Shown here piece by piece: positions 1-64,000 of a stretch of DNA of 64,000 bases. The notes beneath the pieces are model-generated. The model searched no databases. It was not told where the DNA came from and saw only the letters and a program-made list of their open reading frames with translations. The stretch covers positions 2,790,001 through 2,854,000 of the forward strand of contig NZ_CP119559.1 of the NCBI RefSeq assembly GCF_029278565.1, in the 5' to 3' direction. The position numbers were made by a program, and so were the translations under genes. The DNA comes from Haloarcula halophila. GTDB lineage: Archaea > Halobacteriota > Halobacteria > Halobacteriales > Haloarculaceae. How positions within the stretch are numbered: the stretch's first letter is position 1; each line of letters opens with the position of its first letter.

Positions 1-2
1 TC

Positions 3-341
3 AGCATCCTCAACGTGATGTTGATGTCGACCATCGAGCGCAAGGGCGAGATCGGTGTCCTCCGAGCAGTGGGATACCACCGGCTGGACGTCCTGCGGCT
101 GATGCTCAACGAGGCGATGCTACTGGGGATCGTCGGTGCGGTCCTCGGTGTCGGTCTCAGCGTCCTGCTGGGGATGGCGATCAACGCCCAGCTCCTGTCG
201 GACCCGCTCGCGTTCACCGCCGAAGCGCTTCGCTACACCGTCGTCGGGTTCGTCTTCGGGACGGTGTCGAGCTTCCTCAGCGGGCTCTACCCCGCCTGGA
301 AGGCCGCTAACGCCCGGCCTGTGGAGGCACTCCGAGACTGA
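3..341 (+). CDS. ABC transporter permease (FtsX/MacB type), C-terminal part
   Basis: The gene enters from the left edge, so only the last 112 residues are visible. They contain the cytoplasmic loop typical of FtsX/MacB permeases (TIERKGEIGVLRAVGY), two or three hydrophobic segments, and the closing motif GLYPAWKAANARPVEALR that ends nearly every member of the family. By family knowledge it would be the membrane subunit of an ABC exporter or lipoprotein-type transporter, paired with an ATPase probably encoded upstream outside the window. The substrate cannot be inferred. Confidence 0.9.
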   Translation, partial: SILNVMLMSTIERKGEIGVLRAVGYHRLDVLRLMLNEAMLLGIVGAVLGVGLSVLLGMAINAQLLSDPLAFTAEALRYTVVGFVFGTVSSFLSGLYPAWKAANARPVEALRD

Positions 342-575
342 ACCGGCACTGTCTCTGACTGTGAAACGCTGCTCCGGGGCTTTTCTTCCTGCCGGTGTAT
401 CGTTCACCTGCCCGTCGCCCCTGACGGACACGCTGACCCCCCAACCGTTCCCCTGCTGACGCTCCACCCCGGCTCCGACGGGCACTTTTCGTCGCCGTCC
501 GAGCCGATCTCCTCGCGATCCGCTCGGGCCGAACCCAGCAGGATTTTGTCAGCCTATGGAAAACAGACCGATACT

Positions 576-1910
576 GTGTCGTCACGAACAACCCTGCTCG
601 CCCTCACTGCCGCTGTCGCCCTCCTCGTGGGTTCCATCGGCGTCCTCGCGACGGTCGGTGGGACCCTCGCCACAGACGACGCTGTCGCCGACGACGCACC
701 GCCCTCCCAAGCGGTCACCCCCCGGACTCCGGTTCGGGGAACGGAAATCGAGCGACTCCACACTGCGGGGATCACCGGCGAGGGCGTCGACGTCGGTATC
801 GTCGACGTGACGGGCTTCGATCCGGACCATCCCGGCATCGCCGACCACGTCGCCGACGCACGCTCGTTCTCCCCGGGTGAGGGGGTCGCGAACGGCGGCC
901 GCGACAGCCACGGGACCGCGGCGGCGTCGCTGGTCTCCCGGAACGCCCCGGACAGCGACCTCTATCTCGCCAGCGTCGACACTGCGAGCGGTTACGAGTC
1001 GGCCGTCGAGTGGCTCGTCAGCGAGGACGTCGACGTCATCGTCGCGCCGATGTCGTTCTACGGAAAGCCCGATGACGGGGAGTCCCACGCCGCTGACGTA
1101 GCCCGGCGGGCGACGGAGACGGGTGTCGTCTTCGTCGCTCCGGTGGGTAACCTCGCCCAGGGGCACTGGAACGGGACCTATCAACCGGTCAACGGCGGTG
1201 TCCACAGTTTCGACGGCGGGACGCGAAACTACCTGCGGACGACCGGCCAGTCGCGGCTCCGCCTGTGGCTCTCCTGGGACGAGGCCCACCGTACCGAGGA
1301 GTACACGGCCGAACTCTACTGGACCAACGGGACCGCCCACAGACTCGTCGCCCGCTCGCAGCCGTATCTGGCCGATAGCGTCCCTAACGAACGGATCGTC
1401 GCCCGGCTCCAGCCGGGGACGTACTACGTCCGGATCACCGGCCCTGCCAACGCGACCGGCGCGCATCTGGACCTCGAATCGCCCACCCACGCCCTCCAGT
1501 TTCAGTCGCCGGGGAGTGTCGCCCCGCCCGCGACCGACCCGAGCGTCCTCGCCGTCGGTGCCTACGACCCACAGACCGGGGCGGTCAGGCCCTACAGCTC
1601 CGGCGGTCCGACCGGGGACGAACGAGGGGGTGTCGATGTCGTCGCCCCCGACGGACAGGTGGCCGCGACCAAGCCCGACGGGTTCAACGGCACGTCGGCG
1701 GCGGCCGCCTACACCGCGGGGACGGTCGCACTGATGCTCGACGCGAACCGAACGCTCTCGCCCGCAGGCGTCGAACGGAGCGTGACGACCACCGCCAGCG
1801 ACGTCCAACCGACCGGTCCGGATCGGCTGTCCGGCGCCGGGAGCCTGGAACCGACACAGGCCGTCGCGGTCGTTCACAACGATTCAAACGACGATTTGAG
1901 TAACGGATAG
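576..1910 (+). CDS. Secreted subtilisin-like serine protease (S8 family)
   Basis: Subtilase fold with the triad in order: Asp77 (in VGIVDVTG), His112 (in RDSHGTAAASL) and Ser374 (in FNGTSAAAAYTAG). The oxyanion Asn192 is in APVGN. An N-terminal hydrophobic stretch (LLALTAAVALLVGSIGVLA) gives a signal peptide or anchor, so the enzyme probably acts outside the cell. Between Asn192 and Ser374 lies an inserted beta-rich module of roughly 110 residues (LRLWLSWDEA, TYYVRITGPAN) resembling pre-peptidase C-terminal domains. The open frame extends up to a TTG at 546, but the GTG at 576 puts the signal peptide at the N-terminus and is preferred. Substrate is unknown; no propeptide is obvious. Confidence 0.85.
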   Translation: MSSRTTLLALTAAVALLVGSIGVLATVGGTLATDDAVADDAPPSQAVTPRTPVRGTEIERLHTAGITGEGVDVGIVDVTGFDPDHPGIADHVADARSFSPGEGVANGGRDSHGTAAASLVSRNAPDSDLYLASVDTASGYESAVEWLVSEDVDVIVAPMSFYGKPDDGESHAADVARRATETGVVFVAPVGNLAQGHWNGTYQPVNGGVHSFDGGTRNYLRTTGQSRLRLWLSWDEAHRTEEYTAELYWTNGTAHRLVARSQPYLADSVPNERIVARLQPGTYYVRITGPANATGAHLDLESPTHALQFQSPGSVAPPATDPSVLAVGAYDPQTGAVRPYSSGGPTGDERGGVDVVAPDGQVAATKPDGFNGTSAAAAYTAGTVALMLDANRTLSPAGVERSVTTTASDVQPTGPDRLSGAGSLEPTQAVAVVHNDSNDDLSNG

Positions 1911-1948
1911 GGATTTGTGGCTGTGCTTCGAACGTCCGGATACGTCAC

Positions 1949-2560
1949 ATGTCGGGGCTCATCTCACGCTTGCAGGACCGTTCGACGACGACCACGGCCG
2001 AGACGCCGCGTGTCATCGAGATGACCGACGGTGACGCCGACGAAGTGCTCGACGCGCTGGGGTCGGAGACGCGACGGGCGACCTTCCGCGCGCTGTTCGA
2101 GGAGCCCGGCACCGCCTCGGAGATCGCCGACCGGATCGACACCTCGATCCAGAACGTCGACTACCACCTCTCGAACCTGGAGTCGACGGGGCTAGTCGAG
2201 CCCGTCGAGACGGTCTACTCCGAGAAGGGCAACGAGATGACGGTGTACGGGCCGGCCAACGACCCGCTCGTCTTCGTCGGCAACCAACAGCCAGCCGAGA
2301 CGACCGAGCAGTCGATCACCGAACTCGTCGGCGGGATCGGGCTGCTCGCCGGCGCGGCGTTGTTCGTCCAGTGGGGCGCTGAACTGCTCGTCCGGAACCG
2401 GACCGCGCTCGGTGCGGCCGGCCCGTCGAGCCAGGGGTCGGTGGCGTTCCCCGACGGCTCGGTCGGCTGGATGGTCTTCGAGGTCATCGAACCCGGCGTC
2501 CTCTTTTTCATGGTGTGTCTGGTCCTCGCGGCGGTGACGGCACTGACATTGCGGCGGTGA
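1949..2560 (+). CDS. ArsR-like winged-helix regulator with C-terminal membrane segments
   Basis: Residues about 30-105 form an ArsR-type winged helix (VLDALGSETRRATFRALFEEPGTASEIADR, then a recognition helix SIQNVDYHLSNLESTGLV and a wing). Two hydrophobic segments follow near 125-145 and 175-200 (GGIGLLAGAALFVQW and FFMVCLVLAAVTALTL). This suggests a membrane-anchored DNA-binding regulator, an arrangement seen in many haloarchaea. It starts 38 bp after the subtilase on the same strand, so it may respond to the cell surface or control its neighbour; that is inference. Confidence 0.8.
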   Translation: MSGLISRLQDRSTTTTAETPRVIEMTDGDADEVLDALGSETRRATFRALFEEPGTASEIADRIDTSIQNVDYHLSNLESTGLVEPVETVYSEKGNEMTVYGPANDPLVFVGNQQPAETTEQSITELVGGIGLLAGAALFVQWGAELLVRNRTALGAAGPSSQGSVAFPDGSVGWMVFEVIEPGVLFFMVCLVLAAVTALTLRR

Positions 2561-2711
2561 CCCCTCGGACAACTCCGTGACGGATGCGCGCTCCGTGTTG
2601 ACTGCTGCCGCGATCTCGATACCCGACGCACTACAGATGTCTTTTGGATGAGTGGAACAGCCGCGAGACCGGTTCAAGGGGCTTTTACAGACAGACGGGG
2701 TAGCGTTCCCT

Positions 2712-3536
2712 ATGACAGACGTTGGCCTGCAACTACGGATGCTCGTCGTCGGTGCGATCCTGTTTGCGTTCTATCTCTTCGCCGGGACCGCACTGTCGGT
2801 ACTTCTGGGACTGCCGCTGATACCGGTGTTACTGGTCGGTATTCTGGTCGTTCCGGCCGTCCAGTACAAACTCGGGAAGTGGCTGGCGCTCCGGAAGGCC
2901 GAAGACATGCCCGACGACCAGCGGTTCGGCCACGTCCACCAGATGGTCCGGCGGCTCTGCCGCGATATGAGCATCGACGAACCCCGACTCATGACGATGG
3001 AGATGGGCGTCCCGAACGCCTTCGCTGTCGGGCGGAAAGGTGCCGGGGTCGTCGTCGTCTCGACCGAGCTGATGCAGCTGTTAGACGACGACGAACTCGA
3101 AGGCGTGGTCGCTCACGAACTGGCCCACATCAAGAACCGGGACGTGATCACCATGGTCGTCGGGCAGTCGATCGGGATGCTCGTGGGCTACGTCGCGTAC
3201 TTCGCGGTGCTGTTCGGCGGTGAGCGTAACATCGGGTCGTGGATCATGGCGATGGTCGCCTCCTCTGTCGCGAACGCGCTCGTGATGGTGTTCGTCCTCG
3301 CCATCTCGCGGTACCGCGAGTACGTCGCTGATGCGGACGCCAGGCGAGCTATCGGCACCGGGGAGCCACTGGCGCGCGCTCTCGAAAAAATCTCCCGCGG
3401 AGCGGAGGGTCGCGAGTCGACCGTCGAGGACAGCATGAACGCCCTCTGTATCTTCAACGCCGACACGGGGCTGTTCGAACGACTGTTCTCGACGCATCCG
3501 CCCACCGAGAAACGGATCCAGCGGCTCCGGAACTGA
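2712..3536 (+). CDS. htpX: M48-family zinc metalloprotease, HtpX-like
   Basis: Membrane-bound metalloprotease of the HtpX type. Two N-terminal hydrophobic segments are followed by HELAH (His135, Glu136, His139) and a third zinc ligand, Glu203, in SRYREYVADADA. The family degrades misfolded or damaged membrane proteins. The frame opens 60 bp further upstream with a GTG, but a TATA-like CTTTTAC at 2682-2688 lies 27 bp before the ATG at 2712, and family similarity begins there, so 2712 is preferred (274 residues). The C-terminus ends in the usual THPPTEKRIQRL motif. Confidence 0.92.
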   Translation: MTDVGLQLRMLVVGAILFAFYLFAGTALSVLLGLPLIPVLLVGILVVPAVQYKLGKWLALRKAEDMPDDQRFGHVHQMVRRLCRDMSIDEPRLMTMEMGVPNAFAVGRKGAGVVVVSTELMQLLDDDELEGVVAHELAHIKNRDVITMVVGQSIGMLVGYVAYFAVLFGGERNIGSWIMAMVASSVANALVMVFVLAISRYREYVADADARRAIGTGEPLARALEKISRGAEGRESTVEDSMNALCIFNADTGLFERLFSTHPPTEKRIQRLRN

Positions 3537-3765
3537 TCCGTTCTGGTTGCTGATTTAGCGCTCCGAGTACGATCGCTCGATCGGGACACCGCCGGTGCGG
3601 GGTCGGTCGTGGATCGATCACTGGCTTCGACAGCGGCAACACAGTCGTGACGCCGGGCGGCCCGCGACCCCGAGAGACAACTCGGCCACGGGTGTCGTAG
3701 AACGGGCACTACACCAAAGAGCGGGGGTGAACGCTGGGACCTGGTGAGCCCAGCGACGCTCCCGG
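3537..3765. other. Non-coding gap with one hairpin-forming inverted repeat
   Basis: No convincing gene lies between htpX and the small zinc-ribbon gene. The only structure I see is an inverted repeat, CGCTGGG (3732-3738) and CCCAGCG (3749-3755), with a 10-nt loop. It sits just beyond the stop of the minus-strand zinc-ribbon gene and could be a transcription-termination hairpin for it. No T-run follows, so the role is uncertain. Confidence 0.4.
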
Positions 3766-3888
3766 CTACTCAGTCAGTACGATCTCACCACACGTAGGGC
3801 ACGCAGACCCGGTAGTTGCTTCTTCGAGGTTGGACTGTTGTCCGGTCCATCCACAGACTGGACACTGTATTGGGTTGGATCCAGGCAC
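3766..3888 (-). CDS. Small zinc-ribbon protein (two CPxCG knuckles), 40 residues
   Basis: Too short for usual gene calling. Read on the minus strand from a GTG at 3888 it gives 40 residues with two zinc knuckles, CPVCG (Cys9, Cys12) and CPTCG (Cys30, Cys33), ending EIVLTE before a TAG. An in-frame TGA lies just upstream, so the start must be close to 3888. A T-rich element (CTTTTTGACTTGG on the minus strand) is about 30 nt before the GTG. Haloarchaea encode many such one-domain CPxCG micro-proteins; those studied affect motility, biofilm or stress. The function of this one is unknown. Confidence 0.65.
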   Translation of the reverse strand: MPGSNPIQCPVCGWTGQQSNLEEATTGSACPTCGEIVLTE

Positions 3889-3964
3889 AGAACATGCGGA
3901 TCACACCTTGCCAAGTCAAAAAGTGTGGTGTCTGACTGATCGAAGAGCTAGATCGGTGGCAGCG

Positions 3965-5689
3965 TCAGTCGCGGAACAGGCCAAGCGTCAGCCCTAGTCC
4001 GGCGATGGCCAGGATACCGCCGACAGCGAGCGCGCCGCCGCCCAGCAGCGACGACTGGGGACCGTTGTCGCTGGGAGTAGCAGGCGGGGTCGTATCGGTG
4101 CCGTTCGTCAGCGACCCCTGTACCGACAGCGTCCCGATGTCGTCGGGAGTCCCGTCGGCTGTCTCACCGGCGTAGAGATCGATGTCGTAGTCGCCGGGCG
4201 AGAGTGTCCCGTCTGCCTGCTGGGTAGTCATCGTGACGGAATCACCTTCCTGACCGGCTATCAGGGCCTGCTGGTCCTCGTTGCCGACCGCCGTCGTGTC
4301 TAACAGCAGCGGGACCGTCCCGTCCCCGTTGCCGTCCTCGACAGTCGCGTTCAGCGCGACGCCGCTCTCGGGACTCCCGATAGCGACGGTGGCAGTGCTG
4401 TGGTTCCCCATGAACAGCTTCATGGTCGTCTGCTGGCCGGTCCGCGTCGTCACGATCGTCTCGTCGAGGCCGAGTTCTTTCTCCACGTCCGCGGTGTCGG
4501 GCTGGCTGGATGCCGGGAGATCACCCTCCGCGTCACCGGCGTGGAGGACGATCGTCCCCACCGCGACCGGCTCACCGGTCGGCGTCTCGCTGGCGAACAC
4601 GGCCATGTCGTAGCTTGCAGGGTCCAGTCGGTCGGTGGATAGCTCCGTCTCGGAGGTGACCGTCACCGAATCGTTGGCGTCCCTGGCGGTCAGGGTCGGC
4701 TCGTCGGACCCGACTGCGCCGGTATGGAACCGCAACATGACCCGGCGGTCGTCGTTGCCGTCCCGGACGGTGGCGTTCAACTCGTAGTTCACTCTCGGCC
4801 CGCCGATGGCGATCGAAGCGTTGTCGCGGTCCCCGACGGAGACCTGGATCGGGACGGCCTCACCGGCGACACCCTCAGCGAGCGGCGACATGCCGACGCT
4901 GTCGGTGTCGACGCTGGTGACCCGCGTCTCGTAGTCTCCGTCGTCCGGCGTCGCCGTCACGTCGCGACAGTCGCTGTCGCACTCGACGACGGACCCGCCG
5001 GTTTCTACCAGCGTCTCACCGCCGCTGTGGACGGTCACCTCGAAGTCGGCCCCGGCGGGGACTTCACTCATGTCGATTGCCATCTGGAACGATCCGTCCG
5101 GCTGGACAGTGGCGGACCGCTGGCGGAGGAACGGGGCGTCCGGATCGACAGAGCGCAGTCGGACTGTCAGGGTCGTCCCCGGGTCGAGATCGCTCTGGCC
5201 CGTGATCTGCTGTCCGGGTGCGGCCGACAGCGAGAGTGTTTCGCCCTGATAGTCCAGCGTCGTACCGGTGTCACTCGTCGCTGATCCGGCGTCGTCTGCC
5301 GTCTCACAGCCACCGTCACAGGGGACGATCGTCCCGGTCGTGTTCGTGAGGCGTTGTCCGTCGGACCGGACGCTGGCGTTGAACGCCGTCCCGGGATCGA
5401 TCACCGTCATATCGAACTGTGCGGTGAAGCTCCCGTCCTCGCGGACGGTCGCGGACTGTTGCTTGATGAACGGCGAGGACTCGTTGGGCTGGGACTGGAG
5501 CCGAACCGTCACGGTCGTCCCTGGATCGAGGTCGGTCTCGCCGGTGAGCGTCTGGTTCGCCCCGGGAGCGAGCGTCACGGGCTCGCCGTCGCCGATCTGT
5601 GTCCCTTCGGCGGCGGTCGCACCCGTCGGTACGGCGAGTGCGGCTCCGACGAGTGCCAGGGCCATCAGGACCGTCCGGACCCGGCTCAT
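3965..5689 (-). CDS. Secreted, membrane-anchored surface glycoprotein with paired repeats
   Basis: Predicted extracellular protein of 574 residues. It has a cleavable signal (MSRVRTVLMALALVGAALA, ending near PTGATA), two tandem beta domains beginning near residues 35 and 150 (each with DLDPGTT and ending in a Cys: IVPCDGGC, VVECDSDC), two further related repeats from about 260 and 400 (DATVRDGN/ATVEDGNGDG-type; similar to repeats in halophilic S-layer proteins), a Pro/Thr-rich linker, and a C-terminal hydrophobic helix ending LGLFRD. Several NxS/T sites could be glycosylated. The frame extends 67 residues upstream, but the ATG at 5689 follows a strong Shine-Dalgarno GGAGGTGA and opens with the signal peptide. 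Closest recognised label: BGTF/DUF7827-type surface protein. Confidence 0.75.
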   Translation of the reverse strand: MSRVRTVLMALALVGAALAVPTGATAAEGTQIGDGEPVTLAPGANQTLTGETDLDPGTTVTVRLQSQPNESSPFIKQQSATVREDGSFTAQFDMTVIDPGTAFNASVRSDGQRLTNTTGTIVPCDGGCETADDAGSATSDTGTTLDYQGETLSLSAAPGQQITGQSDLDPGTTLTVRLRSVDPDAPFLRQRSATVQPDGSFQMAIDMSEVPAGADFEVTVHSGGETLVETGGSVVECDSDCRDVTATPDDGDYETRVTSVDTDSVGMSPLAEGVAGEAVPIQVSVGDRDNASIAIGGPRVNYELNATVRDGNDDRRVMLRFHTGAVGSDEPTLTARDANDSVTVTSETELSTDRLDPASYDMAVFASETPTGEPVAVGTIVLHAGDAEGDLPASSQPDTADVEKELGLDETIVTTRTGQQTTMKLFMGNHSTATVAIGSPESGVALNATVEDGNGDGTVPLLLDTTAVGNEDQQALIAGQEGDSVTMTTQQADGTLSPGDYDIDLYAGETADGTPDDIGTLSVQGSLTNGTDTTPPATPSDNGPQSSLLGGGALAVGGILAIAGLGLTLGLFRD

Positions 5690-5693
5690 CGTC

Positions 5694-5703
5694 TCACCTC
5701 CCG
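5694..5703 (-). promoter_or_regulatory. Strong Shine-Dalgarno site for the surface glycoprotein
   Basis: On the minus strand the sequence GGGAGGTGAGACG directly precedes the ATG at 5689. GGAGGTGA is fully complementary to the 3' end of archaeal 16S rRNA. It decides the start codon and marks this as one of the few leadered genes here; most neighbours look leaderless. Confidence 0.6.
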
Positions 5704-5793
5704 GGATGGGTTGTTGGCTGCCTGTACTGTCTGTGCTCGACCGTGAGTGGTCGATGGAGGGCACGGGTTCATGCCAGTTAGTCGTACAGACGG

Positions 5794-5806
5794 CATATAA
5801 AAAACC
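5794..5806 (-). promoter_or_regulatory. TATA box of the surface glycoprotein gene
   Basis: The minus strand reads GGTTTTTTATATG here. With a start site about 25 nt downstream, the transcript would carry a leader of roughly 80 nt before the Shine-Dalgarno site and the ATG at 5689. It is divergent from the adk promoter at about 5888. Confidence 0.5.
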
Positions 5807-5887
5807 GCGCCGGAAGCTCAAATCGGTAGTTGAACGGCACGAGACGACGGTCACGAAGCCGGTCGACGACGCCGGCGTTTGGACAAC

Positions 5888-5896
5888 CATTTAACC
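5888..5896 (+). promoter_or_regulatory. TATA box of adk
   Basis: CATTTAACC lies 27 bp before the adk ATG at 5918, the spacing expected for a leaderless haloarchaeal transcript. This supports 5918 over the upstream in-frame ATG at 5879. Confidence 0.55.
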
Positions 5897-5917
5897 GGGG
5901 CCACTGAACTCGCGCCC

Positions 5918-6568
5918 ATGTCGAACCCTCGACTGCTGATCCTGGGGCCACCCGGCGCCGGGAAAGGCACGCAGAGCGCGAACCTCGCCGAGGAGTACGG
6001 GATCGAGCACATCACGACCGGCGACGCGCTCCGGGCGAACAAGGACATGGACATCAGCGAGATGGACACGGAGTACGACACGCCGCGTGCGTACATGGAG
6101 GCCGGCGACCTCGTTCCCGACGCCGTCGTCAACGCTATCGTCGACGAGGCACTCTCCCAGGCCGACGGGTTCGTCCTGGACGGCTACCCACGGAACCTCG
6201 AACAGGCGGAGGAACTGTCGGGGATGACTGCTCTCGACGTGATCCTCAGTCTCGAAGTCGACCGCGAGGAACTGGTCGATCGGCTGACCGGCCGCCGGAT
6301 CTGTGACGACTGTGGCGCGAACTACCACGTCGAGTTCAGCCCGCCCGAGACCGAGGGCGTCTGCGACGACTGTGGTGGCGAGTTGATCCAGCGCGAGGAC
6401 GACAACGAGGAGTCCGTTCGGAACCGGCTCGATGTCTTCCAGGACAACACCGCACCGGTCATCGACCACTACGAGGACCACGACGGCTTCGTCACCATTG
6501 ACGGCGAGGGGACGCCCGACGAGGTCTGGGCCGCGATCAGTGACGCCGTCGACGCACGCGTAGAGTAA
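5918..6568 (+). CDS. adk: Adenylate kinase
   Basis: Catalyses ATP + AMP to 2 ADP in the cytoplasm. The P-loop GPPGAGKGT spans residues 10-18 and the NMP-binding motif HITTGDALR follows. The LID domain carries a four-cysteine zinc site (Cys129, Cys132, Cys149, Cys152), as in Gram-positive-type enzymes. Length is 216 residues, normal for the long-LID class. It leads a conserved haloarchaeal block, adk-DUF106-cmk-truB, usually found downstream of the ribosomal-protein/secY operon. The whole LID is present and catalytic residues look intact. Confidence 0.97.
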
Positions 6569-6604
6569 AACGTTGATAAACCACCACCGCTGTACTAACT
6601 GACA

Positions 6605-7498
6605 ATGGCACGCACCGCGCCGAAGGTAGAACGACTGGCCGAGGACGGCGAGGCTCTGACCGACGCCCTCCAGGAAGTCCTCACTGTCGCCGAGGAGAAG
6701 GGGACGGTCACCTGGAGTGACGTCAGCGACGAGATGACAAGCGGTGAGTGGGGCCGTCTGATCGAGTCCGGCTTGCTCATCGACGCCGACGGCGAGGGGT
6801 TCGTCGTCGAGGACCCGGACGGGGTCCGGGAGGCACTCGAAGAGTCCGACGCCGTCCCCGAGGAGGAGGACGACGACGGGGGCTGGACCACCTGGGACAA
6901 ACTCGCCGGCCTCGCGACGCTCGGAATGTTCGCCGGTTACTCGCTGAACTCCGTCCGGAACGCCATCGGTGGCGTCCTAGACATCGCCCTGGGTCCACTC
7001 GCAGACATCCTCCCGTTCTACGTCGTCATCCTCGTCTTGGCGGTCATCACGGGTGCGAACTCGACGATCCTGCAGGACAACCTGATGGACATGTCCGGGA
7101 TGGAGCAACACCAGGAGAAGATGCAGGACATCCAGGAACGCCGGAAGAAGGCCAAAGAGCGGGACGACCAGGAAGCGCTGGACCGTCTCGAAGAGGAACA
7201 GATGGAGATGATGGGCGACCAGCTCGGGATGTTCAAGAAGCAGTTCCGCCCCATGGTGTGGATCATGGTCATCAACATCCCCATCTTCCTGTGGCTCTAC
7301 TGGATGGTCTTCGGCCCCGGTCTGACCCTGGAGGCACCAGTGGCAGTGTTCCCCATCTACGGGGAGGTCGAGGCCTGGCGACAGGGCGTCGTCGGCCCGA
7401 TGCAGGCCTGGATCGTCTGGTACTTCCTGTGTTCGCTGTCGTTCACCCAGGTCATCCGAAAGGCGCTGAACGTCCAGACCTCGCCCGGCGCCGGGTGA
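6605..7498 (+). CDS. DUF106 / EMC3-like membrane protein (Oxa1-YidC superfamily)
   Basis: 297 residues. A soluble N-terminal region (1-95) is followed by a core with a membrane segment near 135-155, a charged amphipathic coiled coil (QHQEKMQDIQERRKKAKERD) and two further hydrophobic segments. This is the layout of the archaeal DUF106 family, described as a relative of YidC/Oxa1/EMC3 insertases that binds ribosomes and helps membrane-protein insertion. It lies 36 bp after adk in a block shared by many archaea, fitting a role beside the Sec pathway. Confidence 0.88.
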   Translation: MARTAPKVERLAEDGEALTDALQEVLTVAEEKGTVTWSDVSDEMTSGEWGRLIESGLLIDADGEGFVVEDPDGVREALEESDAVPEEEDDDGGWTTWDKLAGLATLGMFAGYSLNSVRNAIGGVLDIALGPLADILPFYVVILVLAVITGANSTILQDNLMDMSGMEQHQEKMQDIQERRKKAKERDDQEALDRLEEEQMEMMGDQLGMFKKQFRPMVWIMVINIPIFLWLYWMVFGPGLTLEAPVAVFPIYGEVEAWRQGVVGPMQAWIVWYFLCSLSFTQVIRKALNVQTSPGAG

Positions 7499-7586
7499 TC
7501 CTGTTAGCTGTCTCCCGCGACGGAGTCGCCACCCGGCGGTGGCGACGGTCTCGCAAAACCCACGGCTGACGGGAGACGAAAGACAG

Positions 7587-7595
7587 CCTCTTTTA
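7587..7595 (+). promoter_or_regulatory. TATA box of cmk
   Basis: CTCTTTTAACC lies about 27 nt before the ATG at 7618, consistent with a separate leaderless promoter for cmk-truB inside the block. Confidence 0.45.
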
Positions 7596-7617
7596 ACCGG
7601 CCGCCCGGAGTGCGTGT

Positions 7618-8196
7618 ATGTTGATCACCGTCTCCGGCCCAGCCGGGAGCGGCAAGAGCACGCTCGCGAGGAGTCTTGCCGACGCCTTGGACTACGACCA
7701 CGTCAGCGGCGGCGACATCTTCCGGTCGCTCGCCGAGGAACGCGGGATGACACCGCTGGAACTGAACAAAGCCGCCGAAGAAGACGACCAGATCGACCGT
7801 GATCTGGACCGTCGGCTCCGGGATATCGCCAAGGAACGGGACGACCTAGTCCTGGAGTCCCGTCTCGCGGGATGGATGGCCGGCGAGTACGCCGACATCA
7901 AGCTCTGGCTCACTGCGCCGCTGGACGTTCGCGCCGACCGCATCGCACAGCGGGAGAACAAACCGTTCGACCAGGCCCGCACGGAGACCAGAGAACGCGG
8001 GGCCAGCGAGGCCCAACGCTACAGCGACTACTACGACATCGACTTCGACGACCTCTCGATCTACGACCTGTCGGTCAACACGGCCCGCTGGGACCCACAG
8101 GGCGTGTTGAGCGTCACGCTTCATGCCGTCGAGTCCTACAGCACCGACGGAGACGAGGGGAAAGCCCCCATCGAAGACATCCGCTACGAGTTCTGA
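7618..8196 (+). CDS. cmk: Cytidylate kinase (archaeal type)
   Basis: Phosphorylates CMP/dCMP with ATP. The P-loop GPAGSGKST is at residues 7-15, followed by [16 protein letters not shown] and the LID-side motif [18 protein letters not shown] typical of archaeal Cmk. The 192-residue length is normal for the short archaeal form. Its stop codon overlaps the start of truB (TGATG), so the two are translationally linked. Confidence 0.95.
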
Positions 8197-9086
8197 TGAC
8201 GCTCCGTGGCCCACCCGAGGACCGTCCTCTCGATACCCTCCGCTCGTTCGGCGTCGTCAATCTCGACAAACCGCCCGGTCCGTCGGCCCACCAAGTCGCC
8301 GCGTGGGTCCGGGACGCGACGGGACAGGACCGGGTGGCCCACGGTGGCACCCTCGACCCGAAGGTCACGGGCTGTCTCCCAGTGTTGCTCGGGGACGCCG
8401 CCCGCGCCGCCCGTGTCTTCGACGACGCGGTCAAGGAGTACGTCGCCGTGCTGGAACTCCACGCGACTGCTCCCGCGGATTTCGAGACGGTCGTCGCCGA
8501 GTTCGAGACCGAGATCTACCAGAAACCGCCCCGCAAGAGCGCCGTCAAACGCCAGCTCCGGAGCCGGCAGATCCACGCGCTGGACGTCCTCGAACGCGGC
8601 GACCGGCGTGCACTACTGAGAGTCCGCTGTGAGTCGGGCACTTACATCCGGAAGCTCTGTCACGATATCGGGCTGGCGCTGGGGACCGGCGCGCACATGG
8701 GCGACCTGCGCCGGACGGCGACCGGACGCTTCGACGATACGGCCCTCGTGACGATGCACGACCTCGTCGACGCGCTCGCCTTTGCCGACGAGGGCGACGA
8801 GACGGCGCTTCGCGAGGCCATCCAGCCGGCCGAGCGCGCGCTCGTCGACCTTCCCCGGGTGACGATCGCCCCCAGTGCCGCCCACGAGATCGCCGACGGC
8901 GCACCGGTCTACGCGCCCGGTGTCATCGACACGGAGCCGGCACCAGTCGGTGGGAACCGGCCCGAACAGGACGCGCTCGTCGCTTGTTGTACCCCCGACG
9001 GTGCTGTGGTCTGTCTGGGAACCCTCACCGGCGATCCCGACGCTGACTCCGGAGTCGTCGTCACGCTCGAACGCGTTCTGGTCTGA
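8196..9086 (+). CDS. truB: tRNA/rRNA pseudouridine synthase TruB/Cbf5
   Basis: Converts uridine to pseudouridine in tRNA (U55) and, as the catalytic subunit of H/ACA ribonucleoproteins, in rRNA. The catalytic Asp54 lies in GGTLDPKVTG; the motif VNLDKPPGPSAH opens the fold and a PUA domain closes the protein (from about residue 215, VTIAPSAAHEIADGAPVYAPGV). The ATG at 8196 overlaps the cmk stop; longer in-frame starts would run into cmk and are rejected. 296 residues, usual for haloarchaea. Confidence 0.95.
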   Translation: MTLRGPPEDRPLDTLRSFGVVNLDKPPGPSAHQVAAWVRDATGQDRVAHGGTLDPKVTGCLPVLLGDAARAARVFDDAVKEYVAVLELHATAPADFETVVAEFETEIYQKPPRKSAVKRQLRSRQIHALDVLERGDRRALLRVRCESGTYIRKLCHDIGLALGTGAHMGDLRRTATGRFDDTALVTMHDLVDALAFADEGDETALREAIQPAERALVDLPRVTIAPSAAHEIADGAPVYAPGVIDTEPAPVGGNRPEQDALVACCTPDGAVVCLGTLTGDPDADSGVVVTLERVLV

Positions 9087-9204
9087 GTCCTCTGGTGAAC
9101 CGGCACGACGGCGCTGCCGTCGGGCGGGTCCACGTGTGCAACACTCACGCGTGACGCTCGGAAAACGACACCCCTAAGAGGGCGACCCTCCTCTCCCTGA
9201 GTGC

Positions 9205-9275
9205 GGGACCGTGGGGTAGTGGTATCCTCGGCGCATGGGGTGCGTCGGACCTGAGTTCGAGTCTCGGCGGTCCCA
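9205..9275 (+). tRNA. tRNA-Pro (anticodon GGG)
   Basis: A complete cloverleaf can be folded: acceptor GGGACCG pairs with CGGTCCC (9268-9274), D arm GGGG...TCCTC, anticodon stem GGCGC/GCGTC with 7-nt loop ATGGGGT (anticodon GGG), and T arm CTGAG/CTCGG around TTCGAGT. The discriminator base is A and CCA is not encoded. No intron is present. It sits alone between truB and a divergent antiporter gene. Confidence 0.93.
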
Positions 9276-9356
9276 CTTCACACAACTGAGAGCGGCCGTC
9301 GTCGCCGCTTTTTCACCCTTCAGAACCGTTCTCGGTAAGCTGCGCCCGAGCAGTGG

Positions 9357-11282
9357 TCACGCCGCACAGTAGTCGATAGCTTCACGAACTGCTTCAGTCC
9401 GACCGATAAAGGTCGCGTGGTCGCCCAGATACACCTGGTCGTCGCGGTGTGGCATGTGGTTGTCGCCGTCCCGGCTGATCAACGCGAGGTGGCAGTCGTC
9501 GGGGAGTTCGTCGGTCAGGGCTGCGACGGTCATCCCGTCGAGTTCGTCGCGGCTGATCTCGACCTCCTGGACGTCGCCCATCCGATCGAGTTCCGTCATC
9601 CACTTCGAGATAGCCGGCCGCTCGATGACGTTGTCCATCGACCACGCGACGGACATGCCGGTCTGGATCGGTTCGACGTCCAGCGCCTCGAAGGCGTCGA
9701 TGTTACCCGGATCGTTTACCCGGGAGACGACCGTCTCGACGTCGAAGGTGGTCGTCGCCAGCTGTGCGATCAGGAGGTTCACGTCGTCGGTGCTGGTCGC
9801 ACAGGCGACGACCTTCGCGTTCTCGGCGCCGGCTGCCCGGAGGACGTCCTTGTCCCCGCCGTCGCCGAGCTTCGCGGCGAAACCCGCTTCTCTGGCGGCT
9901 TCGACCGCCTGTTCGTCGTTATCGACGATAACGATATCTTCGCCCCTGTCCTCCAGTCGTTCGGCGAGCGCGGTACCGACACGCCCACCACCGATGATGA
10001 TGACACGCATTGGGATCACGTCGAGTGCTTCGGCGATGTGGCGGGCGAACCCGCCTTCGACGACGACGGTCGCGAAAATGACCAGAAAGACCGTCCCGAC
10101 CAGTGTCGTCGCAGCCTCGGGGTTCGTCGGTTGCAGTTCTAGGGCGAACAGCGTCGCCACACTGGCGGGGATAATCCCACGCGGACCGATCGCCCCGATA
10201 AAGATCCGCTCGGCGAGCGTAAACCGGTCGCCGACCGTACACAGCGCGACCGCGACGGGCCTGATGACGGCCATCACGGCGAGGACCACGACGATTCCCC
10301 CCAGCCCCAGCGAGAGGAGGTCACCGATCGAGAGCAGCGAGGCGAGCGTGATGAAGACGAACGCCAGCACCAGCAGCGTCACGTCGCCTTTGAACTGTTC
10401 GATCTCCTCGCGGTAGGACAGATCGACGTTCCCCAGGACCAGTCCACCGGCCGCGACGGCGGCGATCCCGGCCTCCGCGACCACCGCGTCCGCGAGCCCG
10501 TACATCACGAGGGCCGCGACGAGGACGATCAAGCGGGCGTTCTGCGGGGCGTTCTCGGCGGTGAGTTCGGTGCGGCTGAGCAGATACCACACGAGGACGG
10601 CGACTGCACAGCCGACGAGGACGCCGACGCCGAGACGGAACGCGAACTCCCGGATGAATCGCAGAAGGCCACTGTCTGCCAGTACGATATATTCGAACGT
10701 GACGACCGCGAGGATCGCCGCCACGACATCGTTGACGACACCTTCCGTTTCAAGCGTCGAGGATACCCGCTCCCGGACCGCGATGACGTTCATGATCGGC
10801 GTGATCACGGTCGGTCCAGTCGCGACCAGCAACGCGCCGATCAGCAGTGCGATCGGCCAGGAAGCGCCGAGGACGGCGTAGACGACGGCTGCCGTCGCGA
10901 GCAACGAGATCGCTGCCCCGATAGTGACAAGCCGGATCGTCTCCCTTGGAGCCTGTCGGAGCCGTTCGATCCGGAGGTGAAAGGCGCCCTCGAAGACGAT
11001 GATCGCGACGCTGAAACTCACGATCGCCGGCAGGGCGTCGCCGAACGACTCTCGGGTGACGATCGGATCGATCGCCGCGATCCACGCCGGTGTCTCCGAC
11101 CCCAGCAGCGTCTGGGCGGCCACCGGGAGCCAGTAGCCGACGCCCTCGGGACCGACGGCGATTCCCGCGAGGATCAGAAAGAGGACGCTCGGCACTTCCA
11201 GGCGATCGGCCAGTACCTGTGCAGCGACCCCCAGTGCGACGATGGTGATGACCGGCCCCAAGAGCGTGAGAGCCCCGCTCAT
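9357..11282 (-). CDS. Cation:proton antiporter (NhaP/CPA1-like) with C-terminal TrkA-N/RCK domain
   Basis: 641 residues. The first about 410 contain some twelve hydrophobic segments of a monovalent cation/H+ antiporter. The core motif EGVVND is the Glu/Asn-Asp site of CPA1 carriers; the other half-motif reads ATGPTV rather than ATDPVA. From about residue 415 a Rossmann domain (MRVIIIGGGRVGTALAERL) binds NAD(H) or another nucleotide, followed by a TrkA-C-like tail from about 560 that would gate transport. Likely exports Na+ (or K+) for proton in this salt-in organism. A TATA-like GTATATGG on the minus strand near 11328 would serve it. Confidence 0.9.
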   Translation of the reverse strand: MSGALTLLGPVITIVALGVAAQVLADRLEVPSVLFLILAGIAVGPEGVGYWLPVAAQTLLGSETPAWIAAIDPIVTRESFGDALPAIVSFSVAIIVFEGAFHLRIERLRQAPRETIRLVTIGAAISLLATAAVVYAVLGASWPIALLIGALLVATGPTVITPIMNVIAVRERVSSTLETEGVVNDVVAAILAVVTFEYIVLADSGLLRFIREFAFRLGVGVLVGCAVAVLVWYLLSRTELTAENAPQNARLIVLVAALVMYGLADAVVAEAGIAAVAAGGLVLGNVDLSYREEIEQFKGDVTLLVLAFVFITLASLLSIGDLLSLGLGGIVVVLAVMAVIRPVAVALCTVGDRFTLAERIFIGAIGPRGIIPASVATLFALELQPTNPEAATTLVGTVFLVIFATVVVEGGFARHIAEALDVIPMRVIIIGGGRVGTALAERLEDRGEDIVIVDNDEQAVEAAREAGFAAKLGDGGDKDVLRAAGAENAKVVACATSTDDVNLLIAQLATTTFDVETVVSRVNDPGNIDAFEALDVEPIQTGMSVAWSMDNVIERPAISKWMTELDRMGDVQEVEISRDELDGMTVAALTDELPDDCHLALISRDGDNHMPHRDDQVYLGDHATFIGRTEAVREAIDYCAA

Positions 11283-11643
11283 CGTCGAGAGCGTCGTGAC
11301 TGCTGTCTATCCGGATATCGAACAGCCATATACAACCGACACGAACGGAGAGGGCGAACTTAACTATTCTCTGTTGGCGGGTCCGACCCGTCTCCAAGTC
11401 GACCTATCATCCCGTGGCACTGTCCCGACGGTGGGTGGTTGTGACGGGCTCAGCAGCGAGAGGGAATCGGTCAGCCCGAACACGGCGGCCCGCGCTTCGC
11501 ATCATCGAACCGTCGGTCCGGCTTGTGGTGGCCCGGTGGCCGTTTTTGTCGCCTCGGTGAACAGGGACTTCTCTCACAGCGGGACGCAATCGACGGGATC
11601 TGCCGAAACAATGAGGTGAATCCGTCTCAGTATCCTAGTTACG
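11283..11643. other. Divergent intergenic region, no gene seen
   Basis: 361 bp between the antiporter (leftward) and the histidine kinase (rightward). The left end holds the antiporter promoter (TATA-like element near 11328) and a short AT-rich patch at 11320-11375. Open frames in it lack acidic composition or family motifs. I see no repeat or RNA structure worth calling. Confidence 0.5.
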
Positions 11644-13014
11644 ATGGGGGACTGCGAGAAACGATCGGTTCTGCTGGTCGCTGGGAACGGTGTCGACGCC
11701 GAGGCGGCTCGGGCGACGTTCGCCGAATCGTCCGTCTCGGCCACTGTCTTGACCACGCTCACCGACTTGTTCGACAGGCTGACAACCGAAGTGTACCACT
11801 GTCTGGTCCTCCCCGAACACGTCGACGGGCAGGCAGGGGTCGACATCGCACGCGGCGTAACGAAACTGTTCCCCGATCTCCCGGTGGTCCTCGTCGGCGT
11901 CGATCCGACGACGGTGCCCGACGAAATCGGCGCGACCGCGCTCGATGTCACAACTGTTCGCGACCCGTCGGTCGAGGCCGCAGTTCGAGCCGCGCTCGAC
12001 AGCGCTGCACCGTCGGTCGCCGGTCGGGAGCCGTCGCCGATGGAGACACTGTTGCTCTCGCTGTTCAACGAGATGCCCGATCACCTCTACGCGAAAGACG
12101 AGGCGGCCAGACACGTCATGATGGGGCGTGGGTTCAACCAGCCGACCGACCGGATCGGGCTCACGGATCTCGAAGTCGGTGAACTGGTCGACGAACACAG
12201 TAAAGCGGCCTACCGTGACGAGATGGCTGTCCTCGACGGTGAGACCGACCGGATCGAGGTCGAGGAGTTCCTCGGCCTGAGTGCCGAGTACGTCCTCACG
12301 AAGAAGGTCCCCTGGTACGACGCCGACGATAACATTCGGGGACTGGTCGGGCTCACCCAGGATATCACCACCCGGAAGACACGTGAACGTGACCTGCGCC
12401 GCCAACACGAGCGGATGGTGAAAGTCGCACTCCTGGCTGCCCACAAGTTCCGGAACGAACTCCAGATCGCGCACGGACGCCTCGAACTCCTCGACTGTGA
12501 TGCCGAGGAACTCGACCACATCGAGGCGTCACTCGCCCGCATCTCGGCTGTCGTCGACACCGTTGTCTCCCTCTCGACACAGGAGACCGAAATCGTCGAC
12601 CAGGAGCCGGTGTGGCTCTCCCGGCTCAGCCGCGAGGTCTGGGACACCCTCGCCGAGAGTCAGGCCCAACTCCGGATCGAAAGCGATGCTCGCCTCGTCG
12701 CGGACCAGGAGTCCGCCGGGCTGCTCATGCAGTTTCTCTTCCAGAACGCACTGGAACACGTCGGTCCGTCGGTCACCGTTACCGTCGGAGCGACACCGGA
12801 CGGGTTCTTCATCGCGGACGACGGGCCAGGTGTCGACGTCGAGCCGCCGGAACGGGTGTTCGACGCCGGCTACACGACTGTCGAGGGCAACACCGGATTC
12901 GGGCTCTATATCGCCCGAACGATCGCCGAGAACCACGGCTGGGAGATCGAACTCTCGGAGGTTGCCGACGGTGGGATACGCTTCGACATCGTGAACGTCG
13001 AGCTTCACGAGTGA
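11644..13014 (+). CDS. Sensor histidine kinase with pseudo-receiver and PAS domains
   Basis: 456 residues. Residues 1-125 have a receiver-like fold, but the usual phospho-acceptor position (CLVLPEHVDG) has no Asp, so this is probably a pseudo-receiver. A PAS domain follows (about 135-245, MPDHLYAKDEAARHVMM to GLTQDITTRK). The kinase core has the phospho-accepting His267 in AAHKFRNELQ and the ATP-binding HATPase_c boxes (QNALEHV, DDGPGV, GFGLYIARTIAENHGW). There is no transmembrane segment, so it senses a cytoplasmic signal. Stand-alone soluble PAS-kinases of this type are numerous in haloarchaea; the partner response regulator is not in the window. Confidence 0.88.
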   Translation: MGDCEKRSVLLVAGNGVDAEAARATFAESSVSATVLTTLTDLFDRLTTEVYHCLVLPEHVDGQAGVDIARGVTKLFPDLPVVLVGVDPTTVPDEIGATALDVTTVRDPSVEAAVRAALDSAAPSVAGREPSPMETLLLSLFNEMPDHLYAKDEAARHVMMGRGFNQPTDRIGLTDLEVGELVDEHSKAAYRDEMAVLDGETDRIEVEEFLGLSAEYVLTKKVPWYDADDNIRGLVGLTQDITTRKTRERDLRRQHERMVKVALLAAHKFRNELQIAHGRLELLDCDAEELDHIEASLARISAVVDTVVSLSTQETEIVDQEPVWLSRLSREVWDTLAESQAQLRIESDARLVADQESAGLLMQFLFQNALEHVGPSVTVTVGATPDGFFIADDGPGVDVEPPERVFDAGYTTVEGNTGFGLYIARTIAENHGWEIELSEVADGGIRFDIVNVELHE

Positions 13015-13048
13015 ACGAGCGGGCTTTGGCCTGGCCGCCGCTGTCCCG

Positions 13049-13690
13049 TCAGCGCCCGAGGTTACGCGGGATTGCTCGCTCGGACTCCTGTTCCGTCTCG
13101 CGGTCACCGAAGACGTAGATCGACTCGATGGCGCCGCCGAACAGGAACCCGAGGAAGTGATGAAAGTCGCCGATCCAGCGTGGCCCCGCCAGGATCATCA
13201 CGAGCAGGAGTCCCCCGGCCGTGGGGATCAGCAGACCGGCGATCACGTACTGCAAGAGGGCCGTCGAGGCGTTCTGGAAGGCGTACCCCGCCGACCGGAC
13301 GAGCGTCGCGGCGGCGACCCCGAGGACCACGTGGCTGATACCGACGCCCGGCCCCTCGATGGTGATGGCGACGAGGATCGTCAGGAAGTTGGTGACCACG
13401 ACCAGGCCCAGCACGTGGCGGTTGCTGGTCATGAGCGTCAACAGGATGCCGAACGGGAGCCAGAGCCGCATGTTCCCCGCGTAGTGTGCCCAGTCGTCGT
13501 GAAAGAGGACGTTCACCGTGTAGACGAACGGGTTGAACAGCGTCCCGGCACCCCCGACGTGGAACACGTCGGTGAAGTCGATGCCGTTGCTGACGAGGAG
13601 CCAGCCGATCCCCGCGATTGCGAGGACCGTCACCGGGAGCTGATAGAGGATACGCCGGGCGGACCATCGGTCGTCCCCACCCCCGGACAC
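13049..13690 (-). CDS. Rhomboid-like intramembrane protease homologue
   Basis: 213 residues with about six hydrophobic segments. The rhomboid landmarks are visible: FHDDWAHYAGN (His64, His69, Asn73) in the second segment region, GISH with candidate nucleophile Ser119, and a late His (177 or 178) in DFHHFLGFLFGG. The canonical GxSG box here reads GISH, so activity is uncertain. Rhomboids cleave membrane proteins within the bilayer. It begins with a GTG about 30 nt from a minus-strand TATA box and 52 bp after the bcp stop on the same strand. Confidence 0.7.
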   Translation of the reverse strand: MSGGGDDRWSARRILYQLPVTVLAIAGIGWLLVSNGIDFTDVFHVGGAGTLFNPFVYTVNVLFHDDWAHYAGNMRLWLPFGILLTLMTSNRHVLGLVVVTNFLTILVAITIEGPGVGISHVVLGVAAATLVRSAGYAFQNASTALLQYVIAGLLIPTAGGLLLVMILAGPRWIGDFHHFLGFLFGGAIESIYVFGDRETEQESERAIPRNLGR

Positions 13691-13692
13691 TG

Positions 13693-13710
13693 TTGCTCGT
13701 AATCGAGCAA
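13693..13710. promoter_or_regulatory. Palindrome at the start of the rhomboid-like gene
   Basis: Perfect inverted repeat TTGCTCG-TAAT-CGAGCAA. On the minus strand it lies between a TATA box (TTTTTAAG, about 13719-13726) and the GTG start at 13690, covering the expected transcription start. That position fits a repressor operator. It could instead be an RNA hairpin at the end of the bcp transcript, although no T-run follows. Confidence 0.5.
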
Positions 13711-13742
13711 ACTACGGCTTAAAAATGGCGGAACGTCCCCTC

Positions 13743-14189
13743 TCAGCCACCGCGGACGAACTCGTTGCGGACGTCGGTCAGGACGTCTTGGGCGTGGCCG
13801 TTCGGGTCGACGGAATCGTAGACCGCTACCACCTCGTCGTCGGCGAGGACGAACGTGTGCCGGCCGGTGTGACCCGCGCTCGTGTCGACGCCGAAGGCAG
13901 CGGCGACCTCGCCAGCGGGGTCCGCAAGCAGATCGAACAACAGTCCTTCGCTCTCGGCGAACGCGGCGTGGCTCTCGACGTCGTCCATCGAGACGCCGTA
14001 GACGCTGATTCCGCCCTCCCGAAACTGCGGCAACGCGGCCTGGAACTCGTTGGCCTCGACGGTACAGCCCCGCGTGTCGTCTTTGGGATAGAAGTAGACG
14101 ACCGTCGGCGTCGAGAAGTCGGGGGTAACTGTCTCTCCGTGTTGGTTCGTCGCGCTGACTGCCGGTGCGTCGGCTCCGGGTTCGAGCAT
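13743..14189 (-). CDS. bcp: Thiol peroxidase of the Bcp/PrxQ type
   Basis: Reduces hydroperoxides using a reactive cysteine. The peroxidatic Cys42 is in PKDDTRGCTVEANEF; the resolving cysteine that often sits five residues later is Asn here, and the protein has no other Cys, so it would need an external thiol as a 1-Cys enzyme. 148 residues, usual length. The start at 14189 (MLEPG) is chosen because family similarity begins there. It is followed on the same strand by the rhomboid-like gene. Confidence 0.93.
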   Translation of the reverse strand: MLEPGADAPAVSATNQHGETVTPDFSTPTVVYFYPKDDTRGCTVEANEFQAALPQFREGGISVYGVSMDDVESHAAFAESEGLLFDLLADPAGEVAAAFGVDTSAGHTGRHTFVLADDEVVAVYDSVDPNGHAQDVLTDVRNEFVRGG

Positions 14190-14231
14190 ACCCGGTCGTT
14201 GGAGCGGCGACACAATACGGGTTCGGGTCCG

Positions 14232-14471
14232 TCACCGGGTCAACTGGATGAGCCCTCGCTTGAGCGCGTCCGTGAACCGCTCGTCCAGCGGCATCGTCTC
14301 CCACTCGTCGGGTCTGTCCGAGTCGGGAATCGACTCCAGTGAGTCGACTAGTGACGTGTGCAGGAACCGGCCGTTCCGACCGCACTCCTCACAGGTCCGG
14401 ATGACCGACCGAACGCTGAACTCCCTGGTGACCGTCGCACGACAGTTCGCACACAGATACGTCTCTGGCAC
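14232..14471 (-). CDS. Conserved haloarchaeal zinc-ribbon protein, 79 residues
   Basis: A single N-terminal zinc ribbon with two knuckles, CANC (Cys7, Cys10) and CEEC (Cys27, Cys30), then an acidic helical tail (LDERFTDALKRGLIQLTR). The composition is acidic and the spacing to bcp (42 bp, same strand) suggests co-transcription. I do not recognise a characterised relative; a nucleic-acid or protein interaction role is only a guess from the ribbon. Confidence 0.7.
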   Translation of the reverse strand: MPETYLCANCRATVTREFSVRSVIRTCEECGRNGRFLHTSLVDSLESIPDSDRPDEWETMPLDERFTDALKRGLIQLTR

Positions 14472-14538
14472 AGCGATAACTACGGCGTCCAGATATTCGG
14501 ATGTTGTGACTCGGGCCGTGGTCCCGTCCGCCTACCCG

Positions 14539-15297
14539 TTACCCGTCTTCGACCCAGCCGCCGATCCGCTCGGCGACGTACTCCTGACTGCCGAGACCGA
14601 ACCCGATGCCAAGGGCTATGGCCACACCTAACCCGAGTCCGATCGCGACTGCCTGTACCATCGTGTTCAGGATGGCCGTACTGTATCCGAACGCGTCCAG
14701 CGCGAGCGACACTGCGGTGAAGTAGACGACGGCGCGTCCAGCCAGTGCGAGCGGGGGCGCGAAATCGGTCTCGCCGACGACCTCGGTGTCCTTTATCGAG
14801 CGAGAGACGTAGCCGGCGACGACGAATCCGACCAACAGGATCACCACGCCACCGAACAGTGACGGGACGTACCGCGCACCGGCGATAGCCCACTCGACCA
14901 TCCGGTTGAACTCCAATAGACTCAGCGATACCACGAGCCCGATGAGCACGAACAGCGCGGTGACGATCCCCGAGAGGAGTTCGTGTACCTCACTAGAGGA
15001 GACGAACGCCCCGCCCAGTGGTGTCTCCATGATCGCCTCCCCGAGGTCGATGCGTCGCGTGACGGCCACGACCCGGTTACCGACCCACGGTCCGAGAACG
15101 AACAGAGCGAACAGCGGGACGAAGACGGCAAACACGACAGTAACGGTCGGCTCTATGGCACCGATGACGCCCGCGATTTTGGCGCTTAATTCCGGGAGAA
15201 GCGGTTCGGCCGGTCGTGACGCCTGCAACGGGACGCCCGAGACCGATCGATCGGTACTGTTCACCAGTTCGTCAGCTGCTGTCACTCCGTCGAACAC
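14539..15297 (-). CDS. Membrane protein with conserved TM-helix repeats (MscS-related)
   Basis: About 252 residues with five or six hydrophobic helices, including two glycine-rich helices of the conserved TM-helix type found N-terminal to some MscS channels (VVILLVGFVVAGYVSR and GLGLGVAIALGIGFGLGSQEYV). No beta domain of full MscS channels is present. The open frame reaches a TTG at 15345, but a TATA box (ATTTAAATA, 15324-15332) lies inside that extension and 28-31 nt before the GTG at 15297, so 15297 is preferred. A role in osmotic response is suggested by family only. Confidence 0.72.
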   Translation of the reverse strand: MFDGVTAADELVNSTDRSVSGVPLQASRPAEPLLPELSAKIAGVIGAIEPTVTVVFAVFVPLFALFVLGPWVGNRVVAVTRRIDLGEAIMETPLGGAFVSSSEVHELLSGIVTALFVLIGLVVSLSLLEFNRMVEWAIAGARYVPSLFGGVVILLVGFVVAGYVSRSIKDTEVVGETDFAPPLALAGRAVVYFTAVSLALDAFGYSTAILNTMVQAVAIGLGLGVAIALGIGFGLGSQEYVAERIGGWVEDG

Positions 15298-15323
15298 GAT
15301 TGTTCCGGAGTGGTTCGGGATAG

Positions 15324-15332
15324 TATTTAAAT
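15324..15332 (-). promoter_or_regulatory. TATA box of the TM-helix-repeat gene
   Basis: ATTTAAATA on the minus strand, centred about 30 nt before the GTG at 15297. It argues against translation starting at the TTG at 15345. Confidence 0.45.
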
Positions 15333-15379
15333 TCGACGGTAGCAATATATTCCGCGCTCAGGCCCGCACGCTACCGATC

Positions 15380-17107
15380 TCAGTCCCACTTCACTCCGGG
15401 GTTGGTCACGGCGCCGTTGGCCGCAGAACCGAAGTCCCGGCAGTACTTCGCCAGCACGCCGTTGTCGTAGGGGGGTTCGGGGTCGTGGTCGTCGAGGCGC
15501 TGTTCGATCTCTTCGTCGGTGAGATCGATCGACAGTTCGAGGTTGTCGATATCGATCGTGATCTGATCGCCGTCCTCCAGGGCGGCGATCGGACCACCGA
15601 CGTAGGCCTCGGGGGCGACGTGACCGATCGAGAAGCCCCGCGTCGCGCCGGAGAAGCGGCCGTCGGTCAACAGGGCTACGTCCTCGGAGTGGCCCTGGCC
15701 GGCGACGGCGGAGGTGACGCCGAGCATCTCGCGCATCCCGGGGCCGCCCTGGGGACCCTCGTTGCGGATGACGATGGCGTCACCGGACTCGACGTGGCCC
15801 TCCTGGACGTACTGCATGGCGTTCTCCTCCTCGTCGAAGACCCGGACTGGACCTTCGTGGTGGAGGTGGTCTTCGCCGGTGATCTTGATGACGGCGCCGT
15901 CTGGCGCGAGGTTACCGGTGAGGATGCGGATGGCGCCCTGCTCGTTTTTGGGTTCGTCGACGGTGTAGAGGTAGTCGGCGTCTAGCTCCTCGATCGCCGG
16001 CGGGTCGTAGGCCTCCAGTTCCTCGCCCATGGTGTTGCCGGTAACCGTCAGTGCGTCGCCGTGCAGGAGATCGGCCTCGTACAGTGCGTTCAGGACCACC
16101 GGGACGCCACCGACCTCGTGGAGGTCGTTCATCACCCGCTCGCCGCCGGGCTGGAGGTCGGCGATCTTGGGCGTGCGCTTGCTGATCTCGTTGAACGTCT
16201 CGATGTCGAGGTCGACGCCGGCCTCGGCGGCCAGCGCGAGCAGGTGGAGCACGGCGTTGGTCGATCCACCGACGGCGACCTGCAGCGCGATGGCGTTCTC
16301 GAAGGACTCACGCGAGAGGAAATCGGAGGGACGGCGCTGTTCCTGGACGACCTCGACGGCGAGTTCGCCCGCCCGCTGGGCCTCCTCGTAGCGGGACTCG
16401 TGTTCGGCCGGCGGACTGGCACTGCCAAGCGGGGCGAACCCGAGCGCCTCCGAGATCGAGGCCATCGTGTTGGCGGTGAACATCCCGCCACAGGAGCCGG
16501 CCCCGGGACAGGCGTTGCGCTCCATCTCGTCGAGTTCGGCCTCGCTCATCTCGCCCTCGGCGACGGCGCCGACGCCCTCGAAGACGTTCTGGATGGTGAT
16601 CTCGCGGCCGTCGTGTTCGCCGGGCATGATCGACCCGCCGTAGAGGAAGACACTGGGGAGGTCCGTCCGGATAGAGGCCATCATCATCCCCGGCATGTTC
16701 TTGTCACAGCCGCCGATGGTGACCAGCCCGTCCATGCGCTCGCCGAAGGAGACCAGTTCGACGGAGTCGGCGATCATCTCCCGGGAGATGAGCGAGGCCT
16801 TCATCCCCTCGGTCCCCATCGAGATGGCGTCGGAGATGGTGATGGTCCCGAACTCGATTGGCATCCCGCCGGCGTCGTCGATGCCGTCGTAGGCAGCGTC
16901 GGCCACGTCGTCTAAGTGGACGTTACACGGCGTGATGTCCGCCGCGGGGTTTGCCAGGCCGATCATCGGGGAGGCCAGGTCCTCGTCGTCGTAGCCCATC
17001 GCGCGGAACATCGCCCGATGGGGGGCGTGTTCCGGCCCTTCGGTGACTTCGTTGCTCCGGAGGTCGGGGTTTTTCTCCGGTTTCTCGTAGTGTTCCTGCT
17101 GGCTCAT
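15380..17107 (-). CDS. ilvD: Dihydroxy-acid dehydratase
   Basis: Dehydrates 2,3-dihydroxy-isovalerate and 2,3-dihydroxy-3-methylvalerate to the 2-oxo acids of valine and isoleucine synthesis. Iron-sulfur cluster ligands are visible in [18 protein letters not shown] and [17 protein letters not shown], and the C-terminal domain carries [19 protein letters not shown]. 575 residues, the family's full length. A TATA box TTATTTAAGG on the minus strand (17131-17140) is about 27 nt from the ATG, so the gene looks leaderless and separately transcribed. No other ilv gene is in the window. Confidence 0.97.
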
Positions 17108-17130
17108 ATCACCACCGAAGCCGCGGGCGA

Positions 17131-17140
17131 CCTTAAATAA
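17131..17140 (-). promoter_or_regulatory. TATA box of ilvD
   Basis: TTATTTAAGG on the minus strand, 24-33 nt before the ilvD ATG at 17107; typical leaderless spacing. Confidence 0.5.
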
Positions 17141-17233
17141 CTTGTAGTCGCGGTACCGTCACCCACGGCTGCCCGTGACAGGAGAGCCTCTCGGGAGCAG
17201 GGTACGGCGTACCGATCGCCCGGGACCAGCAAA

Positions 17234-18091
17234 TCAGTCGTCGTTCTCGCCGCCGTCGGCACGCGCTGTCAGCGAGTCGTATATCTGGCGCTCGATCTCG
17301 GCGGGGTCGGGATCGTCCTCGTGGTCGGCGATCCGTCCGGTGACGTGTTCGAGGACGCCCAACTCCTTCAGCAGTGACCGCGTCTCGCTCATGTCCAGGT
17401 CCAGGGCGAGCTGTGCGCCGTGCAGGGAACTCGACTCCGCGGCCGCGTCGCGGACGTCCTCTGGGGTGATCCCTTCGGGGAGATCGGCGTCGTCGAACGC
17501 CCGGGACTCCGGCTCAGCGGCCGGACGGGCGTCGTCGGGTTCGGGGCTGTCGTCCGCTTCGGCCCCGGCGTTCGTCTCGGGCTCGTGAATCCCGTGTTTG
17601 ATCATGTTTCGCCGAACGGTCTGAGCAGTAACGTCCACGTCGAGGGCGTCTTTCATCTCCGCGAAGGAGTTGTTCTCCTCGTAGACCTCTCGGAGCCGCT
17701 CGGGGTCTTTGTACGCGGGGACGCCCCCAGTGTCGCCGGCCCCGGGACCCGTTTTGGCGTTCCGCTCGGCCGTCTCCTCGCTTCCGGCGGCAGTCTCGGT
17801 GTCCTGAACGCTCGGTACGGCGCGATCTCCCCCGTCGGCGGTCGTCCCACAGAGGGTCTCAGCGTCGACAGTCATCGAGATATCGACGTGGACACTCCCG
17901 TCCCTGTACTCGCTGTCCGTGACAGTGACCGTCTCGGCACCGGCCGCCAGTTCCAGCGGGAACTCGATCGTCAGCTCCGTCGTGAGTTCTTCGCCGTCGG
18001 TCGCTGCCGACACGTGCTCGACAGCGGTCCCGGCGCCGGCCGACGTATCGAGGTGATCGGCCAGGGCCCGCAACGCCGTGTCGACTGACAT
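17234..18091 (-). CDS. Helix-turn-helix protein, haloarchaeal, unassigned
   Basis: 285 acidic residues. The N-terminal third is beta-rich (TTELTIEFPLELAAGAETVTV). Two similar helical modules follow: one near 130-165 (YKDPERLREVYEENNSFAEM, then DVTAQTVRRNMIKHGI) resembling a helix-turn-helix, the other near 210-250 (ITPEDVRDAAAESSSLHGAQ, then SETRSLLKELGVLEHV). The modules are joined by an acidic, disordered linker. Likely a DNA-binding regulator. The start at 18091 is chosen because upstream in-frame sequence overlaps the divergent GHMP gene and lacks coding character. Confidence 0.65.
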   Translation of the reverse strand: MSVDTALRALADHLDTSAGAGTAVEHVSAATDGEELTTELTIEFPLELAAGAETVTVTDSEYRDGSVHVDISMTVDAETLCGTTADGGDRAVPSVQDTETAAGSEETAERNAKTGPGAGDTGGVPAYKDPERLREVYEENNSFAEMKDALDVDVTAQTVRRNMIKHGIHEPETNAGAEADDSPEPDDARPAAEPESRAFDDADLPEGITPEDVRDAAAESSSLHGAQLALDLDMSETRSLLKELGVLEHVTGRIADHEDDPDPAEIERQIYDSLTARADGGENDD

Positions 18092-18190
18092 ATGCTGAGG
18101 TAGTCTACTGGTCGATATGTATTTTTCGGCCGTTTCGCCGGCCGGCGCGGGGTCGCTACATTCATTCCTCGTCGCGGCCAACCGCCGGTC

Positions 18191-19156
18191 ATGCCGACGG
18201 TCACGACCGGCGCGCGACTCCACTTCGGGTTCCAGAACCTCGCGCTGGCACACGAACGACTCTACGGTGGTGTCGGACTCGCGCTGGCGGAGCCGCTGCT
18301 CGTCGTCGAGGCCGAGCCTGCCGCTGAACTCCGGTGTGACGACGAGGCTGCGCGGCCGTACGTCGAGCGTGTGGTCGACGTACTGGACGTGCCCGGCGCG
18401 GCGGTGTCGGTCACCGAGCGGTTCCCGCGCCACGTCGGACTCGGGAGCGGAACGCAGCTCTCGCTGGCGGCGCTGATCGCCGTCGCCCGTGCTCACGATC
18501 TGACCGCCGACGCACGGAGCTACGCGCCGGCACTGGGTCGTGGAGGACGAAGCGGCATCGGCGTCGCAACCTTCCTCCAGGGTGGGTTCGTCGTCGACGG
18601 GGGCCACCCGACCGAGCGGTTCACCGCCGAACCGCCAGCCGAGGGCGACTGGGAGGTCCCGCCGGTGTTGGCCCGCCACGACGTTCCAGCCGACTGGCGG
18701 TTCCTCCTCGTCGTGCCGGACGTCGAGCACGGACGCAGCGGCGCGTCGGAGGACCGGAGTATGCGCGACGCTGTCGAGCGTGCCGATCCCGGGATCGCAG
18801 ACGAGATCTCGACGCTACTGACTCGACAGCTCCTCCCCGCGATCGCCACACGGGACCGGCGCGCGTTCGGGGCTGCCGCGGCCCGTCTGGGCCGGCTCAA
18901 CGGGGCCTGGTACGCCGACGAGCAAGGTGGCGTCTACCGTCCGCCGGCGGGCGAACTCGTCGAGCGGTTGAACGACGTGCCGGCGATCACCGGTGCCGGC
19001 CAGTCGTCGTGGGGACCGACCGTCTGGGGACTCACCACAGTCGACGAACAGCAGACGGCGCGCAGAGCGGGCCAGGACGCGTTGGCGTCCGCGGGTGTCG
19101 AGGGGACGGTTCGGGTCGTCGCCCCGCGAAACACCGGGGCCGACCTCACCGAGTGA
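18191..19156 (+). CDS. Beta-ribofuranosylaminobenzene 5'-phosphate synthase-like GHMP protein
   Basis: 321 residues of the GHMP superfamily. The N-terminus TTGARLHFGFQNLAL and the glycine-rich loop PRHVGLGSGTQLSLAALIA match beta-RFAP synthases (MptG), as does the late AITGAGQSSWGPTVWGL. In methanogens this enzyme joins PRPP and p-hydroxybenzoate or p-aminobenzoate with loss of CO2 in methanopterin synthesis. Haloarchaea are not known to rely on methanopterin, so the product here may be a different pterin or C-riboside. The gene is divergent from the helix-turn-helix gene with about 100 bp between them. Confidence 0.82.
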   Translation: MPTVTTGARLHFGFQNLALAHERLYGGVGLALAEPLLVVEAEPAAELRCDDEAARPYVERVVDVLDVPGAAVSVTERFPRHVGLGSGTQLSLAALIAVARAHDLTADARSYAPALGRGGRSGIGVATFLQGGFVVDGGHPTERFTAEPPAEGDWEVPPVLARHDVPADWRFLLVVPDVEHGRSGASEDRSMRDAVERADPGIADEISTLLTRQLLPAIATRDRRAFGAAAARLGRLNGAWYADEQGGVYRPPAGELVERLNDVPAITGAGQSSWGPTVWGLTTVDEQQTARRAGQDALASAGVEGTVRVVAPRNTGADLTE

Positions 19157-19186
19157 TCGCGAACCCGTCGAAAAACACCGCCTCGC

Positions 19187-20104
19187 CTACTCGTACTCGA
19201 TCGTCGCCGGCGGCTTGTGGGTCACGTCGTAGACGACCCGGGCGACGTTCTCGTGGGCGCCGGTGATGCGGCTCTGGATGCGCTGGAGCGTCTCCCAGTC
19301 CAGTTCCTGGGCGCGGGCGGTCATCCCGTCGCGGCTCTCGACCGAGCGAACGGCGACGACCCAGCCGTGGACGCGGTTGTCGCCCTTGACGCCGGTAGCT
19401 TTCCCGATGACCGCCGCCAGGGCCTGCCAGGGCTCGTACTCGGTCAGTTCCTCCTCGACGACGTGGTTGGCCTCGCGGGCGACTTCCAGTTTCTCCTCGG
19501 TGACCTCGCCGATGATCCGCACCGCTAGTCCGGGACCGGGGAACGGCATCCGCTCGGAGATGATCGCCTCGAGGTCGAGCGCGCGCGCCACCTCGCGGAC
19601 CTCGTCCTTGTAGAGGTCCCGCATCGGCTCGACGATCCCGTCGAAGTCGATGCGCTCGGGGAGGCCGCCGACGTTGTGGTGGGACTTGATCGTCCCCTCG
19701 CTCTCGATCCGGTCGGGGTAGATCGTCCCCTGGACGAGGTAGTCGGCGTCGACCTCGCGGGCGACGGTCTCGAACTCCCGGATGAACTGCTCGCCGATGA
19801 TGTGCCGTTTCTCCTCGGGGTCGGTCTCGCCCCCCAGCGCGTCGAGGAAGCGGTCCTGTGCCTCGACGATCCGCAGCGAGTCCATGTAGTCGAACGTCTC
19901 GCGGATCTCCTCGGTCTCGCCTTTCCGCATGAGTCCGGTGTCGACGTAGACCGCTGTCAGTTGGTCACCGATGGCCTCGTAGGCCAGCGCGGCAGCCGTC
20001 GAGGAGTCGACTCCTCCCGAGAGTCCGATGACGGCGTGTTTGTCGCCGATCTCTTCGGCGATCTCGGCTTTGGCGTCCTCGATGAACGACTCGACGTCGA
20101 CCAT
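19187..20104 (-). CDS. guaAb: GMP synthase subunit B (ATP-pyrophosphatase)
   Basis: Uses ATP to adenylate XMP and ammonia to form GMP. The PP-loop is SGGVDSS near residues 30-36, and the dimerisation/XMP-binding part includes [17 protein letters not shown] and PATIEYE at the C-terminus. 305 residues: archaea encode the glutaminase as a separate subunit, which is not in the window. Its ATG overlaps the pyrG stop (ATGA), so the two glutamine-dependent nucleotide aminations are translationally coupled. Confidence 0.96.
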
Positions 20105-21765
20105 CAGTGGCTCACCTCCTGTTCCTCCACACTGTGTGGCTCCTCGTCGAGGATCGCCTCCAGCAGGCCGACGAAGGGCGGACTCGCCCGGGTCGGCCGC
20201 GACCGGAACTCGGGGTGGAACTGCGTCCCGATGAAGTACGGGTGTTCCTCGGGGGCCAGTTCCAGGATCTCCATGCGGTTGTCCGACCGGCCCGAGAAGA
20301 CCAGGCCGGCCTCCTCCAGGTCCTCGATGTACTCGGGGTTGACCTCGTAGCGGTGGCGGTGGCGTTCAGTACAGGAGTCGCTCCCGTAGAGTGCGGCCGC
20401 GAGCGTCCCCGGTTCGATGTCGGTCTCGTTGGCACCCAGTCGCATCGTCCCGCCCATATCCTCGACCTCGTACTGCTCCGGGAGGATGTCGATGACGGGA
20501 TGGGGGGTGTCCTCGTCCAGTTCGGCCGAGTGGGCTCCGTGGAGGCCGAGGACGTTTCGCGCGTACTCGACGACGGCCATCTGAAAGCCCAGACAGAGTC
20601 CGAGGAAGGGAACGTCGTTCTCGCGGGCGTAGCGGATCGCCTCGATCTTCCCTTCGGTGCCCCGGGAGCCGAACCCGCCGGGGACGACGATGCCGTCGGC
20701 GTCTCGCATCCGGTCGGCGTGGCGATCGGTCATCTTCTCGGCGTCGACCCACCGCACGTCGACGTCGACGTTCTCCTCCAGGCCGGCGTGTTTCAGCGCC
20801 TCGTGGACCGACATGTAGGCGTCTTCGAGGTCGTACTTGCCGACCAGGGCGATGGTGACCTCGCCGTCGGTCTGCTGGGTGACCAGTTCCCGCCAGCGGT
20901 TCTCCCGTTCGGCCTCGGGGAGGGCCTCGTCGGCGATGTCGAGCCGTTCCATGACGTACTCGTCGAGTCCCTCTTCCTCGACCATCAGCGGAACGTGGTA
21001 GATGTCGTCGACGTCGGGGTTCGAGAAGACGGCCTCGGTCGGCACGTCACAGAACAGCGCGATCTTCTCCTTGGTGTCGATGTCGAGTTTGTCAGAACAC
21101 CGCCCCACCAGCACGTCAGGCTGGAGCCCGATCGAGCGCAGTTCCTTCACGGAGTGTTGGGTGGGCTTGGTCTTCTGTTCGCCGTTCTTGGAGTAGGGGA
21201 CGAGCGTGACGTGAGTAAAGAGGATGTCGTCCTCGTCTTCCTCGTGGGCGAACTGACGCAGTGCTTCCAGGTAGGGCATCCCCTCGATGTCGCCGACGGT
21301 GCCGCCGACCTCGATGATACAGATGTCGTTGCCCTCGGCGGCTTCGCGGATGCGCCGTTTGATGTCGTCGGTGATGTGGGGGATGATCTGGACGGTCCGG
21401 CCCAGGTAGTCACCGGCGCGTTCCTTCTCGATGACGTGTTGGTAGGTCTTCCCCGTGGTGACGTTGTGGTCGAACGTCATGTCGATGTCGAGGAAGCGCT
21501 CGTAGTTGCCCAGGTCCAGGTCGACCTCGCCGCCGTCTTTCAGGACGTACACCTCGCCGTGCTGGAACGGGTTCATCGTCCCGGCGTCGACGTTGAGGTA
21601 CGGATCGATCTTGACGGCGGTGACGTCGAACCCGGCGTTCTTGAGCAATCGGCCTGTACTGGCGGCGGTGATGCCTTTCCCCAGTCCTGACATCACACCG
21701 CCCGTGACAAAGATGAACTTCCGACCCAGCTCAGGGTCGTAGTCCGTTTCGGGTTCGGTCGGCAT
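20104..21765 (-). CDS. pyrG: CTP synthase
   Basis: Aminates UTP to CTP with ATP and glutamine. The synthetase domain opens with the P-loop-like [11 protein letters not shown] near residues 21-31; the C-terminal glutaminase has the nucleophile Cys in GLCLGFQMA and the His-Glu pair in QFHPEF. 553 residues, full length. The open frame extends 46 residues upstream without similarity; the ATG at 21765 ([16 protein letters not shown]) is preferred. It overlaps guaAb by four bases at its end. Confidence 0.97.
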
Positions 21766-21844
21766 ACCGACGGTGCGCCGTGGGTCGTCAAAACGGTTTC
21801 GGGACCACCCTGCTTCGTGAGCATGTGTCAACCGCCGGCCCCGA

Positions 21845-22816
21845 TCAGTCGTCCAGCGAGGGGCCGTCCGTCGAGTGGTCCAGGACGAACTGGCCGGCCG
21901 CACCCGTCCGCTGTGAGACGGTGGTCACGCGGCCGACGTAGGCCGCAAGCAGCGCGAACGGGGCGTAACCGACCGTGTGAACCGACAGGACCAGTAGATG
22001 GGTATTGGGCAAGTCGTCGAGATGCAACAGGAAGAAGGCGAGCAACACGATGACCGGGATGGCGACGTAGAGGAGGTGTTTCGACAGCGCGGCGAACTCA
22101 CGGGCGAAATACAGCGTTTTGAAGTATTCCCTGGCGGTCGCGAAGTACTCAAGGAGGTCCAGCAGCGTCTCGATGGTCTCGCGGGCCGACTCGGGGATGT
22201 CGTCCCCGTAGTCGGTCCGGATCTGCCGGAGGTCGTGGCTCATCCGGCCGTAGTCGTACTCCATCGTCGCCCGGACGATACCGAAGGGGGTGTTAGCCGC
22301 CGAGAGCCGGTCACTCACCTCGCGGGTCTGTTCGGTGACACCTTCGAGAAACCGAGTCACGTCGGCCTGGAGATCGGCGTCGGCGTCGGCCAGGTCGTCC
22401 TGCAGAGCCTGGACCTGTGTCAGCACCGTCTGGGTCAGCACCGAGAGAAACCGGGCCGGCTCGGTCGGACTGATCGCCTTGTCGGTCGTCGACTCCAGTT
22501 CGCGCCGGAACGCGCCGACTTCCTGGATGCGGTCGAGTTGCTGGCCCAGCGGTTGTTGCTCGTTGGAGACGAACAGGGAGTTGATCGAGACGACGATCGA
22601 GACCAGCAGGAAGACGCCGCTGAGCTGGGTCGAAAGCAGGGACGAGAGCGTATGTGTGCCGGTGAGGCCATCGCCGGTCGCGCCGGCGACGGTGTGGCCG
22701 ATCGGCCCCAGGACGAGGCCGATACCGACCAGTAGCGTGGCCGTGACGACCAGCCGGCGCCCGTCCAGCAGGAGCCACCGACGCGTCCGACCGACGAGAC
22801 CTTCTCGGGCTGGCAT
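21845..22816 (-). CDS. Haloarchaeal membrane protein, paralogue of the gene at 27642-28676
   Basis: 323 residues: two N-terminal membrane helices ([20 protein letters not shown] and a second ending [16 protein letters not shown]), a long helical soluble region (about 95-235), and two C-terminal helices. The block [20 protein letters not shown] followed by [15 protein letters not shown] matches the second protein nearly residue by residue, and overall helix layout is shared. I do not recognise a characterised family. The topology, with a central coiled domain between helix pairs, would suit a sensor or scaffold; that is a guess. Confidence 0.75.
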
Positions 22817-22868
22817 CTATCGCCACGAAGGGATGGTGTACCGAAAGGCTGTGGGTCTCGGCAGCGCC

Positions 22869-23051
22869 TCACAGCGAGAGGAGTCGGCTGATCGTGGCGA
22901 TCGTTGCCAGCGACAACGCCGAGATGACGGCGTCGTTGACGCCCGCACCGATCAGTAAAAAGAGGGTCACACCGGCGATGAACCCGGCGGTCAGTGATAC
23001 CATCCCGTGACGGGTCGTTCGCGAGACACGCTGCTGGCGGGCCGTCGACAT
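22869..23051 (-). CDS. Small membrane protein, 60 residues
   Basis: A basic N-terminus (MSTARQQRVSRTTRHG) is followed by two hydrophobic stretches (MVSLTAGFIAGVTLFLLIGAG and AVISALSLATIATISRLLSL). An AT-rich promoter region lies at 23052-23085 (ATATAATGATAAATAGG on the minus strand). It precedes the larger membrane gene on the same strand by 52 bp and may be co-transcribed. No function can be assigned. Confidence 0.6.
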   Translation of the reverse strand: MSTARQQRVSRTTRHGMVSLTAGFIAGVTLFLLIGAGVNDAVISALSLATIATISRLLSL

Positions 23052-23102
23052 ATATACCTATTTATCATTATATACTATAAGGATACCGGGCGAGTTCTAC
23101 TC

Positions 23103-23942
23103 TCACACCGGTCGCCAGCCGAACCGTTCGCCCACGCGTCGGAGGGCGTACTCGGCCCCGCCGGGGAGCAACGCGATCCCCAGGAAGAAGAACCACCCGC
23201 CGGCGTACAGCGCGTGAGGATCGCCGGGACCGGCGTACTGCTGTGAGTGGACGCTGTTGACGAACAGGAGTGTGGCGACGAACGTGGGCCAGACGACGTC
23301 GTCGGCCAGGAGGTAGTACACCGGGATACCGACCATGGCGACGCCGCCGACGAACGCCCAGATGGCTCCCAGCGGGGTCCCCGACATCCCCCAGCCCCAG
23401 GCGTACGCGACAGAGGCGAGCGCGTGGGCGACGCCGGCCACGGCTACCACGGGCCACTGGTTCGCCACCACCGCCCCCGTCCAGGCCGGCGAATCCGGCA
23501 GCCACTCGTGGGACTGGCGGACGACAGCCTCCCAGAGCCCGAGCAGTCCGGCCCCGACGGTCCAGACGTACCACGGTCCCGCGTACTTCGCGAGGTGGAG
23601 GCCGTTCTCGACGACGGTGATGCCGGTCGGGGCATCGAGGCCGGGTTCGAGTTCGGCGACGTCACGGAACACCGGGTCCGGCGGCGTCAGTTCGGCCTGA
23701 AAGGCGAGGGCGGCCAGCACGGCGACGAGCACCAACGGCGTGACCAGTCGGTACCGGAGCGCGAGCCAGACCGGCACGGCGCCGAGGACGACCAGCCCGC
23801 CGTAGCGCCACAGCCTCATGTGTAGCGGGTACGCTGCCGGACCGACGTCGTAGCCGTACCGGAGTTGGACACCGATAACTGCGACAGCGTGGACGAGGCC
23901 GACGACCAGTGCGACGACGAGGGGGAGGAACGGGCGGCGCAC
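23103..23942 (-). CDS. Multi-pass membrane protein, unassigned
   Basis: 279 residues with about eight hydrophobic helices spread along the whole length, separated by short loops. The loop PLHMRLWRYGG and the segment HLAKYAGPWYVWTVGAGLLGLW stand out as likely conserved. No motif of a known transporter or enzyme is visible. It stands alone between the small membrane gene and the hydrolase, all on the minus strand. Confidence 0.65.
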   Translation of the reverse strand: MRRPFLPLVVALVVGLVHAVAVIGVQLRYGYDVGPAAYPLHMRLWRYGGLVVLGAVPVWLALRYRLVTPLVLVAVLAALAFQAELTPPDPVFRDVAELEPGLDAPTGITVVENGLHLAKYAGPWYVWTVGAGLLGLWEAVVRQSHEWLPDSPAWTGAVVANQWPVVAVAGVAHALASVAYAWGWGMSGTPLGAIWAFVGGVAMVGIPVYYLLADDVVWPTFVATLLFVNSVHSQQYAGPGDPHALYAGGWFFFLGIALLPGGAEYALRRVGERFGWRPV

Positions 23943-23990
23943 AGCGGCGTTCGTTCCGGCTGAGAGATATGTCTTCGGGTGGGTGCGAGA

Positions 23991-24605
23991 TCACGGCCCC
24001 GGTGTGAGATGTGCTCGGAGGAACGAAGCCGCCAGGTCGGCGACCGCGTCGTGCTCTCCGGCGAACTGGTGGCCGGTCGTGACAGACTCGACTGTCCCGC
24101 CGCGGTCGCGTGCTCGCTCGACGACCGGCTCCCAGGCGACCGTCTCGTCGCGCTCGCCGTAGACGACTTGGAGCGGACACCCGATGTTGCCGACGGCCTC
24201 GACCGTCTCACGGTCGGCGGTCAGTCCGGCCGGCGGTGCGAGGACGGAACAGGCCCGTGGACCGACCGGGTCGTCGCCCCGGCACTCGGCAGCCGCCCAC
24301 AGCGCCACTGCCGCGCCGAAACTGTAGCCGAACAAGCCGACCGCGTCGTAGCTGTCGACGGCCCACGCGAGGGCGTTCTCGGCGTCGACGCGCTCGCCGT
24401 GGCCCTCGTCCCAGGGGCCGTAGTCGATCCGGAGACAGGCCACGGCCGGCCCGAGCGCGTCACCGACTCCGCGGAGCCGCGGGTCCGACCGCGAGCCGCC
24501 GTGCTGGGGGTGGGGCGGACAGGCGACGACCACCGCGTCGGCGTCGGGTGCGTCCAGAGAGCCCACGACGTGCCGGCCGCCGGGGACGTGGACCACGTCG
24601 CTCAT
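23991..24605 (-). CDS. Alpha/beta hydrolase (dienelactone-hydrolase-like)
   Basis: 204 residues with an intact triad: nucleophile Ser95 in the elbow GYSFGAA, Asp153 in GERDETV and His179 in TTGHQFAG. The early motif CPPHPQHGGSRSDPR resembles the HPHP oxyanion region of this hydrolase group. Substrate unknown. The ATG at 24605 is preferred over an upstream in-frame start because the strand order of the fold begins there. The divergent pspA begins 118 bp away. Confidence 0.82.
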   Translation of the reverse strand: MSDVVHVPGGRHVVGSLDAPDADAVVVACPPHPQHGGSRSDPRLRGVGDALGPAVACLRIDYGPWDEGHGERVDAENALAWAVDSYDAVGLFGYSFGAAVALWAAAECRGDDPVGPRACSVLAPPAGLTADRETVEAVGNIGCPLQVVYGERDETVAWEPVVERARDRGGTVESVTTGHQFAGEHDAVADLAASFLRAHLTPGP

Positions 24606-24692
24606 ACCGGACGGTCGATCGCTGCCGGCCTGAACCTGTCGACCGGGCCGGTTCGTCTCGAAAACTCTCTCCGGGTGAAACACCATGTAAGA

Positions 24693-24701
24693 AATTTAAG
24701 T
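24693..24701 (+). promoter_or_regulatory. TATA box of pspA
   Basis: AATTTAAGT lies 23-31 nt before the pspA ATG at 24724, consistent with a leaderless transcript. Confidence 0.5.
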
Positions 24702-24723
24702 CAGGAGCCACGAATCAGACCAT

Positions 24724-25572
24724 ATGGGAATCCTCTCGCGCGCGTCGTACGTCATCCGGTCGAAGCTCAACGCCGTCCTGAACCGGGCAGAAGACCCTAC
24801 CGAGACCCTCGATTACAGCTACGAACAGCTGCGCAACGAACTACAGGACGTCAAGCAGGGTATCGCCGATCTGACCACCCAGAAGAAACGCTTAGAGATC
24901 CAGAAACGACGGCTCGAAGAGAACGTCGAGAAACACAACGAACAGGCCCGACAGGCCGTCAAACAGGACCGCGAGGACCTGGCCCGCCAGGCCCTGGAGA
25001 AGAAAAAACAGAAGATGACACAGATCGAGGAACTGGAGTCCCAGATCAGTCAGCTCCAGTCCCAGCAGGACCAGCTCGTCGAGCAGAAAAACGAGCTCCA
25101 GAAGCAGATCGAGCAGTTCCGGACGAAAAAGGAGACGATGAAAGCCCGCCACGAGGCGGCCAAAGCGTCAAAGCGGGTCAACGAGGCGATGACCGGCGCC
25201 GGCGACGAGATGGAGGACGTCAACCGCGCGATCGAACGCGCCGAGGAGCGCACCGAGGACATGGAGGCCCGCGCACAGGCGATGGACGAACTCCGGGACG
25301 ACGGTGTCCTCGAAGACCAACTCTCGGACAAGAGTTCGCTCGAACGGGAACTCGACGATGTCCAACAGCAGGGTGCGGTCGACGCCGAACTGGACACGCT
25401 GAAAGCCGAGATGGGCAAGGCCGACGAGTCCGACACGGAGACCGACACCGAGAGCGATCTCGAACAGGAACTAGCGGGCGACGGTGACGTCGACGTCGAG
25501 ACACCGGAGGTCTCCGACGGCGAGGTCGACGCGGAACTCGAAGAGCTGAAAGACGACGAGAAGACGAACTGA
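24724..25572 (+). CDS. pspA: PspA/IM30 (Vipp1) family protein
   Basis: 282 residues. After a short amphipathic N-terminal helix (MGILSRASYVIRSKLNAVLN) nearly the whole protein is coiled coil (residues about 35-200), followed by an acidic tail (about 210-282) that is typical of haloarchaeal versions. The family belongs to the ESCRT-III superfamily, forms membrane-bound rods or rings, and protects the membrane under stress. It stands alone here and has its own promoter. Confidence 0.92.
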   Translation: MGILSRASYVIRSKLNAVLNRAEDPTETLDYSYEQLRNELQDVKQGIADLTTQKKRLEIQKRRLEENVEKHNEQARQAVKQDREDLARQALEKKKQKMTQIEELESQISQLQSQQDQLVEQKNELQKQIEQFRTKKETMKARHEAAKASKRVNEAMTGAGDEMEDVNRAIERAEERTEDMEARAQAMDELRDDGVLEDQLSDKSSLERELDDVQQQGAVDAELDTLKAEMGKADESDTETDTESDLEQELAGDGDVDVETPEVSDGEVDAELEELKDDEKTN

Positions 25573-25678
25573 GCGGCCGGACAGGAGAGATCTCTGTCCC
25601 GCGTTCGTTTCCGACCGCCAGTGTCGACGCCCGGCAGGACGGCGAGGTCAGGCGAAAGGGTGGTTGTTCTGTCCCGGT

Positions 25679-27604
25679 TCACAGTGGCCAGAGCGCGGCG
25701 ACCGAGAGCGTCGTCACGACACAGAGCAGCAACTGGAGCGGGAGGCCGACCCGGGTGTAATCCGTGAACCGGTACCCGCCGGGGCCGTACACCATCAGGT
25801 TCGTCTGGTACCCGACCGGTGTCAGGAACGCGGTAGCGACGGCGAAGGTGACGATCAGCAGGAACGGGAGCGCGTTGACCCCGATGTCCTGAGCGGTCGC
25901 GACGGCGACGGGGATCATCAGGACCACTGTCGCGACGGGCGTGATGACGCTGGACAGCACCGCGGTCAGGAGGTAGAACAGGGCCAGCAACGCCAGCGGT
26001 GGGAGTACCCCACCCGCGGTCGAGAGGAGGCCACCGAGGAAGGCGGCGCCGCCGGTCTCCTGCATCGCCAGTCCGAGCGGGAGCAGTCCCGCGAGCAGGA
26101 AGACGACGTTCCAGCTAACCGCGTCGTAGGCCTTCGAAGCGCTCAGTATCCCCGTGGCGACCATCGTGACGACCCCGCCCAGCGCGGCGATGTAGATCGG
26201 CAGCAGATCGAGTGCCGCCACGACGATCACCGCCAGGAGGAGGCCCAAGGGAAGCAGCGCTTCCGGTGCCAGCTGGGGCGACTCGTCGTCGTGGATACCG
26301 TCGAACAGCTCGGGTGGCCCCTCGGTCAACACGAGGTACCCTTCCTCCTGGAGGTGAGCGACCCCCTCGGGTGGCGTCTGGAGCAGGAGTGTGTCACCGG
26401 CCGCAAACTCTATATCGCCCAGTCCGTCGCGGAATATCTCGTCGCCCCGACGGATCGCCAGAACCGTCACGTCGAACCGGGTACGCAACTGGACATCAGC
26501 CAGGGTCCGTCCCCGGAGGCGGGACTCCTGATCGACGACGGCCTCGGCGAGGACGCCAGCGTGGCCGCTCTCGGCCAGGAGCGCCTCGGTGACGGACTCG
26601 CGGGCGAGCTGTCGGAGGCCGAGCGTCTCGGCGAACCGGTTGACGGCCTGGCGGTTCCCACGGACGGTCAGCACGTCGTCGGGTTCCAGCGTTCGATCGG
26701 TCGCCGTCGCGAAGAACGACTCCCCGTTACGATCGATTTGGAGGACGTCGATGTCGAGTGCGGTCCCGACGGCGGCGATCTCCTCGATCCCGGCGTCGGG
26801 ATCGATGGGTTGGCCACGCGTCTCCGTGGCCGCCGCCGCAACCGGATCGGTGACCGACTGTTCGAGGGCTTCGGTGACCGTCAGCCCGACCAGCGGCGAC
26901 GTCTCGCGGATCTGGAGTTGTGCCAGGTGCCGATCCATGTCGAACTCCTCGGTGAAGTCCGCCGCGGGGTGGAGCCGTGCGGGGACCAGCCTGCGACCGA
27001 CGGTCAACAGGTAGCCGACGCCGACGACCAGCACGACGATGCCGACGGGAGTCAGCGTGAACATCGAGAACGGTTCGCCGAGCAGTTCCGCTGAGAGATC
27101 ACTCGCCAGCAGGTTCGTCGACGTCCCGATCAGTGTGAGAGTCCCGCCGAGCATCGCTGCGAAGGACAGCGGCATCAGCAGCGTCGACGGCGAGATCCCG
27201 TACCGATCCGAGAGGCCGGTCACGAGTGGGATGAAGACCGCGACGATGGGCGTGTTGTTCACGAACCCGGCGCTGACGGACGTCGTCCCGACGATCGCGG
27301 CCAGCAGCCGTCCCTCGTCGCCTCCGGTAATGTCCGCGAGTTTCGCCCCGAGCCAGTCGACGACCCCGGCCTGCTCGACGCCGGCACTGAGGATGTACAT
27401 CGCGAGGATGGTGATGACCGCGGGGCTCGCGAACCCGAGGATCGCTTCCCGGGGAGGGACGTGGGTGTAGGGCTCCAGAGCGACCAGTGCGACCAGGACG
27501 CCGATGGCGGTGATATCCGGCGGGAGCCACTCGGTGACGAACAGCACCAGGGCGACGGCGACGAGCGCAAAGACGACCAACGTATCCATCGAGAGCGGCG
27601 GCAT
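25679..27604 (-). CDS. SLC13-type anion/sodium symporter with two RCK_C domains
   Basis: 641 residues. N-terminal and C-terminal membrane halves of the divalent-anion:Na+ symporter/ArsB fold surround a soluble centre of about 200 residues containing two TrkA-C (RCK_C) domains (LQIRETSPLVGLTVTEALEQ and ESRLRGRTLADVQLRTRFDV). Signature turns are seen in GFVNNTPIVAVFIPLV and VGYQTNLMVYGPGGY. Members import sulfate, phosphate or dicarboxylates; substrate is not decidable. The start at 27604 is preferred to an upstream frame extension; a further ATG at 27589 is possible. Confidence 0.88.
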   Translation of the reverse strand: MPPLSMDTLVVFALVAVALVLFVTEWLPPDITAIGVLVALVALEPYTHVPPREAILGFASPAVITILAMYILSAGVEQAGVVDWLGAKLADITGGDEGRLLAAIVGTTSVSAGFVNNTPIVAVFIPLVTGLSDRYGISPSTLLMPLSFAAMLGGTLTLIGTSTNLLASDLSAELLGEPFSMFTLTPVGIVVLVVGVGYLLTVGRRLVPARLHPAADFTEEFDMDRHLAQLQIRETSPLVGLTVTEALEQSVTDPVAAAATETRGQPIDPDAGIEEIAAVGTALDIDVLQIDRNGESFFATATDRTLEPDDVLTVRGNRQAVNRFAETLGLRQLARESVTEALLAESGHAGVLAEAVVDQESRLRGRTLADVQLRTRFDVTVLAIRRGDEIFRDGLGDIEFAAGDTLLLQTPPEGVAHLQEEGYLVLTEGPPELFDGIHDDESPQLAPEALLPLGLLLAVIVVAALDLLPIYIAALGGVVTMVATGILSASKAYDAVSWNVVFLLAGLLPLGLAMQETGGAAFLGGLLSTAGGVLPPLALLALFYLLTAVLSSVITPVATVVLMIPVAVATAQDIGVNALPFLLIVTFAVATAFLTPVGYQTNLMVYGPGGYRFTDYTRVGLPLQLLLCVVTTLSVAALWPL

Positions 27605-27641
27605 ACCGCCCGTGACACGCGACGGGTAGAAAAGGTTAGTC

Positions 27642-28676
27642 CTAGTCCCAGGTGACGTCGACCGACCGGTCCGTCTCACGGAGGATGAACGGGCCGATCG
27701 AGAGCGTTCGCTTGGTGACGGTGACGATCCGGAGGATGTACGCCAGCAGGATCGTAAACGGCAGGAGCGCGACCGTCGTGGTCACCGCGACGAGCAGTAG
27801 GGAGTCGGCGATCCCGAGCGTCGTTCCAGTGATATCCTGCGGGTCCAGAAAGAGCAACGCGGAGATCGCGACCCCCAGGGCCGGGACGGCGACGTACAGC
27901 AGCGTCCGGGAGAGCGTCGACAGCTCCCACTGGAAGTATAGCGTCTTGAAGTGCTCTCGTGCCGGACCGAACAGTTCCAGCGTCTCGACCAGTTCGGCGA
28001 GTTCGTCGTCGACCGTCCCGGGGAGCGCTCCGGCGTAGGTCTCCCGGATGCGCCGACCGGCGTAGAGCTTCCAGGAGTAGTTGTAGTTCAGTGCCGCCCT
28101 GACGACGTCGAACTCGCCGAAGGCGGCCCCATCTAGCTGGCTGGCGACCGATTCGGCGTTTCCGATCACCGAATCGAGATACGTCGACAACAACTCGTCG
28201 AGTTCCGGGTCGAGGGACTCCGCCTCGGCCGCGTCCTCGATCGCGTGGGCCTGTTCGGCCGTCGCACGGACGAGCGACCGGAGGAACGCGGATGGTTCGG
28301 CGGGACTCGCCGCCGCGCCGACGGCGTCGGCCACGTCCGCCCGGAACTCCATCGCGCCCTCCATGCGCTCGCGCTGATCGCCGACCGCCCCCAGTTCCTG
28401 TGAGAGGACGAGTTGGCTCAGCGTCAACACGAGAGTGACACCCGTGATCGTCGCCGTGACGAGGGCCTGATACAGCGTCTCGATCGGGTCACCTCTGGTC
28501 AGTAGCGTCCGTGCCGGTGTCGGGTGGAGGGTCCCGATGGCGACGATTCCGACCAGGACGAGGGCCGAGAACAGCCCGCTGACGAGCCAGCGGTCGGCGT
28601 CGAGGACGAACCACAACACGCTCGACCGCTCGTCCCCTCGCTCGCGGAACCGGCCGTCGGGCTGGTCGTCTGCCAT
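27642..28676 (-). CDS. Haloarchaeal membrane protein, paralogue of the gene at 21845-22816
   Basis: 344 residues with the same plan as its paralogue: two N-terminal helices (VSGLFSALVLVGIVAIGTL and TITGVTLVLTLSQLVLSQ), a long helical soluble middle (about 115-250), and two C-terminal helices. The shared block AREHFKTLYFQWELSTLSRT and then LLYVAVPALGVAIS aligns with the copy at 21.8 kb. It lies 37 bp upstream of the SLC13 transporter on the same strand, so a regulatory or accessory relation to that transporter is possible. Family unrecognised. Confidence 0.75.
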   Translation of the reverse strand: MADDQPDGRFRERGDERSSVLWFVLDADRWLVSGLFSALVLVGIVAIGTLHPTPARTLLTRGDPIETLYQALVTATITGVTLVLTLSQLVLSQELGAVGDQRERMEGAMEFRADVADAVGAAASPAEPSAFLRSLVRATAEQAHAIEDAAEAESLDPELDELLSTYLDSVIGNAESVASQLDGAAFGEFDVVRAALNYNYSWKLYAGRRIRETYAGALPGTVDDELAELVETLELFGPAREHFKTLYFQWELSTLSRTLLYVAVPALGVAISALLFLDPQDITGTTLGIADSLLLVAVTTTVALLPFTILLAYILRIVTVTKRTLSIGPFILRETDRSVDVTWD

Positions 28677-28715
28677 GCGAACGCCGTCGTGGGCCGGCGG
28701 GAAAAGTCGGGGGGT

Positions 28716-30644
28716 CTACCGCCCGGCGAAGAAGGTCACGTCGGTGCGCTTCTGGTCGACCTCGGTCGTCAGGTGGTCACGGAACTCCGCGAGGTCGATG
28801 TCCTTCTCCTCGTTTTCCTTGCGGTCCCGGACCGAGATCGTCCCGGCGTCTTCCTCGTTGTCGCCGATGATGAACATGTACGGGACCCGGTCGTCGTGGC
28901 CCTGCTGGATCTTCCGACCGACCGTCCAGGAGCGGTCCTCGATCTCGACGCGGAAGCCGTCGAGCTCTTCGGCGAGGTCCTCACAGTAGGGGATGTTGTC
29001 GTCGGACACCGGGAGGATACGGACCTGCTCGGGGGCGAGCCACGGCGGGAACTTCCCGTTGTAGTGTTCGGTCAACACCATGAAGAACCGCTCGTAGGAG
29101 CCATACAGCGCGCGGTGGATCATCACCGGGCGGTGCTCCTCGTTGTCCTCGCCGGTGTAGGAGAGGTCGAACCGCTCGGGCATGTTGAAATCCAGTTGGA
29201 CCGTCGGGCCGTCCCAGTGTCGGCCCAGCGCGTCCTCGAAGGCGAAGTCGATCTTCGGGCCGTAGAAGGCCCCGTCGCCGTCCTCGACGACGTAGTCGAT
29301 CTCCTGCTCGTCCAGCACCGACGCCAGTTGGCTCTCGGCTTTCTCCCAGATCTCGTCGCCGCCGACGGACTTCTCGGGCCGGGTGGCGAACTGGACGGTG
29401 TAATCGAGGTTGAACGTATCCAGCGTGTCGAGGATGATGTCGACGGTCGCCAGTACCTCCTCCTCGATCTGGTCGGGCCGGACGAACAGGTGGCCGTCGT
29501 CGATCGTAAAGGCCCAGGTCCGGGAGAGCCCCGAGAGTTCGCCGCGTTGCTCTTTCCGGTAGACCTTCCCGTCCTCGAAGTACCGGACCGGGAGGTCTCG
29601 GTACGACCAGGAGTTCTGCTCGAAGATCGTCGCGTGGCCCGGGCAGTTCATCGGTTTGAGGCCGTACTCCTCGTCGTTGACGTCGAGCAGGAACATGTCG
29701 TCGACGTAGTTCTCGTAGTGGCCCGACTTCTTCCAGAGTTCGGTCCGGAAGACGTGTGGGGTCTCGATCTCGTCGTAGCCGGCGTCACGGTTGAGTTTGG
29801 CGACGTAGTCGGAGAGTTCGTTGAGGATCTTCTTGCCGTTTGGCTCGTACAGCGGGAGCCCCGGTCCCGTCGTCTCGGCGATCGAGAACAGGTCCATCTC
29901 CTGGCCGATCTTGCGGTGGTCCCGCTCCTGGGCCTTGCGTCGCCGTTCGAGGAACTCGTCGAGTTCGTCCTCGGTCGGGAAGGCGGTGCCGTACACCCGG
30001 GTGAGCGTCTCGTTGTCCTCTTCGCCACGCCAGTACGCCGCCGACATTTCGAGCAGCGCGAAGCCGCCGATCTCGCCGGTCGACTCGACGTGGGGTCCCT
30101 GACAGAGGTCGTAGAAGTCGGCCTGTTCGTAGAAGGAGACGGGGTCCTCGCCGGCGGCTTCGGTCTCCAGGATGTCCTGTTTGAACGGGTTGTCTTCGTA
30201 GCGTTCGAAGGCCTCCTCGCGGTCGACTAGCTCGCGCTCGATCTCGTAGTCGGCCTCGATGATCTCCTGGGCCTCTTCGCTGATCGCTTCGAGGTCGTCC
30301 TCGTCGATGTCGACGCCGGTGACGTCGTAGTAGAAGCCGTCGTCGGTCCACGGTCCGATGGTCAGTGTCGCCTCGGGGTAGCACCGCTGGAGCGCCTGCG
30401 CGAAGACGTGGGCGGCCGAGTGACGCAGGACGTCGAGGTACTCGTCGCTGCTCGGTGTGACGATCTCCAGTTCCACGTCGCTCTCGATGGGGTCGTGTTT
30501 GTCCACGAGTTCGCCGTCGACGACGCCGGCGACGGTGTCGTCTCCGAGCCCGGGCCCGATTTCGTAGGCGACATCCTCGACCGTGCTGCCGGCGGCCATC
30601 TCTAGCGTGGAGCCGTCCGGCAGCGTAACCGTGACCGTACTCAT
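28716..30644 (-). CDS. thrS: Threonyl-tRNA synthetase
   Basis: Charges tRNA-Thr. Domains in order: TGS (1-62), the bacterial-type N2 editing domain ([16 protein letters not shown]), the class II catalytic core with zinc Cys in [16 protein letters not shown] and motif 2 in [13 protein letters not shown], and the anticodon-binding domain ([18 protein letters not shown]). 642 residues, so this is the bacterial-type enzyme used by haloarchaea, not the archaeal form with a D-Tyr-deacylase-like editing domain. A TATA-like CTTATCC on the minus strand is about 27 nt before the ATG. Confidence 0.97.
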
Positions 30645-30872
30645 ATCCGTGATTAGGATAGTCCCCGGGGATAAGTGTATTGAGACGGCCGCGTCACTCC
30701 GAGACGACGGGGTCGTGGTTCTATCAGTTTCTGGTCCCGTTCTACCGACATCCCTACTGTATTGTGAACGGCCCTATCGTCCAGTCGAGCGGCTGACCGA
30801 AAGCGGGACCGTCGCCGACGACTGGGAGTCGGCACGGACAACTATGTACCGCCGGCGTCCATGCGCAACTGT
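30645..30872. other. Divergent promoter region of thrS and the UspA gene
   Basis: 228 bp. It holds the thrS TATA box near 30670 (CTTATCC, minus strand) and, toward the right end, an AACTATGTACC element about 28 nt before the UspA ATG at 30873. No further gene or repeat is seen. Confidence 0.4.
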
Positions 30873-31304
30873 ATGTACGACGACATCCTCGTCGCCACCG
30901 ACGGGAGTTCCGGGACGATGGAGACGGTCGAGCACGCGGTCTCGATCGCACGCGACAACGACGCCGTAGTACACGGCTTCTACGTCGTCGACAAACGCCA
31001 GTACCGGGCGGCCGACACAGACGCGAAGGAGACGGTCCGCCAGTCCCTCGAAGAGGAGGGGCAGGTCGCCCTCGACGACGTCACCGTCCGGGCCGAAGAG
31101 GCGGGCCTGGAGGTGTCGGCGTCGATGGAGGAGGGGATCCCGGACAAGGCTATCGTCGAGTACGCCGAGCGGGAGGGGATCGACCTGATCGTGATGGGGA
31201 CCCACGGGCGGACCGGTCGCCACCGCGTCTCGACGCTGGGCAGCGTCACCGAGCGGGTCACCGAGAGCGCACCCGTTCCGGTGCTCGTGGTTCACATCGA
31301 GTGA
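30873..31304 (+). CDS. Universal stress protein, UspA family
   Basis: 143 residues with the complete UspA fold. DILVATDGSSGTMETVEHAV opens it, and the ATP-binding signature GTHGRTGRHRVSTLGSVTERV near the C-terminus contains the G-x2-G-x9-G-S/T pattern, so this member probably binds ATP. The in-frame ATG at 30861 adds four residues; 30873 matches the family's start. Role: general stress response; specific trigger unknown. Confidence 0.93.
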   Translation: MYDDILVATDGSSGTMETVEHAVSIARDNDAVVHGFYVVDKRQYRAADTDAKETVRQSLEEEGQVALDDVTVRAEEAGLEVSASMEEGIPDKAIVEYAEREGIDLIVMGTHGRTGRHRVSTLGSVTERVTESAPVPVLVVHIE

Positions 31305-31417
31305 GCCGGGTTGCCGACATCCAGTTCTCGGCCATGCCCTGGGGACCGTCCGGGACTTAGATCCGATAGTCGGACGGTACACATTTCCGCCGGCACGCCA
31401 ATAGGTGCGTATCAACT

Positions 31418-32947
31418 ATGCCGGTCCCTACAGGTACAGAGACGCTCGACGAGATCCTCGACGGCGGACTCCCCGAGAACCGGACCGTCCTGGTCACCGG
31501 CGGTCCGGGCACGGGGAAGTCCACGCTCGCGATGCAGTTCCTCCAGGAGGGGCTAAACCGGGGCGAAGACTGTCTCTACATCAGCACGGAGCAGACCTTC
31601 GACGAACTGGTCGATACGTTCGACGCGTACCCGTTCGAACTCGACCACGAGAACCTCACGATCACCTCACTACACGCGACACCCGGCCAGACCGTCGACG
31701 GCGAGGGTGAGCGGGAACTGATCCTCCAGACCCTCGAAGGCGGGAAGATGCTCGGGGGTGACTACTCCGCGCCCTTCGAGAGCACGTACATCACCCAGTA
31801 CCTCGAACGGTTCGCGCCCGCGGATCGGGTGGTGCTCGACTCCGTCTCGGGGCTGTCAGCCATCGGCGAGGACCCGGACGTGTTCCGGCGGACGCTGCTG
31901 GATTTCATCCGCCTGCTCAACGACGAGTTCGGCGCGACCGCGGTCTTTACGGCCGAGGAGTCCCAGCCCAGCGCTTCCCAGGAAGACGTAAAGACCGTCG
32001 CCGCGAGCGACGCGGTCCAGTTCAACACCCACGGCGTCGTCCGTCTCTGGCGTGAGAACGTCAGCGGCGACTACCACCGGTTCCTGGAGGTCGTCAAGAT
32101 GCGCGGCGTCGACCACGACACGCGCGTCCACGAGGTATCGTTCACCGAAACCGGGCTGCGGGTTTCGCCCCGCCTGCGGACCCATCCCGGCGAGTTCGTC
32201 CCGTCGGATCACATGTCGACCGGTATCCCCGGCCTGGACCAGCTCATGGGCGGCGGCATCGTCCGCGGCGGGACCCTCCTGCTGGAACACGACGGCCAGG
32301 CCAGCCCCCACTCGATCCTGACGAACCTCCTGGTCCGGGCACGCGAGGACGACATGGCGATCACGATCGTCCCGCCGGTAGAGTTACCCCCGAAACGACT
32401 GCAGACCATCATCGACGAGCGGATCGGCGACATGGAGGAGCTGCTGGCCGACGACCAGCTCTTTCTCGTCGACTTCGCGAACATCTGGGAGAACACCAAA
32501 CGAAACGTGTTCAAGCCACAGGAACACGACACCGACAACCCCGCCGCGGTGTTGCGGACGATCGACGACCGGCGGGGAGAACAGCCGATGTTCACGGCGC
32601 TCAACGTCGAGGCACAGATCCCCGTCCTGACCGACGACGAACTCCGACAGATGCGCTTCTGGGAGGAGGAGAACCTGTATCGACCGAACGATACGACGAT
32701 GTACCTCTACAATCCGGCGTCGCTGGACGACGAACTCGGGGCCTTCTACCGGAACGGCGCCTGGCAGAACCTCCGGACCTGGGTCAACGAGAAGGGGCTC
32801 CAGTATATCGAACTCAAGAAGTCCCCAAGCGGGTACATGGGATCGACCCGACTCGTCGAGTACGTCACCGACGAACCGTACATGCGCGTCCAGCGGCCGC
32901 CGGGAGCCGGCGCGAGCCGTGTCCCGGACGAGGAGGGCAACTCGTAG
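31418..32947 (+). CDS. KaiC-like RecA-superfamily ATPase, two domains
   Basis: 509 residues. The first domain (1-245) has an intact Walker A, GGPGTGKST at 28-36, a catalytic Glu pair in YISTEQTFDEL and Walker B-like VVLDSVSGL. The second domain (about 255-480) repeats the KaiC opening TGIPGLDQLMGGGIVRGGTL, but the P-loop is replaced by EHDGQASPHS, so it cannot bind ATP in the usual way. Haloarchaea have many KaiC relatives with proposed signalling roles. The next gene begins at the base after this stop codon, so the two are one transcript. Confidence 0.88.
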   Translation: MPVPTGTETLDEILDGGLPENRTVLVTGGPGTGKSTLAMQFLQEGLNRGEDCLYISTEQTFDELVDTFDAYPFELDHENLTITSLHATPGQTVDGEGERELILQTLEGGKMLGGDYSAPFESTYITQYLERFAPADRVVLDSVSGLSAIGEDPDVFRRTLLDFIRLLNDEFGATAVFTAEESQPSASQEDVKTVAASDAVQFNTHGVVRLWRENVSGDYHRFLEVVKMRGVDHDTRVHEVSFTETGLRVSPRLRTHPGEFVPSDHMSTGIPGLDQLMGGGIVRGGTLLLEHDGQASPHSILTNLLVRAREDDMAITIVPPVELPPKRLQTIIDERIGDMEELLADDQLFLVDFANIWENTKRNVFKPQEHDTDNPAAVLRTIDDRRGEQPMFTALNVEAQIPVLTDDELRQMRFWEEENLYRPNDTTMYLYNPASLDDELGAFYRNGAWQNLRTWVNEKGLQYIELKKSPSGYMGSTRLVEYVTDEPYMRVQRPPGAGASRVPDEEGNS

Positions 32948-33502
32948 ATGACCGGCCCCCGACCCGGAACGAACGTCCTGGTGCTCGCCCCGTCACTCGG
33001 CGAGGCGAAACGTGCGGCCTGCCTGAACCTCCTCGCACCGGGCGACCTCGACACGCTGGACGTCCTCCGTATCACGTACTCGTCATCGCCCCGGGAACTG
33101 GTCGACGAGTGGCTGGCCGACCACGAGGAGCTGCCGGGACGGATGGGGATTATCGACGTCGGCGACCGGGCCGGCGTGGGTAGCGCCGGCGACACCGACC
33201 TCCCGGAGGGCGTCTTCGTCACCGACGCCAATCCGAACGACATCACCGGTCTCGGGATGCGGTTGAACAACTACCTCAACGACGTCCCCGAGGAGAGCCA
33301 GTTGGTGGTCTGTTTCGACTCGCTGACGGAACTGCTCCAGTTCGCCGACGTCCAGTCGGCGTTCAAGTTCCTGCATATGTTCACCGGACAACTCAGACAG
33401 GTCGACGCTGTCGGTCACTTCCACCTCGATCCGGGTGCCCACGACGACCAGGTCATCAGCCGGCTCAAGCCCGTCTTCGACGACGCGATCGACCAGACGT
33501 AA
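32948..33502 (+). CDS. KaiC-fold partner protein without P-loop (DUF7504-like)
   Basis: 184 residues. The start NVLVLAPSLGEAKRAACLNLL has the beta-strand and helix of a RecA/KaiC domain with the Walker A lost; the later VVCFDSLTELLQFADVQSAFKFLHMFTGQLR matches the Walker B strand and next helix of KaiC proteins. Such proteins were formerly labelled HTR-like and are common in haloarchaea. It directly abuts the two-domain KaiC gene and probably forms a complex with it. Confidence 0.75.
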   Translation: MTGPRPGTNVLVLAPSLGEAKRAACLNLLAPGDLDTLDVLRITYSSSPRELVDEWLADHEELPGRMGIIDVGDRAGVGSAGDTDLPEGVFVTDANPNDITGLGMRLNNYLNDVPEESQLVVCFDSLTELLQFADVQSAFKFLHMFTGQLRQVDAVGHFHLDPGAHDDQVISRLKPVFDDAIDQT

Positions 33503-33543
33503 CCGACCGGTAACTTTTCGGAGGGTCGTACCGCCCTACGTGT

Positions 33544-34056
33544 ATGGACAGTCGCGAGTACGAGTTCGAGGGGGCGAAACCGGACATCCATGGATACGCA
33601 CACGTCAGCCGCGAGGCGACACTCGTGGGCGATGTCACGATCGGCCCGAACGCGAACGTCTGGCCCGGGGCGGTTCTGCGCGGTGACGTCGGCCCTGTCG
33701 AGGTCGGCCGCCAGACGGCGATCGGTGACGGGGCGATCCTTCACGCCTCGACCGCTGGAGAGAAAGTGATGGTCGGACACGGGGCGGCTCTGAACGACGC
33801 ACACGTCGCCGACGGCGCACTCGTCGGATTCAACTCGACCGTTAGCGACGCCGACATCGGGGAGCGATCGATCGTCGCCATGGGGACGGTGGTTCCGCCG
33901 GGCTACGAGGTCCCCTCCGAGTCGTTCGTCCGGGGGAGTCCGGCACAGGTGACACCGCTGTCCGAGACGACGATCGACCCCGACGAAGTGTTCGAGGCGT
34001 ACTCATCGGGTGACTACGCGAATCTCGCAGCTCGCCACGAGGACCTCTTCGAGTGA
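33544..34056 (+). CDS. Gamma-carbonic-anhydrase-like hexapeptide-repeat protein
   Basis: 170 residues of left-handed beta helix (HVSREATLVGDVTIGPNANV, VLRGDVGPVEVGRQTAIGDG) plus a C-terminal helix. Of the zinc histidines, His67 (ILHAS) and His79 (VGHG) are present, but the third, normally in LHG five residues later, is Asn84 (ALND); a His at 87 might compensate. The family hydrates CO2 or acts as a scaffold or acyltransferase-like protein. Activity as a carbonic anhydrase is therefore doubtful. Confidence 0.85.
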   Translation: MDSREYEFEGAKPDIHGYAHVSREATLVGDVTIGPNANVWPGAVLRGDVGPVEVGRQTAIGDGAILHASTAGEKVMVGHGAALNDAHVADGALVGFNSTVSDADIGERSIVAMGTVVPPGYEVPSESFVRGSPAQVTPLSETTIDPDEVFEAYSSGDYANLAARHEDLFE

Positions 34057-34069
34057 CGACGGCCAGAAC

Positions 34070-36025
34070 ATGACAGACGATACTACCGACGACATCGTTG
34101 AACTCGTCCGACGGTCGCTGTCGGACGCCACCCACGAGACCTTCGAACAGCGGGTCGCGGAGCAAGCGGCGACGCTCAAGCAGGCCATCCGGGCCGGAAC
34201 CTTCGACAACGAGGAGTTCTCCGTCGGCCTGGAGGTCGAACTGTACGCGATCAACAGCGTCCCCGAAGAACCCGAACCCGACTCAGCGGACGACGAGGGA
34301 GACGAGGGGGACGAATCCGGGGAGCCAGCCGGCGATCCAGACGCCGACCTCGGCGGCGGTGGCGGGGGCGGTGCCTGGGACAGTTCGCTGGAGCCCAGCA
34401 GTTCCGGGGGTGGTAGCGGTGCGTCGCTGGAACCCGAGGACGACGCCGGCGATTCGCTTCTCGGTGATCCGCCCGACGAGGACGACACCGACCCGGGTAC
34501 CGACACCGCCAACGCTGGCGACGACGGGTTCGGTCCCGGCGAGGGGCCGTCCCTGGACGTCGATCCCGACAGCCCGCTTGCTCCCGACGAGCCCGAGGAC
34601 ACCGCGGTCGACGACGGGGAGCCCGCCGTCGAGGAGACCGACGAGGACGACGAACCGTACATGGACCCCGAGGAGTGGGAGGGACGGCTGACGCGGCTCC
34701 CCGACGTGGTCTTCGAGGGCGAAGCCAACAAGGAACTGGGGCTGCACAACGCCGAGGTCAACACCGAGCCCAACAGCTTCGACCAGAGCGGGATGGAGGT
34801 CCAGACGACCGCCGTCGAGATGCAGACCAAGCAGGCCCGCCAGCAGGCGTCGAACCAGCACTGCGAGTTGATCCTCGACGCCATGTGGACGGTTCCCCCC
34901 GAAGAGGGCAGCGAGCCGTACCTCTCGGCGCACGAGCGACACGACGACGTGGTGATCGCGGACAACATGCGACCAGCCCCTCGCTACGTCGCACTCGACA
35001 ACGAGGCCCTGAACCACGCCGGCGGCGAGATCGAGTTCGACGTGCCCGGCTACTCGGGGGCGTTCCCGACGATCCTCTTCGAGTCGCTGGCGACCTCGAT
35101 CCAACCGCACCTCCAGATCCCCGACAGCGACACCTTCCCGGACTACTACAACGCGGCGATCCGGACGCTGGGGCCGCTGCTGGCGCTGTCGACGAACTCC
35201 CCGTTCCTGCCGGCGGACTGCTACGACGGGGTCGATCCCGAACGGCTCTGCCGGGAGACCCACCACGAACTGCGCATCGCCGCCTTCGAGCAGTCGGTCA
35301 ACACCAGCGAGAACCCCAAGGTCAGGGTGCCACGCGACCTCGACGCCACGACCGACGTGGTCGACCGTGTCGTCGAAGACGACTGTTTCGCCCCGTTCCT
35401 CCGGGAGTGGCTCGACGAGACCGACCGCGAGTCGCTGGCCGACGACATCTGGGAGTTCGACCACAAGCGCGGCACCTACTGGCGCTGGCTCCGCTGTGTG
35501 ATCGGCGGCGACGAGGTGGCCGGCGCGAGCACCGAGGAGTCGCTGCGTATCGAGTACCGGCCGCTGCCGACCCAGCCACACGCGAACGACATGATCGGCC
35601 TCCAGGCCCTGACCGTCGGGCTCATCCGCGGGCTCGTCGTCGAGGGCCACCCCCTCGAAGAGTTGCCCTGGCAGGAGGCCCGCCGGAGCTTCTACGACGC
35701 CGCGAGAAACGGCCTGGACGCCGATCTGGCATGGGTCACCGTCCACGGCGAACGGACGACCGATCCCGAGGTCGTCTACGACGAGGTGTTCCGCTACGCC
35801 CGCCGCGGGCTCGAAGCACAGGAGATCCCCGAGGCCCGCATCGACGAGTACCTCGGTCCCATCGAGCGTCGCTGGGCGGCCGGCGAGACGCCCAGTTCCT
35901 GGAAGATCGATCGGGTCCGCGAGTACGCCGCCGACGGGCACTCGCTGGACGACGCGATCTGTGAGATGCAACGGGACTACTTCGAGCACAGCCGCCAGCA
36001 CCACGCCTTCGAGGAGTGGCTCTGA
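34070..36025 (+). CDS. GCS2-like (glutamate-cysteine ligase family) protein with acidic insertion
   Basis: 651 residues. The fold of the GshA/YbdK carboxylate-amine ligases is recognisable: FSVGLEVELYAI near residue 50, EVNTEPNSFDQSGM, the central LLALSTNSPFLPADCYDG, and the substrate loop LRIEYRPLPTQPHANDMIG. Between about residues 60 and 200 lies a Gly/Asp/Glu/Pro/Ser-rich, probably disordered insertion absent from the usual enzyme of around 360 residues. Haloarchaea use gamma-glutamylcysteine as their thiol, but this enlarged form may be a paralogue with another substrate. It starts 14 bp after the carbonic-anhydrase-like gene. Confidence 0.78.
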   Translation: MTDDTTDDIVELVRRSLSDATHETFEQRVAEQAATLKQAIRAGTFDNEEFSVGLEVELYAINSVPEEPEPDSADDEGDEGDESGEPAGDPDADLGGGGGGGAWDSSLEPSSSGGGSGASLEPEDDAGDSLLGDPPDEDDTDPGTDTANAGDDGFGPGEGPSLDVDPDSPLAPDEPEDTAVDDGEPAVEETDEDDEPYMDPEEWEGRLTRLPDVVFEGEANKELGLHNAEVNTEPNSFDQSGMEVQTTAVEMQTKQARQQASNQHCELILDAMWTVPPEEGSEPYLSAHERHDDVVIADNMRPAPRYVALDNEALNHAGGEIEFDVPGYSGAFPTILFESLATSIQPHLQIPDSDTFPDYYNAAIRTLGPLLALSTNSPFLPADCYDGVDPERLCRETHHELRIAAFEQSVNTSENPKVRVPRDLDATTDVVDRVVEDDCFAPFLREWLDETDRESLADDIWEFDHKRGTYWRWLRCVIGGDEVAGASTEESLRIEYRPLPTQPHANDMIGLQALTVGLIRGLVVEGHPLEELPWQEARRSFYDAARNGLDADLAWVTVHGERTTDPEVVYDEVFRYARRGLEAQEIPEARIDEYLGPIERRWAAGETPSSWKIDRVREYAADGHSLDDAICEMQRDYFEHSRQHHAFEEWL

Positions 36026-36092
36026 CGGCGGCCCGCGGCTGCATCGGCCGACGTGGGTACTTTTATCCTGCCGACAGCCCTACCAGCACTCG

Positions 36093-36566
36093 ATGGTAGA
36101 AACTGGTGATTCCGCCCCGAACATCACGGCAACGATCGCAAACGGCGAGGTCGAGGCGTTCGACCTCTCGGAGCACCTGGGCGACGGCCCGGTCGTGCTC
36201 GCCTTCTTCCCCGGCGCGTTCACACCGCCGTGTTCCAACGAGATGGTCGCACTGCAGAACCACATCGGCGACTTCGAGGACGCCGGTGCGACGGTGCTCG
36301 GTGTCAGTGCCGACTCGGCGTTCTCGCTGAACGCCTTCCGCGACGAACACGGCCTGGAGTTCGACCTGGTCAGTGACATGGGCCGCCAGGCGATCCAGGA
36401 CTACGGGCTGGAGATCGACATCGAGGACCTCGGCCTGCTCGGCGTCGCCAACCGCGCCGTCTTCGTCCTCGACGACGACGGGACGGTGAGCTACACCTGG
36501 ACGACCGACGATCCGACCGTCGAACCCGACTACGAGGAACTGGTCGAAGCGGTCCAGGACGCCTGA
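36093..36566 (+). CDS. Peroxiredoxin, AhpC/TSA family (AhpE-like)
   Basis: 157 residues. The peroxidatic Cys47 lies in FFPGAFTPPCSNEM, the family's PxxxTxxC site. No second Cys is present, so it is a 1-Cys enzyme relying on an external reductant. It detoxifies hydroperoxides in the cytoplasm. A TATA-like CTTTTATCC at about 36059-36067 precedes the ATG at 36093 by 27-30 nt, favouring this start over longer frames. The neighbouring GCS2-like gene hints at shared thiol chemistry, but that link is inference. Confidence 0.93.
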   Translation: MVETGDSAPNITATIANGEVEAFDLSEHLGDGPVVLAFFPGAFTPPCSNEMVALQNHIGDFEDAGATVLGVSADSAFSLNAFRDEHGLEFDLVSDMGRQAIQDYGLEIDIEDLGLLGVANRAVFVLDDDGTVSYTWTTDDPTVEPDYEELVEAVQDA

Positions 36567-36586
36567 ACTTCCGGTAACCGGACTTT

Positions 36587-36769
36587 CTATTCGGAGACGT
36601 ACGCGGTGTCGGCTCCCCGTAGCAGCGGGCACCGGACCACCCCGGTCGCGCCCGTCACGTCGAGCACGACCGCCTCCCCGAACCTGCCGTTCACCGGAGC
36701 GTGCCAGGGCGTGAGGGCGGTGTCGAACACACGGGCCGACTCAGCCTCGACGACCGCGGAGGGTGTCAC
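36587..36769 (-). CDS. Possible small protein, 60 residues
   Basis: An open frame from a GTG, with mild acidic bias and a beta-rich centre (GEAVVLDVTGATGVVRCPLL). It fills most of the gap between the peroxiredoxin gene and the zinc protein below. No motif is recognised and no clear promoter is seen, so it may be spurious. Confidence 0.35.
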   Translation of the reverse strand: MTPSAVVEAESARVFDTALTPWHAPVNGRFGEAVVLDVTGATGVVRCPLLRGADTAYVSE

Positions 36770-36852
36770 AGTGGTGCTACCCGGTCGCCGTTCGCTCGAA
36801 GACGGAGACCGAGCGCACGTGGGAGCCGTGCCGAGCGACTCCAGCGGAGGAT

Positions 36853-37074
36853 TCAGTCCTCGGTCGCGAACTGAAGCGAGCCACTGCTCCCCGCAGTCAG
36901 TGCCGCCCGATTACGGCGGGAATCGATCGTCGTCTTACAGCCTGGACACTCGTAGGTCGTCGAATCGGCGAGTACGTGGATGGTCCAGTCGCCGTTGATA
37001 CGGCTCTCGTAGCCGCATTCGGGACAATAGAGGGTCGCCTTGTCAGTCGGCTGGGGCTCGGTGGAGGGCGTCAT
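36853..37074 (-). CDS. Haloarchaeal zinc-ribbon protein (DUF8106-like), 73 residues
   Basis: Two zinc knuckles, CPEC (Cys17, Cys20) and CPGC (Cys43, Cys46), surround the sequence GYESRINGDWTIHVLADSTT that is conserved in a haloarchaeal one-ribbon family, followed by DSRRNRAALTA. The frame is open far upstream, but the ATG at 37074 opens the recognisable protein. Function unknown; the ribbon suggests binding to nucleic acid or protein. Confidence 0.78.
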   Translation of the reverse strand: MTPSTEPQPTDKATLYCPECGYESRINGDWTIHVLADSTTYECPGCKTTIDSRRNRAALTAGSSGSLQFATED

Positions 37075-37258
37075 TTCCGAATCTACTCCCCGGACAGGGA
37101 TAACCACGTCGTCTCCCCGGTCCGGATGCCTGCGTATCACTGGCACTGGGCGTGGTGGTTCGAGCGATCGCCGGAGGCACACCGGTCGCTCCCGACAGCA
37201 CACTCGCGAGGACGATACGACCGGAACCAGCAGCCTTGGACTGCCGGCTCGTCCCGAC

Positions 37259-38302
37259 TCAGTCGCCAAAGCCTGCGTTCCGCTGGACACCCGTTCCACG
37301 CTCCACTGTCTGCAGGTCGAACACGTCGCCGTCCAACCCCACCCCCTCGTAGGGGTCCGAATCGAGCAACAACGCGCCGTCCAGATCGACGTAATCGACC
37401 AGGGGCGCGAGGTGGACCGCCGCGGCGATAGCGGCGTTCGAGGCGACCATACAGCCCAGCATCGTCGACAGCCCGTGTGCGTCGGCGGCGTGCAACAGGC
37501 GGAGGGCGGGCCGGATCCCCCCACACTTGACGAGTTTGACGTTGACCACGTCGCAGGCGTCGGCGATCCGTGGGACGTCCCGCGGGGTGACACAGGACTC
37601 GTCGGCACAGACCGGGATCGGTGTCGCCTCGGTGACACGTCGCAACCCCTCGCGGTCGCCCGCACCGACGGGCTGTTCCAGCAGCGACACGTCGGCGGTC
37701 TCCAGCCAGCCCAGCGCGGCGACGGCCTCGTCGGGCGTCCAGGCGGCGTTGGCGTCGACCCGCAGGTCGGCGTCGGGGACCGCCTCGCGGACCGCTTCCA
37801 GACGCGTCCGGTCGTCGTCGGTCCCGAGTTTCACTTTCAGCTGCGAGAAGCCGGCGTCGACCGCGGCCCGAGCCTTCCCAGCCATCCGCTCGGGCGGATC
37901 GATCCCGACAGTGTAGGTCGTCGGCGGGACTGCCTCGGGGTCCAGTCCCAACTGGCGGTACAGCGGCGTCCCGAGTTCCCGGGCGGCCAGATCCGCGAGT
38001 GCGATGGAGACGGCGGCGCGTGCGGCCGGCTGGGCGGGCCACCGCTCGTGGAGGCGGCGGTCGAGTCGCTGGCCGTTGTGTGGATCGTCGAGATCGGTAC
38101 CGACCGCGAGCATCTCGGGCAACAGTTCGGCGACGCTCGTGGCCGTCTCGTCGTAGTACGGCGAGGGTGCGACCCCGCCGACGCCGGTCACGTCGTCCCG
38201 TTCGAGTTCGACGACGACCGTCTCGCTGGTCGCGCTGGTCCCGCGAGCGATGCCAAACGGCGTCGCAAGCGGGAGGTCGTACAGCCGGACAGTCCAGTTC
38301 AT
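37259..38302 (-). CDS. dgcA: Enolase-superfamily epimerase (dipeptide-epimerase type; DgcA candidate)
   Basis: 347 residues of the mandelate-racemase/muconate-cycloisomerase group. Catalytic elements: KxK (Lys146, Lys148 in LKVKLG), metal ligands Asp173, Glu199 and Asp224, and the opposite-face Lys246 in VNVKLVKCGG. These match two-base 1,1-proton-transfer epimerases. The pairing with a DUF1611 protein, with a four-base overlap, is the arrangement reported for D-glutamate degradation in marine bacteria and halophilic archaea, where this enzyme converts N-acetyl-D-glutamate to the L-form. A dipeptide (L-Ala-D/L-Glu) epimerase is the alternative. Confidence 0.85.
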   Translation of the reverse strand: MNWTVRLYDLPLATPFGIARGTSATSETVVVELERDDVTGVGGVAPSPYYDETATSVAELLPEMLAVGTDLDDPHNGQRLDRRLHERWPAQPAARAAVSIALADLAARELGTPLYRQLGLDPEAVPPTTYTVGIDPPERMAGKARAAVDAGFSQLKVKLGTDDDRTRLEAVREAVPDADLRVDANAAWTPDEAVAALGWLETADVSLLEQPVGAGDREGLRRVTEATPIPVCADESCVTPRDVPRIADACDVVNVKLVKCGGIRPALRLLHAADAHGLSTMLGCMVASNAAIAAAVHLAPLVDYVDLDGALLLDSDPYEGVGLDGDVFDLQTVERGTGVQRNAGFGD

Positions 38303-39309
38303 ACCACCGCGTCCAGCACCTCGTCGGCGACACCGTTCCGGACCGGATCACACGCCGGCGCGTCGATGGCCTCGGCGTATCCCGCGACGGCCTGCTCGGC
38401 AGCCCCGTCGTCGAGGTGTCGGGTGTTCAACGCTCCGGCGACCACGGTGGCGTCCGAGACCGGCGCGGCCAACCGGTCGTAGAGATCGACGACGGCGGGC
38501 AGCGGCGGGATCGAAAACGATTCGTAGCCGTTGATGGTTCCGCGGCCGGCCTCGTGACAGAGGACCAGCGCGTCCGGTGCCGAGCCGTGGAGGATACTCG
38601 TTGTTACACCCGAATAGGCGGGGTGGACGATCGATCCTTGCCCCTCGACGATCAGCAGGTCCTTCTCCTCGGGGGTCTGGACCAGTCGCTCGACGGCACC
38701 GGCGGCGTAGTCGGCGACGACGCGGTCGACCGACAGTCCCCAGCCGGTGATGGCGACGCCGGTCTGGCCGGTCGGGACGACGGCGGCGTCCAGCCCGCGC
38801 TCGCGGGCGGCGTCGCGCAACTCGAAGGAGACGGTCATCTTCCCCGTCGAGCAGTCGGTCCCGACCGTGGTGACGACCGTGGCGTCGACCCCACCAGCGG
38901 TGCCCTCGGCGACGGTCAAATCGTCGGGCGGTCTACGGAGGTCCCGGAGTTGTCCGCCGTGTTCGGCCGCCAGGTCGGCGAACTCGGGATCGTCGGCCAG
39001 GAAGTCGTGCAGTCCCGACACCACGTCACAGCCGCGTTCGAGCGCGGCCCGGACGTCCGGCCGCCAGGACTCCTCGAAGCGGCCGCCGATCGGTGCGATG
39101 CCGATGATCAGCGCGTCCACCTCGGGGACATCGTCCATCGACGCGACGACGGGGGCGTCCTGGACGCCGTCGAGGACATCCGCGACGCGCCGACCGGCGA
39201 ACTCCCGGTCGACGACGGCACGGACCTCGTGGTCGCCGTACCTGAGCAGCCCGACGGCGGTCTTCGCCTCGTCGGGGAACGCCTCGTGTGTGAGCAGGGC
39301 CACTCGCAT
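38299..39309 (-). CDS. dgcN: DUF1611 P-loop protein (D-glutamate N-acetyltransferase DgcN candidate)
   Basis: 336 residues. A Rossmann-like N-terminal part (about 1-110) is followed by a P-loop domain with GTDCSTGKMTVS, then VVPTGQTGVAI and LLIVEGQGSIVHPAYSGVT, all hallmarks of DUF1611. Proteins of this family paired with an enolase-superfamily epimerase were shown to acetylate D-glutamate before epimerisation. The four-base overlap with the epimerase gene supports one pathway. The assignment rests on family and context; substrate has not been tested here. Confidence 0.85.
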   Translation of the reverse strand: MRVALLTHEAFPDEAKTAVGLLRYGDHEVRAVVDREFAGRRVADVLDGVQDAPVVASMDDVPEVDALIIGIAPIGGRFEESWRPDVRAALERGCDVVSGLHDFLADDPEFADLAAEHGGQLRDLRRPPDDLTVAEGTAGGVDATVVTTVGTDCSTGKMTVSFELRDAARERGLDAAVVPTGQTGVAITGWGLSVDRVVADYAAGAVERLVQTPEEKDLLIVEGQGSIVHPAYSGVTTSILHGSAPDALVLCHEAGRGTINGYESFSIPPLPAVVDLYDRLAAPVSDATVVAGALNTRHLDDGAAEQAVAGYAEAIDAPACDPVRNGVADEVLDAVV

Positions 39310-39349
39310 GCCGCGGCCTTCGCTGCCGGCGTGGGTAAAGCTACGGTTG

Positions 39350-40243
39350 CTACGGGACCCGTAACTGGACCGTCCAGAACGACTCGACGGCGTCGTCGAG
39401 TGCGGGTTCCGGATCGCCGGTCGCGTCGACGGCGCTGGTCACGGTCGCGAGCCCTTCGAACTCGTGGATGACCGACCGCTCGCCGACGACGTAGAGCCGG
39501 TCGGGGTCGACGGTTTCGATGGCCGCCCGGCAGCGGTCGAGGTGGCTGTCGATCTGCTGGTCGCGCAACCGCTCGAACCGGGACTGCGAGAACCCGCCTT
39601 TCGAGTGTTGGCTCTTGAGTTCGGAGTCGAACCCGTGGAAGGCCGTCCGTTCGCGGCCCTCGTACTCGCCCAGCGCGAACAGGTCCGAACGAACCAACGC
39701 CACGCTGTAGCTCCCGGACGGTTCGAACCACGACCGCTCCAGGCTGACGCGGTCGCCCCACTCGGCGAACGGCTCCGGCGGGTTCGGCACTGAGAGGCAG
39801 GCCGAGAGCAGCCCCGTGTCGTCGGCGACCGCAAGACAGGGCGCGGCCCGCGAGACCAGTTCTGCACGGTCGCCGAACGCCGTCGAGACAGCACCCGGGA
39901 CCCGCCCTTCGTCGTCGACGTACGCCGTGAGAACGCCTTCCGGCCCACTCTCGACGCTCGACAGTCGATCGAGCACCTCGGCGAGTCGGTCTCGCCGGAG
40001 CCGTTCCTCGGCCCGGAACCCCATCTCCCGCTCGCCGCTCCGGTGGCGTTCGACGCGGTCTTCCAGTTCCTCGATCCGATCTTCGAGCTTGTTCTCGCGC
40101 TCTTCGGCGCGTTGTCGGGCGGTCGCTGCTTCGGCCCGCCGCTCCTCTTCGGCCGCAAGTTGCCGTTCGAGGTGGTGGTTCTCCTCTTCGAGGTCGGCGA
40201 TGCGCTCTTTCAGCGAGGCCCGACCCAACACCCTGTCCAGCAT
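39350..40243 (-). CDS. Vms1/ANKZF1-type peptidyl-tRNA hydrolase (archaeal)
   Basis: 297 residues. An N-terminal coiled coil (about 10-75, EENHHLERQLAAEEERRAEA) precedes an eRF1-like catalytic domain with the signature QHSKGGFSQSRFERLRDQQI; the Gln in GFSQ is the residue equivalent to the eRF1 GGQ glutamine in Vms1. Vms1 releases nascent chains from stalled 60S complexes, so this protein probably rescues stalled ribosomal subunits. A TATA box on the minus strand (TTTTATAC, about 40268-40276) is about 28 nt from the ATG at 40243; the frame extends further upstream without similarity. Confidence 0.8.
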   Translation of the reverse strand: MLDRVLGRASLKERIADLEEENHHLERQLAAEEERRAEAATARQRAEERENKLEDRIEELEDRVERHRSGEREMGFRAEERLRRDRLAEVLDRLSSVESGPEGVLTAYVDDEGRVPGAVSTAFGDRAELVSRAAPCLAVADDTGLLSACLSVPNPPEPFAEWGDRVSLERSWFEPSGSYSVALVRSDLFALGEYEGRERTAFHGFDSELKSQHSKGGFSQSRFERLRDQQIDSHLDRCRAAIETVDPDRLYVVGERSVIHEFEGLATVTSAVDATGDPEPALDDAVESFWTVQLRVP

Positions 40244-40267
40244 GTGGTAGATGGCCGGTAGGGACGA

Positions 40268-40277
40268 GTATAAAAGT
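40268..40277 (-). promoter_or_regulatory. TATA box of the Vms1-like gene
   Basis: ACTTTTATAC on the minus strand, 25-34 nt before the ATG at 40243; decides the start against longer in-frame alternatives. Confidence 0.5.
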
Positions 40278-40367
40278 ACAGTAGTCGGCGTCGGCGCGGA
40301 CATCGCGGCTCCGGGAAAAACAGACGGGACCGAAGAGCATATTTTCTGAACGTATCCACAGTGGTCC

Positions 40368-41261
40368 GTGACAGGGTTCGCGAACTTACTGAAGACGATG
40401 GCGCTGCTCCATCTCCTCCCGTTCGGGTTCATCGTGGCGAACGTCTACACCTCGCTTCCGGTCGGAGTAAAGGCGTATCTGCTGGGCCAGGTCGTCGCGA
40501 CCGGCCTCGTCCTCGATATGATATTCTCGTCGGTTACGTCGGTAGCGCTCGCGGTCCGTGCGTACCTGGCGCTCTTCCAGGAGGCGATTTTCCTCGTCGT
40601 CGTCGGTCTCTGTGGGGTCGTGTTCTGGGTGAGAGACGAGATCGGCTCTGATCCCGAGCGGCACGCCCGCAGCGACTCGTGGATCGATCGTCTCCGGGGC
40701 GATAGCTCGGACAGTGGTCGGGGGACTGTCAGTCCGAACCCGGGCCGCTCCGCCCGCGTCCGCGGGGAAGCTATCGTCGTGCTTTTCCTCTGTTCGCTCG
40801 TCCTCGCCCGTCTGGTCGCTGTCGTGTTCCCGCCGATCCCCTCTTCCGGCGCGTCCCTGCTCTCGGCGCCGGAAGTCGCTGTCTACCAGTCGGAACTGTT
40901 CCACGACGATTACGAGTTCGTGGTACAACTGCTCAAGGTCGTCCGGCTCGATCTGTACCTGGTGATCGGTCTGATCACGCTGTTGGCCATGTTCCCGCTG
41001 GGGCGGGACATCGGCCCGCGGCAGATGAAGTACAGTTATCTCGTCACGGGTGCCGGTGCACAGATCGTCATCCTCCCGGCCGTCGTCCTCTCGGTGTTCG
41101 GTCTCACCGTCTTCGGGGTGACGGTCATCCCGCCGAACGCTCCCGTGGAGCTGACCGGCAACTTCACCGTCCTCGCCGCGCCGATCTTCCTCCTGTTGCT
41201 GGTCGTCGGCGCGGTCACGAGAGAGTTCCTCCGGAAAGCCGAGCACACGTATGGTTCTTGA
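40368..41261 (+). CDS. Multi-pass membrane protein, unassigned (first of a pair)
   Basis: 297 residues starting at a GTG, with about seven hydrophobic helices in two groups separated by a charged cytoplasmic-type loop (about 85-130, WVRDEIGSDPERHARSDSWI). Residues and loops resemble no transporter I know. It overlaps the next membrane gene by 11 bases, so the two are translationally coupled and probably form one complex. Confidence 0.65.
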   Translation: MTGFANLLKTMALLHLLPFGFIVANVYTSLPVGVKAYLLGQVVATGLVLDMIFSSVTSVALAVRAYLALFQEAIFLVVVGLCGVVFWVRDEIGSDPERHARSDSWIDRLRGDSSDSGRGTVSPNPGRSARVRGEAIVVLFLCSLVLARLVAVVFPPIPSSGASLLSAPEVAVYQSELFHDDYEFVVQLLKVVRLDLYLVIGLITLLAMFPLGRDIGPRQMKYSYLVTGAGAQIVILPAVVLSVFGLTVFGVTVIPPNAPVELTGNFTVLAAPIFLLLLVVGAVTREFLRKAEHTYGS

Positions 41262-42009
41262 CTGGGTCGTCGAGTTCGTCCCGGGATGGCTCGGTCCGAC
41301 AGTGATCGTCCTCGGGTTGTTCGTCTGCTCGATCGGGCTGTTCCGGAGCGGATTGCGACAACTGTTCACGGGTGTGAGTTCGAACTTCGAGTACCTGGTC
41401 CCCGGGCTGGCCGGACTCGTCTACGTGTGGGCGATGACCAACCTGCTCGCACTCCCGGGGTTCGTCGTCCGCAATCCGACGACGTACGCGATTCTGTTCG
41501 CCTTCAGCGCCAAGTGGATCGAGGGGGCGTCGGCGGTCATCATCTACCCGAAGCTCGCCTACGTCGCACGCAACTTCTCGGAGGTCCGCAGGACGTGGTC
41601 GACGCCGGGGCAGACGACGATGACACAGAAGCTTCTCCGGGGGCTCGTGCTGTTTCTCCTCGGGATGATCGCGTTCTACGCGTTCGTCGGTTCGCTCCTC
41701 TACGTGAACGGGCTCTCGGTGCCGGCCGGGAACCTGCTCGTCGTCGTCTGGACCGTCCTCACGTTCGTCATCTCGCTTCTGGGGTTGTTCTGGAAGGTCT
41801 CGACGGTCGATCTCCCGGCCTATCTGCTCTACGGGACGGTGCTCGTTCTGAGCGGTGCGGAGGTCGTCAACCTCTCGTCGATCGGTGGCGACATCAGCGT
41901 CTTCGTGGCCGGCGGTGTCGGCTACACCCTCGGCTACCTGACGCTGCTGCTTCTGTGGGTGCTCCCCGACGGGACACTCACGGCCGATCCGGGGGGCCGC
42001 CGGGACTAG
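41251..42009 (+). CDS. Multi-pass membrane protein, unassigned (second of a pair)
   Basis: 252 residues with about seven hydrophobic helices throughout. The stretch VWAMTNLLALPGFVVRNPTT and the loop FSEVRRTWSTPGQTTMTQKL are distinctive. It overlaps the upstream membrane gene and lies 80 bp before the degenerate KaiC-like gene on the same strand. Two coupled membrane subunits followed by a soluble ATPase-fold protein suggest a membrane-linked signalling unit, but no homologue of known role is recognised. Confidence 0.65.
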   Translation: MVLDWVVEFVPGWLGPTVIVLGLFVCSIGLFRSGLRQLFTGVSSNFEYLVPGLAGLVYVWAMTNLLALPGFVVRNPTTYAILFAFSAKWIEGASAVIIYPKLAYVARNFSEVRRTWSTPGQTTMTQKLLRGLVLFLLGMIAFYAFVGSLLYVNGLSVPAGNLLVVVWTVLTFVISLLGLFWKVSTVDLPAYLLYGTVLVLSGAEVVNLSSIGGDISVFVAGGVGYTLGYLTLLLLWVLPDGTLTADPGGRRD

Positions 42010-42058
42010 GCTCCGTGTCCGAGGGGACCGCACGGATGCCGGGAGTCCAGTCCCCACA

Positions 42059-42066
42059 GGTTTAAG
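42059..42066 (+). promoter_or_regulatory. TATA box of the degenerate KaiC-like gene
   Basis: GGTTTAAG is centred about 28 nt before the ATG at 42090 but only about 10 nt before the ATG at 42072, which decides for the downstream start. Confidence 0.5.
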
Positions 42067-42089
42067 CGAGTATGGTAGTGACTGAGTGT

Positions 42090-42926
42090 ATGGAGCGGAT
42101 TCCGTTCGGTGTCGGGCAACTGGACTCCATCGTCAACGGTGGGGCGCCGACCGGTAGCGTGGTCCTCCTGTCGGGCGAAGCAGGTGCCGGTGCACGTGAG
42201 TTCATGCACACCAGCGCCCTCATCAACGGGTTGGCCGAGGTCGACGACGAACTGTTCGACCTCTACTACGGAACGCCGTCGGCCGACGCCGTCCTGCCCG
42301 ACGAGGTCCACTACATCTCCTTTACTGCCAGTGGCTCACAGCTCACCGAAGAGATGCGTATCGCGATGGACGACGATATCGTCGACGCCGGGACCGAGGG
42401 TGTCGAGTTCCACGACCTCTCGGAGCGGTACTTCCACATCAGTCCGGTCCCGCGGGAGTGGTACGCCGAGCGGACGGACAACATCAAAGACCTCCGGGCT
42501 CGTCACGAGCGCGACGACCTGCTGGGCGCGCTGGGGATCCTGCTGAACGATGTCGCAAGCGGCAACCTCGTGGTTATCGACTCGCTGTCGGACCTGGTCA
42601 GTGCGATGGGTGAGGAGATCAACTGGGCCGACATCAGCTTCCTCGTCTCGGGGCTCCAGAAGGCGGCCCACGAATGGGGTGGACTCATCCTGTTGTACGT
42701 CAACCACGACACACTCTCGGATGTCAGACACGGCCAGCTCAGCGACGCCGCCCACGGGACGATGAGTTTCGCCTGGGAGTCCGGTGGCTCGACGCGGGCC
42801 CGGACACTCGTCATCAAACAGTTCCGCGGGGTCCTCTCCGAGATCGAGGACGAGAACATCGTCCAGTTCGAGACCGAGATCGGCGACGCGGGCTTCGACA
42901 TCAGCGATGTCCGGAAAATCCGGTAG
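42090..42926 (+). CDS. KaiC-like protein with lost Walker A lysine
   Basis: 278 residues with one KaiC/RadA-type domain: the opening RIPFGVGQLDSIVNGGAPTG and the Walker B strand LVVIDSLSDLVSAMG are clear. At the P-loop, G29-EAGA-G34 is followed by Ala35 and Arg36 where Lys and Ser/Thr are required, so ATP hydrolysis is unlikely. The chain is complete otherwise (ending DISDVRKIR). Probably a structural or regulatory partner. It follows two coupled membrane genes and precedes a ribbon-helix-helix protein. Confidence 0.8.
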   Translation: MERIPFGVGQLDSIVNGGAPTGSVVLLSGEAGAGAREFMHTSALINGLAEVDDELFDLYYGTPSADAVLPDEVHYISFTASGSQLTEEMRIAMDDDIVDAGTEGVEFHDLSERYFHISPVPREWYAERTDNIKDLRARHERDDLLGALGILLNDVASGNLVVIDSLSDLVSAMGEEINWADISFLVSGLQKAAHEWGGLILLYVNHDTLSDVRHGQLSDAAHGTMSFAWESGGSTRARTLVIKQFRGVLSEIEDENIVQFETEIGDAGFDISDVRKIR

Positions 42927-42992
42927 GTGTGACTTTCGACGGCTGAAATCAGCGGCAAACGCTTAACTGTCTGGTTCAAATACCGGTACGTA

Positions 42993-43856
42993 ATGGCCAG
43001 TGAGTCGACGGAGGACGTGAGTATCACCGTCGAGCTTTCGGGGGAACTCGACGAGTGGCTCGACGACCGGGCTGCCCGGCTCGGAGTCTCCCGAGACGAA
43101 GTGGTCCGCCAGCTCCTGTCGTCGTATCGGGCCGCCGACGACCTGGGTGACGACATCGCGTTGTCCCCGGCCGGCGACGGCGACGACGTGGTTCGAGAAG
43201 AGATCACTGCCACCGTCGACGACCGCGTCAACGAACAGGCGGAACGGATCATCGGCGACCGACTACCGGACATCGCAGACGCGGTCGAGGGGCGGATCGA
43301 CGCCGATCTCTCCGAGGTCGAGTCGGAGTTCGACGAAAAGATCGACGACGTCCGTGATCGAGTTGTCCAGCTCAAACGCGAACTCGACCAGAAGGCACCG
43401 AAGACACACGATCATGAGGCATTCGAGGAGATCGACCAACTCGATCGTGAACTGGAGCTGCTGACCGACGACCTGGCGTCGTTTCGCGACGAGGTCGACG
43501 CGTCGTTCGCCGACCAGAACGAGGAGATAGCGGACCTCGCCGACCGCCTCGACGACGTGGAAGACAAGCTCAAGCGGGTCGCCTGGGTTGTCACCGATCT
43601 CCGAGAGGAACAGGGCGGCCAGGGCACCCACAAGCGGGCGGTCGACCGGATCAAACGCGCCGCTGCCCAGGAAGGGATCTCGACGGCCAGTTGTGAGAGC
43701 TGTGACGAACAGGTCGACATCGCGTTGCTGACCGACCCCCAGTGTCCTCACTGTGAGACGACCGTCACCGACGTTCGCCCCGACGGCGGCTTCCTCCGGA
43801 AGAAGGCACGATTGGTGACTGCGTCGCAACTCGAAGCGGGCGAGACGAATGAGTGA
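42993..43856 (+). CDS. Ribbon-helix-helix / coiled-coil / zinc-ribbon protein
   Basis: 287 acidic residues. Domains in order: a ribbon-helix-helix DNA-binding motif (about 9-48, SITVELSGELDEWLDDRAAR then LGVSRDEVVRQLL), a long coiled coil (about 70-205), and a C-terminal zinc ribbon CESC...CPHC (about 232-253). The arrangement suggests a dimeric or tetrameric chromatin or regulatory factor. It overlaps the next acidic protein by eight bases, so the two are coupled; both lie just upstream of tfs. Confidence 0.75.
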   Translation: MASESTEDVSITVELSGELDEWLDDRAARLGVSRDEVVRQLLSSYRAADDLGDDIALSPAGDGDDVVREEITATVDDRVNEQAERIIGDRLPDIADAVEGRIDADLSEVESEFDEKIDDVRDRVVQLKRELDQKAPKTHDHEAFEEIDQLDRELELLTDDLASFRDEVDASFADQNEEIADLADRLDDVEDKLKRVAWVVTDLREEQGGQGTHKRAVDRIKRAAAQEGISTASCESCDEQVDIALLTDPQCPHCETTVTDVRPDGGFLRKKARLVTASQLEAGETNE

Positions 43857-44541
43857 CGACGACCCGGAGGACCCGTTTGCGGACCTCGACACCGACGACC
43901 GGGAGGGGGACCCGTTCGAACGGCTCACTGGGGACGACGAGGAGTCGACCGACGATACGGCGCCGGAAGTTACCGATGTCTTCGAAGACACCCCTCCGGC
44001 CCCCAACGACGACGGCGACGACCACTTCGAGCAGGGATGGTCCGACGAGGCGGACGGGGACGACGTCTTCGAGCGAACGGGTACCGGTGAGGCCACAGAC
44101 GACGGTGCCACCCGGAGCCACTCGGACCCACAGGGGGCACAACCGACCGGTCCCACAGTCGACGACGGGCCGGCCCCGGGGTCGGCCGACGACCCCTTCG
44201 ACGGGATGGACGACCGAGAAGGCGACCCCTTCGAGGGGGGCGAGAGTGCCTTCGAACGTGTCGACGTCGGCAGTATCGACGCCGACTCGGTCTGGGAGGA
44301 GATCACCGCCGAGGACGACGATGGGCCGGCAGGCGAGTCAGTCACGGAGGTGCCGGACGTGGGCTACGCCGAGGTGTCCAAACACCGGTACTGCGAGCAG
44401 TGTGAGTTCTTCTCCGGGCCGCCGGAGGTGAACTGCTCTCACGACGAGGCACGGATTCTGGAGTTCGTCGACATGGAGACGGTCCGGCTGGCGGACTGTC
44501 CGATCGTCGCCGAGCAACGGGCTCTGGAGAACGAGGAGTAA
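43849..44541 (+). CDS. Very acidic protein with C-terminal cysteine motif
   Basis: 230 residues. The first 165 are dominated by Asp, Glu, Gly, Thr and Pro with repeated DPF/DxFE units (EDPFADLD, GDPFERLT, DPFDGMD, GDPFEGGE), probably disordered. The last 60 residues are compact and carry four Cys (RYCEQCEFFSGPPEVNCSHD and LADCPIVAEQ), a likely metal site. The short DPF repeats could be docking motifs. It is coupled to the upstream RHH protein and 32 bp before tfs. Confidence 0.75.
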   Translation: MSDDDPEDPFADLDTDDREGDPFERLTGDDEESTDDTAPEVTDVFEDTPPAPNDDGDDHFEQGWSDEADGDDVFERTGTGEATDDGATRSHSDPQGAQPTGPTVDDGPAPGSADDPFDGMDDREGDPFEGGESAFERVDVGSIDADSVWEEITAEDDDGPAGESVTEVPDVGYAEVSKHRYCEQCEFFSGPPEVNCSHDEARILEFVDMETVRLADCPIVAEQRALENEE

Positions 44542-44573
44542 CGGTTTTCCTCGCGGACCGACGACCGGTACAC

Positions 44574-44897
44574 ATGCAGTTCTGCGACGACTGCGGCTCG
44601 ATGATGCACGCCGACGGCGACGAGATGGTCTGTCAGTCCTGTGGCACACGGGCGGCGAAAGACGCGGACCGCGCCGCCGAGTTCGTCACGACGGACGAAC
44701 AGAGCGACGACGACGTCATCGAGACCGAGGAGGGCGCGAACTTCGAGGGGAAACCGACGGCCAACGACGTCACCTGCGACGAGTGTGGCCACGGGAAGGC
44801 CTGGTATACGATCAAACAGACCGGCTCGGCCGACGAACCGCCGACGAGGTTCTTCAAATGTCAGGACTGTGGCCACCGCTGGCGAGAATATAACTGA
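44574..44897 (+). CDS. tfs: Transcription factor S (TFIIS/RPB9-like), 3' end rebuilt by an insertion
   Basis: 107 residues. The N-terminal zinc ribbon uses Cys4/Cys7/Cys21/Cys24 and the C-terminal ribbon CDEC...CQDC contains the acidic Asp-Glu pair (GSADEPPT) that stimulates RNA polymerase to cleave backtracked transcripts. Full family length. The last codons CGA GAA TAT AAC TGA are AT-rich compared with the rest of the gene, and a second copy of the end with codons CGG GAG TAC AAT TAA lies at 46779-46814. The protein is unchanged; the present tail probably came from the inserted element. Confidence 0.95.
   Translation: MQFCDDCGSMMHADGDEMVCQSCGTRAAKDADRAAEFVTTDEQSDDDVIETEEGANFEGKPTANDVTCDECGHGKAWYTIKQTGSADEPPTRFFKCQDCGHRWREYN
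44862..44884 (+). repeat. Left attachment-like repeat (attL) inside tfs
   Basis: 23 bp, identical to 46779-46801, encoding the QDCGHRW part of TFS. The bases that follow are synonymous with those following the right copy, not identical. This marks the crossover core of a site-specific integration into the 3' end of tfs. Confidence 0.75.
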
Positions 44898-45107
44898 AGG
44901 TGGCTATAGAAGGCCCAAAACTTCCGTTAGGGGCAGAATAGGCTTTTTCGGGTGGGCATTAGTTCTTGCAATGATTACATCGTAGAGGGTGTCATAGAAG
45001 TCTTCCCACACCTACACAGGAATCGCTCAGTACTGGTGATCCACATGCCGACGCCTATCACCGATCTACCCACACTCCGTCAGAAACTGCGTGTGAGATA
45101 CAGAGGG
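44898..45107. other. Low-GC non-coding left end of the inserted element
   Basis: About 210 bp with no convincing gene. A rightward frame of 63 residues (44952-45143) lacks halophilic composition. The segment has markedly more A and T than its surroundings and may contain degraded element sequence. Confidence 0.4.
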
Positions 45108-45356
45108 TTATCGGTCGTTCTGTTTCCCTTCACGATAGCCTAATACTCCTGACTCAGCCGTTGTTTTCAGGATTCGGTATATTCCAACGAGAACCCTGAC
45201 CATGAGAATCCCACCACCAACCCAGATGAGAACCCGTGAGAGTTCAATCCCTCCGAGGAGGAGGGTCTCGGGAGTAATTACCCCGAGAAGGAAGAGAGCC
45301 AAACCAATCCAGAAGGCTTCGTTCCGCTGGGAGAGTTCTGTGAGGGTATCCGCCAT
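45108..45356 (-). CDS. Small two-helix membrane protein in the inserted element
   Basis: 82 residues with two hydrophobic helices (FWIGLALFLLGVITPETLLLGG and VLIWVGGGILMVRVLVGIYRIL) and a basic tail (GYREGKQNDR). The frame extends to a TTG at 45395, but a TATA-like GTTTAATTCC on the minus strand is about 28 nt before the ATG at 45356. Its codons are less GC-rich than those of chromosomal neighbours. No family recognised; small membrane proteins are common cargo of haloarchaeal plasmids and viruses. Confidence 0.6.
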   Translation of the reverse strand: MADTLTELSQRNEAFWIGLALFLLGVITPETLLLGGIELSRVLIWVGGGILMVRVLVGIYRILKTTAESGVLGYREGKQNDR

Positions 45357-45492
45357 ATCGTTAAGTAAGTTGTTGTGGGAATTAAACTTCGCCAATGACC
45401 GACTCGCGCCCTGTATCTTGCACGACTATTGGGACACCTCTCTGAGCTGGTAGAATCCTCGGAAATCAATGCGCAAGCGCGTTCTATCCCGT

Positions 45493-46623
45493 TCAGTTGT
45501 CGGGGGGCGGCATCTCTGGACCAGGCTTAAGCCCACTGTCGAGAAGTCGTGTTGCCGTTCGTGAGGAGGGAGGTGATATCCTTTCGGGAACCACGTCTGG
45601 TTCTGTCGGCATATCGACACTATCCGGGGTAGGGTCGATCTGCCAACCGTAGTAGTGACGGAAGTAGGCAGCGACGTCAGCCCCGTAGCGTCCTTCATCG
45701 CCGCGGACTGCGTCAATTCCGTCTTCGAACGTGAACCTCGAGTCCGCCAAGTAGACGTAGCCGTCCACCTGGCCCGTACCCCCATCACCGTAGCAGAACA
45801 CGACCCAGTCGACATCGCCATCGTAGCTGCCGGGACCGAAGCCGAGCCGAGGACCCTCGTCGTTGACTGCAACGCCGGTGAGCGGAACGCGAACTCTGAC
45901 TCGGCCTGGCTCATCCTCGGAGGGCTGTTCGCGAACGAGGTCAGTTGCGCCGTCGGTCACCCAGGGTCGGTCGACGAGGTCACCACGGTCCACGAGGACA
46001 AGTCCCTCCTCACGGAAGTTGACGCGGAGCCAGTCGACGAAGTCGTCTCCAATACTGTAGCCTTCGGCGAACGCATGCGGGTTATCGAGCCGTCCCTCGA
46101 CGATGAGCCAGTCGTTTGCGTCCTCGATAGTGAACGGACCAGTCGGCGGATCGTCTGTGAGTGTCTTATCCGGCACGATCTCGGGGCGTGCGATGTCGAT
46201 CGAGGGGTGGTAGTACGGTGAGGTCCGGTACGGTCCGGCACTCTCGACGCTGACGCCGTGATACCGCTCCAGATAGGCCTCGGTATCGGCACCGCTGTGG
46301 GTCCGTGCCCCCTCGAACTCATCGATACACGTCCCGCCTTCGTACACCTTGGCGTGGACGCCAATGGCCTCGTCCAGCGTCCACGAGAGGATCGCCCACT
46401 CTAGCGGCCCGAGATCCCCCTGTTCAATCGCGTCGTCGATTGCACCGCGGTGTGGCGTCCGTCCACTGAACTCGTACCGTAGTCGACCCTCAACAGGGTC
46501 GCGCGGCGCAGTTTCTTCGTAGTTGTTCGACCACTCCTCGGTATCGACCAACGTACTGATCCTCTCGTGGAACGCGTCGGGTTCGCGTGTCTGGACGACG
46601 AGGGCGGTGTACGTTCGCGGCAC
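45493..46623 (-). CDS. Unrecognised 376-residue protein in the inserted element
   Basis: An acidic, soluble protein. Visible features: an early segment YTALVVQTREPDAFHERIST, a repeated-looking DxxxY/YY theme (ERYHGVSVESAGPYRTSPYY; YFRHYYGWQIDP), and a C-terminal Pro-rich tail. No integrase, replication, nuclease or transposase motif is visible and no membrane segment is present. A TATA box (TTTTTTATT, minus strand, about 46645-46653) is 26 nt from the GTG at 46623, which is preferred over the ATG at 46635. Function unknown. Confidence 0.65.
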   Translation of the reverse strand: MPRTYTALVVQTREPDAFHERISTLVDTEEWSNNYEETAPRDPVEGRLRYEFSGRTPHRGAIDDAIEQGDLGPLEWAILSWTLDEAIGVHAKVYEGGTCIDEFEGARTHSGADTEAYLERYHGVSVESAGPYRTSPYYHPSIDIARPEIVPDKTLTDDPPTGPFTIEDANDWLIVEGRLDNPHAFAEGYSIGDDFVDWLRVNFREEGLVLVDRGDLVDRPWVTDGATDLVREQPSEDEPGRVRVRVPLTGVAVNDEGPRLGFGPGSYDGDVDWVVFCYGDGGTGQVDGYVYLADSRFTFEDGIDAVRGDEGRYGADVAAYFRHYYGWQIDPTPDSVDMPTEPDVVPERISPPSSRTATRLLDSGLKPGPEMPPPDN

Positions 46624-46644
46624 GTCTCGGCACATGTGGACCTG

Positions 46645-46653
46645 AATAAAAAA
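46645..46653 (-). promoter_or_regulatory. TATA box for the element's large gene
   Basis: TTTTTTATT on the minus strand, centred about 26 nt before the GTG at 46623. Confidence 0.45.
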
Positions 46654-46771
46654 CCTGTCTCGCTTCGCCAGCAGCTCTCGACTGACTGATAGAGTCCCAC
46701 CGATCGGTACGAACAGCCCGAATCTCCTCGATAGGCAACCTAAACAATCTGCTTACGCCAGCAAGCTGTTT

Positions 46772-46814
46772 CATCTGCCAGGACTGTGGCCACCGCTGGC
46801 GGGAGTACAATTAA
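46772..46814 (+). pseudogene. Displaced 3' end of tfs
   Basis: Fourteen codons, Phe-Ile-Cys-Gln-Asp-Cys-Gly-His-Arg-Trp-Arg-Glu-Tyr-Asn, and TAA, with no start codon or upstream coding sequence. The part right of the core is best read as the host's original gene end, left behind when the element inserted. Confidence 0.7.
46779..46801 (+). repeat. Right attachment-like repeat (attR)
   Basis: Exact copy of 44862-44884. In frame it continues to 46814 as the displaced original end of tfs: codons for Phe-Ile-Cys, then the shared core, then CGG GAG TAC AAT TAA. Confidence 0.75.
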
Positions 46815-46838
46815 CCCGCTGCCCGACGCCGTCTCCGT

Positions 46839-47384
46839 ATGACACTGGAAGAACGGACCCGGGAGGCGGTCCGGACGGAACTACAGCGACTCCTCGACCG
46901 GTACGGTGAGGTCGAAGTTGACCGCCAGACCGTAACCAACGAACCCGACCTGTTCGAGGCGGGACGAGACCTCGCCCAGGAGGGGTGGCTGGGCGACGCG
47001 GGGACCTGGGTCACTGACGATTCGGGACGTGTCCTGCTCATTCGACACGAGGGCGAGCCCGACACCTGGGGGACACCCGGTGGCGGTCACGAACCGGGGA
47101 CCGACGACGGTCTCGACGGGACGGCCCTGCGGACGCTGACCGAACAGACCGGCGTTGAGGCCGACCTGGACTCGCTGTACTACGTCCGCTGGCAGACGGT
47201 CGTCAACGAGGCCGACGCCGACGACCGGCTCCACATGCTCAGCGTGGTGTTCGAGGGAACGGCTGTCTCGACCGACATCGTCGAGGGCGAGGCCGACCAC
47301 GGCGTGCTGGCGGCGACGTGGTTCCAGAACCTCCCCGAACGTCTCCACGAGATTCCACAACGGAAGTCCGAGGAAGCCGAGTGA
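46839..47384 (+). CDS. Nudix-fold protein with incomplete Nudix box
   Basis: 181 residues. An N-terminal helical region (1-50) precedes the Nudix fold (GTWVTDDSGRVLLIRHEGEPDTWGTPGGGHEPG). The Nudix box should read GX5EX7REUXEEXGU; here the part corresponding to REUXEE is RTLTEQTG, so the first catalytic Glu is Thr and the last is Gln. Hydrolysis of nucleoside diphosphate derivatives is therefore doubtful. Before the insertion it would have lain about 25 bp downstream of tfs, probably in the same transcript. Confidence 0.82.
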   Translation: MTLEERTREAVRTELQRLLDRYGEVEVDRQTVTNEPDLFEAGRDLAQEGWLGDAGTWVTDDSGRVLLIRHEGEPDTWGTPGGGHEPGTDDGLDGTALRTLTEQTGVEADLDSLYYVRWQTVVNEADADDRLHMLSVVFEGTAVSTDIVEGEADHGVLAATWFQNLPERLHEIPQRKSEEAE

Positions 47385-47447
47385 GTCGGTCAAAACCCGC
47401 TCGAAGCCTACTGAAGACACTTACACCGACGGGTGGAAGCGTCCCGT

Positions 47448-48323
47448 ATGCGCCGCCGCCACTTCCTCGGGCTCTGTGGCTCGCTGGTCGCCGGGACCGC
47501 CGGCTGTCTCCAGGGGACCGACGGACCCGCCGACCCGCCGGAGCGTCGGACGGATCGCTCGTCGACGCCACCGACGACGGCATCCGGAACGGACCCTTCG
47601 GCTGTCGAGATCACGAGCGCAGCCGTCCAGCCGGGCGTCGTCGGCCCGAACACGCCGGATTCGATCGGCGTCTTCGACGAGTTCGGGCAGTACCTCGTCG
47701 TCCAGGTCGCGCGAGCGGGTCCTGCGTACGACGCCTTCGACTTTCGGTTCGACGGCCAGCTGTTCCCGTCGACCACGCTCCAGAGCGGGCTCTACCGGGA
47801 CGACGAGTGGGGAGTCAGGTACAGTGACGGCAGCGGGCCGGTGCTGTTCGGGTTGCCGGAGACCGGCGACGCCAGCGACGCGCGGCTACAGTTCGGCGAC
47901 CGAACGTGGGAACCGCCACAGCCGGTGCGCGACCGACTCGAAGCACCGCTACCGACGTTCGACGTGACGATGCGCGGCCCCGACCGGGTCGGGCCGGACA
48001 GGGACCCGGTACTGCTGGTGACGGTGACGAACGAGAGCGACCGCTCGGGCTGGTATACGCTCGCGCTCAACCGTTCCGGGCCGCTGATTGCGTCGGCACC
48101 GATCCGACGTATCGCCGGGACGCTCGAACCGGGCGAGGAGCGGACGATCAGCCACGACGCCCGGAGTCCGTTCTCGCCGGATGCCGATCCGAGTGCGGTG
48201 ACCTACCGGCTCGACGTCCCCGGCGAGGACCGGGGACGCTCACACACGATCGAGCCGACAGAACGGACGAAGACGCCGGGCTGGACCGACGAGGGGACCG
48301 CGACCGCGAGCGGTACGGAGTGA
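47448..48323 (+). CDS. Tat-dependent lipoprotein, unassigned
   Basis: 291 residues. The N-terminus MRRRHFLGLCGSLVAGTAGC is a twin-arginine signal with lipobox, giving lipidation at Cys20; a Thr/Ser/Pro-rich linker follows. The mature part looks like two beta domains (about 55-165 and 170-265, the second with FDVTMRGPDRVGPDRDPVLL). Exposed on the outer face of the membrane. The ATG at 47448, not the in-frame ATG at 47433, starts the signal; a CTTACACC element is about 28 nt upstream. Function unknown. Confidence 0.75.
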   Translation: MRRRHFLGLCGSLVAGTAGCLQGTDGPADPPERRTDRSSTPPTTASGTDPSAVEITSAAVQPGVVGPNTPDSIGVFDEFGQYLVVQVARAGPAYDAFDFRFDGQLFPSTTLQSGLYRDDEWGVRYSDGSGPVLFGLPETGDASDARLQFGDRTWEPPQPVRDRLEAPLPTFDVTMRGPDRVGPDRDPVLLVTVTNESDRSGWYTLALNRSGPLIASAPIRRIAGTLEPGEERTISHDARSPFSPDADPSAVTYRLDVPGEDRGRSHTIEPTERTKTPGWTDEGTATASGTE

Positions 48324-48328
48324 CCGAT

Positions 48329-48874
48329 TCACTCGGAGACGGCCGCGGCGTCCTTGCGGACGAGTTCGTCGTGTTTACGGTCGACCCAGAGGGCGATGGG
48401 CCAGTTGTCGGGATCGTACGGGGCAGCGCCTTCGAGCAGTTCCATCCGGCCGACCGGCTCGGGCGGCATCGTCACGAGGCCCTCGTGTCGCTCGTCACCG
48501 ATCGCCTCGATCGTGTGACGGGCGCCGCCCGGGAGGTAGACGAACTCGCGCGGTTGTACTTCGATGACCTGCTCAGTGCCGTCTTCCTGTGCTAGCGTGT
48601 AACGGGCTCTCCCGGCCAGACACAGGCAGACTTCGTCGAAGCTCGGGGTGTGGGTGTGCCAGTCGATCGTCGCGCCGGGACCCATCTCGAAGTACAGCTG
48701 TTTGAACTCGTTCGTGACACAGACGGGGTACGTCCGGATGTCCTCGCCGCCCTGCTGGACACAACTCGCGTCGTCGAGGGACACCTTGTACATCGTCTGG
48801 TCGGGGAGGTGGGTGTAATCGAGGGATCGCGGGGTCAGATCGGAACGGCTGTTCGAATCACTTTCGTCGCTCAT
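48329..48874 (-). CDS. Cupin-domain protein
   Basis: 181 residues with a single cupin barrel. Motif 1, WHTHTPSFDEVCLCLAGRARY, gives metal ligands His, His and Glu; motif 2, PGGARHTIEAIGDE, gives the last His. Ligand and reaction are unknown; single-domain cupins include isomerases, dioxygenases and binding proteins. It converges with the lipoprotein gene (six bases between the ends). Confidence 0.85.
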   Translation of the reverse strand: MSDESDSNSRSDLTPRSLDYTHLPDQTMYKVSLDDASCVQQGGEDIRTYPVCVTNEFKQLYFEMGPGATIDWHTHTPSFDEVCLCLAGRARYTLAQEDGTEQVIEVQPREFVYLPGGARHTIEAIGDERHEGLVTMPPEPVGRMELLEGAAPYDPDNWPIALWVDRKHDELVRKDAAAVSE

Positions 48875-48924
48875 ACCGGAACAGCACCGACAACCGAGAC
48901 GAGAGTAAAAAACGCTCCCCCGAT

Positions 48925-49797
48925 TCAGACCGGCAACGCGAGCCAGGCGACGACGACAACGCCTGCGCCGACGACGGTGGAGCCGACGGCGTGGGTCCGC
49001 AACTCGTCGAGCAGGTCGTGGGAGTGTTCGTGCAGCGAACAGACCTCGTCGATCTCGCTGCCGGCCTCGCAGTTGGGCAGGAAGTCCATCGCGACGTGGA
49101 GGAAGATGCCCGCGGCGAACCCGAAGACGACGGCGTTGAGCGCCGGTGCCTGCGGGACGGCGAGCAGCGCCGACGGGATCGCCGTCAGACCGACGCCGGC
49201 TGCTGGCAACAGGAGTGCGGTCGCGGACTTCCCGTTCCGACTCAGCCGTCGAGCGGCCGCGTAGCCCGCGGGACCCTTGTGTGAGACGATCGCCAGTCCG
49301 AGCAGGAGGCCCAGCGTCGGCATCGAGCCGTAGACCAACCCGATGATGAGCCCGGCCGAGAGCGCGTGGGCGGCGATGGCCGCCGTCGTCGTGTCGAAAC
49401 TCGTCTCGACGTGGGTGAGTCGATGGCCGATCGTGTGGCTCCCGTAGCCGACGACAAGCCCCAGCGCGATGCCGATGCCGCCGATGCGGGGTGAACCGGC
49501 CTGCCCGCCCAGTCCCATCGCCTGGGGGACCAGAAACATCGCTGCCGAGGTGACCATCGCCCCGCTGGCGAGTCCGTACCCCCAGACGAGCCGATGCGGG
49601 TTGGTCCGTTCAGCCCGCACGCTCAGCCACGCACCCGCGACCATCGCCGCGAACGCGACCCACGAGATGACGAGTACTTTGACGAGCCCGCCAGTGACGG
49701 CCAGTGCCGAGAGCGCGATCAGCACGACGACGCTGGCGACACCGACGAGAGACGGGCGATCGGGGTTATTAAAAACTCTAACTTCGTTAATAGCCAT
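48925..49797 (-). CDS. ZIP-family metal transporter
   Basis: 290 residues with about eight helices. The metal site of ZIP carriers is visible as AIAAHALSAGLIIGL in helix IV and IVSHKGPAG in helix V. The cytosolic tail CSLHEHSHDLLDELRTHAVG adds His. Imports Zn2+, Mn2+ or Fe2+; specificity cannot be told. The first 12 codons are unusually AT-rich, and two direct repeats lie between the TATA box and the start codon, suggesting metal-dependent repression. Confidence 0.88.
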   Translation of the reverse strand: MAINEVRVFNNPDRPSLVGVASVVVLIALSALAVTGGLVKVLVISWVAFAAMVAGAWLSVRAERTNPHRLVWGYGLASGAMVTSAAMFLVPQAMGLGGQAGSPRIGGIGIALGLVVGYGSHTIGHRLTHVETSFDTTTAAIAAHALSAGLIIGLVYGSMPTLGLLLGLAIVSHKGPAGYAAARRLSRNGKSATALLLPAAGVGLTAIPSALLAVPQAPALNAVVFGFAAGIFLHVAMDFLPNCEAGSEIDEVCSLHEHSHDLLDELRTHAVGSTVVGAGVVVVAWLALPV

Positions 49798-49824
49798 TAA
49801 CTACTAACAACGCATAGTTACTAA
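49798..49824 (-). promoter_or_regulatory. Repeated operator-like motif in the ZIP promoter
   Basis: On the minus strand TTAGTAACTA (49815-49824) and TTAGTAGTTA (49798-49807) occur 17 bp apart, immediately before the ATG at 49797; TAACTA and TAGTTA within them also form an inverted repeat. The TATA box (TTTATTAG, about 49821-49829) overlaps the first copy. A DtxR/MntR-type metal repressor is a reasonable candidate binder. Confidence 0.45.
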
Positions 49825-49902
49825 TAAATCCATCGGGTGATAGGACCGACAGCAGTGTCCGGGGGAGTGACGTGTATCACACACACAACGCTGTTTGGCA
49901 AC

Positions 49903-49912
49903 CGTTTTATGG
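49903..49912 (+). promoter_or_regulatory. TATA box of the bacterioruberin operon
   Basis: CGTTTTATGG lies 25-34 nt before the crtD ATG at 49937, giving a leaderless transcript for crtD-lyeJ-cruF. Confidence 0.5.
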
Positions 49913-49936
49913 TCGTTCCGCCCCGGTGTAGAGACA

Positions 49937-51424
49937 ATGAGTTCCCTCTCCGGAACGGCAGTTACGGTCGTCGGGGGCGGCTTCGGCGGGCTTTCAGCGG
50001 CCTGCTATCTGGCCGATGCCGGTGCTGACGTCCGTGTGTTGGAAAAGAACGACCATGTCGGCGGCCGAGCCTCACAACTGGAGGCCGAGGGGTTCCGGTT
50101 CGATATGGGTCCCTCCTGGTATCTGATGCCCGACGTCTTCGAGCGCTTTTTCGCGTACTTCGGGCGCGAGCCGAGCGACTTCTACGACCTGGAGCCCCTC
50201 GACCCCCACTATCGGATCTTCTTCAAGGACGGCGACCGACTCGACGTGACCGGCGACCACGAGGAGATGCGTGACCTGTTCGAATCTTACGAACCCGGGG
50301 CCGGCGAGGCGTTCGACGACTACCTGGAGACCAGCGAGTCCCACTACGAGACGGCGATGAACAAGTTCGTCTACGAGGACCGCTCGCGCCTGCGTGACTG
50401 GATTGATCTGGACGTGCTGACCGCCGCACCGGTCGGGCTCCAGCTCATCGGCTCGATGCAGGGCCACGTCGAGGACTACTTCGAACACCCGAAGCTCCAG
50501 CAGATCATGCAGTACACGCTGGTGTTCCTCGGTGGCTCGCCGAAGAACACGCCGGCGCTGTACAACATGATGAGCCACGTCGACTTCAACCTCGGCGTCT
50601 ACTACCCCGAGGGGGGCATCTACAGCGTAGTCGACGGGCTCGTGGAACTGGGGACCGACCTCGGAGTCACCTACGAGACGAGCGCGGAAGTCGACGAGAT
50701 CACCCGCCGGAAGGACGGGTTCCTCGTCCAGACCAAGGCAGGCGACGTGTCACACCCCGACCGCGTGGTCGTCAACGCCGACTACGCCCACGCCGAGCGG
50801 GAACTGTTGCCCGACCACGAACGCCAGTACGACGACGACTACTGGGACGACCGGACCTACGCCCCGTCGGCGTTTCTCATGTACCTGGGCGTCGAGGGCG
50901 ACGTCGAGCCCCTGGAACACCACACGCTCGTGCTCCCGACTGACTGGGAGCCCCACTTCGACGACATCTTCGAGGAACCCGACTGGCCCGACGACCCGGC
51001 CTACTACCTCTGTGTCCCCTCGAAGACCGACGACACGGTCGCTCCCGACGGACACTCGAATCTGTTCGCCCTCGTCCCCGTCGCGCCGGGACTCCACGAC
51101 GGCGAGGCGATCCGTGAGGAGTACCGCGAGAAGATCCTGGCCGACATCGCCGAGAACACGGGCGTGGACCTGCGGGACCGCATCGTCTACGAGAAACAGT
51201 TCGCCGTCTCGGACTTCGGCGAGCGGTACAACGCCACGGAGGGCACCGCGCTCGGCCTGGCCCACACGCTGCGCCAGACGGCGCTGCTCCGGCCGAACAA
51301 CCGCTCTTCGGCCGTCGACGGGCTCTACTTCACGGGCTCGTTTACGACGCCCGGCATCGGGGTCCCGATGTGTCTCATCAGCGGCGAACACACGGCACAG
51401 GCACTGATCGACGACGCCCAATGA
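49937..51424 (+). CDS. crtD: Carotenoid 3,4-desaturase (phytoene-desaturase family)
   Basis: 495 residues. The FAD-binding start VVGGGFGGLSAACYLADAGA followed by EKNDHVGGRA and the C-terminal GLYFTGSFTTPGIGVPMCLISG are those of CrtI-family desaturases. Its place as first gene of a three-gene operon with a lycopene elongase and CruF matches the characterised Haloarcula operon, where this enzyme introduces the 3,4 double bonds on the way to bacterioruberin; a phytoene desaturase is the alternative from sequence alone. Stop overlaps the next start (ATGA). The start at 49937 has TATA spacing; an earlier GTG or ATG is less likely. Confidence 0.92.
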   Translation: MSSLSGTAVTVVGGGFGGLSAACYLADAGADVRVLEKNDHVGGRASQLEAEGFRFDMGPSWYLMPDVFERFFAYFGREPSDFYDLEPLDPHYRIFFKDGDRLDVTGDHEEMRDLFESYEPGAGEAFDDYLETSESHYETAMNKFVYEDRSRLRDWIDLDVLTAAPVGLQLIGSMQGHVEDYFEHPKLQQIMQYTLVFLGGSPKNTPALYNMMSHVDFNLGVYYPEGGIYSVVDGLVELGTDLGVTYETSAEVDEITRRKDGFLVQTKAGDVSHPDRVVVNADYAHAERELLPDHERQYDDDYWDDRTYAPSAFLMYLGVEGDVEPLEHHTLVLPTDWEPHFDDIFEEPDWPDDPAYYLCVPSKTDDTVAPDGHSNLFALVPVAPGLHDGEAIREEYREKILADIAENTGVDLRDRIVYEKQFAVSDFGERYNATEGTALGLAHTLRQTALLRPNNRSSAVDGLYFTGSFTTPGIGVPMCLISGEHTAQALIDDAQ

Positions 51425-52305
51425 GCACCGTCACGGACCGTCTCGCCGAGGTCGTCCCCTCGGAAGAGAGCCGTATCGGCTACCTACTGCGGCTCTCCCG
51501 ACCCCGGTTCTGGCTCTACCAGGGCGGTCCGGTCATCGTGGCAGCGACCTACGCGGCCGACGGACCGGCCGAACTGTTCTCGCCGCTGTCGATCGCGCTG
51601 TTCCTGTATTTCACGGTGCCGGCCAACGTCTTCCTCTACGGCGTCAACGACGTCTTCGACGCCGATGTCGACGAGCACAACCCGAAGAAAGACGAGGGCC
51701 GCGAGGTGAGTTTCCGGAGCGAGGACGCCGCCGTCACCGCGACGATCGTCGTCTCCGGGCTCCTCGCGCTGGCGTTCGTCCCGTGGCTGCCGCCGCTCGG
51801 CCTACTCGCGCTCGGTGCGTGGGCGGTCCTCTCGGTGGAGTACTCCGCGCCGCCGATGCGGTTCAAGACCACGCCGTTTCTCGATTCGATCTCGAACGGA
51901 TTGTATATCCTCCCTGGTGTCGTCGCCTACGCCGCCATCGAGGGGGTCGCGCCGCCGGCCACGGCCGTCGCCGGTGCCTGGCTCTGGACGATGGGGATGC
52001 ACACCTTCTCGGCGATCCCCGATATCGAACCCGACCGCGCGGCCGGTATCGAGACGACCGCGACGTTCCTGGGGGAGTCCAACACCTACTACTACTGCGT
52101 GATGTGCTGGCTCACCGCCGCGTTCGTCTTCACCTACACCCACTGGGTGTTCGGGTTGCTCCTGTTGATCTACCCCGGACTCGTCTTCGGCATCCTCGGC
52201 ATCGGCGTCGACATCGACGAGGCATACTGGTGGTATCCGGCGATCAACACCGTCGTCGGGATGGTGTTCACGATGCTCGGCCTGTGGGTGATGCTGTATG
52301 GCTGA
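51421..52305 (+). CDS. lyeJ: Lycopene elongase / 1,2-hydratase (UbiA prenyltransferase family)
   Basis: 294 residues, seven to nine helices. The two Asp-rich motifs of UbiA enzymes are present: NDVFDADVDEHNPKKDE near residue 80 and DIEPDRAAGIETTATFLGE near 200. In haloarchaea this enzyme adds C5 units to both ends of lycopene and hydrates the ends, giving C50 carotenoid precursors. Coupled to crtD by a four-base overlap and to cruF by an eight-base overlap. Confidence 0.93.
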   Translation: MSTVTDRLAEVVPSEESRIGYLLRLSRPRFWLYQGGPVIVAATYAADGPAELFSPLSIALFLYFTVPANVFLYGVNDVFDADVDEHNPKKDEGREVSFRSEDAAVTATIVVSGLLALAFVPWLPPLGLLALGAWAVLSVEYSAPPMRFKTTPFLDSISNGLYILPGVVAYAAIEGVAPPATAVAGAWLWTMGMHTFSAIPDIEPDRAAGIETTATFLGESNTYYYCVMCWLTAAFVFTYTHWVFGLLLLIYPGLVFGILGIGVDIDEAYWWYPAINTVVGMVFTMLGLWVMLYG

Positions 52306-53164
52306 GCTGCTGGGCTGGCAAGTCCCCGAAGACAGGGCGGCGGCGACCCGGCGGCTGGATGCGCTCGTCCGTGAACATCGGTTTACGATCGCCGTCGTCT
52401 TCCCGCTGGTCGGTGCAGTGACACTGCTTGCCAGCGCCCAGAACCTGCTCCCGCCGCCGCTGGCGTTCAACCCCTTCTTCGTCCTCTTCGGGACGCTCGT
52501 GATGCGCCTGCCGCTGGTCGCCGGGATCGCTCCCCTGCTCGATCGGAAGGCCGTCGCCGCCCTCGGGCTGTTGACGGCCTATTCGTACGGCATCGAACTG
52601 TACGGCGTCCGAACCGGTTGGCCCTACGGCGAGTTCACGTACGGCGTCGACCTCGGGCCGATGCTGCTGGGGGAGGTCCCGCTCGGCCTGCCGGTCTTCT
52701 TCTTCCCGCTGGTGTTGAACAGCTACCTGCTCGTGTTGCTCCTGCTCGGCCGACGCGCCGAGTCCGCTCTCCCGCGCCTGCTTGCGACGCTGGCGACGGT
52801 ACTGCTCGTCGACCTGATACTGGACCCCGGCGCGGTGGCGATCGGCTTCTGGGAGTACGAACTGGGGCAGTTCTACGGCGTCCCCTGGCAGAACTACCAG
52901 GGGTGGCTCCTGTCGGGGTCGATCGCCGTGTTGCTGTTCGATCTGGGCTTCGACCGGGCAGGCCTCCGTCGCCGGCTGGAGTCCTGCGAGTTCATGCTCG
53001 ACGACCTGGTGAGTTTCGTCCTCCTGTGGGGCGGGATCAACCTCTTCTACGCGAACTGGGTTCCCGTCGGGCTAGCGGCGCTGCTGGGGGGCAGTCTGCT
53101 CTGGACCGACCGCTTCGACTTCGACCTCTCGGAGACGCGACTGGGCCGGGCGGTCCGGCGCTGA
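52298..53164 (+). CDS. cruF: Bisanhydrobacterioruberin hydratase (C50 carotenoid hydratase)
   Basis: 288 residues with about seven membrane helices; FGTLVMRLPLVAGIAPLLDR, TAYSYGIELYGVRTGWPYGE and LILDPGAVAIGFWEYE are typical of the CruF/carotenoid hydratase group. It adds water to the C5 ends of bisanhydrobacterioruberin to give bacterioruberin, the red membrane pigment. Last gene of the operon, overlapping lyeJ by eight bases. Confidence 0.92.
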   Translation: MAELLGWQVPEDRAAATRRLDALVREHRFTIAVVFPLVGAVTLLASAQNLLPPPLAFNPFFVLFGTLVMRLPLVAGIAPLLDRKAVAALGLLTAYSYGIELYGVRTGWPYGEFTYGVDLGPMLLGEVPLGLPVFFFPLVLNSYLLVLLLLGRRAESALPRLLATLATVLLVDLILDPGAVAIGFWEYELGQFYGVPWQNYQGWLLSGSIAVLLFDLGFDRAGLRRRLESCEFMLDDLVSFVLLWGGINLFYANWVPVGLAALLGGSLLWTDRFDFDLSETRLGRAVRR

Positions 53165-53225
53165 GAAACCGGCAGGATCGACAGCCGTCGGCGGGTCTTT
53201 CAGCGTCGATCCCCTGTTCCAAACG

Positions 53226-54326
53226 ATGACAGCGCTGTTCTCACCATTGGAACTCCGCGAGACGACGGTCCCGAACCGCGTGATGGTCTCGCCGATGTGT
53301 CAGTACTCCTGTGACGACAGGGACGGCCTGGCGACCGACTGGCACCGCGTCCACCTGGGCTCGCGTGCCGTCGGCGGGGCGGGTCTCGTGATGACCGAAG
53401 CCACCGCCGTCGAGCCGCGCGGACGCATCTCCCCGGAGGACCTGGGGATCTGGAGCGACGACCACCGGGCCGCACTGGAACCGATCACCGAGTTCGTCAG
53501 CGCACAGGGGAGCGTCCCGGCGATCCAGTTGGCACACGCCGGGCGGAAAGCCTCGACGAGTCGGCCCTGGGAGGGACACGAACCGGTCGCTCCCGAGGAC
53601 GGCGGCTGGGACGTGGTCGGCCCCAGCGGCGAGCCCTGGCCCTACGACGGCGAGGCCCCCCGGACCGAGCAACTGGATCAGCAGGGGATCGAGCGGGTGA
53701 TCGATTCCTTCCGGAGCGGTGCCGAGCGAGCACTCGCCGCGGGGTTCGAGGTCGCCGAGGTCCACGCTGCCCACGGCTACCTGCTCCACGAGTTCCTCTC
53801 GCCCGTGACAAACCACCGCGAGGACGACTACGGCGGCGACTTCGACGATCGGACCCGCCTGACCCGCGAGGTGACGGCGGCCGTCCGCGAGGTCTGGCCC
53901 GACGACAAGCCGGTCTTCGTGCGGATCTCCGCGACGGACTGGCTCCCCGACTGGGACGCCTGGACGGTCGAGGACTCGGTCCGGCTGGCCGACCAACTGG
54001 CCGACGTCGGCGCGAACCTGATCGACGTCAGCGGCGGCGGCATCCACCCACAGTCCCGGCCGGAGTCCGCCGGCCCGAACTACCAACTGCGGTACGCCGA
54101 ACGCATCCGCGCCGAGACGGACAGCGACATCGCCGTCGGTGCGGTCGGCGGCATCACCACGCCGGAACAGGCCGAAGCGGTCATCGCCAACGAGCGGGCC
54201 GATCTGGCGATCGTCGGTCGGGAACACCTCCGGGACCCGTACTTCGCGCTCCACGCCGCCGACGCGCTGGACGCGACCGACGAGATCGAGGGACCGCCCC
54301 AGTACCGCCGTGCCATCGGGTTCTGA
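53226..54326 (+). CDS. NADH:flavin oxidoreductase, old yellow enzyme family (YqjM-like)
   Basis: 366 residues of FMN-binding TIM barrel. PMCQYSCDDRDG carries the Cys that tunes FMN in YqjM-type enzymes; QLAHAGRKAS and HAAHGYLLHEFLSPVTNHRE are the substrate-binding His-containing loops, and the C-terminal phosphate-binding GAVGGITTPEQAE and VGREHLRDP are intact. Reduces activated C=C bonds of enals, enones or quinones; physiological substrate unknown. It follows cruF by 61 bp and could be read from the same transcript. Confidence 0.92.
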   Translation: MTALFSPLELRETTVPNRVMVSPMCQYSCDDRDGLATDWHRVHLGSRAVGGAGLVMTEATAVEPRGRISPEDLGIWSDDHRAALEPITEFVSAQGSVPAIQLAHAGRKASTSRPWEGHEPVAPEDGGWDVVGPSGEPWPYDGEAPRTEQLDQQGIERVIDSFRSGAERALAAGFEVAEVHAAHGYLLHEFLSPVTNHREDDYGGDFDDRTRLTREVTAAVREVWPDDKPVFVRISATDWLPDWDAWTVEDSVRLADQLADVGANLIDVSGGGIHPQSRPESAGPNYQLRYAERIRAETDSDIAVGAVGGITTPEQAEAVIANERADLAIVGREHLRDPYFALHAADALDATDEIEGPPQYRRAIGF

Positions 54327-54338
54327 CGCCGCGTCGGC

Positions 54339-55334
54339 TCAGACCGAATCCAGGTCCAGATCGACGGCGTACCAGTCGAGCACGAGCAGCAGGGCCGCGC
54401 CGACGACGCCGGCCGCCAGGAACGCCGCGGCGACCTCCGGGCTGAACCCCACCTCGTCGTGAACCTCCTGGACGGGCGCTCGCAGCGCGCCGACGACGAG
54501 CGCGACGAGGAACGCGAGCGTCGCCCGCCGGTTCCGGTCCAGCGCACGCCGGACGGCACGCGAGATGGTGAACAGCCCGACCAGCCCGCCCAGCATGAAC
54601 GTCACGACCACGGTACCGTAGGCGAGCACGTCGCCGAGGCCACCGCCGGTGACGAGGCCGAGCAGCGAGTCGATGAACTCACTGAGGGTTTCGGACATCC
54701 GGGTGTACTGGCCGAGGATGACGAGCAACAGCGAGCCGGAGATCCCCGGGAGGATCATCGCACTGACGGCGATGGCGCCGGCGACGAAGACTACCAGGAG
54801 CCCGCCACCCTCCAGAAACTCGGCCTCGCCCGACAGCAGGAACGCCAGCAGGAAGCCGGTGACGCCGGCGACGGCCTGAAGCCGCGTCTCGACCGAGAGG
54901 TCCTGGACCAGGACGAACGCGGACGCGGCGATGAGCCCGAAGAAGAACCCGAACAGCAGCGTCGGGACCGTCTGATCGAGGATGTGGATGAGCCGCGTGA
55001 CGAGAACGACGGCGATAGCGATCCCCGCACAGAGGCCGACGACGAACCAGCCGTCGGCCTCCTCAAAGACGGCGAGCGCGCCTCGGGGCGAGGGGCCGCC
55101 GTCGAGGGGCGTCAGCGCTCGCAGGAATCGGACGACGCGTTCGGGTGTGATCGCGTTGACCGCGCCGATGAGCCGCTCGTAGATCCCCGCGATGAGCGCG
55201 ATCGTCCCCCCGGAGACGCCCGGAACGGCGTCGGCACTGCCCATGCAGATTCCGATCACGAAGGTCCGGAGCCACTCGCGGGCAGACGGCACCGAACTAC
55301 GCAGCGTCGGCACCTCCTCGGGCACGGTCGTCAT
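54339..55334 (-). CDS. DUF368 membrane protein (polyprenyl-phosphate transporter family)
   Basis: 331 residues with about eight to ten helices. The two halves each carry the family motif: GSADAVPGVSGGTIALIAGIYE and SAMILPGISGSLLLVILGQYT. DUF368 (PopT) proteins have been reported to return the lipid carrier undecaprenyl phosphate across the membrane in bacteria; in archaea dolichyl phosphate, used for S-layer glycosylation, would be the analogous substrate (inference). Stands alone, convergent with the flavin enzyme. Confidence 0.88.
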   Translation of the reverse strand: MTTVPEEVPTLRSSVPSAREWLRTFVIGICMGSADAVPGVSGGTIALIAGIYERLIGAVNAITPERVVRFLRALTPLDGGPSPRGALAVFEEADGWFVVGLCAGIAIAVVLVTRLIHILDQTVPTLLFGFFFGLIAASAFVLVQDLSVETRLQAVAGVTGFLLAFLLSGEAEFLEGGGLLVVFVAGAIAVSAMILPGISGSLLLVILGQYTRMSETLSEFIDSLLGLVTGGGLGDVLAYGTVVVTFMLGGLVGLFTISRAVRRALDRNRRATLAFLVALVVGALRAPVQEVHDEVGFSPEVAAAFLAAGVVGAALLLVLDWYAVDLDLDSV

Positions 55335-55426
55335 TGGCGATCATTTCTCCGATGGTGGTGAAGTCTCTTGTGAAGTCCCGACTCCGGGCTGTCGTCACGG
55401 TTCGTCCCGAGAGACACACTGTCACC

Positions 55427-56737
55427 CTACGGCCCCAGATACCCCCACGCCTGGAGCCGGTCGCCGTCGCCGTCGATCCAGCGCTCGCCGATGTCGTCCC
55501 GGTAGTACATGTTCGGCATCACGATGTCGTCGAGCCGGTCGTAACACTGCTCGCGGGCCTGTTGCATCGTCTCCCCCATGCCCGTGACGACGACCGGCAT
55601 GCCGTTGTCGCCCGCGACCCGCCACTGGCCGTCGACCCGTTTCGCGTCCTCGATGTGGACGCCGTCGCGGTGATCGGTCTCGAAGACGACCGCGGCGTTC
55701 CGGGAGTTCTCGTCGTAGGTCTTCCCGTCGTCGAACGGGAACGGCGGCAGGACGACCCGCACCGCGACCTGATAGCCGCCGTGGACCGCCAGCTCGGGGT
55801 CGTTACCGTGTGCGAGGTCGTAGAAGAACTCGGCGGTCGAGGACTCGATCGATTCCTCCTGCAGTGCGATCGTCGGGTAGCCGAACCGCGGCGTGAACTC
55901 CAGTGGGTAGATCCCGTTGTCGTTCACGATACAGTTCAGGTCGATGCTCCCGACGTACCCCTCCTCGGCGAGCCAGCCTTCGAGTTTGCCGAACGTTTCT
56001 TTGAATAATTTGTTCTGTCCGGCCCAGAACATCGACGTTCCCATCTCGCCGGTCGAGGGACCGATGTTTCCCGGAAACAGCTTCTTGTGCTCGAAGTTGA
56101 AGTTGACCTGATCGATGAACTCTTCGCCGTCGAAGAACCCACAGATCGCGACTTCGACGCCGTCGACTTTCCGCTGTAGCTGGAACCCTTTCATCCGGTG
56201 GCCCCACGCCTTCTTGTACGCCGTCAGCACGTCAACGACGTCACTCCCGTCGTCTTCGTTGCCGACGTAGAGCAAGCGCTTGACGTTCTGGACTTCGCCC
56301 AGCGGTTTGATGACGTACGGGGCAGGGTTCTCTCGGACGTGCTGGATGCCGGCATCGAAGTCGCTGAAGACGCGGTGTTCGACGGTATTCACGCCGTGCT
56401 CTTCGAGAATCTCCATCGCGTAGCCGCGGTCCTCTTCGAGGTGGTCGGTGTTCGGTGTCCCGCCGACGACGGCTTTCCCCTGCTCGCGTAACTCCCGTGC
56501 GAGTTCGCCGGTCCCGATCTCCGAGCCGACCCAGATGTCGTCGAAGACGATCACGTCGGCCCACTCGACGTCCGCACGCCAGTCGTCGGTCTTCGGGACG
56601 AACCCGTCGCCGATCTCCCGGTCGCTCTCGGCTTCGATGTAGTATTTCACGTCGTGGCCCTCGCGATGGACCTGCCAGGCGAGATCGGTGATCAGCGCGG
56701 CGTCCAGCGAACAGAAGAGGAAGTTCCGGGTATCCAT
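55427..56737 (-). CDS. ATP-grasp protein related to phosphoribosylamine-glycine ligase (PurD)
   Basis: 436 residues. The ATP-grasp core is visible (APYVIKPLGEVQNVKRLLYV, LQRKVDGVEVAICGFFDGEE, then NCIVNDNGIYPLEFTPRFGY with the metal ligands Glu and Arg/Asn site) and a C-terminal PurD-like domain follows. The N-terminal domain starts FLFCSLDAALITDLAWQVHR rather than the usual PurD GxGxREH motif, so it may be a paralogue with another acid-amine ligase activity. No purine gene is adjacent. Confidence 0.75.
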   Translation of the reverse strand: MDTRNFLFCSLDAALITDLAWQVHREGHDVKYYIEAESDREIGDGFVPKTDDWRADVEWADVIVFDDIWVGSEIGTGELARELREQGKAVVGGTPNTDHLEEDRGYAMEILEEHGVNTVEHRVFSDFDAGIQHVRENPAPYVIKPLGEVQNVKRLLYVGNEDDGSDVVDVLTAYKKAWGHRMKGFQLQRKVDGVEVAICGFFDGEEFIDQVNFNFEHKKLFPGNIGPSTGEMGTSMFWAGQNKLFKETFGKLEGWLAEEGYVGSIDLNCIVNDNGIYPLEFTPRFGYPTIALQEESIESSTAEFFYDLAHGNDPELAVHGGYQVAVRVVLPPFPFDDGKTYDENSRNAAVVFETDHRDGVHIEDAKRVDGQWRVAGDNGMPVVVTGMGETMQQAREQCYDRLDDIVMPNMYYRDDIGERWIDGDGDRLQAWGYLGP

Positions 56738-56815
56738 ACGGTGACATCTCGCTGGCGGGGTAAATAGCTCCGCGCCGTCGGAACGGTTTTACCCCCCTTG
56801 GTCGAACGGCCGAGT

Positions 56816-57088
56816 ATGACTCGCGAGGAACTCGGTGCAGCGAGCGAAGCACTCGAATCGGCCGCCGAATCGACAGACAGCGACGACGCCCGCGAACGCC
56901 TCTCGGAGCTGGCCGCACAGCTCGACCGGCTCTCGACGGCGGACCGCGGTCCCGACCACGGGCGACTCGCCCGGATTCAGTCGGCGCTCGACGACCTCGG
57001 TAGCGGCGACGGCAGCGACGTGGCGGCGTCGATCTCGGAGGCCGACGACCACATCAACGACTACCGCTCGGACCTCGACGGCGTCTGA
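56816..57088 (+). CDS. Small helical acidic protein (DUF7553-like), 90 residues
   Basis: Mostly alpha-helical and acidic (EELGAASEALESAAESTDSD, DARERLSELAAQLDRLST), ending ADDHINDYRSDLDGV. This pattern is a small haloarchaea-specific family of unknown function. A GGTTTTACC element (about 56783-56791) is 28 nt before the ATG at 56816, so the in-frame GTG at 56798 is not used. It stands alone. Confidence 0.72.
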   Translation: MTREELGAASEALESAAESTDSDDARERLSELAAQLDRLSTADRGPDHGRLARIQSALDDLGSGDGSDVAASISEADDHINDYRSDLDGV

Positions 57089-57149
57089 GGCGGACCGTCC
57101 CGGTACTGTTTCTCGTCCGTGGGGGCCGGCGATACCGGCCCGTTCCCGG

Positions 57150-58058
57150 TCAGTAGATCGTGAGGTCGGTGAGCAGCGTCCGAAGGCGGTCGCCCGGATC
57201 GACGTCGACGCTGCCGGTCGGACGCGGCGCGGTCGCGGTCCCGTACCGATCGAACGCGGTCACCCGGCGGAAGGTGACCGTCCGGGAGGCGGGCAGGTCG
57301 CCCCGCTCGTCGTCGTCTGCCAGTGCTCTCGGATCGAAGATCACCGCACAGTCGTCGACGACCCGGCTGAGCCGCCCGTTTCCGTCGAGGGTGACACGGA
57401 CCCGACACCCCTCGCTCAGCCGTTCGATCTGCCGTGGGAGCACCACCGCCTTGGCGTAGGCGTCGCGGTCGGTGAGTTCGTAGGTCCCGCTGTCGACGGT
57501 GGTCCACGCCGCGTCGTGGGGACGGAGAACGTTTCTGAACATCCCCGAGTCCTCGATGGCCTGCTGGGAGTGGCGTGGCTCGGCACCCAACTCCGGCCGT
57601 GTCGTGACGCTTTCGGGTGCCGGTGCGGTCCAGCTCTGGAGGCTCTCGCTGTCGGTCAGGTAGACGACCGAACTCGTCGGGAGCGACTCCGCTGTCACGT
57701 TCGTCCAGTGGAACAGGCCGAGCAACCCCTGATACGGTTGCGGGCTCGGCTGTGGTGGTGCCCGCTCGGTCGTGAGGACGTAGCAGTGTTTCCGGCGGGA
57801 GTGCTCGTGGTGCTCGCGGACGCGGCCGACCCGGTAGCCGCTCTCGCCGGCACTGTCGCGTGTCACGGTCACTGTCGTGATCGCCCGATGATCGGCGGCA
57901 TAGCGGTGTCGGGCCGCGTCGACGATCCGCTCGTTTGGCGTCTCACCGGCGGGGAGGTCTGGGTCGTACGGCCGGAGGTCGGCGACGCGGACGCCGGCGT
58001 AGCCGAACAGCCCTGCCGCCGCGGTCCCTGCGGCCGCGAGGTAGCTCCGTCGGTTCAT
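57150..58058 (-). CDS. Exported protein with Tat-like signal, unassigned
   Basis: 302 residues. The N-terminus MNRRSYLAAAGTAAAGLFGYAG resembles a twin-arginine signal without a lipobox Cys, so it acts as a signal or anchor. The mature part is mixed alpha/beta with no recognised domain; THREE-part layout is suggested by segments ITTVTVTRDSAGESGYRVGR, AVVLPRQIERLSEGCRVRVT and TVTFRRVTAFDRYGT. Its start overlaps the stop of the lipoprotein gene upstream (ATGA). Confidence 0.65.
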   Translation of the reverse strand: MNRRSYLAAAGTAAAGLFGYAGVRVADLRPYDPDLPAGETPNERIVDAARHRYAADHRAITTVTVTRDSAGESGYRVGRVREHHEHSRRKHCYVLTTERAPPQPSPQPYQGLLGLFHWTNVTAESLPTSSVVYLTDSESLQSWTAPAPESVTTRPELGAEPRHSQQAIEDSGMFRNVLRPHDAAWTTVDSGTYELTDRDAYAKAVVLPRQIERLSEGCRVRVTLDGNGRLSRVVDDCAVIFDPRALADDDERGDLPASRTVTFRRVTAFDRYGTATAPRPTGSVDVDPGDRLRTLLTDLTIY

Positions 58059-58489
58059 CCCGCTCCCTCCTCGGTCGCTGTCGGTCGGGACTGGTACTCG
58101 TCGAGTGCGACGGAGGTGTCCTCGTCGGCCCCCTCCCAGATGAGACGCACTTCCGTGGTCCGGTCACAGGGGTGGAGCAGCGACGCGCCGGGTTCGACGG
58201 GGAACGAGTCGACCGGCGGTCCCATGTCGCCGTATCCCGCGTCCTCGCTTGCGGCCCAGAGCGTCTCGGTGTCGTCGGAAACGACGTAGAGGGCGCTCGT
58301 GTTCGTTGCTGTCAGGGCGTTCCCGCGGTCGAATCGCACCTCGTAGCCGGACTCCTCGGGCCGCCACTCGAAGGAGAACAGGGCGTTGGGCGGGGACTGC
58401 GGGTACCCCTCCGTGGAGGGCTCCGAGGGGGCGAGGCCACAGCCGGCCAGGGCGGTCGCGGCCGCGGTGACGAACGTTCGTCGGAACAC
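58055..58489 (-). CDS. Small lipoprotein, beta-sandwich-like
   Basis: 144 residues. Lipobox LAGC at residues 14-17 after an RR signal (MFRRTFVTAAATALAGC). The mature part NALFSFEWRPEESGYEVRFD and LTATNTSALYVVSD resembles a single Ig-like beta domain seen in many haloarchaeal surface proteins. Coupled to the next exported protein by a four-base overlap, so the two probably act together at the outer membrane face. Confidence 0.68.
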   Translation of the reverse strand: MFRRTFVTAAATALAGCGLAPSEPSTEGYPQSPPNALFSFEWRPEESGYEVRFDRGNALTATNTSALYVVSDDTETLWAASEDAGYGDMGPPVDSFPVEPGASLLHPCDRTTEVRLIWEGADEDTSVALDEYQSRPTATEEGAG

Positions 58490-58547
58490 ACCGTCGAATT
58501 ATCTAACCGGCGACATAAGCTTGTCTCCACTCGCCTCGTTCGTGGTC

Positions 58548-59792
58548 CTACTCCCCGTCGATCAACTCGTCGGCCAGAATCGGCACGAAGGTCCCGATGT
58601 CGGTGACCATCCCGACGGCTTGGGCAGAGCCACGATCGAGCAACTGCGTGACCGTCGCGGGATTGATATCGACACAGACGACCCGAGCCGTCGAGGGTAG
58701 ACAGTTCCCGACGGCGACCGAGTGCAACAGCGTCGAGAGCAGCAACACCATGTCGGCCTCGTGGGCCTGCTCGCGGATGGCGTTCTGTGCCTCGACGGCA
58801 TCGGTGATGGTGTCGGGCAGCGGGCCGTCGTCGCGGATCGACCCGGCCAGGACGAACGGCCGGTCGTGCTCGACGCACTCGTACATGACGCCGGACTCGA
58901 TGGTCCCGGACTCGACGGCGGCCTCGATAGAGCCCTCGCGGATCACCTCGCTGATGGCGTAGATGTGGTGTTTGTGGCCGTGGCGGGGGTGATCGAGCGT
59001 CTCCGTGTCCATCCCCAACGAGGTGCCATAGAGGTCCCGCTCGATGTCGTGGACGGCGAAGCCGTTGCCGGCCGAGAGCATGTCGACGTACCCCTCTCGG
59101 ACCAGGCGGGCGAGGTCCTCGCGAGCGCCGGAGTGGACGAGCGCGGGGCCACAGACCGCGAGGACGGTTCCGCCCTCGTTTTTCGTCTCCTCGATCGCCG
59201 TCGCGACCTTCCGGATCGTCGACTCCGAGGGCCGTTCCGAGGAGACGCCGCCTTTCATGAAGCCGAAGGCACCGCCGGTGTCCCGCGGCCGGTCCGGGGG
59301 CCGGACACGGATGCCGGTGTCGCCGGTGACGATCAGATCGCCCGCCTCGACGGCGTTGAGGACCTTCGTGTACGCTCGGGGGTCGCCCGTTGGACTCCGA
59401 TCGCCGTCCTCGACGACCACGGCACAGTCCATCTCGATGTCGTCGACCGTGAGCCACTCGCCCTCGTAGCGGATATCCGTCGGGTGGTTCGTCGTCGAGT
59501 AGAAGCCGTGTGGCACCACTTTGTCGGCGGGAGCGGGTTCGAACGTCGCGTCCTTGGGGTCGGCGGGGTTCGCGCCGATCTGGTGGAGTTCGTGGACGAT
59601 CGTCTGGAGGGCGTCCTCGTCGTCGGCCTCAACCAGCAGGCGGGCGTAGGACTCCTCCTCCTTCCGCCGGCCGATGTCGAACGCCTCGACGGTAAAGGAG
59701 CCGCCCAGGTCCATGATGAGGCCGAAACAGGACTGCATCGTTCCGGAGTCGATGATGTGTCCCTCCAGTTCGACGACGCGGGAGACGGTCAT
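58548..59792 (-). CDS. Ornithine cyclodeaminase, archaeal type (TIGR00300, LOR/SDH domain)
   Basis: 414 residues. The N-terminal LOR/SDH domain (VELEGHIIDSGTMQSCFGLI, then a beta-barrel-like region to about 110) and the C-terminal NAD-binding part (GFMKGGVSSERPSESTIRKV, VLAVCGPALVHSGAREDLAR, VLLLSTLLHSVAVGNCLPST) match TIGR00300. Archaeal members have been characterised as NAD-dependent ornithine cyclodeaminases (ornithine to proline and ammonia). Full length. No other arginine gene is adjacent; leaderless signals are weak. Confidence 0.82.
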   Translation of the reverse strand: MTVSRVVELEGHIIDSGTMQSCFGLIMDLGGSFTVEAFDIGRRKEEESYARLLVEADDEDALQTIVHELHQIGANPADPKDATFEPAPADKVVPHGFYSTTNHPTDIRYEGEWLTVDDIEMDCAVVVEDGDRSPTGDPRAYTKVLNAVEAGDLIVTGDTGIRVRPPDRPRDTGGAFGFMKGGVSSERPSESTIRKVATAIEETKNEGGTVLAVCGPALVHSGAREDLARLVREGYVDMLSAGNGFAVHDIERDLYGTSLGMDTETLDHPRHGHKHHIYAISEVIREGSIEAAVESGTIESGVMYECVEHDRPFVLAGSIRDDGPLPDTITDAVEAQNAIREQAHEADMVLLLSTLLHSVAVGNCLPSTARVVCVDINPATVTQLLDRGSAQAVGMVTDIGTFVPILADELIDGE

Positions 59793-59860
59793 GGGGGGAC
59801 TGAGAAGGCAAGCGAGTAAGTCGGTTTGGGTGGGCCGCAGACGCGCGTTCTCCGAAAGGA

Positions 59861-60244
59861 TCAGTGGGCAGACATCCCGGAGAGGACGTTCAGACAGTAC
59901 ACGCCCGCGACGATGAGACCGATCCCGACGAGGCCGGCCGCGTCGACGGACTCCTCGAAGACGACCACGCCGATCGCTGCGACGCCGACGACACCGAGTG
60001 CGGCCCAGGTCCCGTAGACGACGCCGACCGGGAGTTCTTCCAGGGTAAGCGAGACGAGGTAGAAGGCAAGCCCGTAGCCGATCACCACCCCGAGCGTCGG
60101 GACCGGGTTCGTAAAGCCATCCGAGAGTTTGAGCGCGGTCGTCCCGACGAGTTCGGAGACGATCGCGCCGCCGAGTAGTACGTACGGGTTCACGCCCGGT
60201 GGTGGTCGTCCATCGACGTTGGTGGTTGTGGAATACGCTGCCAC
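59861..60244 (-). CDS. Small multidrug resistance (SMR/EmrE) transporter
   Basis: 127 residues with four helices. The essential membrane Glu31 lies in GAIVSELVGTTALKLSDGFT, the family signature; helix 2 and 3 motifs GYGLAFYLVSLTL and GVVYGTWAALG are intact. The N-terminal 20 residues are an extra polar extension. Works as an antiparallel dimer exporting cationic compounds in exchange for protons. Divergent from a TrmB-type regulator 89 bp away, which may control it. Confidence 0.9.
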   Translation of the reverse strand: MAAYSTTTNVDGRPPPGVNPYVLLGGAIVSELVGTTALKLSDGFTNPVPTLGVVIGYGLAFYLVSLTLEELPVGVVYGTWAALGVVGVAAIGVVVFEESVDAAGLVGIGLIVAGVYCLNVLSGMSAH

Positions 60245-60333
60245 TTGCGGTCGGTTTTCCGGTCCGACCGTGACCCCGCCGAGGCGGACGAGACCCGTAG
60301 ATTCTACTCCCGGGCGGGCGCTACCGACTGTCG

Positions 60334-61122
60334 ATGACCGATCTCGGGGAACTCGGCCTCTCCAGTTACGAAGCGCAGGTCTACCGCACGCTACTGATCA
60401 CGGGTACCGGGACGGCGGCAGCGATCTCCGAAGCGAGTGACGTCCCGAGAGGGCGGATCTACGACGTCCTCAACGGTCTCGAAGCCCGACAACTGGTTCG
60501 GACCCGCGGGACGGACCCGACCGAATACGTCCCGGTGGCTCCCGACGAAGCTGTCCAGCGACTCCTCGCCGAGCGCGCGGCGCAACTCCGCGCGGAGTGG
60601 CTCCGGTATCGGGAAGTCGCCGAGACGGTACGGTCGAACCTGCTCCCGACCGTCCCGGCCGACGCCGACGTCTGGCTCGGCAGGCTGGGGGGCGAGGAGA
60701 TGCAGACGGCGCTGGGGGAGCACGGACGGACGGCCACCTCGTCTGTCCAGGCTGTGGTCGGCCCACCGTACGAGTCGGCTCCGTGGGAGACACTCCATCG
60801 GGAAGTGGCGGCGTTTCTCGACGGGGTCGGACCGGACGTCGTCGTCTCGCTGGTGGTCAGCGAGACGGTTCTGGACACACTCCCGGCAGCGTTCTTCGAC
60901 ACTGTCGATGCCCAACCGACCGAGGTCGACATCAGGGCAGTTCCGGAACTACCGGTGTCGTTCGACGTCGTCGACCAGACGGTGACGACGATCGATCTCC
61001 CACATCCACAGGACGGTGCCGACCGGATCGGCGTCCTCGCGATCCAGGACAGCGATATCGTCGAGGAGTTCGACTGCCAGTTTCAGGCGCTGTGGGCCGA
61101 CGCGGTTCCGGTCGGGGAATAG
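60334..61122 (+). CDS. TrmB-family transcriptional regulator
   Basis: 262 residues. The N-terminal winged helix (LGELGLSSYEAQVYRTLLIT, then SEASDVPRGRIYDVLNGLEA) is the TrmB signature, followed by a coiled-coil dimerisation helix (LLAERAAQLRAEWLRYREVA) and a C-terminal domain with phospholipase-D-like fold from about 105. It lacks the long sugar-binding domain of TrmB proper. The adjacent divergent SMR gene is the natural candidate target. Confidence 0.85.
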   Translation: MTDLGELGLSSYEAQVYRTLLITGTGTAAAISEASDVPRGRIYDVLNGLEARQLVRTRGTDPTEYVPVAPDEAVQRLLAERAAQLRAEWLRYREVAETVRSNLLPTVPADADVWLGRLGGEEMQTALGEHGRTATSSVQAVVGPPYESAPWETLHREVAAFLDGVGPDVVVSLVVSETVLDTLPAAFFDTVDAQPTEVDIRAVPELPVSFDVVDQTVTTIDLPHPQDGADRIGVLAIQDSDIVEEFDCQFQALWADAVPVGE

Positions 61123-61320
61123 CCTCACTTTCACCCCGACTTCGGCGGCCGGCAGCGCCGGACCGATTCCCCCGAGCATCGACCGCGGGGCTCCGGTACC
61201 GTCCGGATAAACACCAGCCTGCAGAGCCGGGAATGCCCAGAGACACTGCGACCGGTTCACGATCACATGTCGAACTCGCTGGAAGTCGTCTCAGACGACG
61301 CCCCGATCAGACCTGCCGCG
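61123..61320. other. Convergent intergenic gap, nothing recognised
   Basis: 198 bp between the ends of the TrmB gene and the next minus-strand gene. I see no promoter, hairpin with T-run or small gene that I can support. Confidence 0.4.
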
Positions 61321-61704
61321 TCAGTGCCCGTCGACGCGCCGTTCGACGGTCCAGGCCGTGTCGTTGCTGTCCCGAAGCCGATCGTAGAACCGTCGCAGCC
61401 CTTCGGACTCGGTCGTCGGGAGGACGTGGAGCCGGACGCTGCCGTCACGGACGGCGACACGGAACACGTCGGCTGTCTCCTCGTCGCGGACCAGCCATAG
61501 CGGCATCGGCAGGTCGTGGAAATCACCGTAGCGGTACGGGCCTGCCGTGAGGATGTCGAGGACGCTCGTCGCGAGCGCACCGTCGTCGAACGACCGGCCG
61601 GGGAGCAACCGAAACTCCGTCCCGCCCTCGTACTCGACCCCGCTGTCGTGGGGGAAGCGCCGCTGTGGCCGAGCGGGGATGTCGAAGGACGGGTCGGTGC
61701 TCAT
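61321..61704 (-). CDS. Conserved haloarchaeal soluble protein, 127 residues
   Basis: Acidic protein with no recognised motif: FRLLPGRSFDDGALATSVLD, LPMPLWLVRDEETADVFRVA and RFYDRLRDSNDTAWTVERRV. The frame is open far upstream, but a minus-strand TATA box (TTTTTAATCC, about 61733-61742) is about 30 nt before the ATG at 61704. It follows the lipoprotein gene at 61755 on the same strand. Confidence 0.6.
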   Translation of the reverse strand: MSTDPSFDIPARPQRRFPHDSGVEYEGGTEFRLLPGRSFDDGALATSVLDILTAGPYRYGDFHDLPMPLWLVRDEETADVFRVAVRDGSVRLHVLPTTESEGLRRFYDRLRDSNDTAWTVERRVDGH

Positions 61705-61754
61705 CGGCTCTGTACCGGGCTTGGGCGCCTGCGGGATTAAAAACATGCCCCGTC

Positions 61755-63038
61755 TCAGGCCGATTCGAGCACCTCGACGGCCCGGTCGACGGCTGTGGGT
61801 GTGGCCCGCGCCATCGCCGTCGCGATGACGTAGCCGACGACGGCGTCCTCGACGCGTGACGCTCTGACGTCGCCGTCCAGTCGGCCCAGTTCCCAGTCGG
61901 CCCTCGAGACCGAAGAGCTTGCGTCGCTGACGACTGCCCGGGCCAGAGGTGTCGACTGACTGTCTTCCAGTGCCGTCTGGAGTGCCTCGTGGGCCGTCTG
62001 TCGATAGCGCTGGACCGCCTCTCGACTCTCGACCCGGAAACTCTCGCCCTCGTCGAGCCGCTGCTGGACGCGGTCGCTCGCGCCGTGGACCGACAGGAGG
62101 CGTGCGCCGTCGACGACGCCGCTCGCCGGTCCAGGACGGGTTCTGACGGTCTCTGCGCTGTCTTCGGCCCGCCAGCGGAGACTGTCGAGCAGTTCCTCCC
62201 GTGGCCCCCATTCGTCGGCCGTCTGCTCGGGCGGCAGTCCGGATTGGCGTTGCTCTACGTCTGCGGCCAGCGTCTCCTGTGCGCTCCGGAGCACGGCCTC
62301 GACCGTTCCCACATCAGCAGGGAGCGACTCGGTAAACCGTTCGGCGAGGTGCCGGGCGCTGTCGAGGCGTGCCTGGACCGACTCGATCTCCTCGCCCCAT
62401 TCGGCCACCGTCAGGAGCGTCCCGCCGTGGGAGACGTGGACGCGGTCTTCGTCCGTCGCATGCTCCAGTGTCTCCTCGATCTCACCGTGGACGACCGCGG
62501 CCCTGACCGGATCGTCGCCGACGTACTCGTACTGCTCGCGGAACGACCGGGCCGACGAGACGGCCTCGCTGCGCTCCCGGCGTAGCTCCGGCACGGTCCG
62601 CCCATCGGTGACGAACGCCCACCCTTCTGCGGCGTACCGGGCCCGCTCGCGGGCCTGTCGGAGCGACGTGAGCGCGGTGAGTTCCGTCGATGCTTGCAGG
62701 GCCTCGTCGAGGTTGGCTCGCGCGTCGGCGGCGGCCGAGGTGAGGTGGCCTCGGATGTGCCCGTTCGGGATGTCGTCGGGACCGAGCGGTGTCGGGAGTT
62801 CCGACAGCAGCGACGTCGTTCTGGACCGTTCGGCTTCGAGGTGTGCCGTCCCGATGTCGACCGGGACCGACGGCGGGACGGGCCGGTCGGGATACTCGTC
62901 GTCCTCGACGTCGGGGAAGCCGTAGGTACTGATCCGTGGCTCCTCGCTGTCGGTGACGTTGTCGAGTGCCGAACAGCCGGCGAGCGCGCCGACGCCGACG
63001 AGCGAGAGGAACCCGCGGCGGGTCGTGGTATCCCGCAT
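61755..63038 (-). CDS. Tat-dependent lipoprotein with long helical domain
   Basis: 427 residues. Twin-arginine signal and lipobox: TTRRGFLSLVGVGALAGC, lipidated at Cys22. The mature protein is dominated by alpha helices with heptad-like spacing (about 80-400; DARANLDEALQASTELTALT, EEIESVQARLDSARHLAERF), which suggests a coiled, peptide-bundle fold outside the membrane. It is coupled to the next lipoprotein gene upstream, whose stop overlaps its start. Function unknown. Confidence 0.72.
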   Translation of the reverse strand: MRDTTTRRGFLSLVGVGALAGCSALDNVTDSEEPRISTYGFPDVEDDEYPDRPVPPSVPVDIGTAHLEAERSRTTSLLSELPTPLGPDDIPNGHIRGHLTSAAADARANLDEALQASTELTALTSLRQARERARYAAEGWAFVTDGRTVPELRRERSEAVSSARSFREQYEYVGDDPVRAAVVHGEIEETLEHATDEDRVHVSHGGTLLTVAEWGEEIESVQARLDSARHLAERFTESLPADVGTVEAVLRSAQETLAADVEQRQSGLPPEQTADEWGPREELLDSLRWRAEDSAETVRTRPGPASGVVDGARLLSVHGASDRVQQRLDEGESFRVESREAVQRYRQTAHEALQTALEDSQSTPLARAVVSDASSSVSRADWELGRLDGDVRASRVEDAVVGYVIATAMARATPTAVDRAVEVLESA

Positions 63039-63784
63039 CAGGCGTCACCTCCCGATGTCGTCTCGGTGGACCCGGAGCCGGATTCGGCGACGGTCGTCGC
63101 CTCGCCATCACCGCTTTCGGCGGTCCCAGCGTCCGACTCGTCCCCGCTGTGCTCCGGGGCCATCTCCGGCCCCCGGTTGCACGTCCCCGACCCGACCGAC
63201 GAGCCGTGGCTGTTGATCTCGTCCTCGTCGAGTGGGGCCGGGATGCGGATGAGCCGTGCCTCGACGACCCGGTTCTCGACCGCACAGGCCTCGTTGTACG
63301 GGCGGATCGTCCGGGCGTAGTCGGTTTCGATGTCGTCGGGCGACCAGGAGACGCTACACAGCGTCAGCTCGAAACACTCCTCGACGCGGTTGGTCTCTAA
63401 ATACAGCGTCTCGCTCGCGAAGTCGGTGGCGTCGAGAAACGCAGTGACCCGCTCCTTCCCGTCGATGTCGGCGACGGCCACGCGGTCCGCGCGTTCGGGC
63501 GAATCGACGAGCGTCGACGCGATGTGGAGCCGTCGGTCGTCGGGGTCGGGCCGCTCGCCGTCCCCGTCCGGGTCGGTGAGCCAGATCGGCGGCCGTTCGC
63601 TGTCGGTCCGGAGGACCACGCTGTCGGGGTCGGTCGCGCGGCCGCTATCGGGCGGGGCGTCGTCGCGTTCGCCGGCCGTCGCTGTGCTACTCGCCGAACC
63701 GCCCGTCAGCCCGCTACACCCGGCCAGGGCGGCTGCGATGCCTGCGGCTCCGTGGAGGAAACGCCGTCGCGTTGGAGGGACCAT
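63038..63784 (-). CDS. Tat-dependent lipoprotein, unassigned
   Basis: 248 residues starting at 63784: MVPPTRRRFLHGAAGIAAALAGC with lipidated Cys23, then a Ser/Thr/Asp-rich linker and a beta-rich domain (RLHIASTLVDSPERADRVAV, FASETLYLETNRVEECFELT). The last 50 residues are rich in Gly, Ser, Glu and Thr. The frame is open upstream of 63784 into the SRAP promoter but that part is non-coding in character. Translationally coupled to the helical lipoprotein; the pair probably forms one surface complex. Confidence 0.72.
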   Translation of the reverse strand: MVPPTRRRFLHGAAGIAAALAGCSGLTGGSASSTATAGERDDAPPDSGRATDPDSVVLRTDSERPPIWLTDPDGDGERPDPDDRRLHIASTLVDSPERADRVAVADIDGKERVTAFLDATDFASETLYLETNRVEECFELTLCSVSWSPDDIETDYARTIRPYNEACAVENRVVEARLIRIPAPLDEDEINSHGSSVGSGTCNRGPEMAPEHSGDESDAGTAESGDGEATTVAESGSGSTETTSGGDA

Positions 63785-63875
63785 TGTCTCGCCCTCGACT
63801 GCGAGCGCCAGGGGTATATTCTTCCTGGCTCGGCGATGGGCCGTGTTTTTGTCCGCTCGGTCCCTGGAAGCGGGT

Positions 63876-64000
63876 ATGTGTGGCCGGTACAGCCTGTTCA
63901 CGCCGCCCGACGAGATCGAGCGCCGGTTCGGAGCGACCTTCGAGGCACCGTTCGAGCCGACCTACAACGCCGCGCCGAGCCAGTCGCTCCCGGTCGTCAC
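63876..64000 (+). CDS. SRAP-domain protein (HMCES/YedK), N-terminal part
   Basis: Cut by the right edge after 41 residues. MCGRYSLFTPPDEIERRFGA supplies the catalytic Cys2 that is exposed after Met removal and forms a thiazolidine link with abasic sites in single-stranded DNA; YNAAPSQSLPVV supplies the conserved Asn. The family shields abasic sites at replication forks. A GTTTTTGT element (about 63844-63851) is 25-32 nt before the ATG. Divergent from the lipoprotein genes. Confidence 0.92.
   Translation, partial: MCGRYSLFTPPDEIERRFGATFEAPFEPTYNAAPSQSLPVV

Follow-up and report, generated by a model that had tools for sequence, protein, structure and literature searches.

The window analysed here, a stretch of 64,000 nucleotides from Haloarcula halophila (contig NZ_CP119559.1, positions 2,790,001 to 2,854,000), carries on its plus strand the gene for transcription factor S (tfs, 44574-44897), whose product exceeds the cut-off of the TFS_arch equivalog family in a profile search (E 2.7e-21), matches Zn_ribbon_TFIIS (E 2.3e-17) and, as judged from an empty site in the relative G020 described below, now has an element-derived 3' end. 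A second TFS paralogue, 44% identical, is present in the same genome (G000:C1:1312348-1312659, locus L002). The last codons of tfs include a 23-bp core, CAGGACTGTGGCCACCGCTGGCG, which is found exactly at 44862-44884 (attL, + strand) and again at 46779-46801 (attR, + strand). The left copy continues into an imported tail finishing CGA and then GAA TAT AAC TGA (44885-44897, +), and the right copy into the original chromosomal tfs tail, which was pushed away by the insertion (46802-46814, +). The intervening DNA comprises a conserved left end (44898-44984, +), a minus-strand open reading frame of 95 aa that by inspection is probably a membrane protein and matches no known family (45108-45395), a minus-strand orphan open reading frame of 380 aa (45493-46635), and a conserved right-end block, TCTCCTCGATAGGCAAC (46723-46739, +); its GC fraction is 0.58 as opposed to 0.66 for the window. 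A Nudix hydrolase gene (46839-47384, +; PF00293, E 2e-11) starts 24 nt past the right copy. In several relatives this gene lies 24-27 nt behind tfs, and with its displacement by 1.9 kb in the window co-transcription with tfs has probably been lost.

The 23-bp repeat is real and not a product of chance: it occurs at two sites only in the window even when three mismatches are allowed, and was matched in none of 100 dinucleotide-preserving shuffles. A weaker likeness between the copies reaches further upstream (55 nt at 78%, 44839-44893 and 46756-46810). As the original prediction had pointed out, the two ends are synonymous and not identical, the left tail AGAATATAACTGA and the right tail GGGAGTACAATTAA each finishing Arg-Glu-Tyr-Asn-stop with different codons and a different stop codon.

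Comparison of tfs ends across 29 relatives established which of these tails is foreign. In the closest relative of the window genome, G020 (TFS protein 96% identical), there is no insert: CGGGAGTACAATTAA closes the tfs gene and the Nudix gene comes directly after it, an order also seen in G017, G013, G022, G029 and G030. Over the tail, the right copy in the window matches the G020 tfs end base for base, while the left tail departs from it by several synonymous changes and by a different stop codon. Because the G020 site is empty and its native tail equals the right copy, it is the right copy that marks the former chromosomal end of tfs; the 1.9-kb insert brought the left tail with it. Alignment of the two regions resolves into blocks at 44160-44893 and 46770-51000, which have 41 nt of the G020 tfs gene in common, the 1.9 kb between them being missing from G020; the insertion is therefore real, and the host tfs gene ends with imported codons. 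Accordingly, both an empty site in a close relative and attL/attR direct repeats, as expected of a site-specifically integrated element, are present. A tandem or dispersed duplication of the tfs end followed by divergence, with no mobile element involved, had already been judged a poor fit and is now extremely improbable. The copies are indeed direct repeats of coding sequence, such as unequal exchange can make, but the native copy is the right one and not the left, the left tail runs on into DNA related to a recombinase-bearing element of another family, the empty site in G020 contradicts it, and the arrangement is repeated at nine or more tfs loci.

This recurrence emerged from a search for the tfs-end pattern in 391 Halobacteria, a survey that the original prediction had called for. 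A second copy of the tfs end in the same orientation lies just downstream of the gene in the window genome (1917 bp) and in G005 (400 bp), G187 (1614 bp), G309 (918 bp) and G077 (5408 bp), and a wider pattern added G111 and G314. The insert of G005 is also present in G031, where its right copy has decayed. This 0.4-kb insert is thus common to two species (L046 2434-2834 and L047 2302-2704), and decay of the right copy in one of them is expected of a tail no longer under selection. In alignments to congeners, which covered G005, G031, G187, G077, G111 and G314, the two blocks appeared each time, and the right copies again match native ends. With G005 and G031 counted once, insertions at tfs number at least nine loci, a lower bound because decayed or differently ending tails would be missed. 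The tfs 3' end is used repeatedly, by related as well as unrelated elements, across the haloarchaea.

Several of these insertions carry a candidate enzyme. In the G077 element, a tyrosine recombinase gene (PF00589, E 2.4e-9) adjoins attR and points into the element; its sole close relative among the 391 genomes, 90% identical, belongs to the 6.1-kb insert at tfs in G111. A scan of GTDB added Halarchaeum acidiphilum (recombinase 80% identical, with a probable frameshift near the C-terminus, in a 4.1-kb insert at tfs) and Haloferax denitrificans, in which a 45-residue C-terminal recombinase remnant persists about 1.3 kb behind tfs. All four members of this recombinase group are located at tfs, to which the family appears dedicated; in the vicinity of four remoter recombinases (33-35% identity) there is no tfs gene, and two of those four stretches contain a tRNA gene several kb off. 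The integrase-bearing elements of G077, G111 and Halarchaeum acidiphilum, in each of which the recombinase gene adjoins attR, measure 4-6 kb, and a Rep-like open reading frame in them (41% identical between G077 and Halarchaeum, with a weak DUF1424 match at E 0.006) suggests that they are small integrative plasmids. Virion genes were not seen in the tfs elements, and a search for a third att copy, as in a tandem array, behind the G111 and G077 elements found none. The G111 element additionally encodes a PD-T7-4-like anti-phage defence protein (L057 13543-14196; PADLOC E 1.7e-75), and an extra stretch with a 546-aa open reading frame lies directly behind the displaced tfs tail of that locus, about 1.55 kb behind the right copy, and is absent from G084.

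The ends of the window insert tie it to this group. Across 150 nt that take in the tfs end, its left end is 80% identical to that of G077 (E 1e-33), such that the first 87 nt after the window tfs gene are related to the G077 element; the left-end score of 107 was reached in none of 500 shuffles. The motif GAAGGCCCAAAACTNNCGTTAGNNGCA (44909-44935), searched with up to two mismatches, occurs in only two of the 391 genomes, those of the window and of G077, in both cases 11 nt past the tfs stop codon. The left end is weakly alike in G111 (0/500 shuffles), and the right end has TCTCCTCGATAGGYAAC in common with the Halarchaeum acidiphilum element, a 17-nt block identical at 16 positions (0/500 shuffles). 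In contrast to the members of the tfs-targeting group in G077, G111, Halarchaeum and H. denitrificans, whose tfs 3'-end site and ends it has in common, the window insert has no recombinase beside attR. On these features it is best read as a relative of the recombinase-bearing tfs elements that lost its recombinase. Homologous recombination with foreign DNA bearing a tfs end and the flanking 1.9 kb, in which the identical 23-bp core could act as short homology and no site-specific enzyme would be needed, is very improbable, since it explains neither why the junctions of several families fall in identical codons nor why the recombinase gene lies at attR in three of them.

The original prediction was also correct that no integrase is visible within the 1.9 kb: in profile searches neither open reading frame matched an integrase family, and a close relative of the recombinase is absent from the window genome at E 1e-35. 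The integrating agent, most plausibly a recombinase of the G077 type, must thus be deduced from relatives at the tfs site, which carry one, and the window insert is a derivative rather than an autonomous element. The 380-aa frame occupies the place of the relatives' recombinase gene, and no profile makes it a recombinase; it matched no family, has no homologue in 116 genomes of the host's family, and yields a poor predicted structure (pLDDT 45). Neither frame has relatives in the other tfs elements. Searches of IMG/VR returned nothing for relatives of the recombinase, for either window frame or for the tfs-tail pattern, and a free circular form of the element was not found there or in phage and plasmid collections.

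Taken together, the segment between the cores is very probably an integrated mobile element with a tfs-end attP, derived probably from a small integrative plasmid with a tfs-specific tyrosine recombinase. Under this scheme, the attP of the element would have resembled the end of tfs; recombination would have severed the host's original tail, now beside the Nudix gene, and an equivalent tail borne by the element would have taken its place at the end of tfs, leaving TFS intact. The element would later have lost its recombinase, or have been mobilised in trans, and is probably fixed. The second of these routes, movement of a non-autonomous element by the recombinase of another element rather than decay of an autonomous one, is possible though distinctly the less favoured. 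Several tfs inserts are short and devoid of a recombinase (0.4, 0.9, 1.6 and 1.9 kb), and the window insert shows no relationship to the autonomous elements in its interior. On the other side, Haloferax denitrificans displays ongoing decay in its recombinase remnant, and at the shuffle threshold applied the ends of the 0.4-, 0.9- and 1.6-kb inserts do not match those of the window insert, so that no family of small mobile copies is seen. The insertion with a self-supplied tail that had been proposed from the window sequence is thus borne out by the empty site in G020 and by integrase-bearing elements with related ends at tfs in other genera, the decay of a recombinase-bearing ancestor being the preferred account of its present form.

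The position of the crossover required revision. In the best-resolved cases the copies have CAAGTGC (G111) or TCAAATGC (G314) in common, the left copy being native upstream of this shared stretch and the right copy downstream of it, and the exchange accordingly appears to have taken place at the Phe-Lys-Cys (FKC) codons of the C-terminal zinc ribbon, upstream of the 23-bp core in which it had been predicted. In the window, crossover would have occurred in attL or at the FKC codons just upstream (44853-44861). Here, three of the seven positions of the FKC site in the right copy depart from native sequence while the 36 positions after them all agree with it, which tends to favour exchange within the 23-bp block. 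When the positions of tfs are ranked for dyad symmetry, the FKC codons fall within the top 1%, which is suggestive and no more.

Exchange at Phe-Lys-Cys would mean that an element can bring the last 11-12 or so residues of TFS, and not only four as first proposed, including a cysteine that we take to be the last zinc ligand of the TFS ribbon; alignment of the TFS tail to solved TFIIS-type ribbons supports this assignment. Nor is restoration always synonymous. The G077 tail reads KDCHNRWREYN, while its own right copy and G333 encode KECGYRWREYN, and the G111 tail reads KSCGHRWRDYS, while the native end is QECGSRWREYA. Integration makes TFS a host-element hybrid and can thereby alter its zinc ribbon, the part that reaches into the active site of the polymerase.

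A different solution is evident in G314, where the FKC codons are again the site of insertion, here of an element some 5 kb long (L090 4500-9830). Its tyrosine recombinase, the gene for which is split, apparently by an insertion sequence, has no detectable similarity to the G077-type recombinase. The resident tfs gene now ends FFKCEKRNSVAYS-stop, its tail not restored and the last zinc-ligand pair thereby broken, and within the element lies a complete tfs gene (L090:9109-9429), of a type present in only one of 12 genomes of that genus, G314 itself. The element-borne tfs gene, we infer, replaces the resident one. Partial and whole-gene solutions at one site thus represent two entries into a conserved gene by which the host keeps the protein.

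Restoration of the 3' end of a protein gene is already known. Prophages e14 and phage 21 in the icd gene of Escherichia coli carry a substitute 3' end and restore the protein on integration, but they differ from the tfs case in being bacterial and in gene and enzyme. For icd, we are aware of no counterpart to the G314 arrangement, in which a whole gene comes in at those codons. In archaea, thaumarchaeal elements such as NitEve-E2 sit in the 3' ends of protein genes with the frame repaired; as at tfs, the NitEve-E2 insertion is proven by an empty site in a relative, and element DNA replaces the last codons and stop while the frame stays open (PMC6563490). However, its target is a Zn-finger protein gene, phylum, gene and element all differ, the 8 nt that were replaced share no homology with the original end, whereas the C-terminus encoded by the tfs tail is identical or closely similar, and the portions consulted describe no repeated use of that gene across families (PMC6563490). 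Casposons in the thaumarchaeal EF-2 gene likewise target a conserved information-processing gene repeatedly at its 3' end, but with a Cas1-like enzyme, terminal inverted repeats and target-site duplications (PMC6563490), whereas the tfs relatives have a tyrosine recombinase (PF00589); Cas1 was found neither in the window insert, which does not qualify as a casposon, nor in the scanned G077 and G111 frames.

Further parallels are the SNJ2-type and other haloarchaeal integrases of small integrative plasmids and pleolipoviruses, which, as in the tfs elements, combine a SAM-like domain with a PF00589 tyrosine recombinase on small elements and integrate at conserved-gene 3' ends, although the described sites are tRNA genes, the main targets of archaeal tyrosine recombinases (PMC8371274). 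The tfs recombinase is 24-34% identical to the integrases of this kind that were found. Membership of the SNJ2-type family has been set at a minimum of 30% identity across 60% of the protein (PMC8371274); the tfs recombinase scores 27.2% over 66% with SNJ2 and 30.7% over 61% with Haloarcula virus Harhisp1.

No mention of tfs as an integration target was found in the open-access papers searched, which is weak evidence of absence; as a recurrent haloarchaeal target it has no report that we could find. The results point to a recurrent chromosomal docking site in haloarchaea within a protein-coding gene that belongs to the basal transcription machinery. On a bolder and less probable reading, unrelated elements would have converged on the tfs 3' end as a docking site, each taking over a general RNA-polymerase factor in part or in whole, with the host coming to depend on the element-borne TFS end (in G314, the gene), which would anchor the element or its end and might change TFS function, as with the G077 tail. 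The site and its enzyme might also serve as an integration tool in haloarchaeal genetics.

Finally, the expected pairing of tfs sequence with an integrase gene was found in the chromosomal elements of G077, G111 and Halarchaeum, and not in phage and plasmid collections, which returned distant integrases only and no tfs-like attP. The plasmid matches from Natrinema and Halocatena proved to be, respectively, an entire tfs gene and a tfs pseudogene with a frameshift. The latter, unannotated, is located on a 317-kb plasmid of Halocatena marina (L105 2890-3094).
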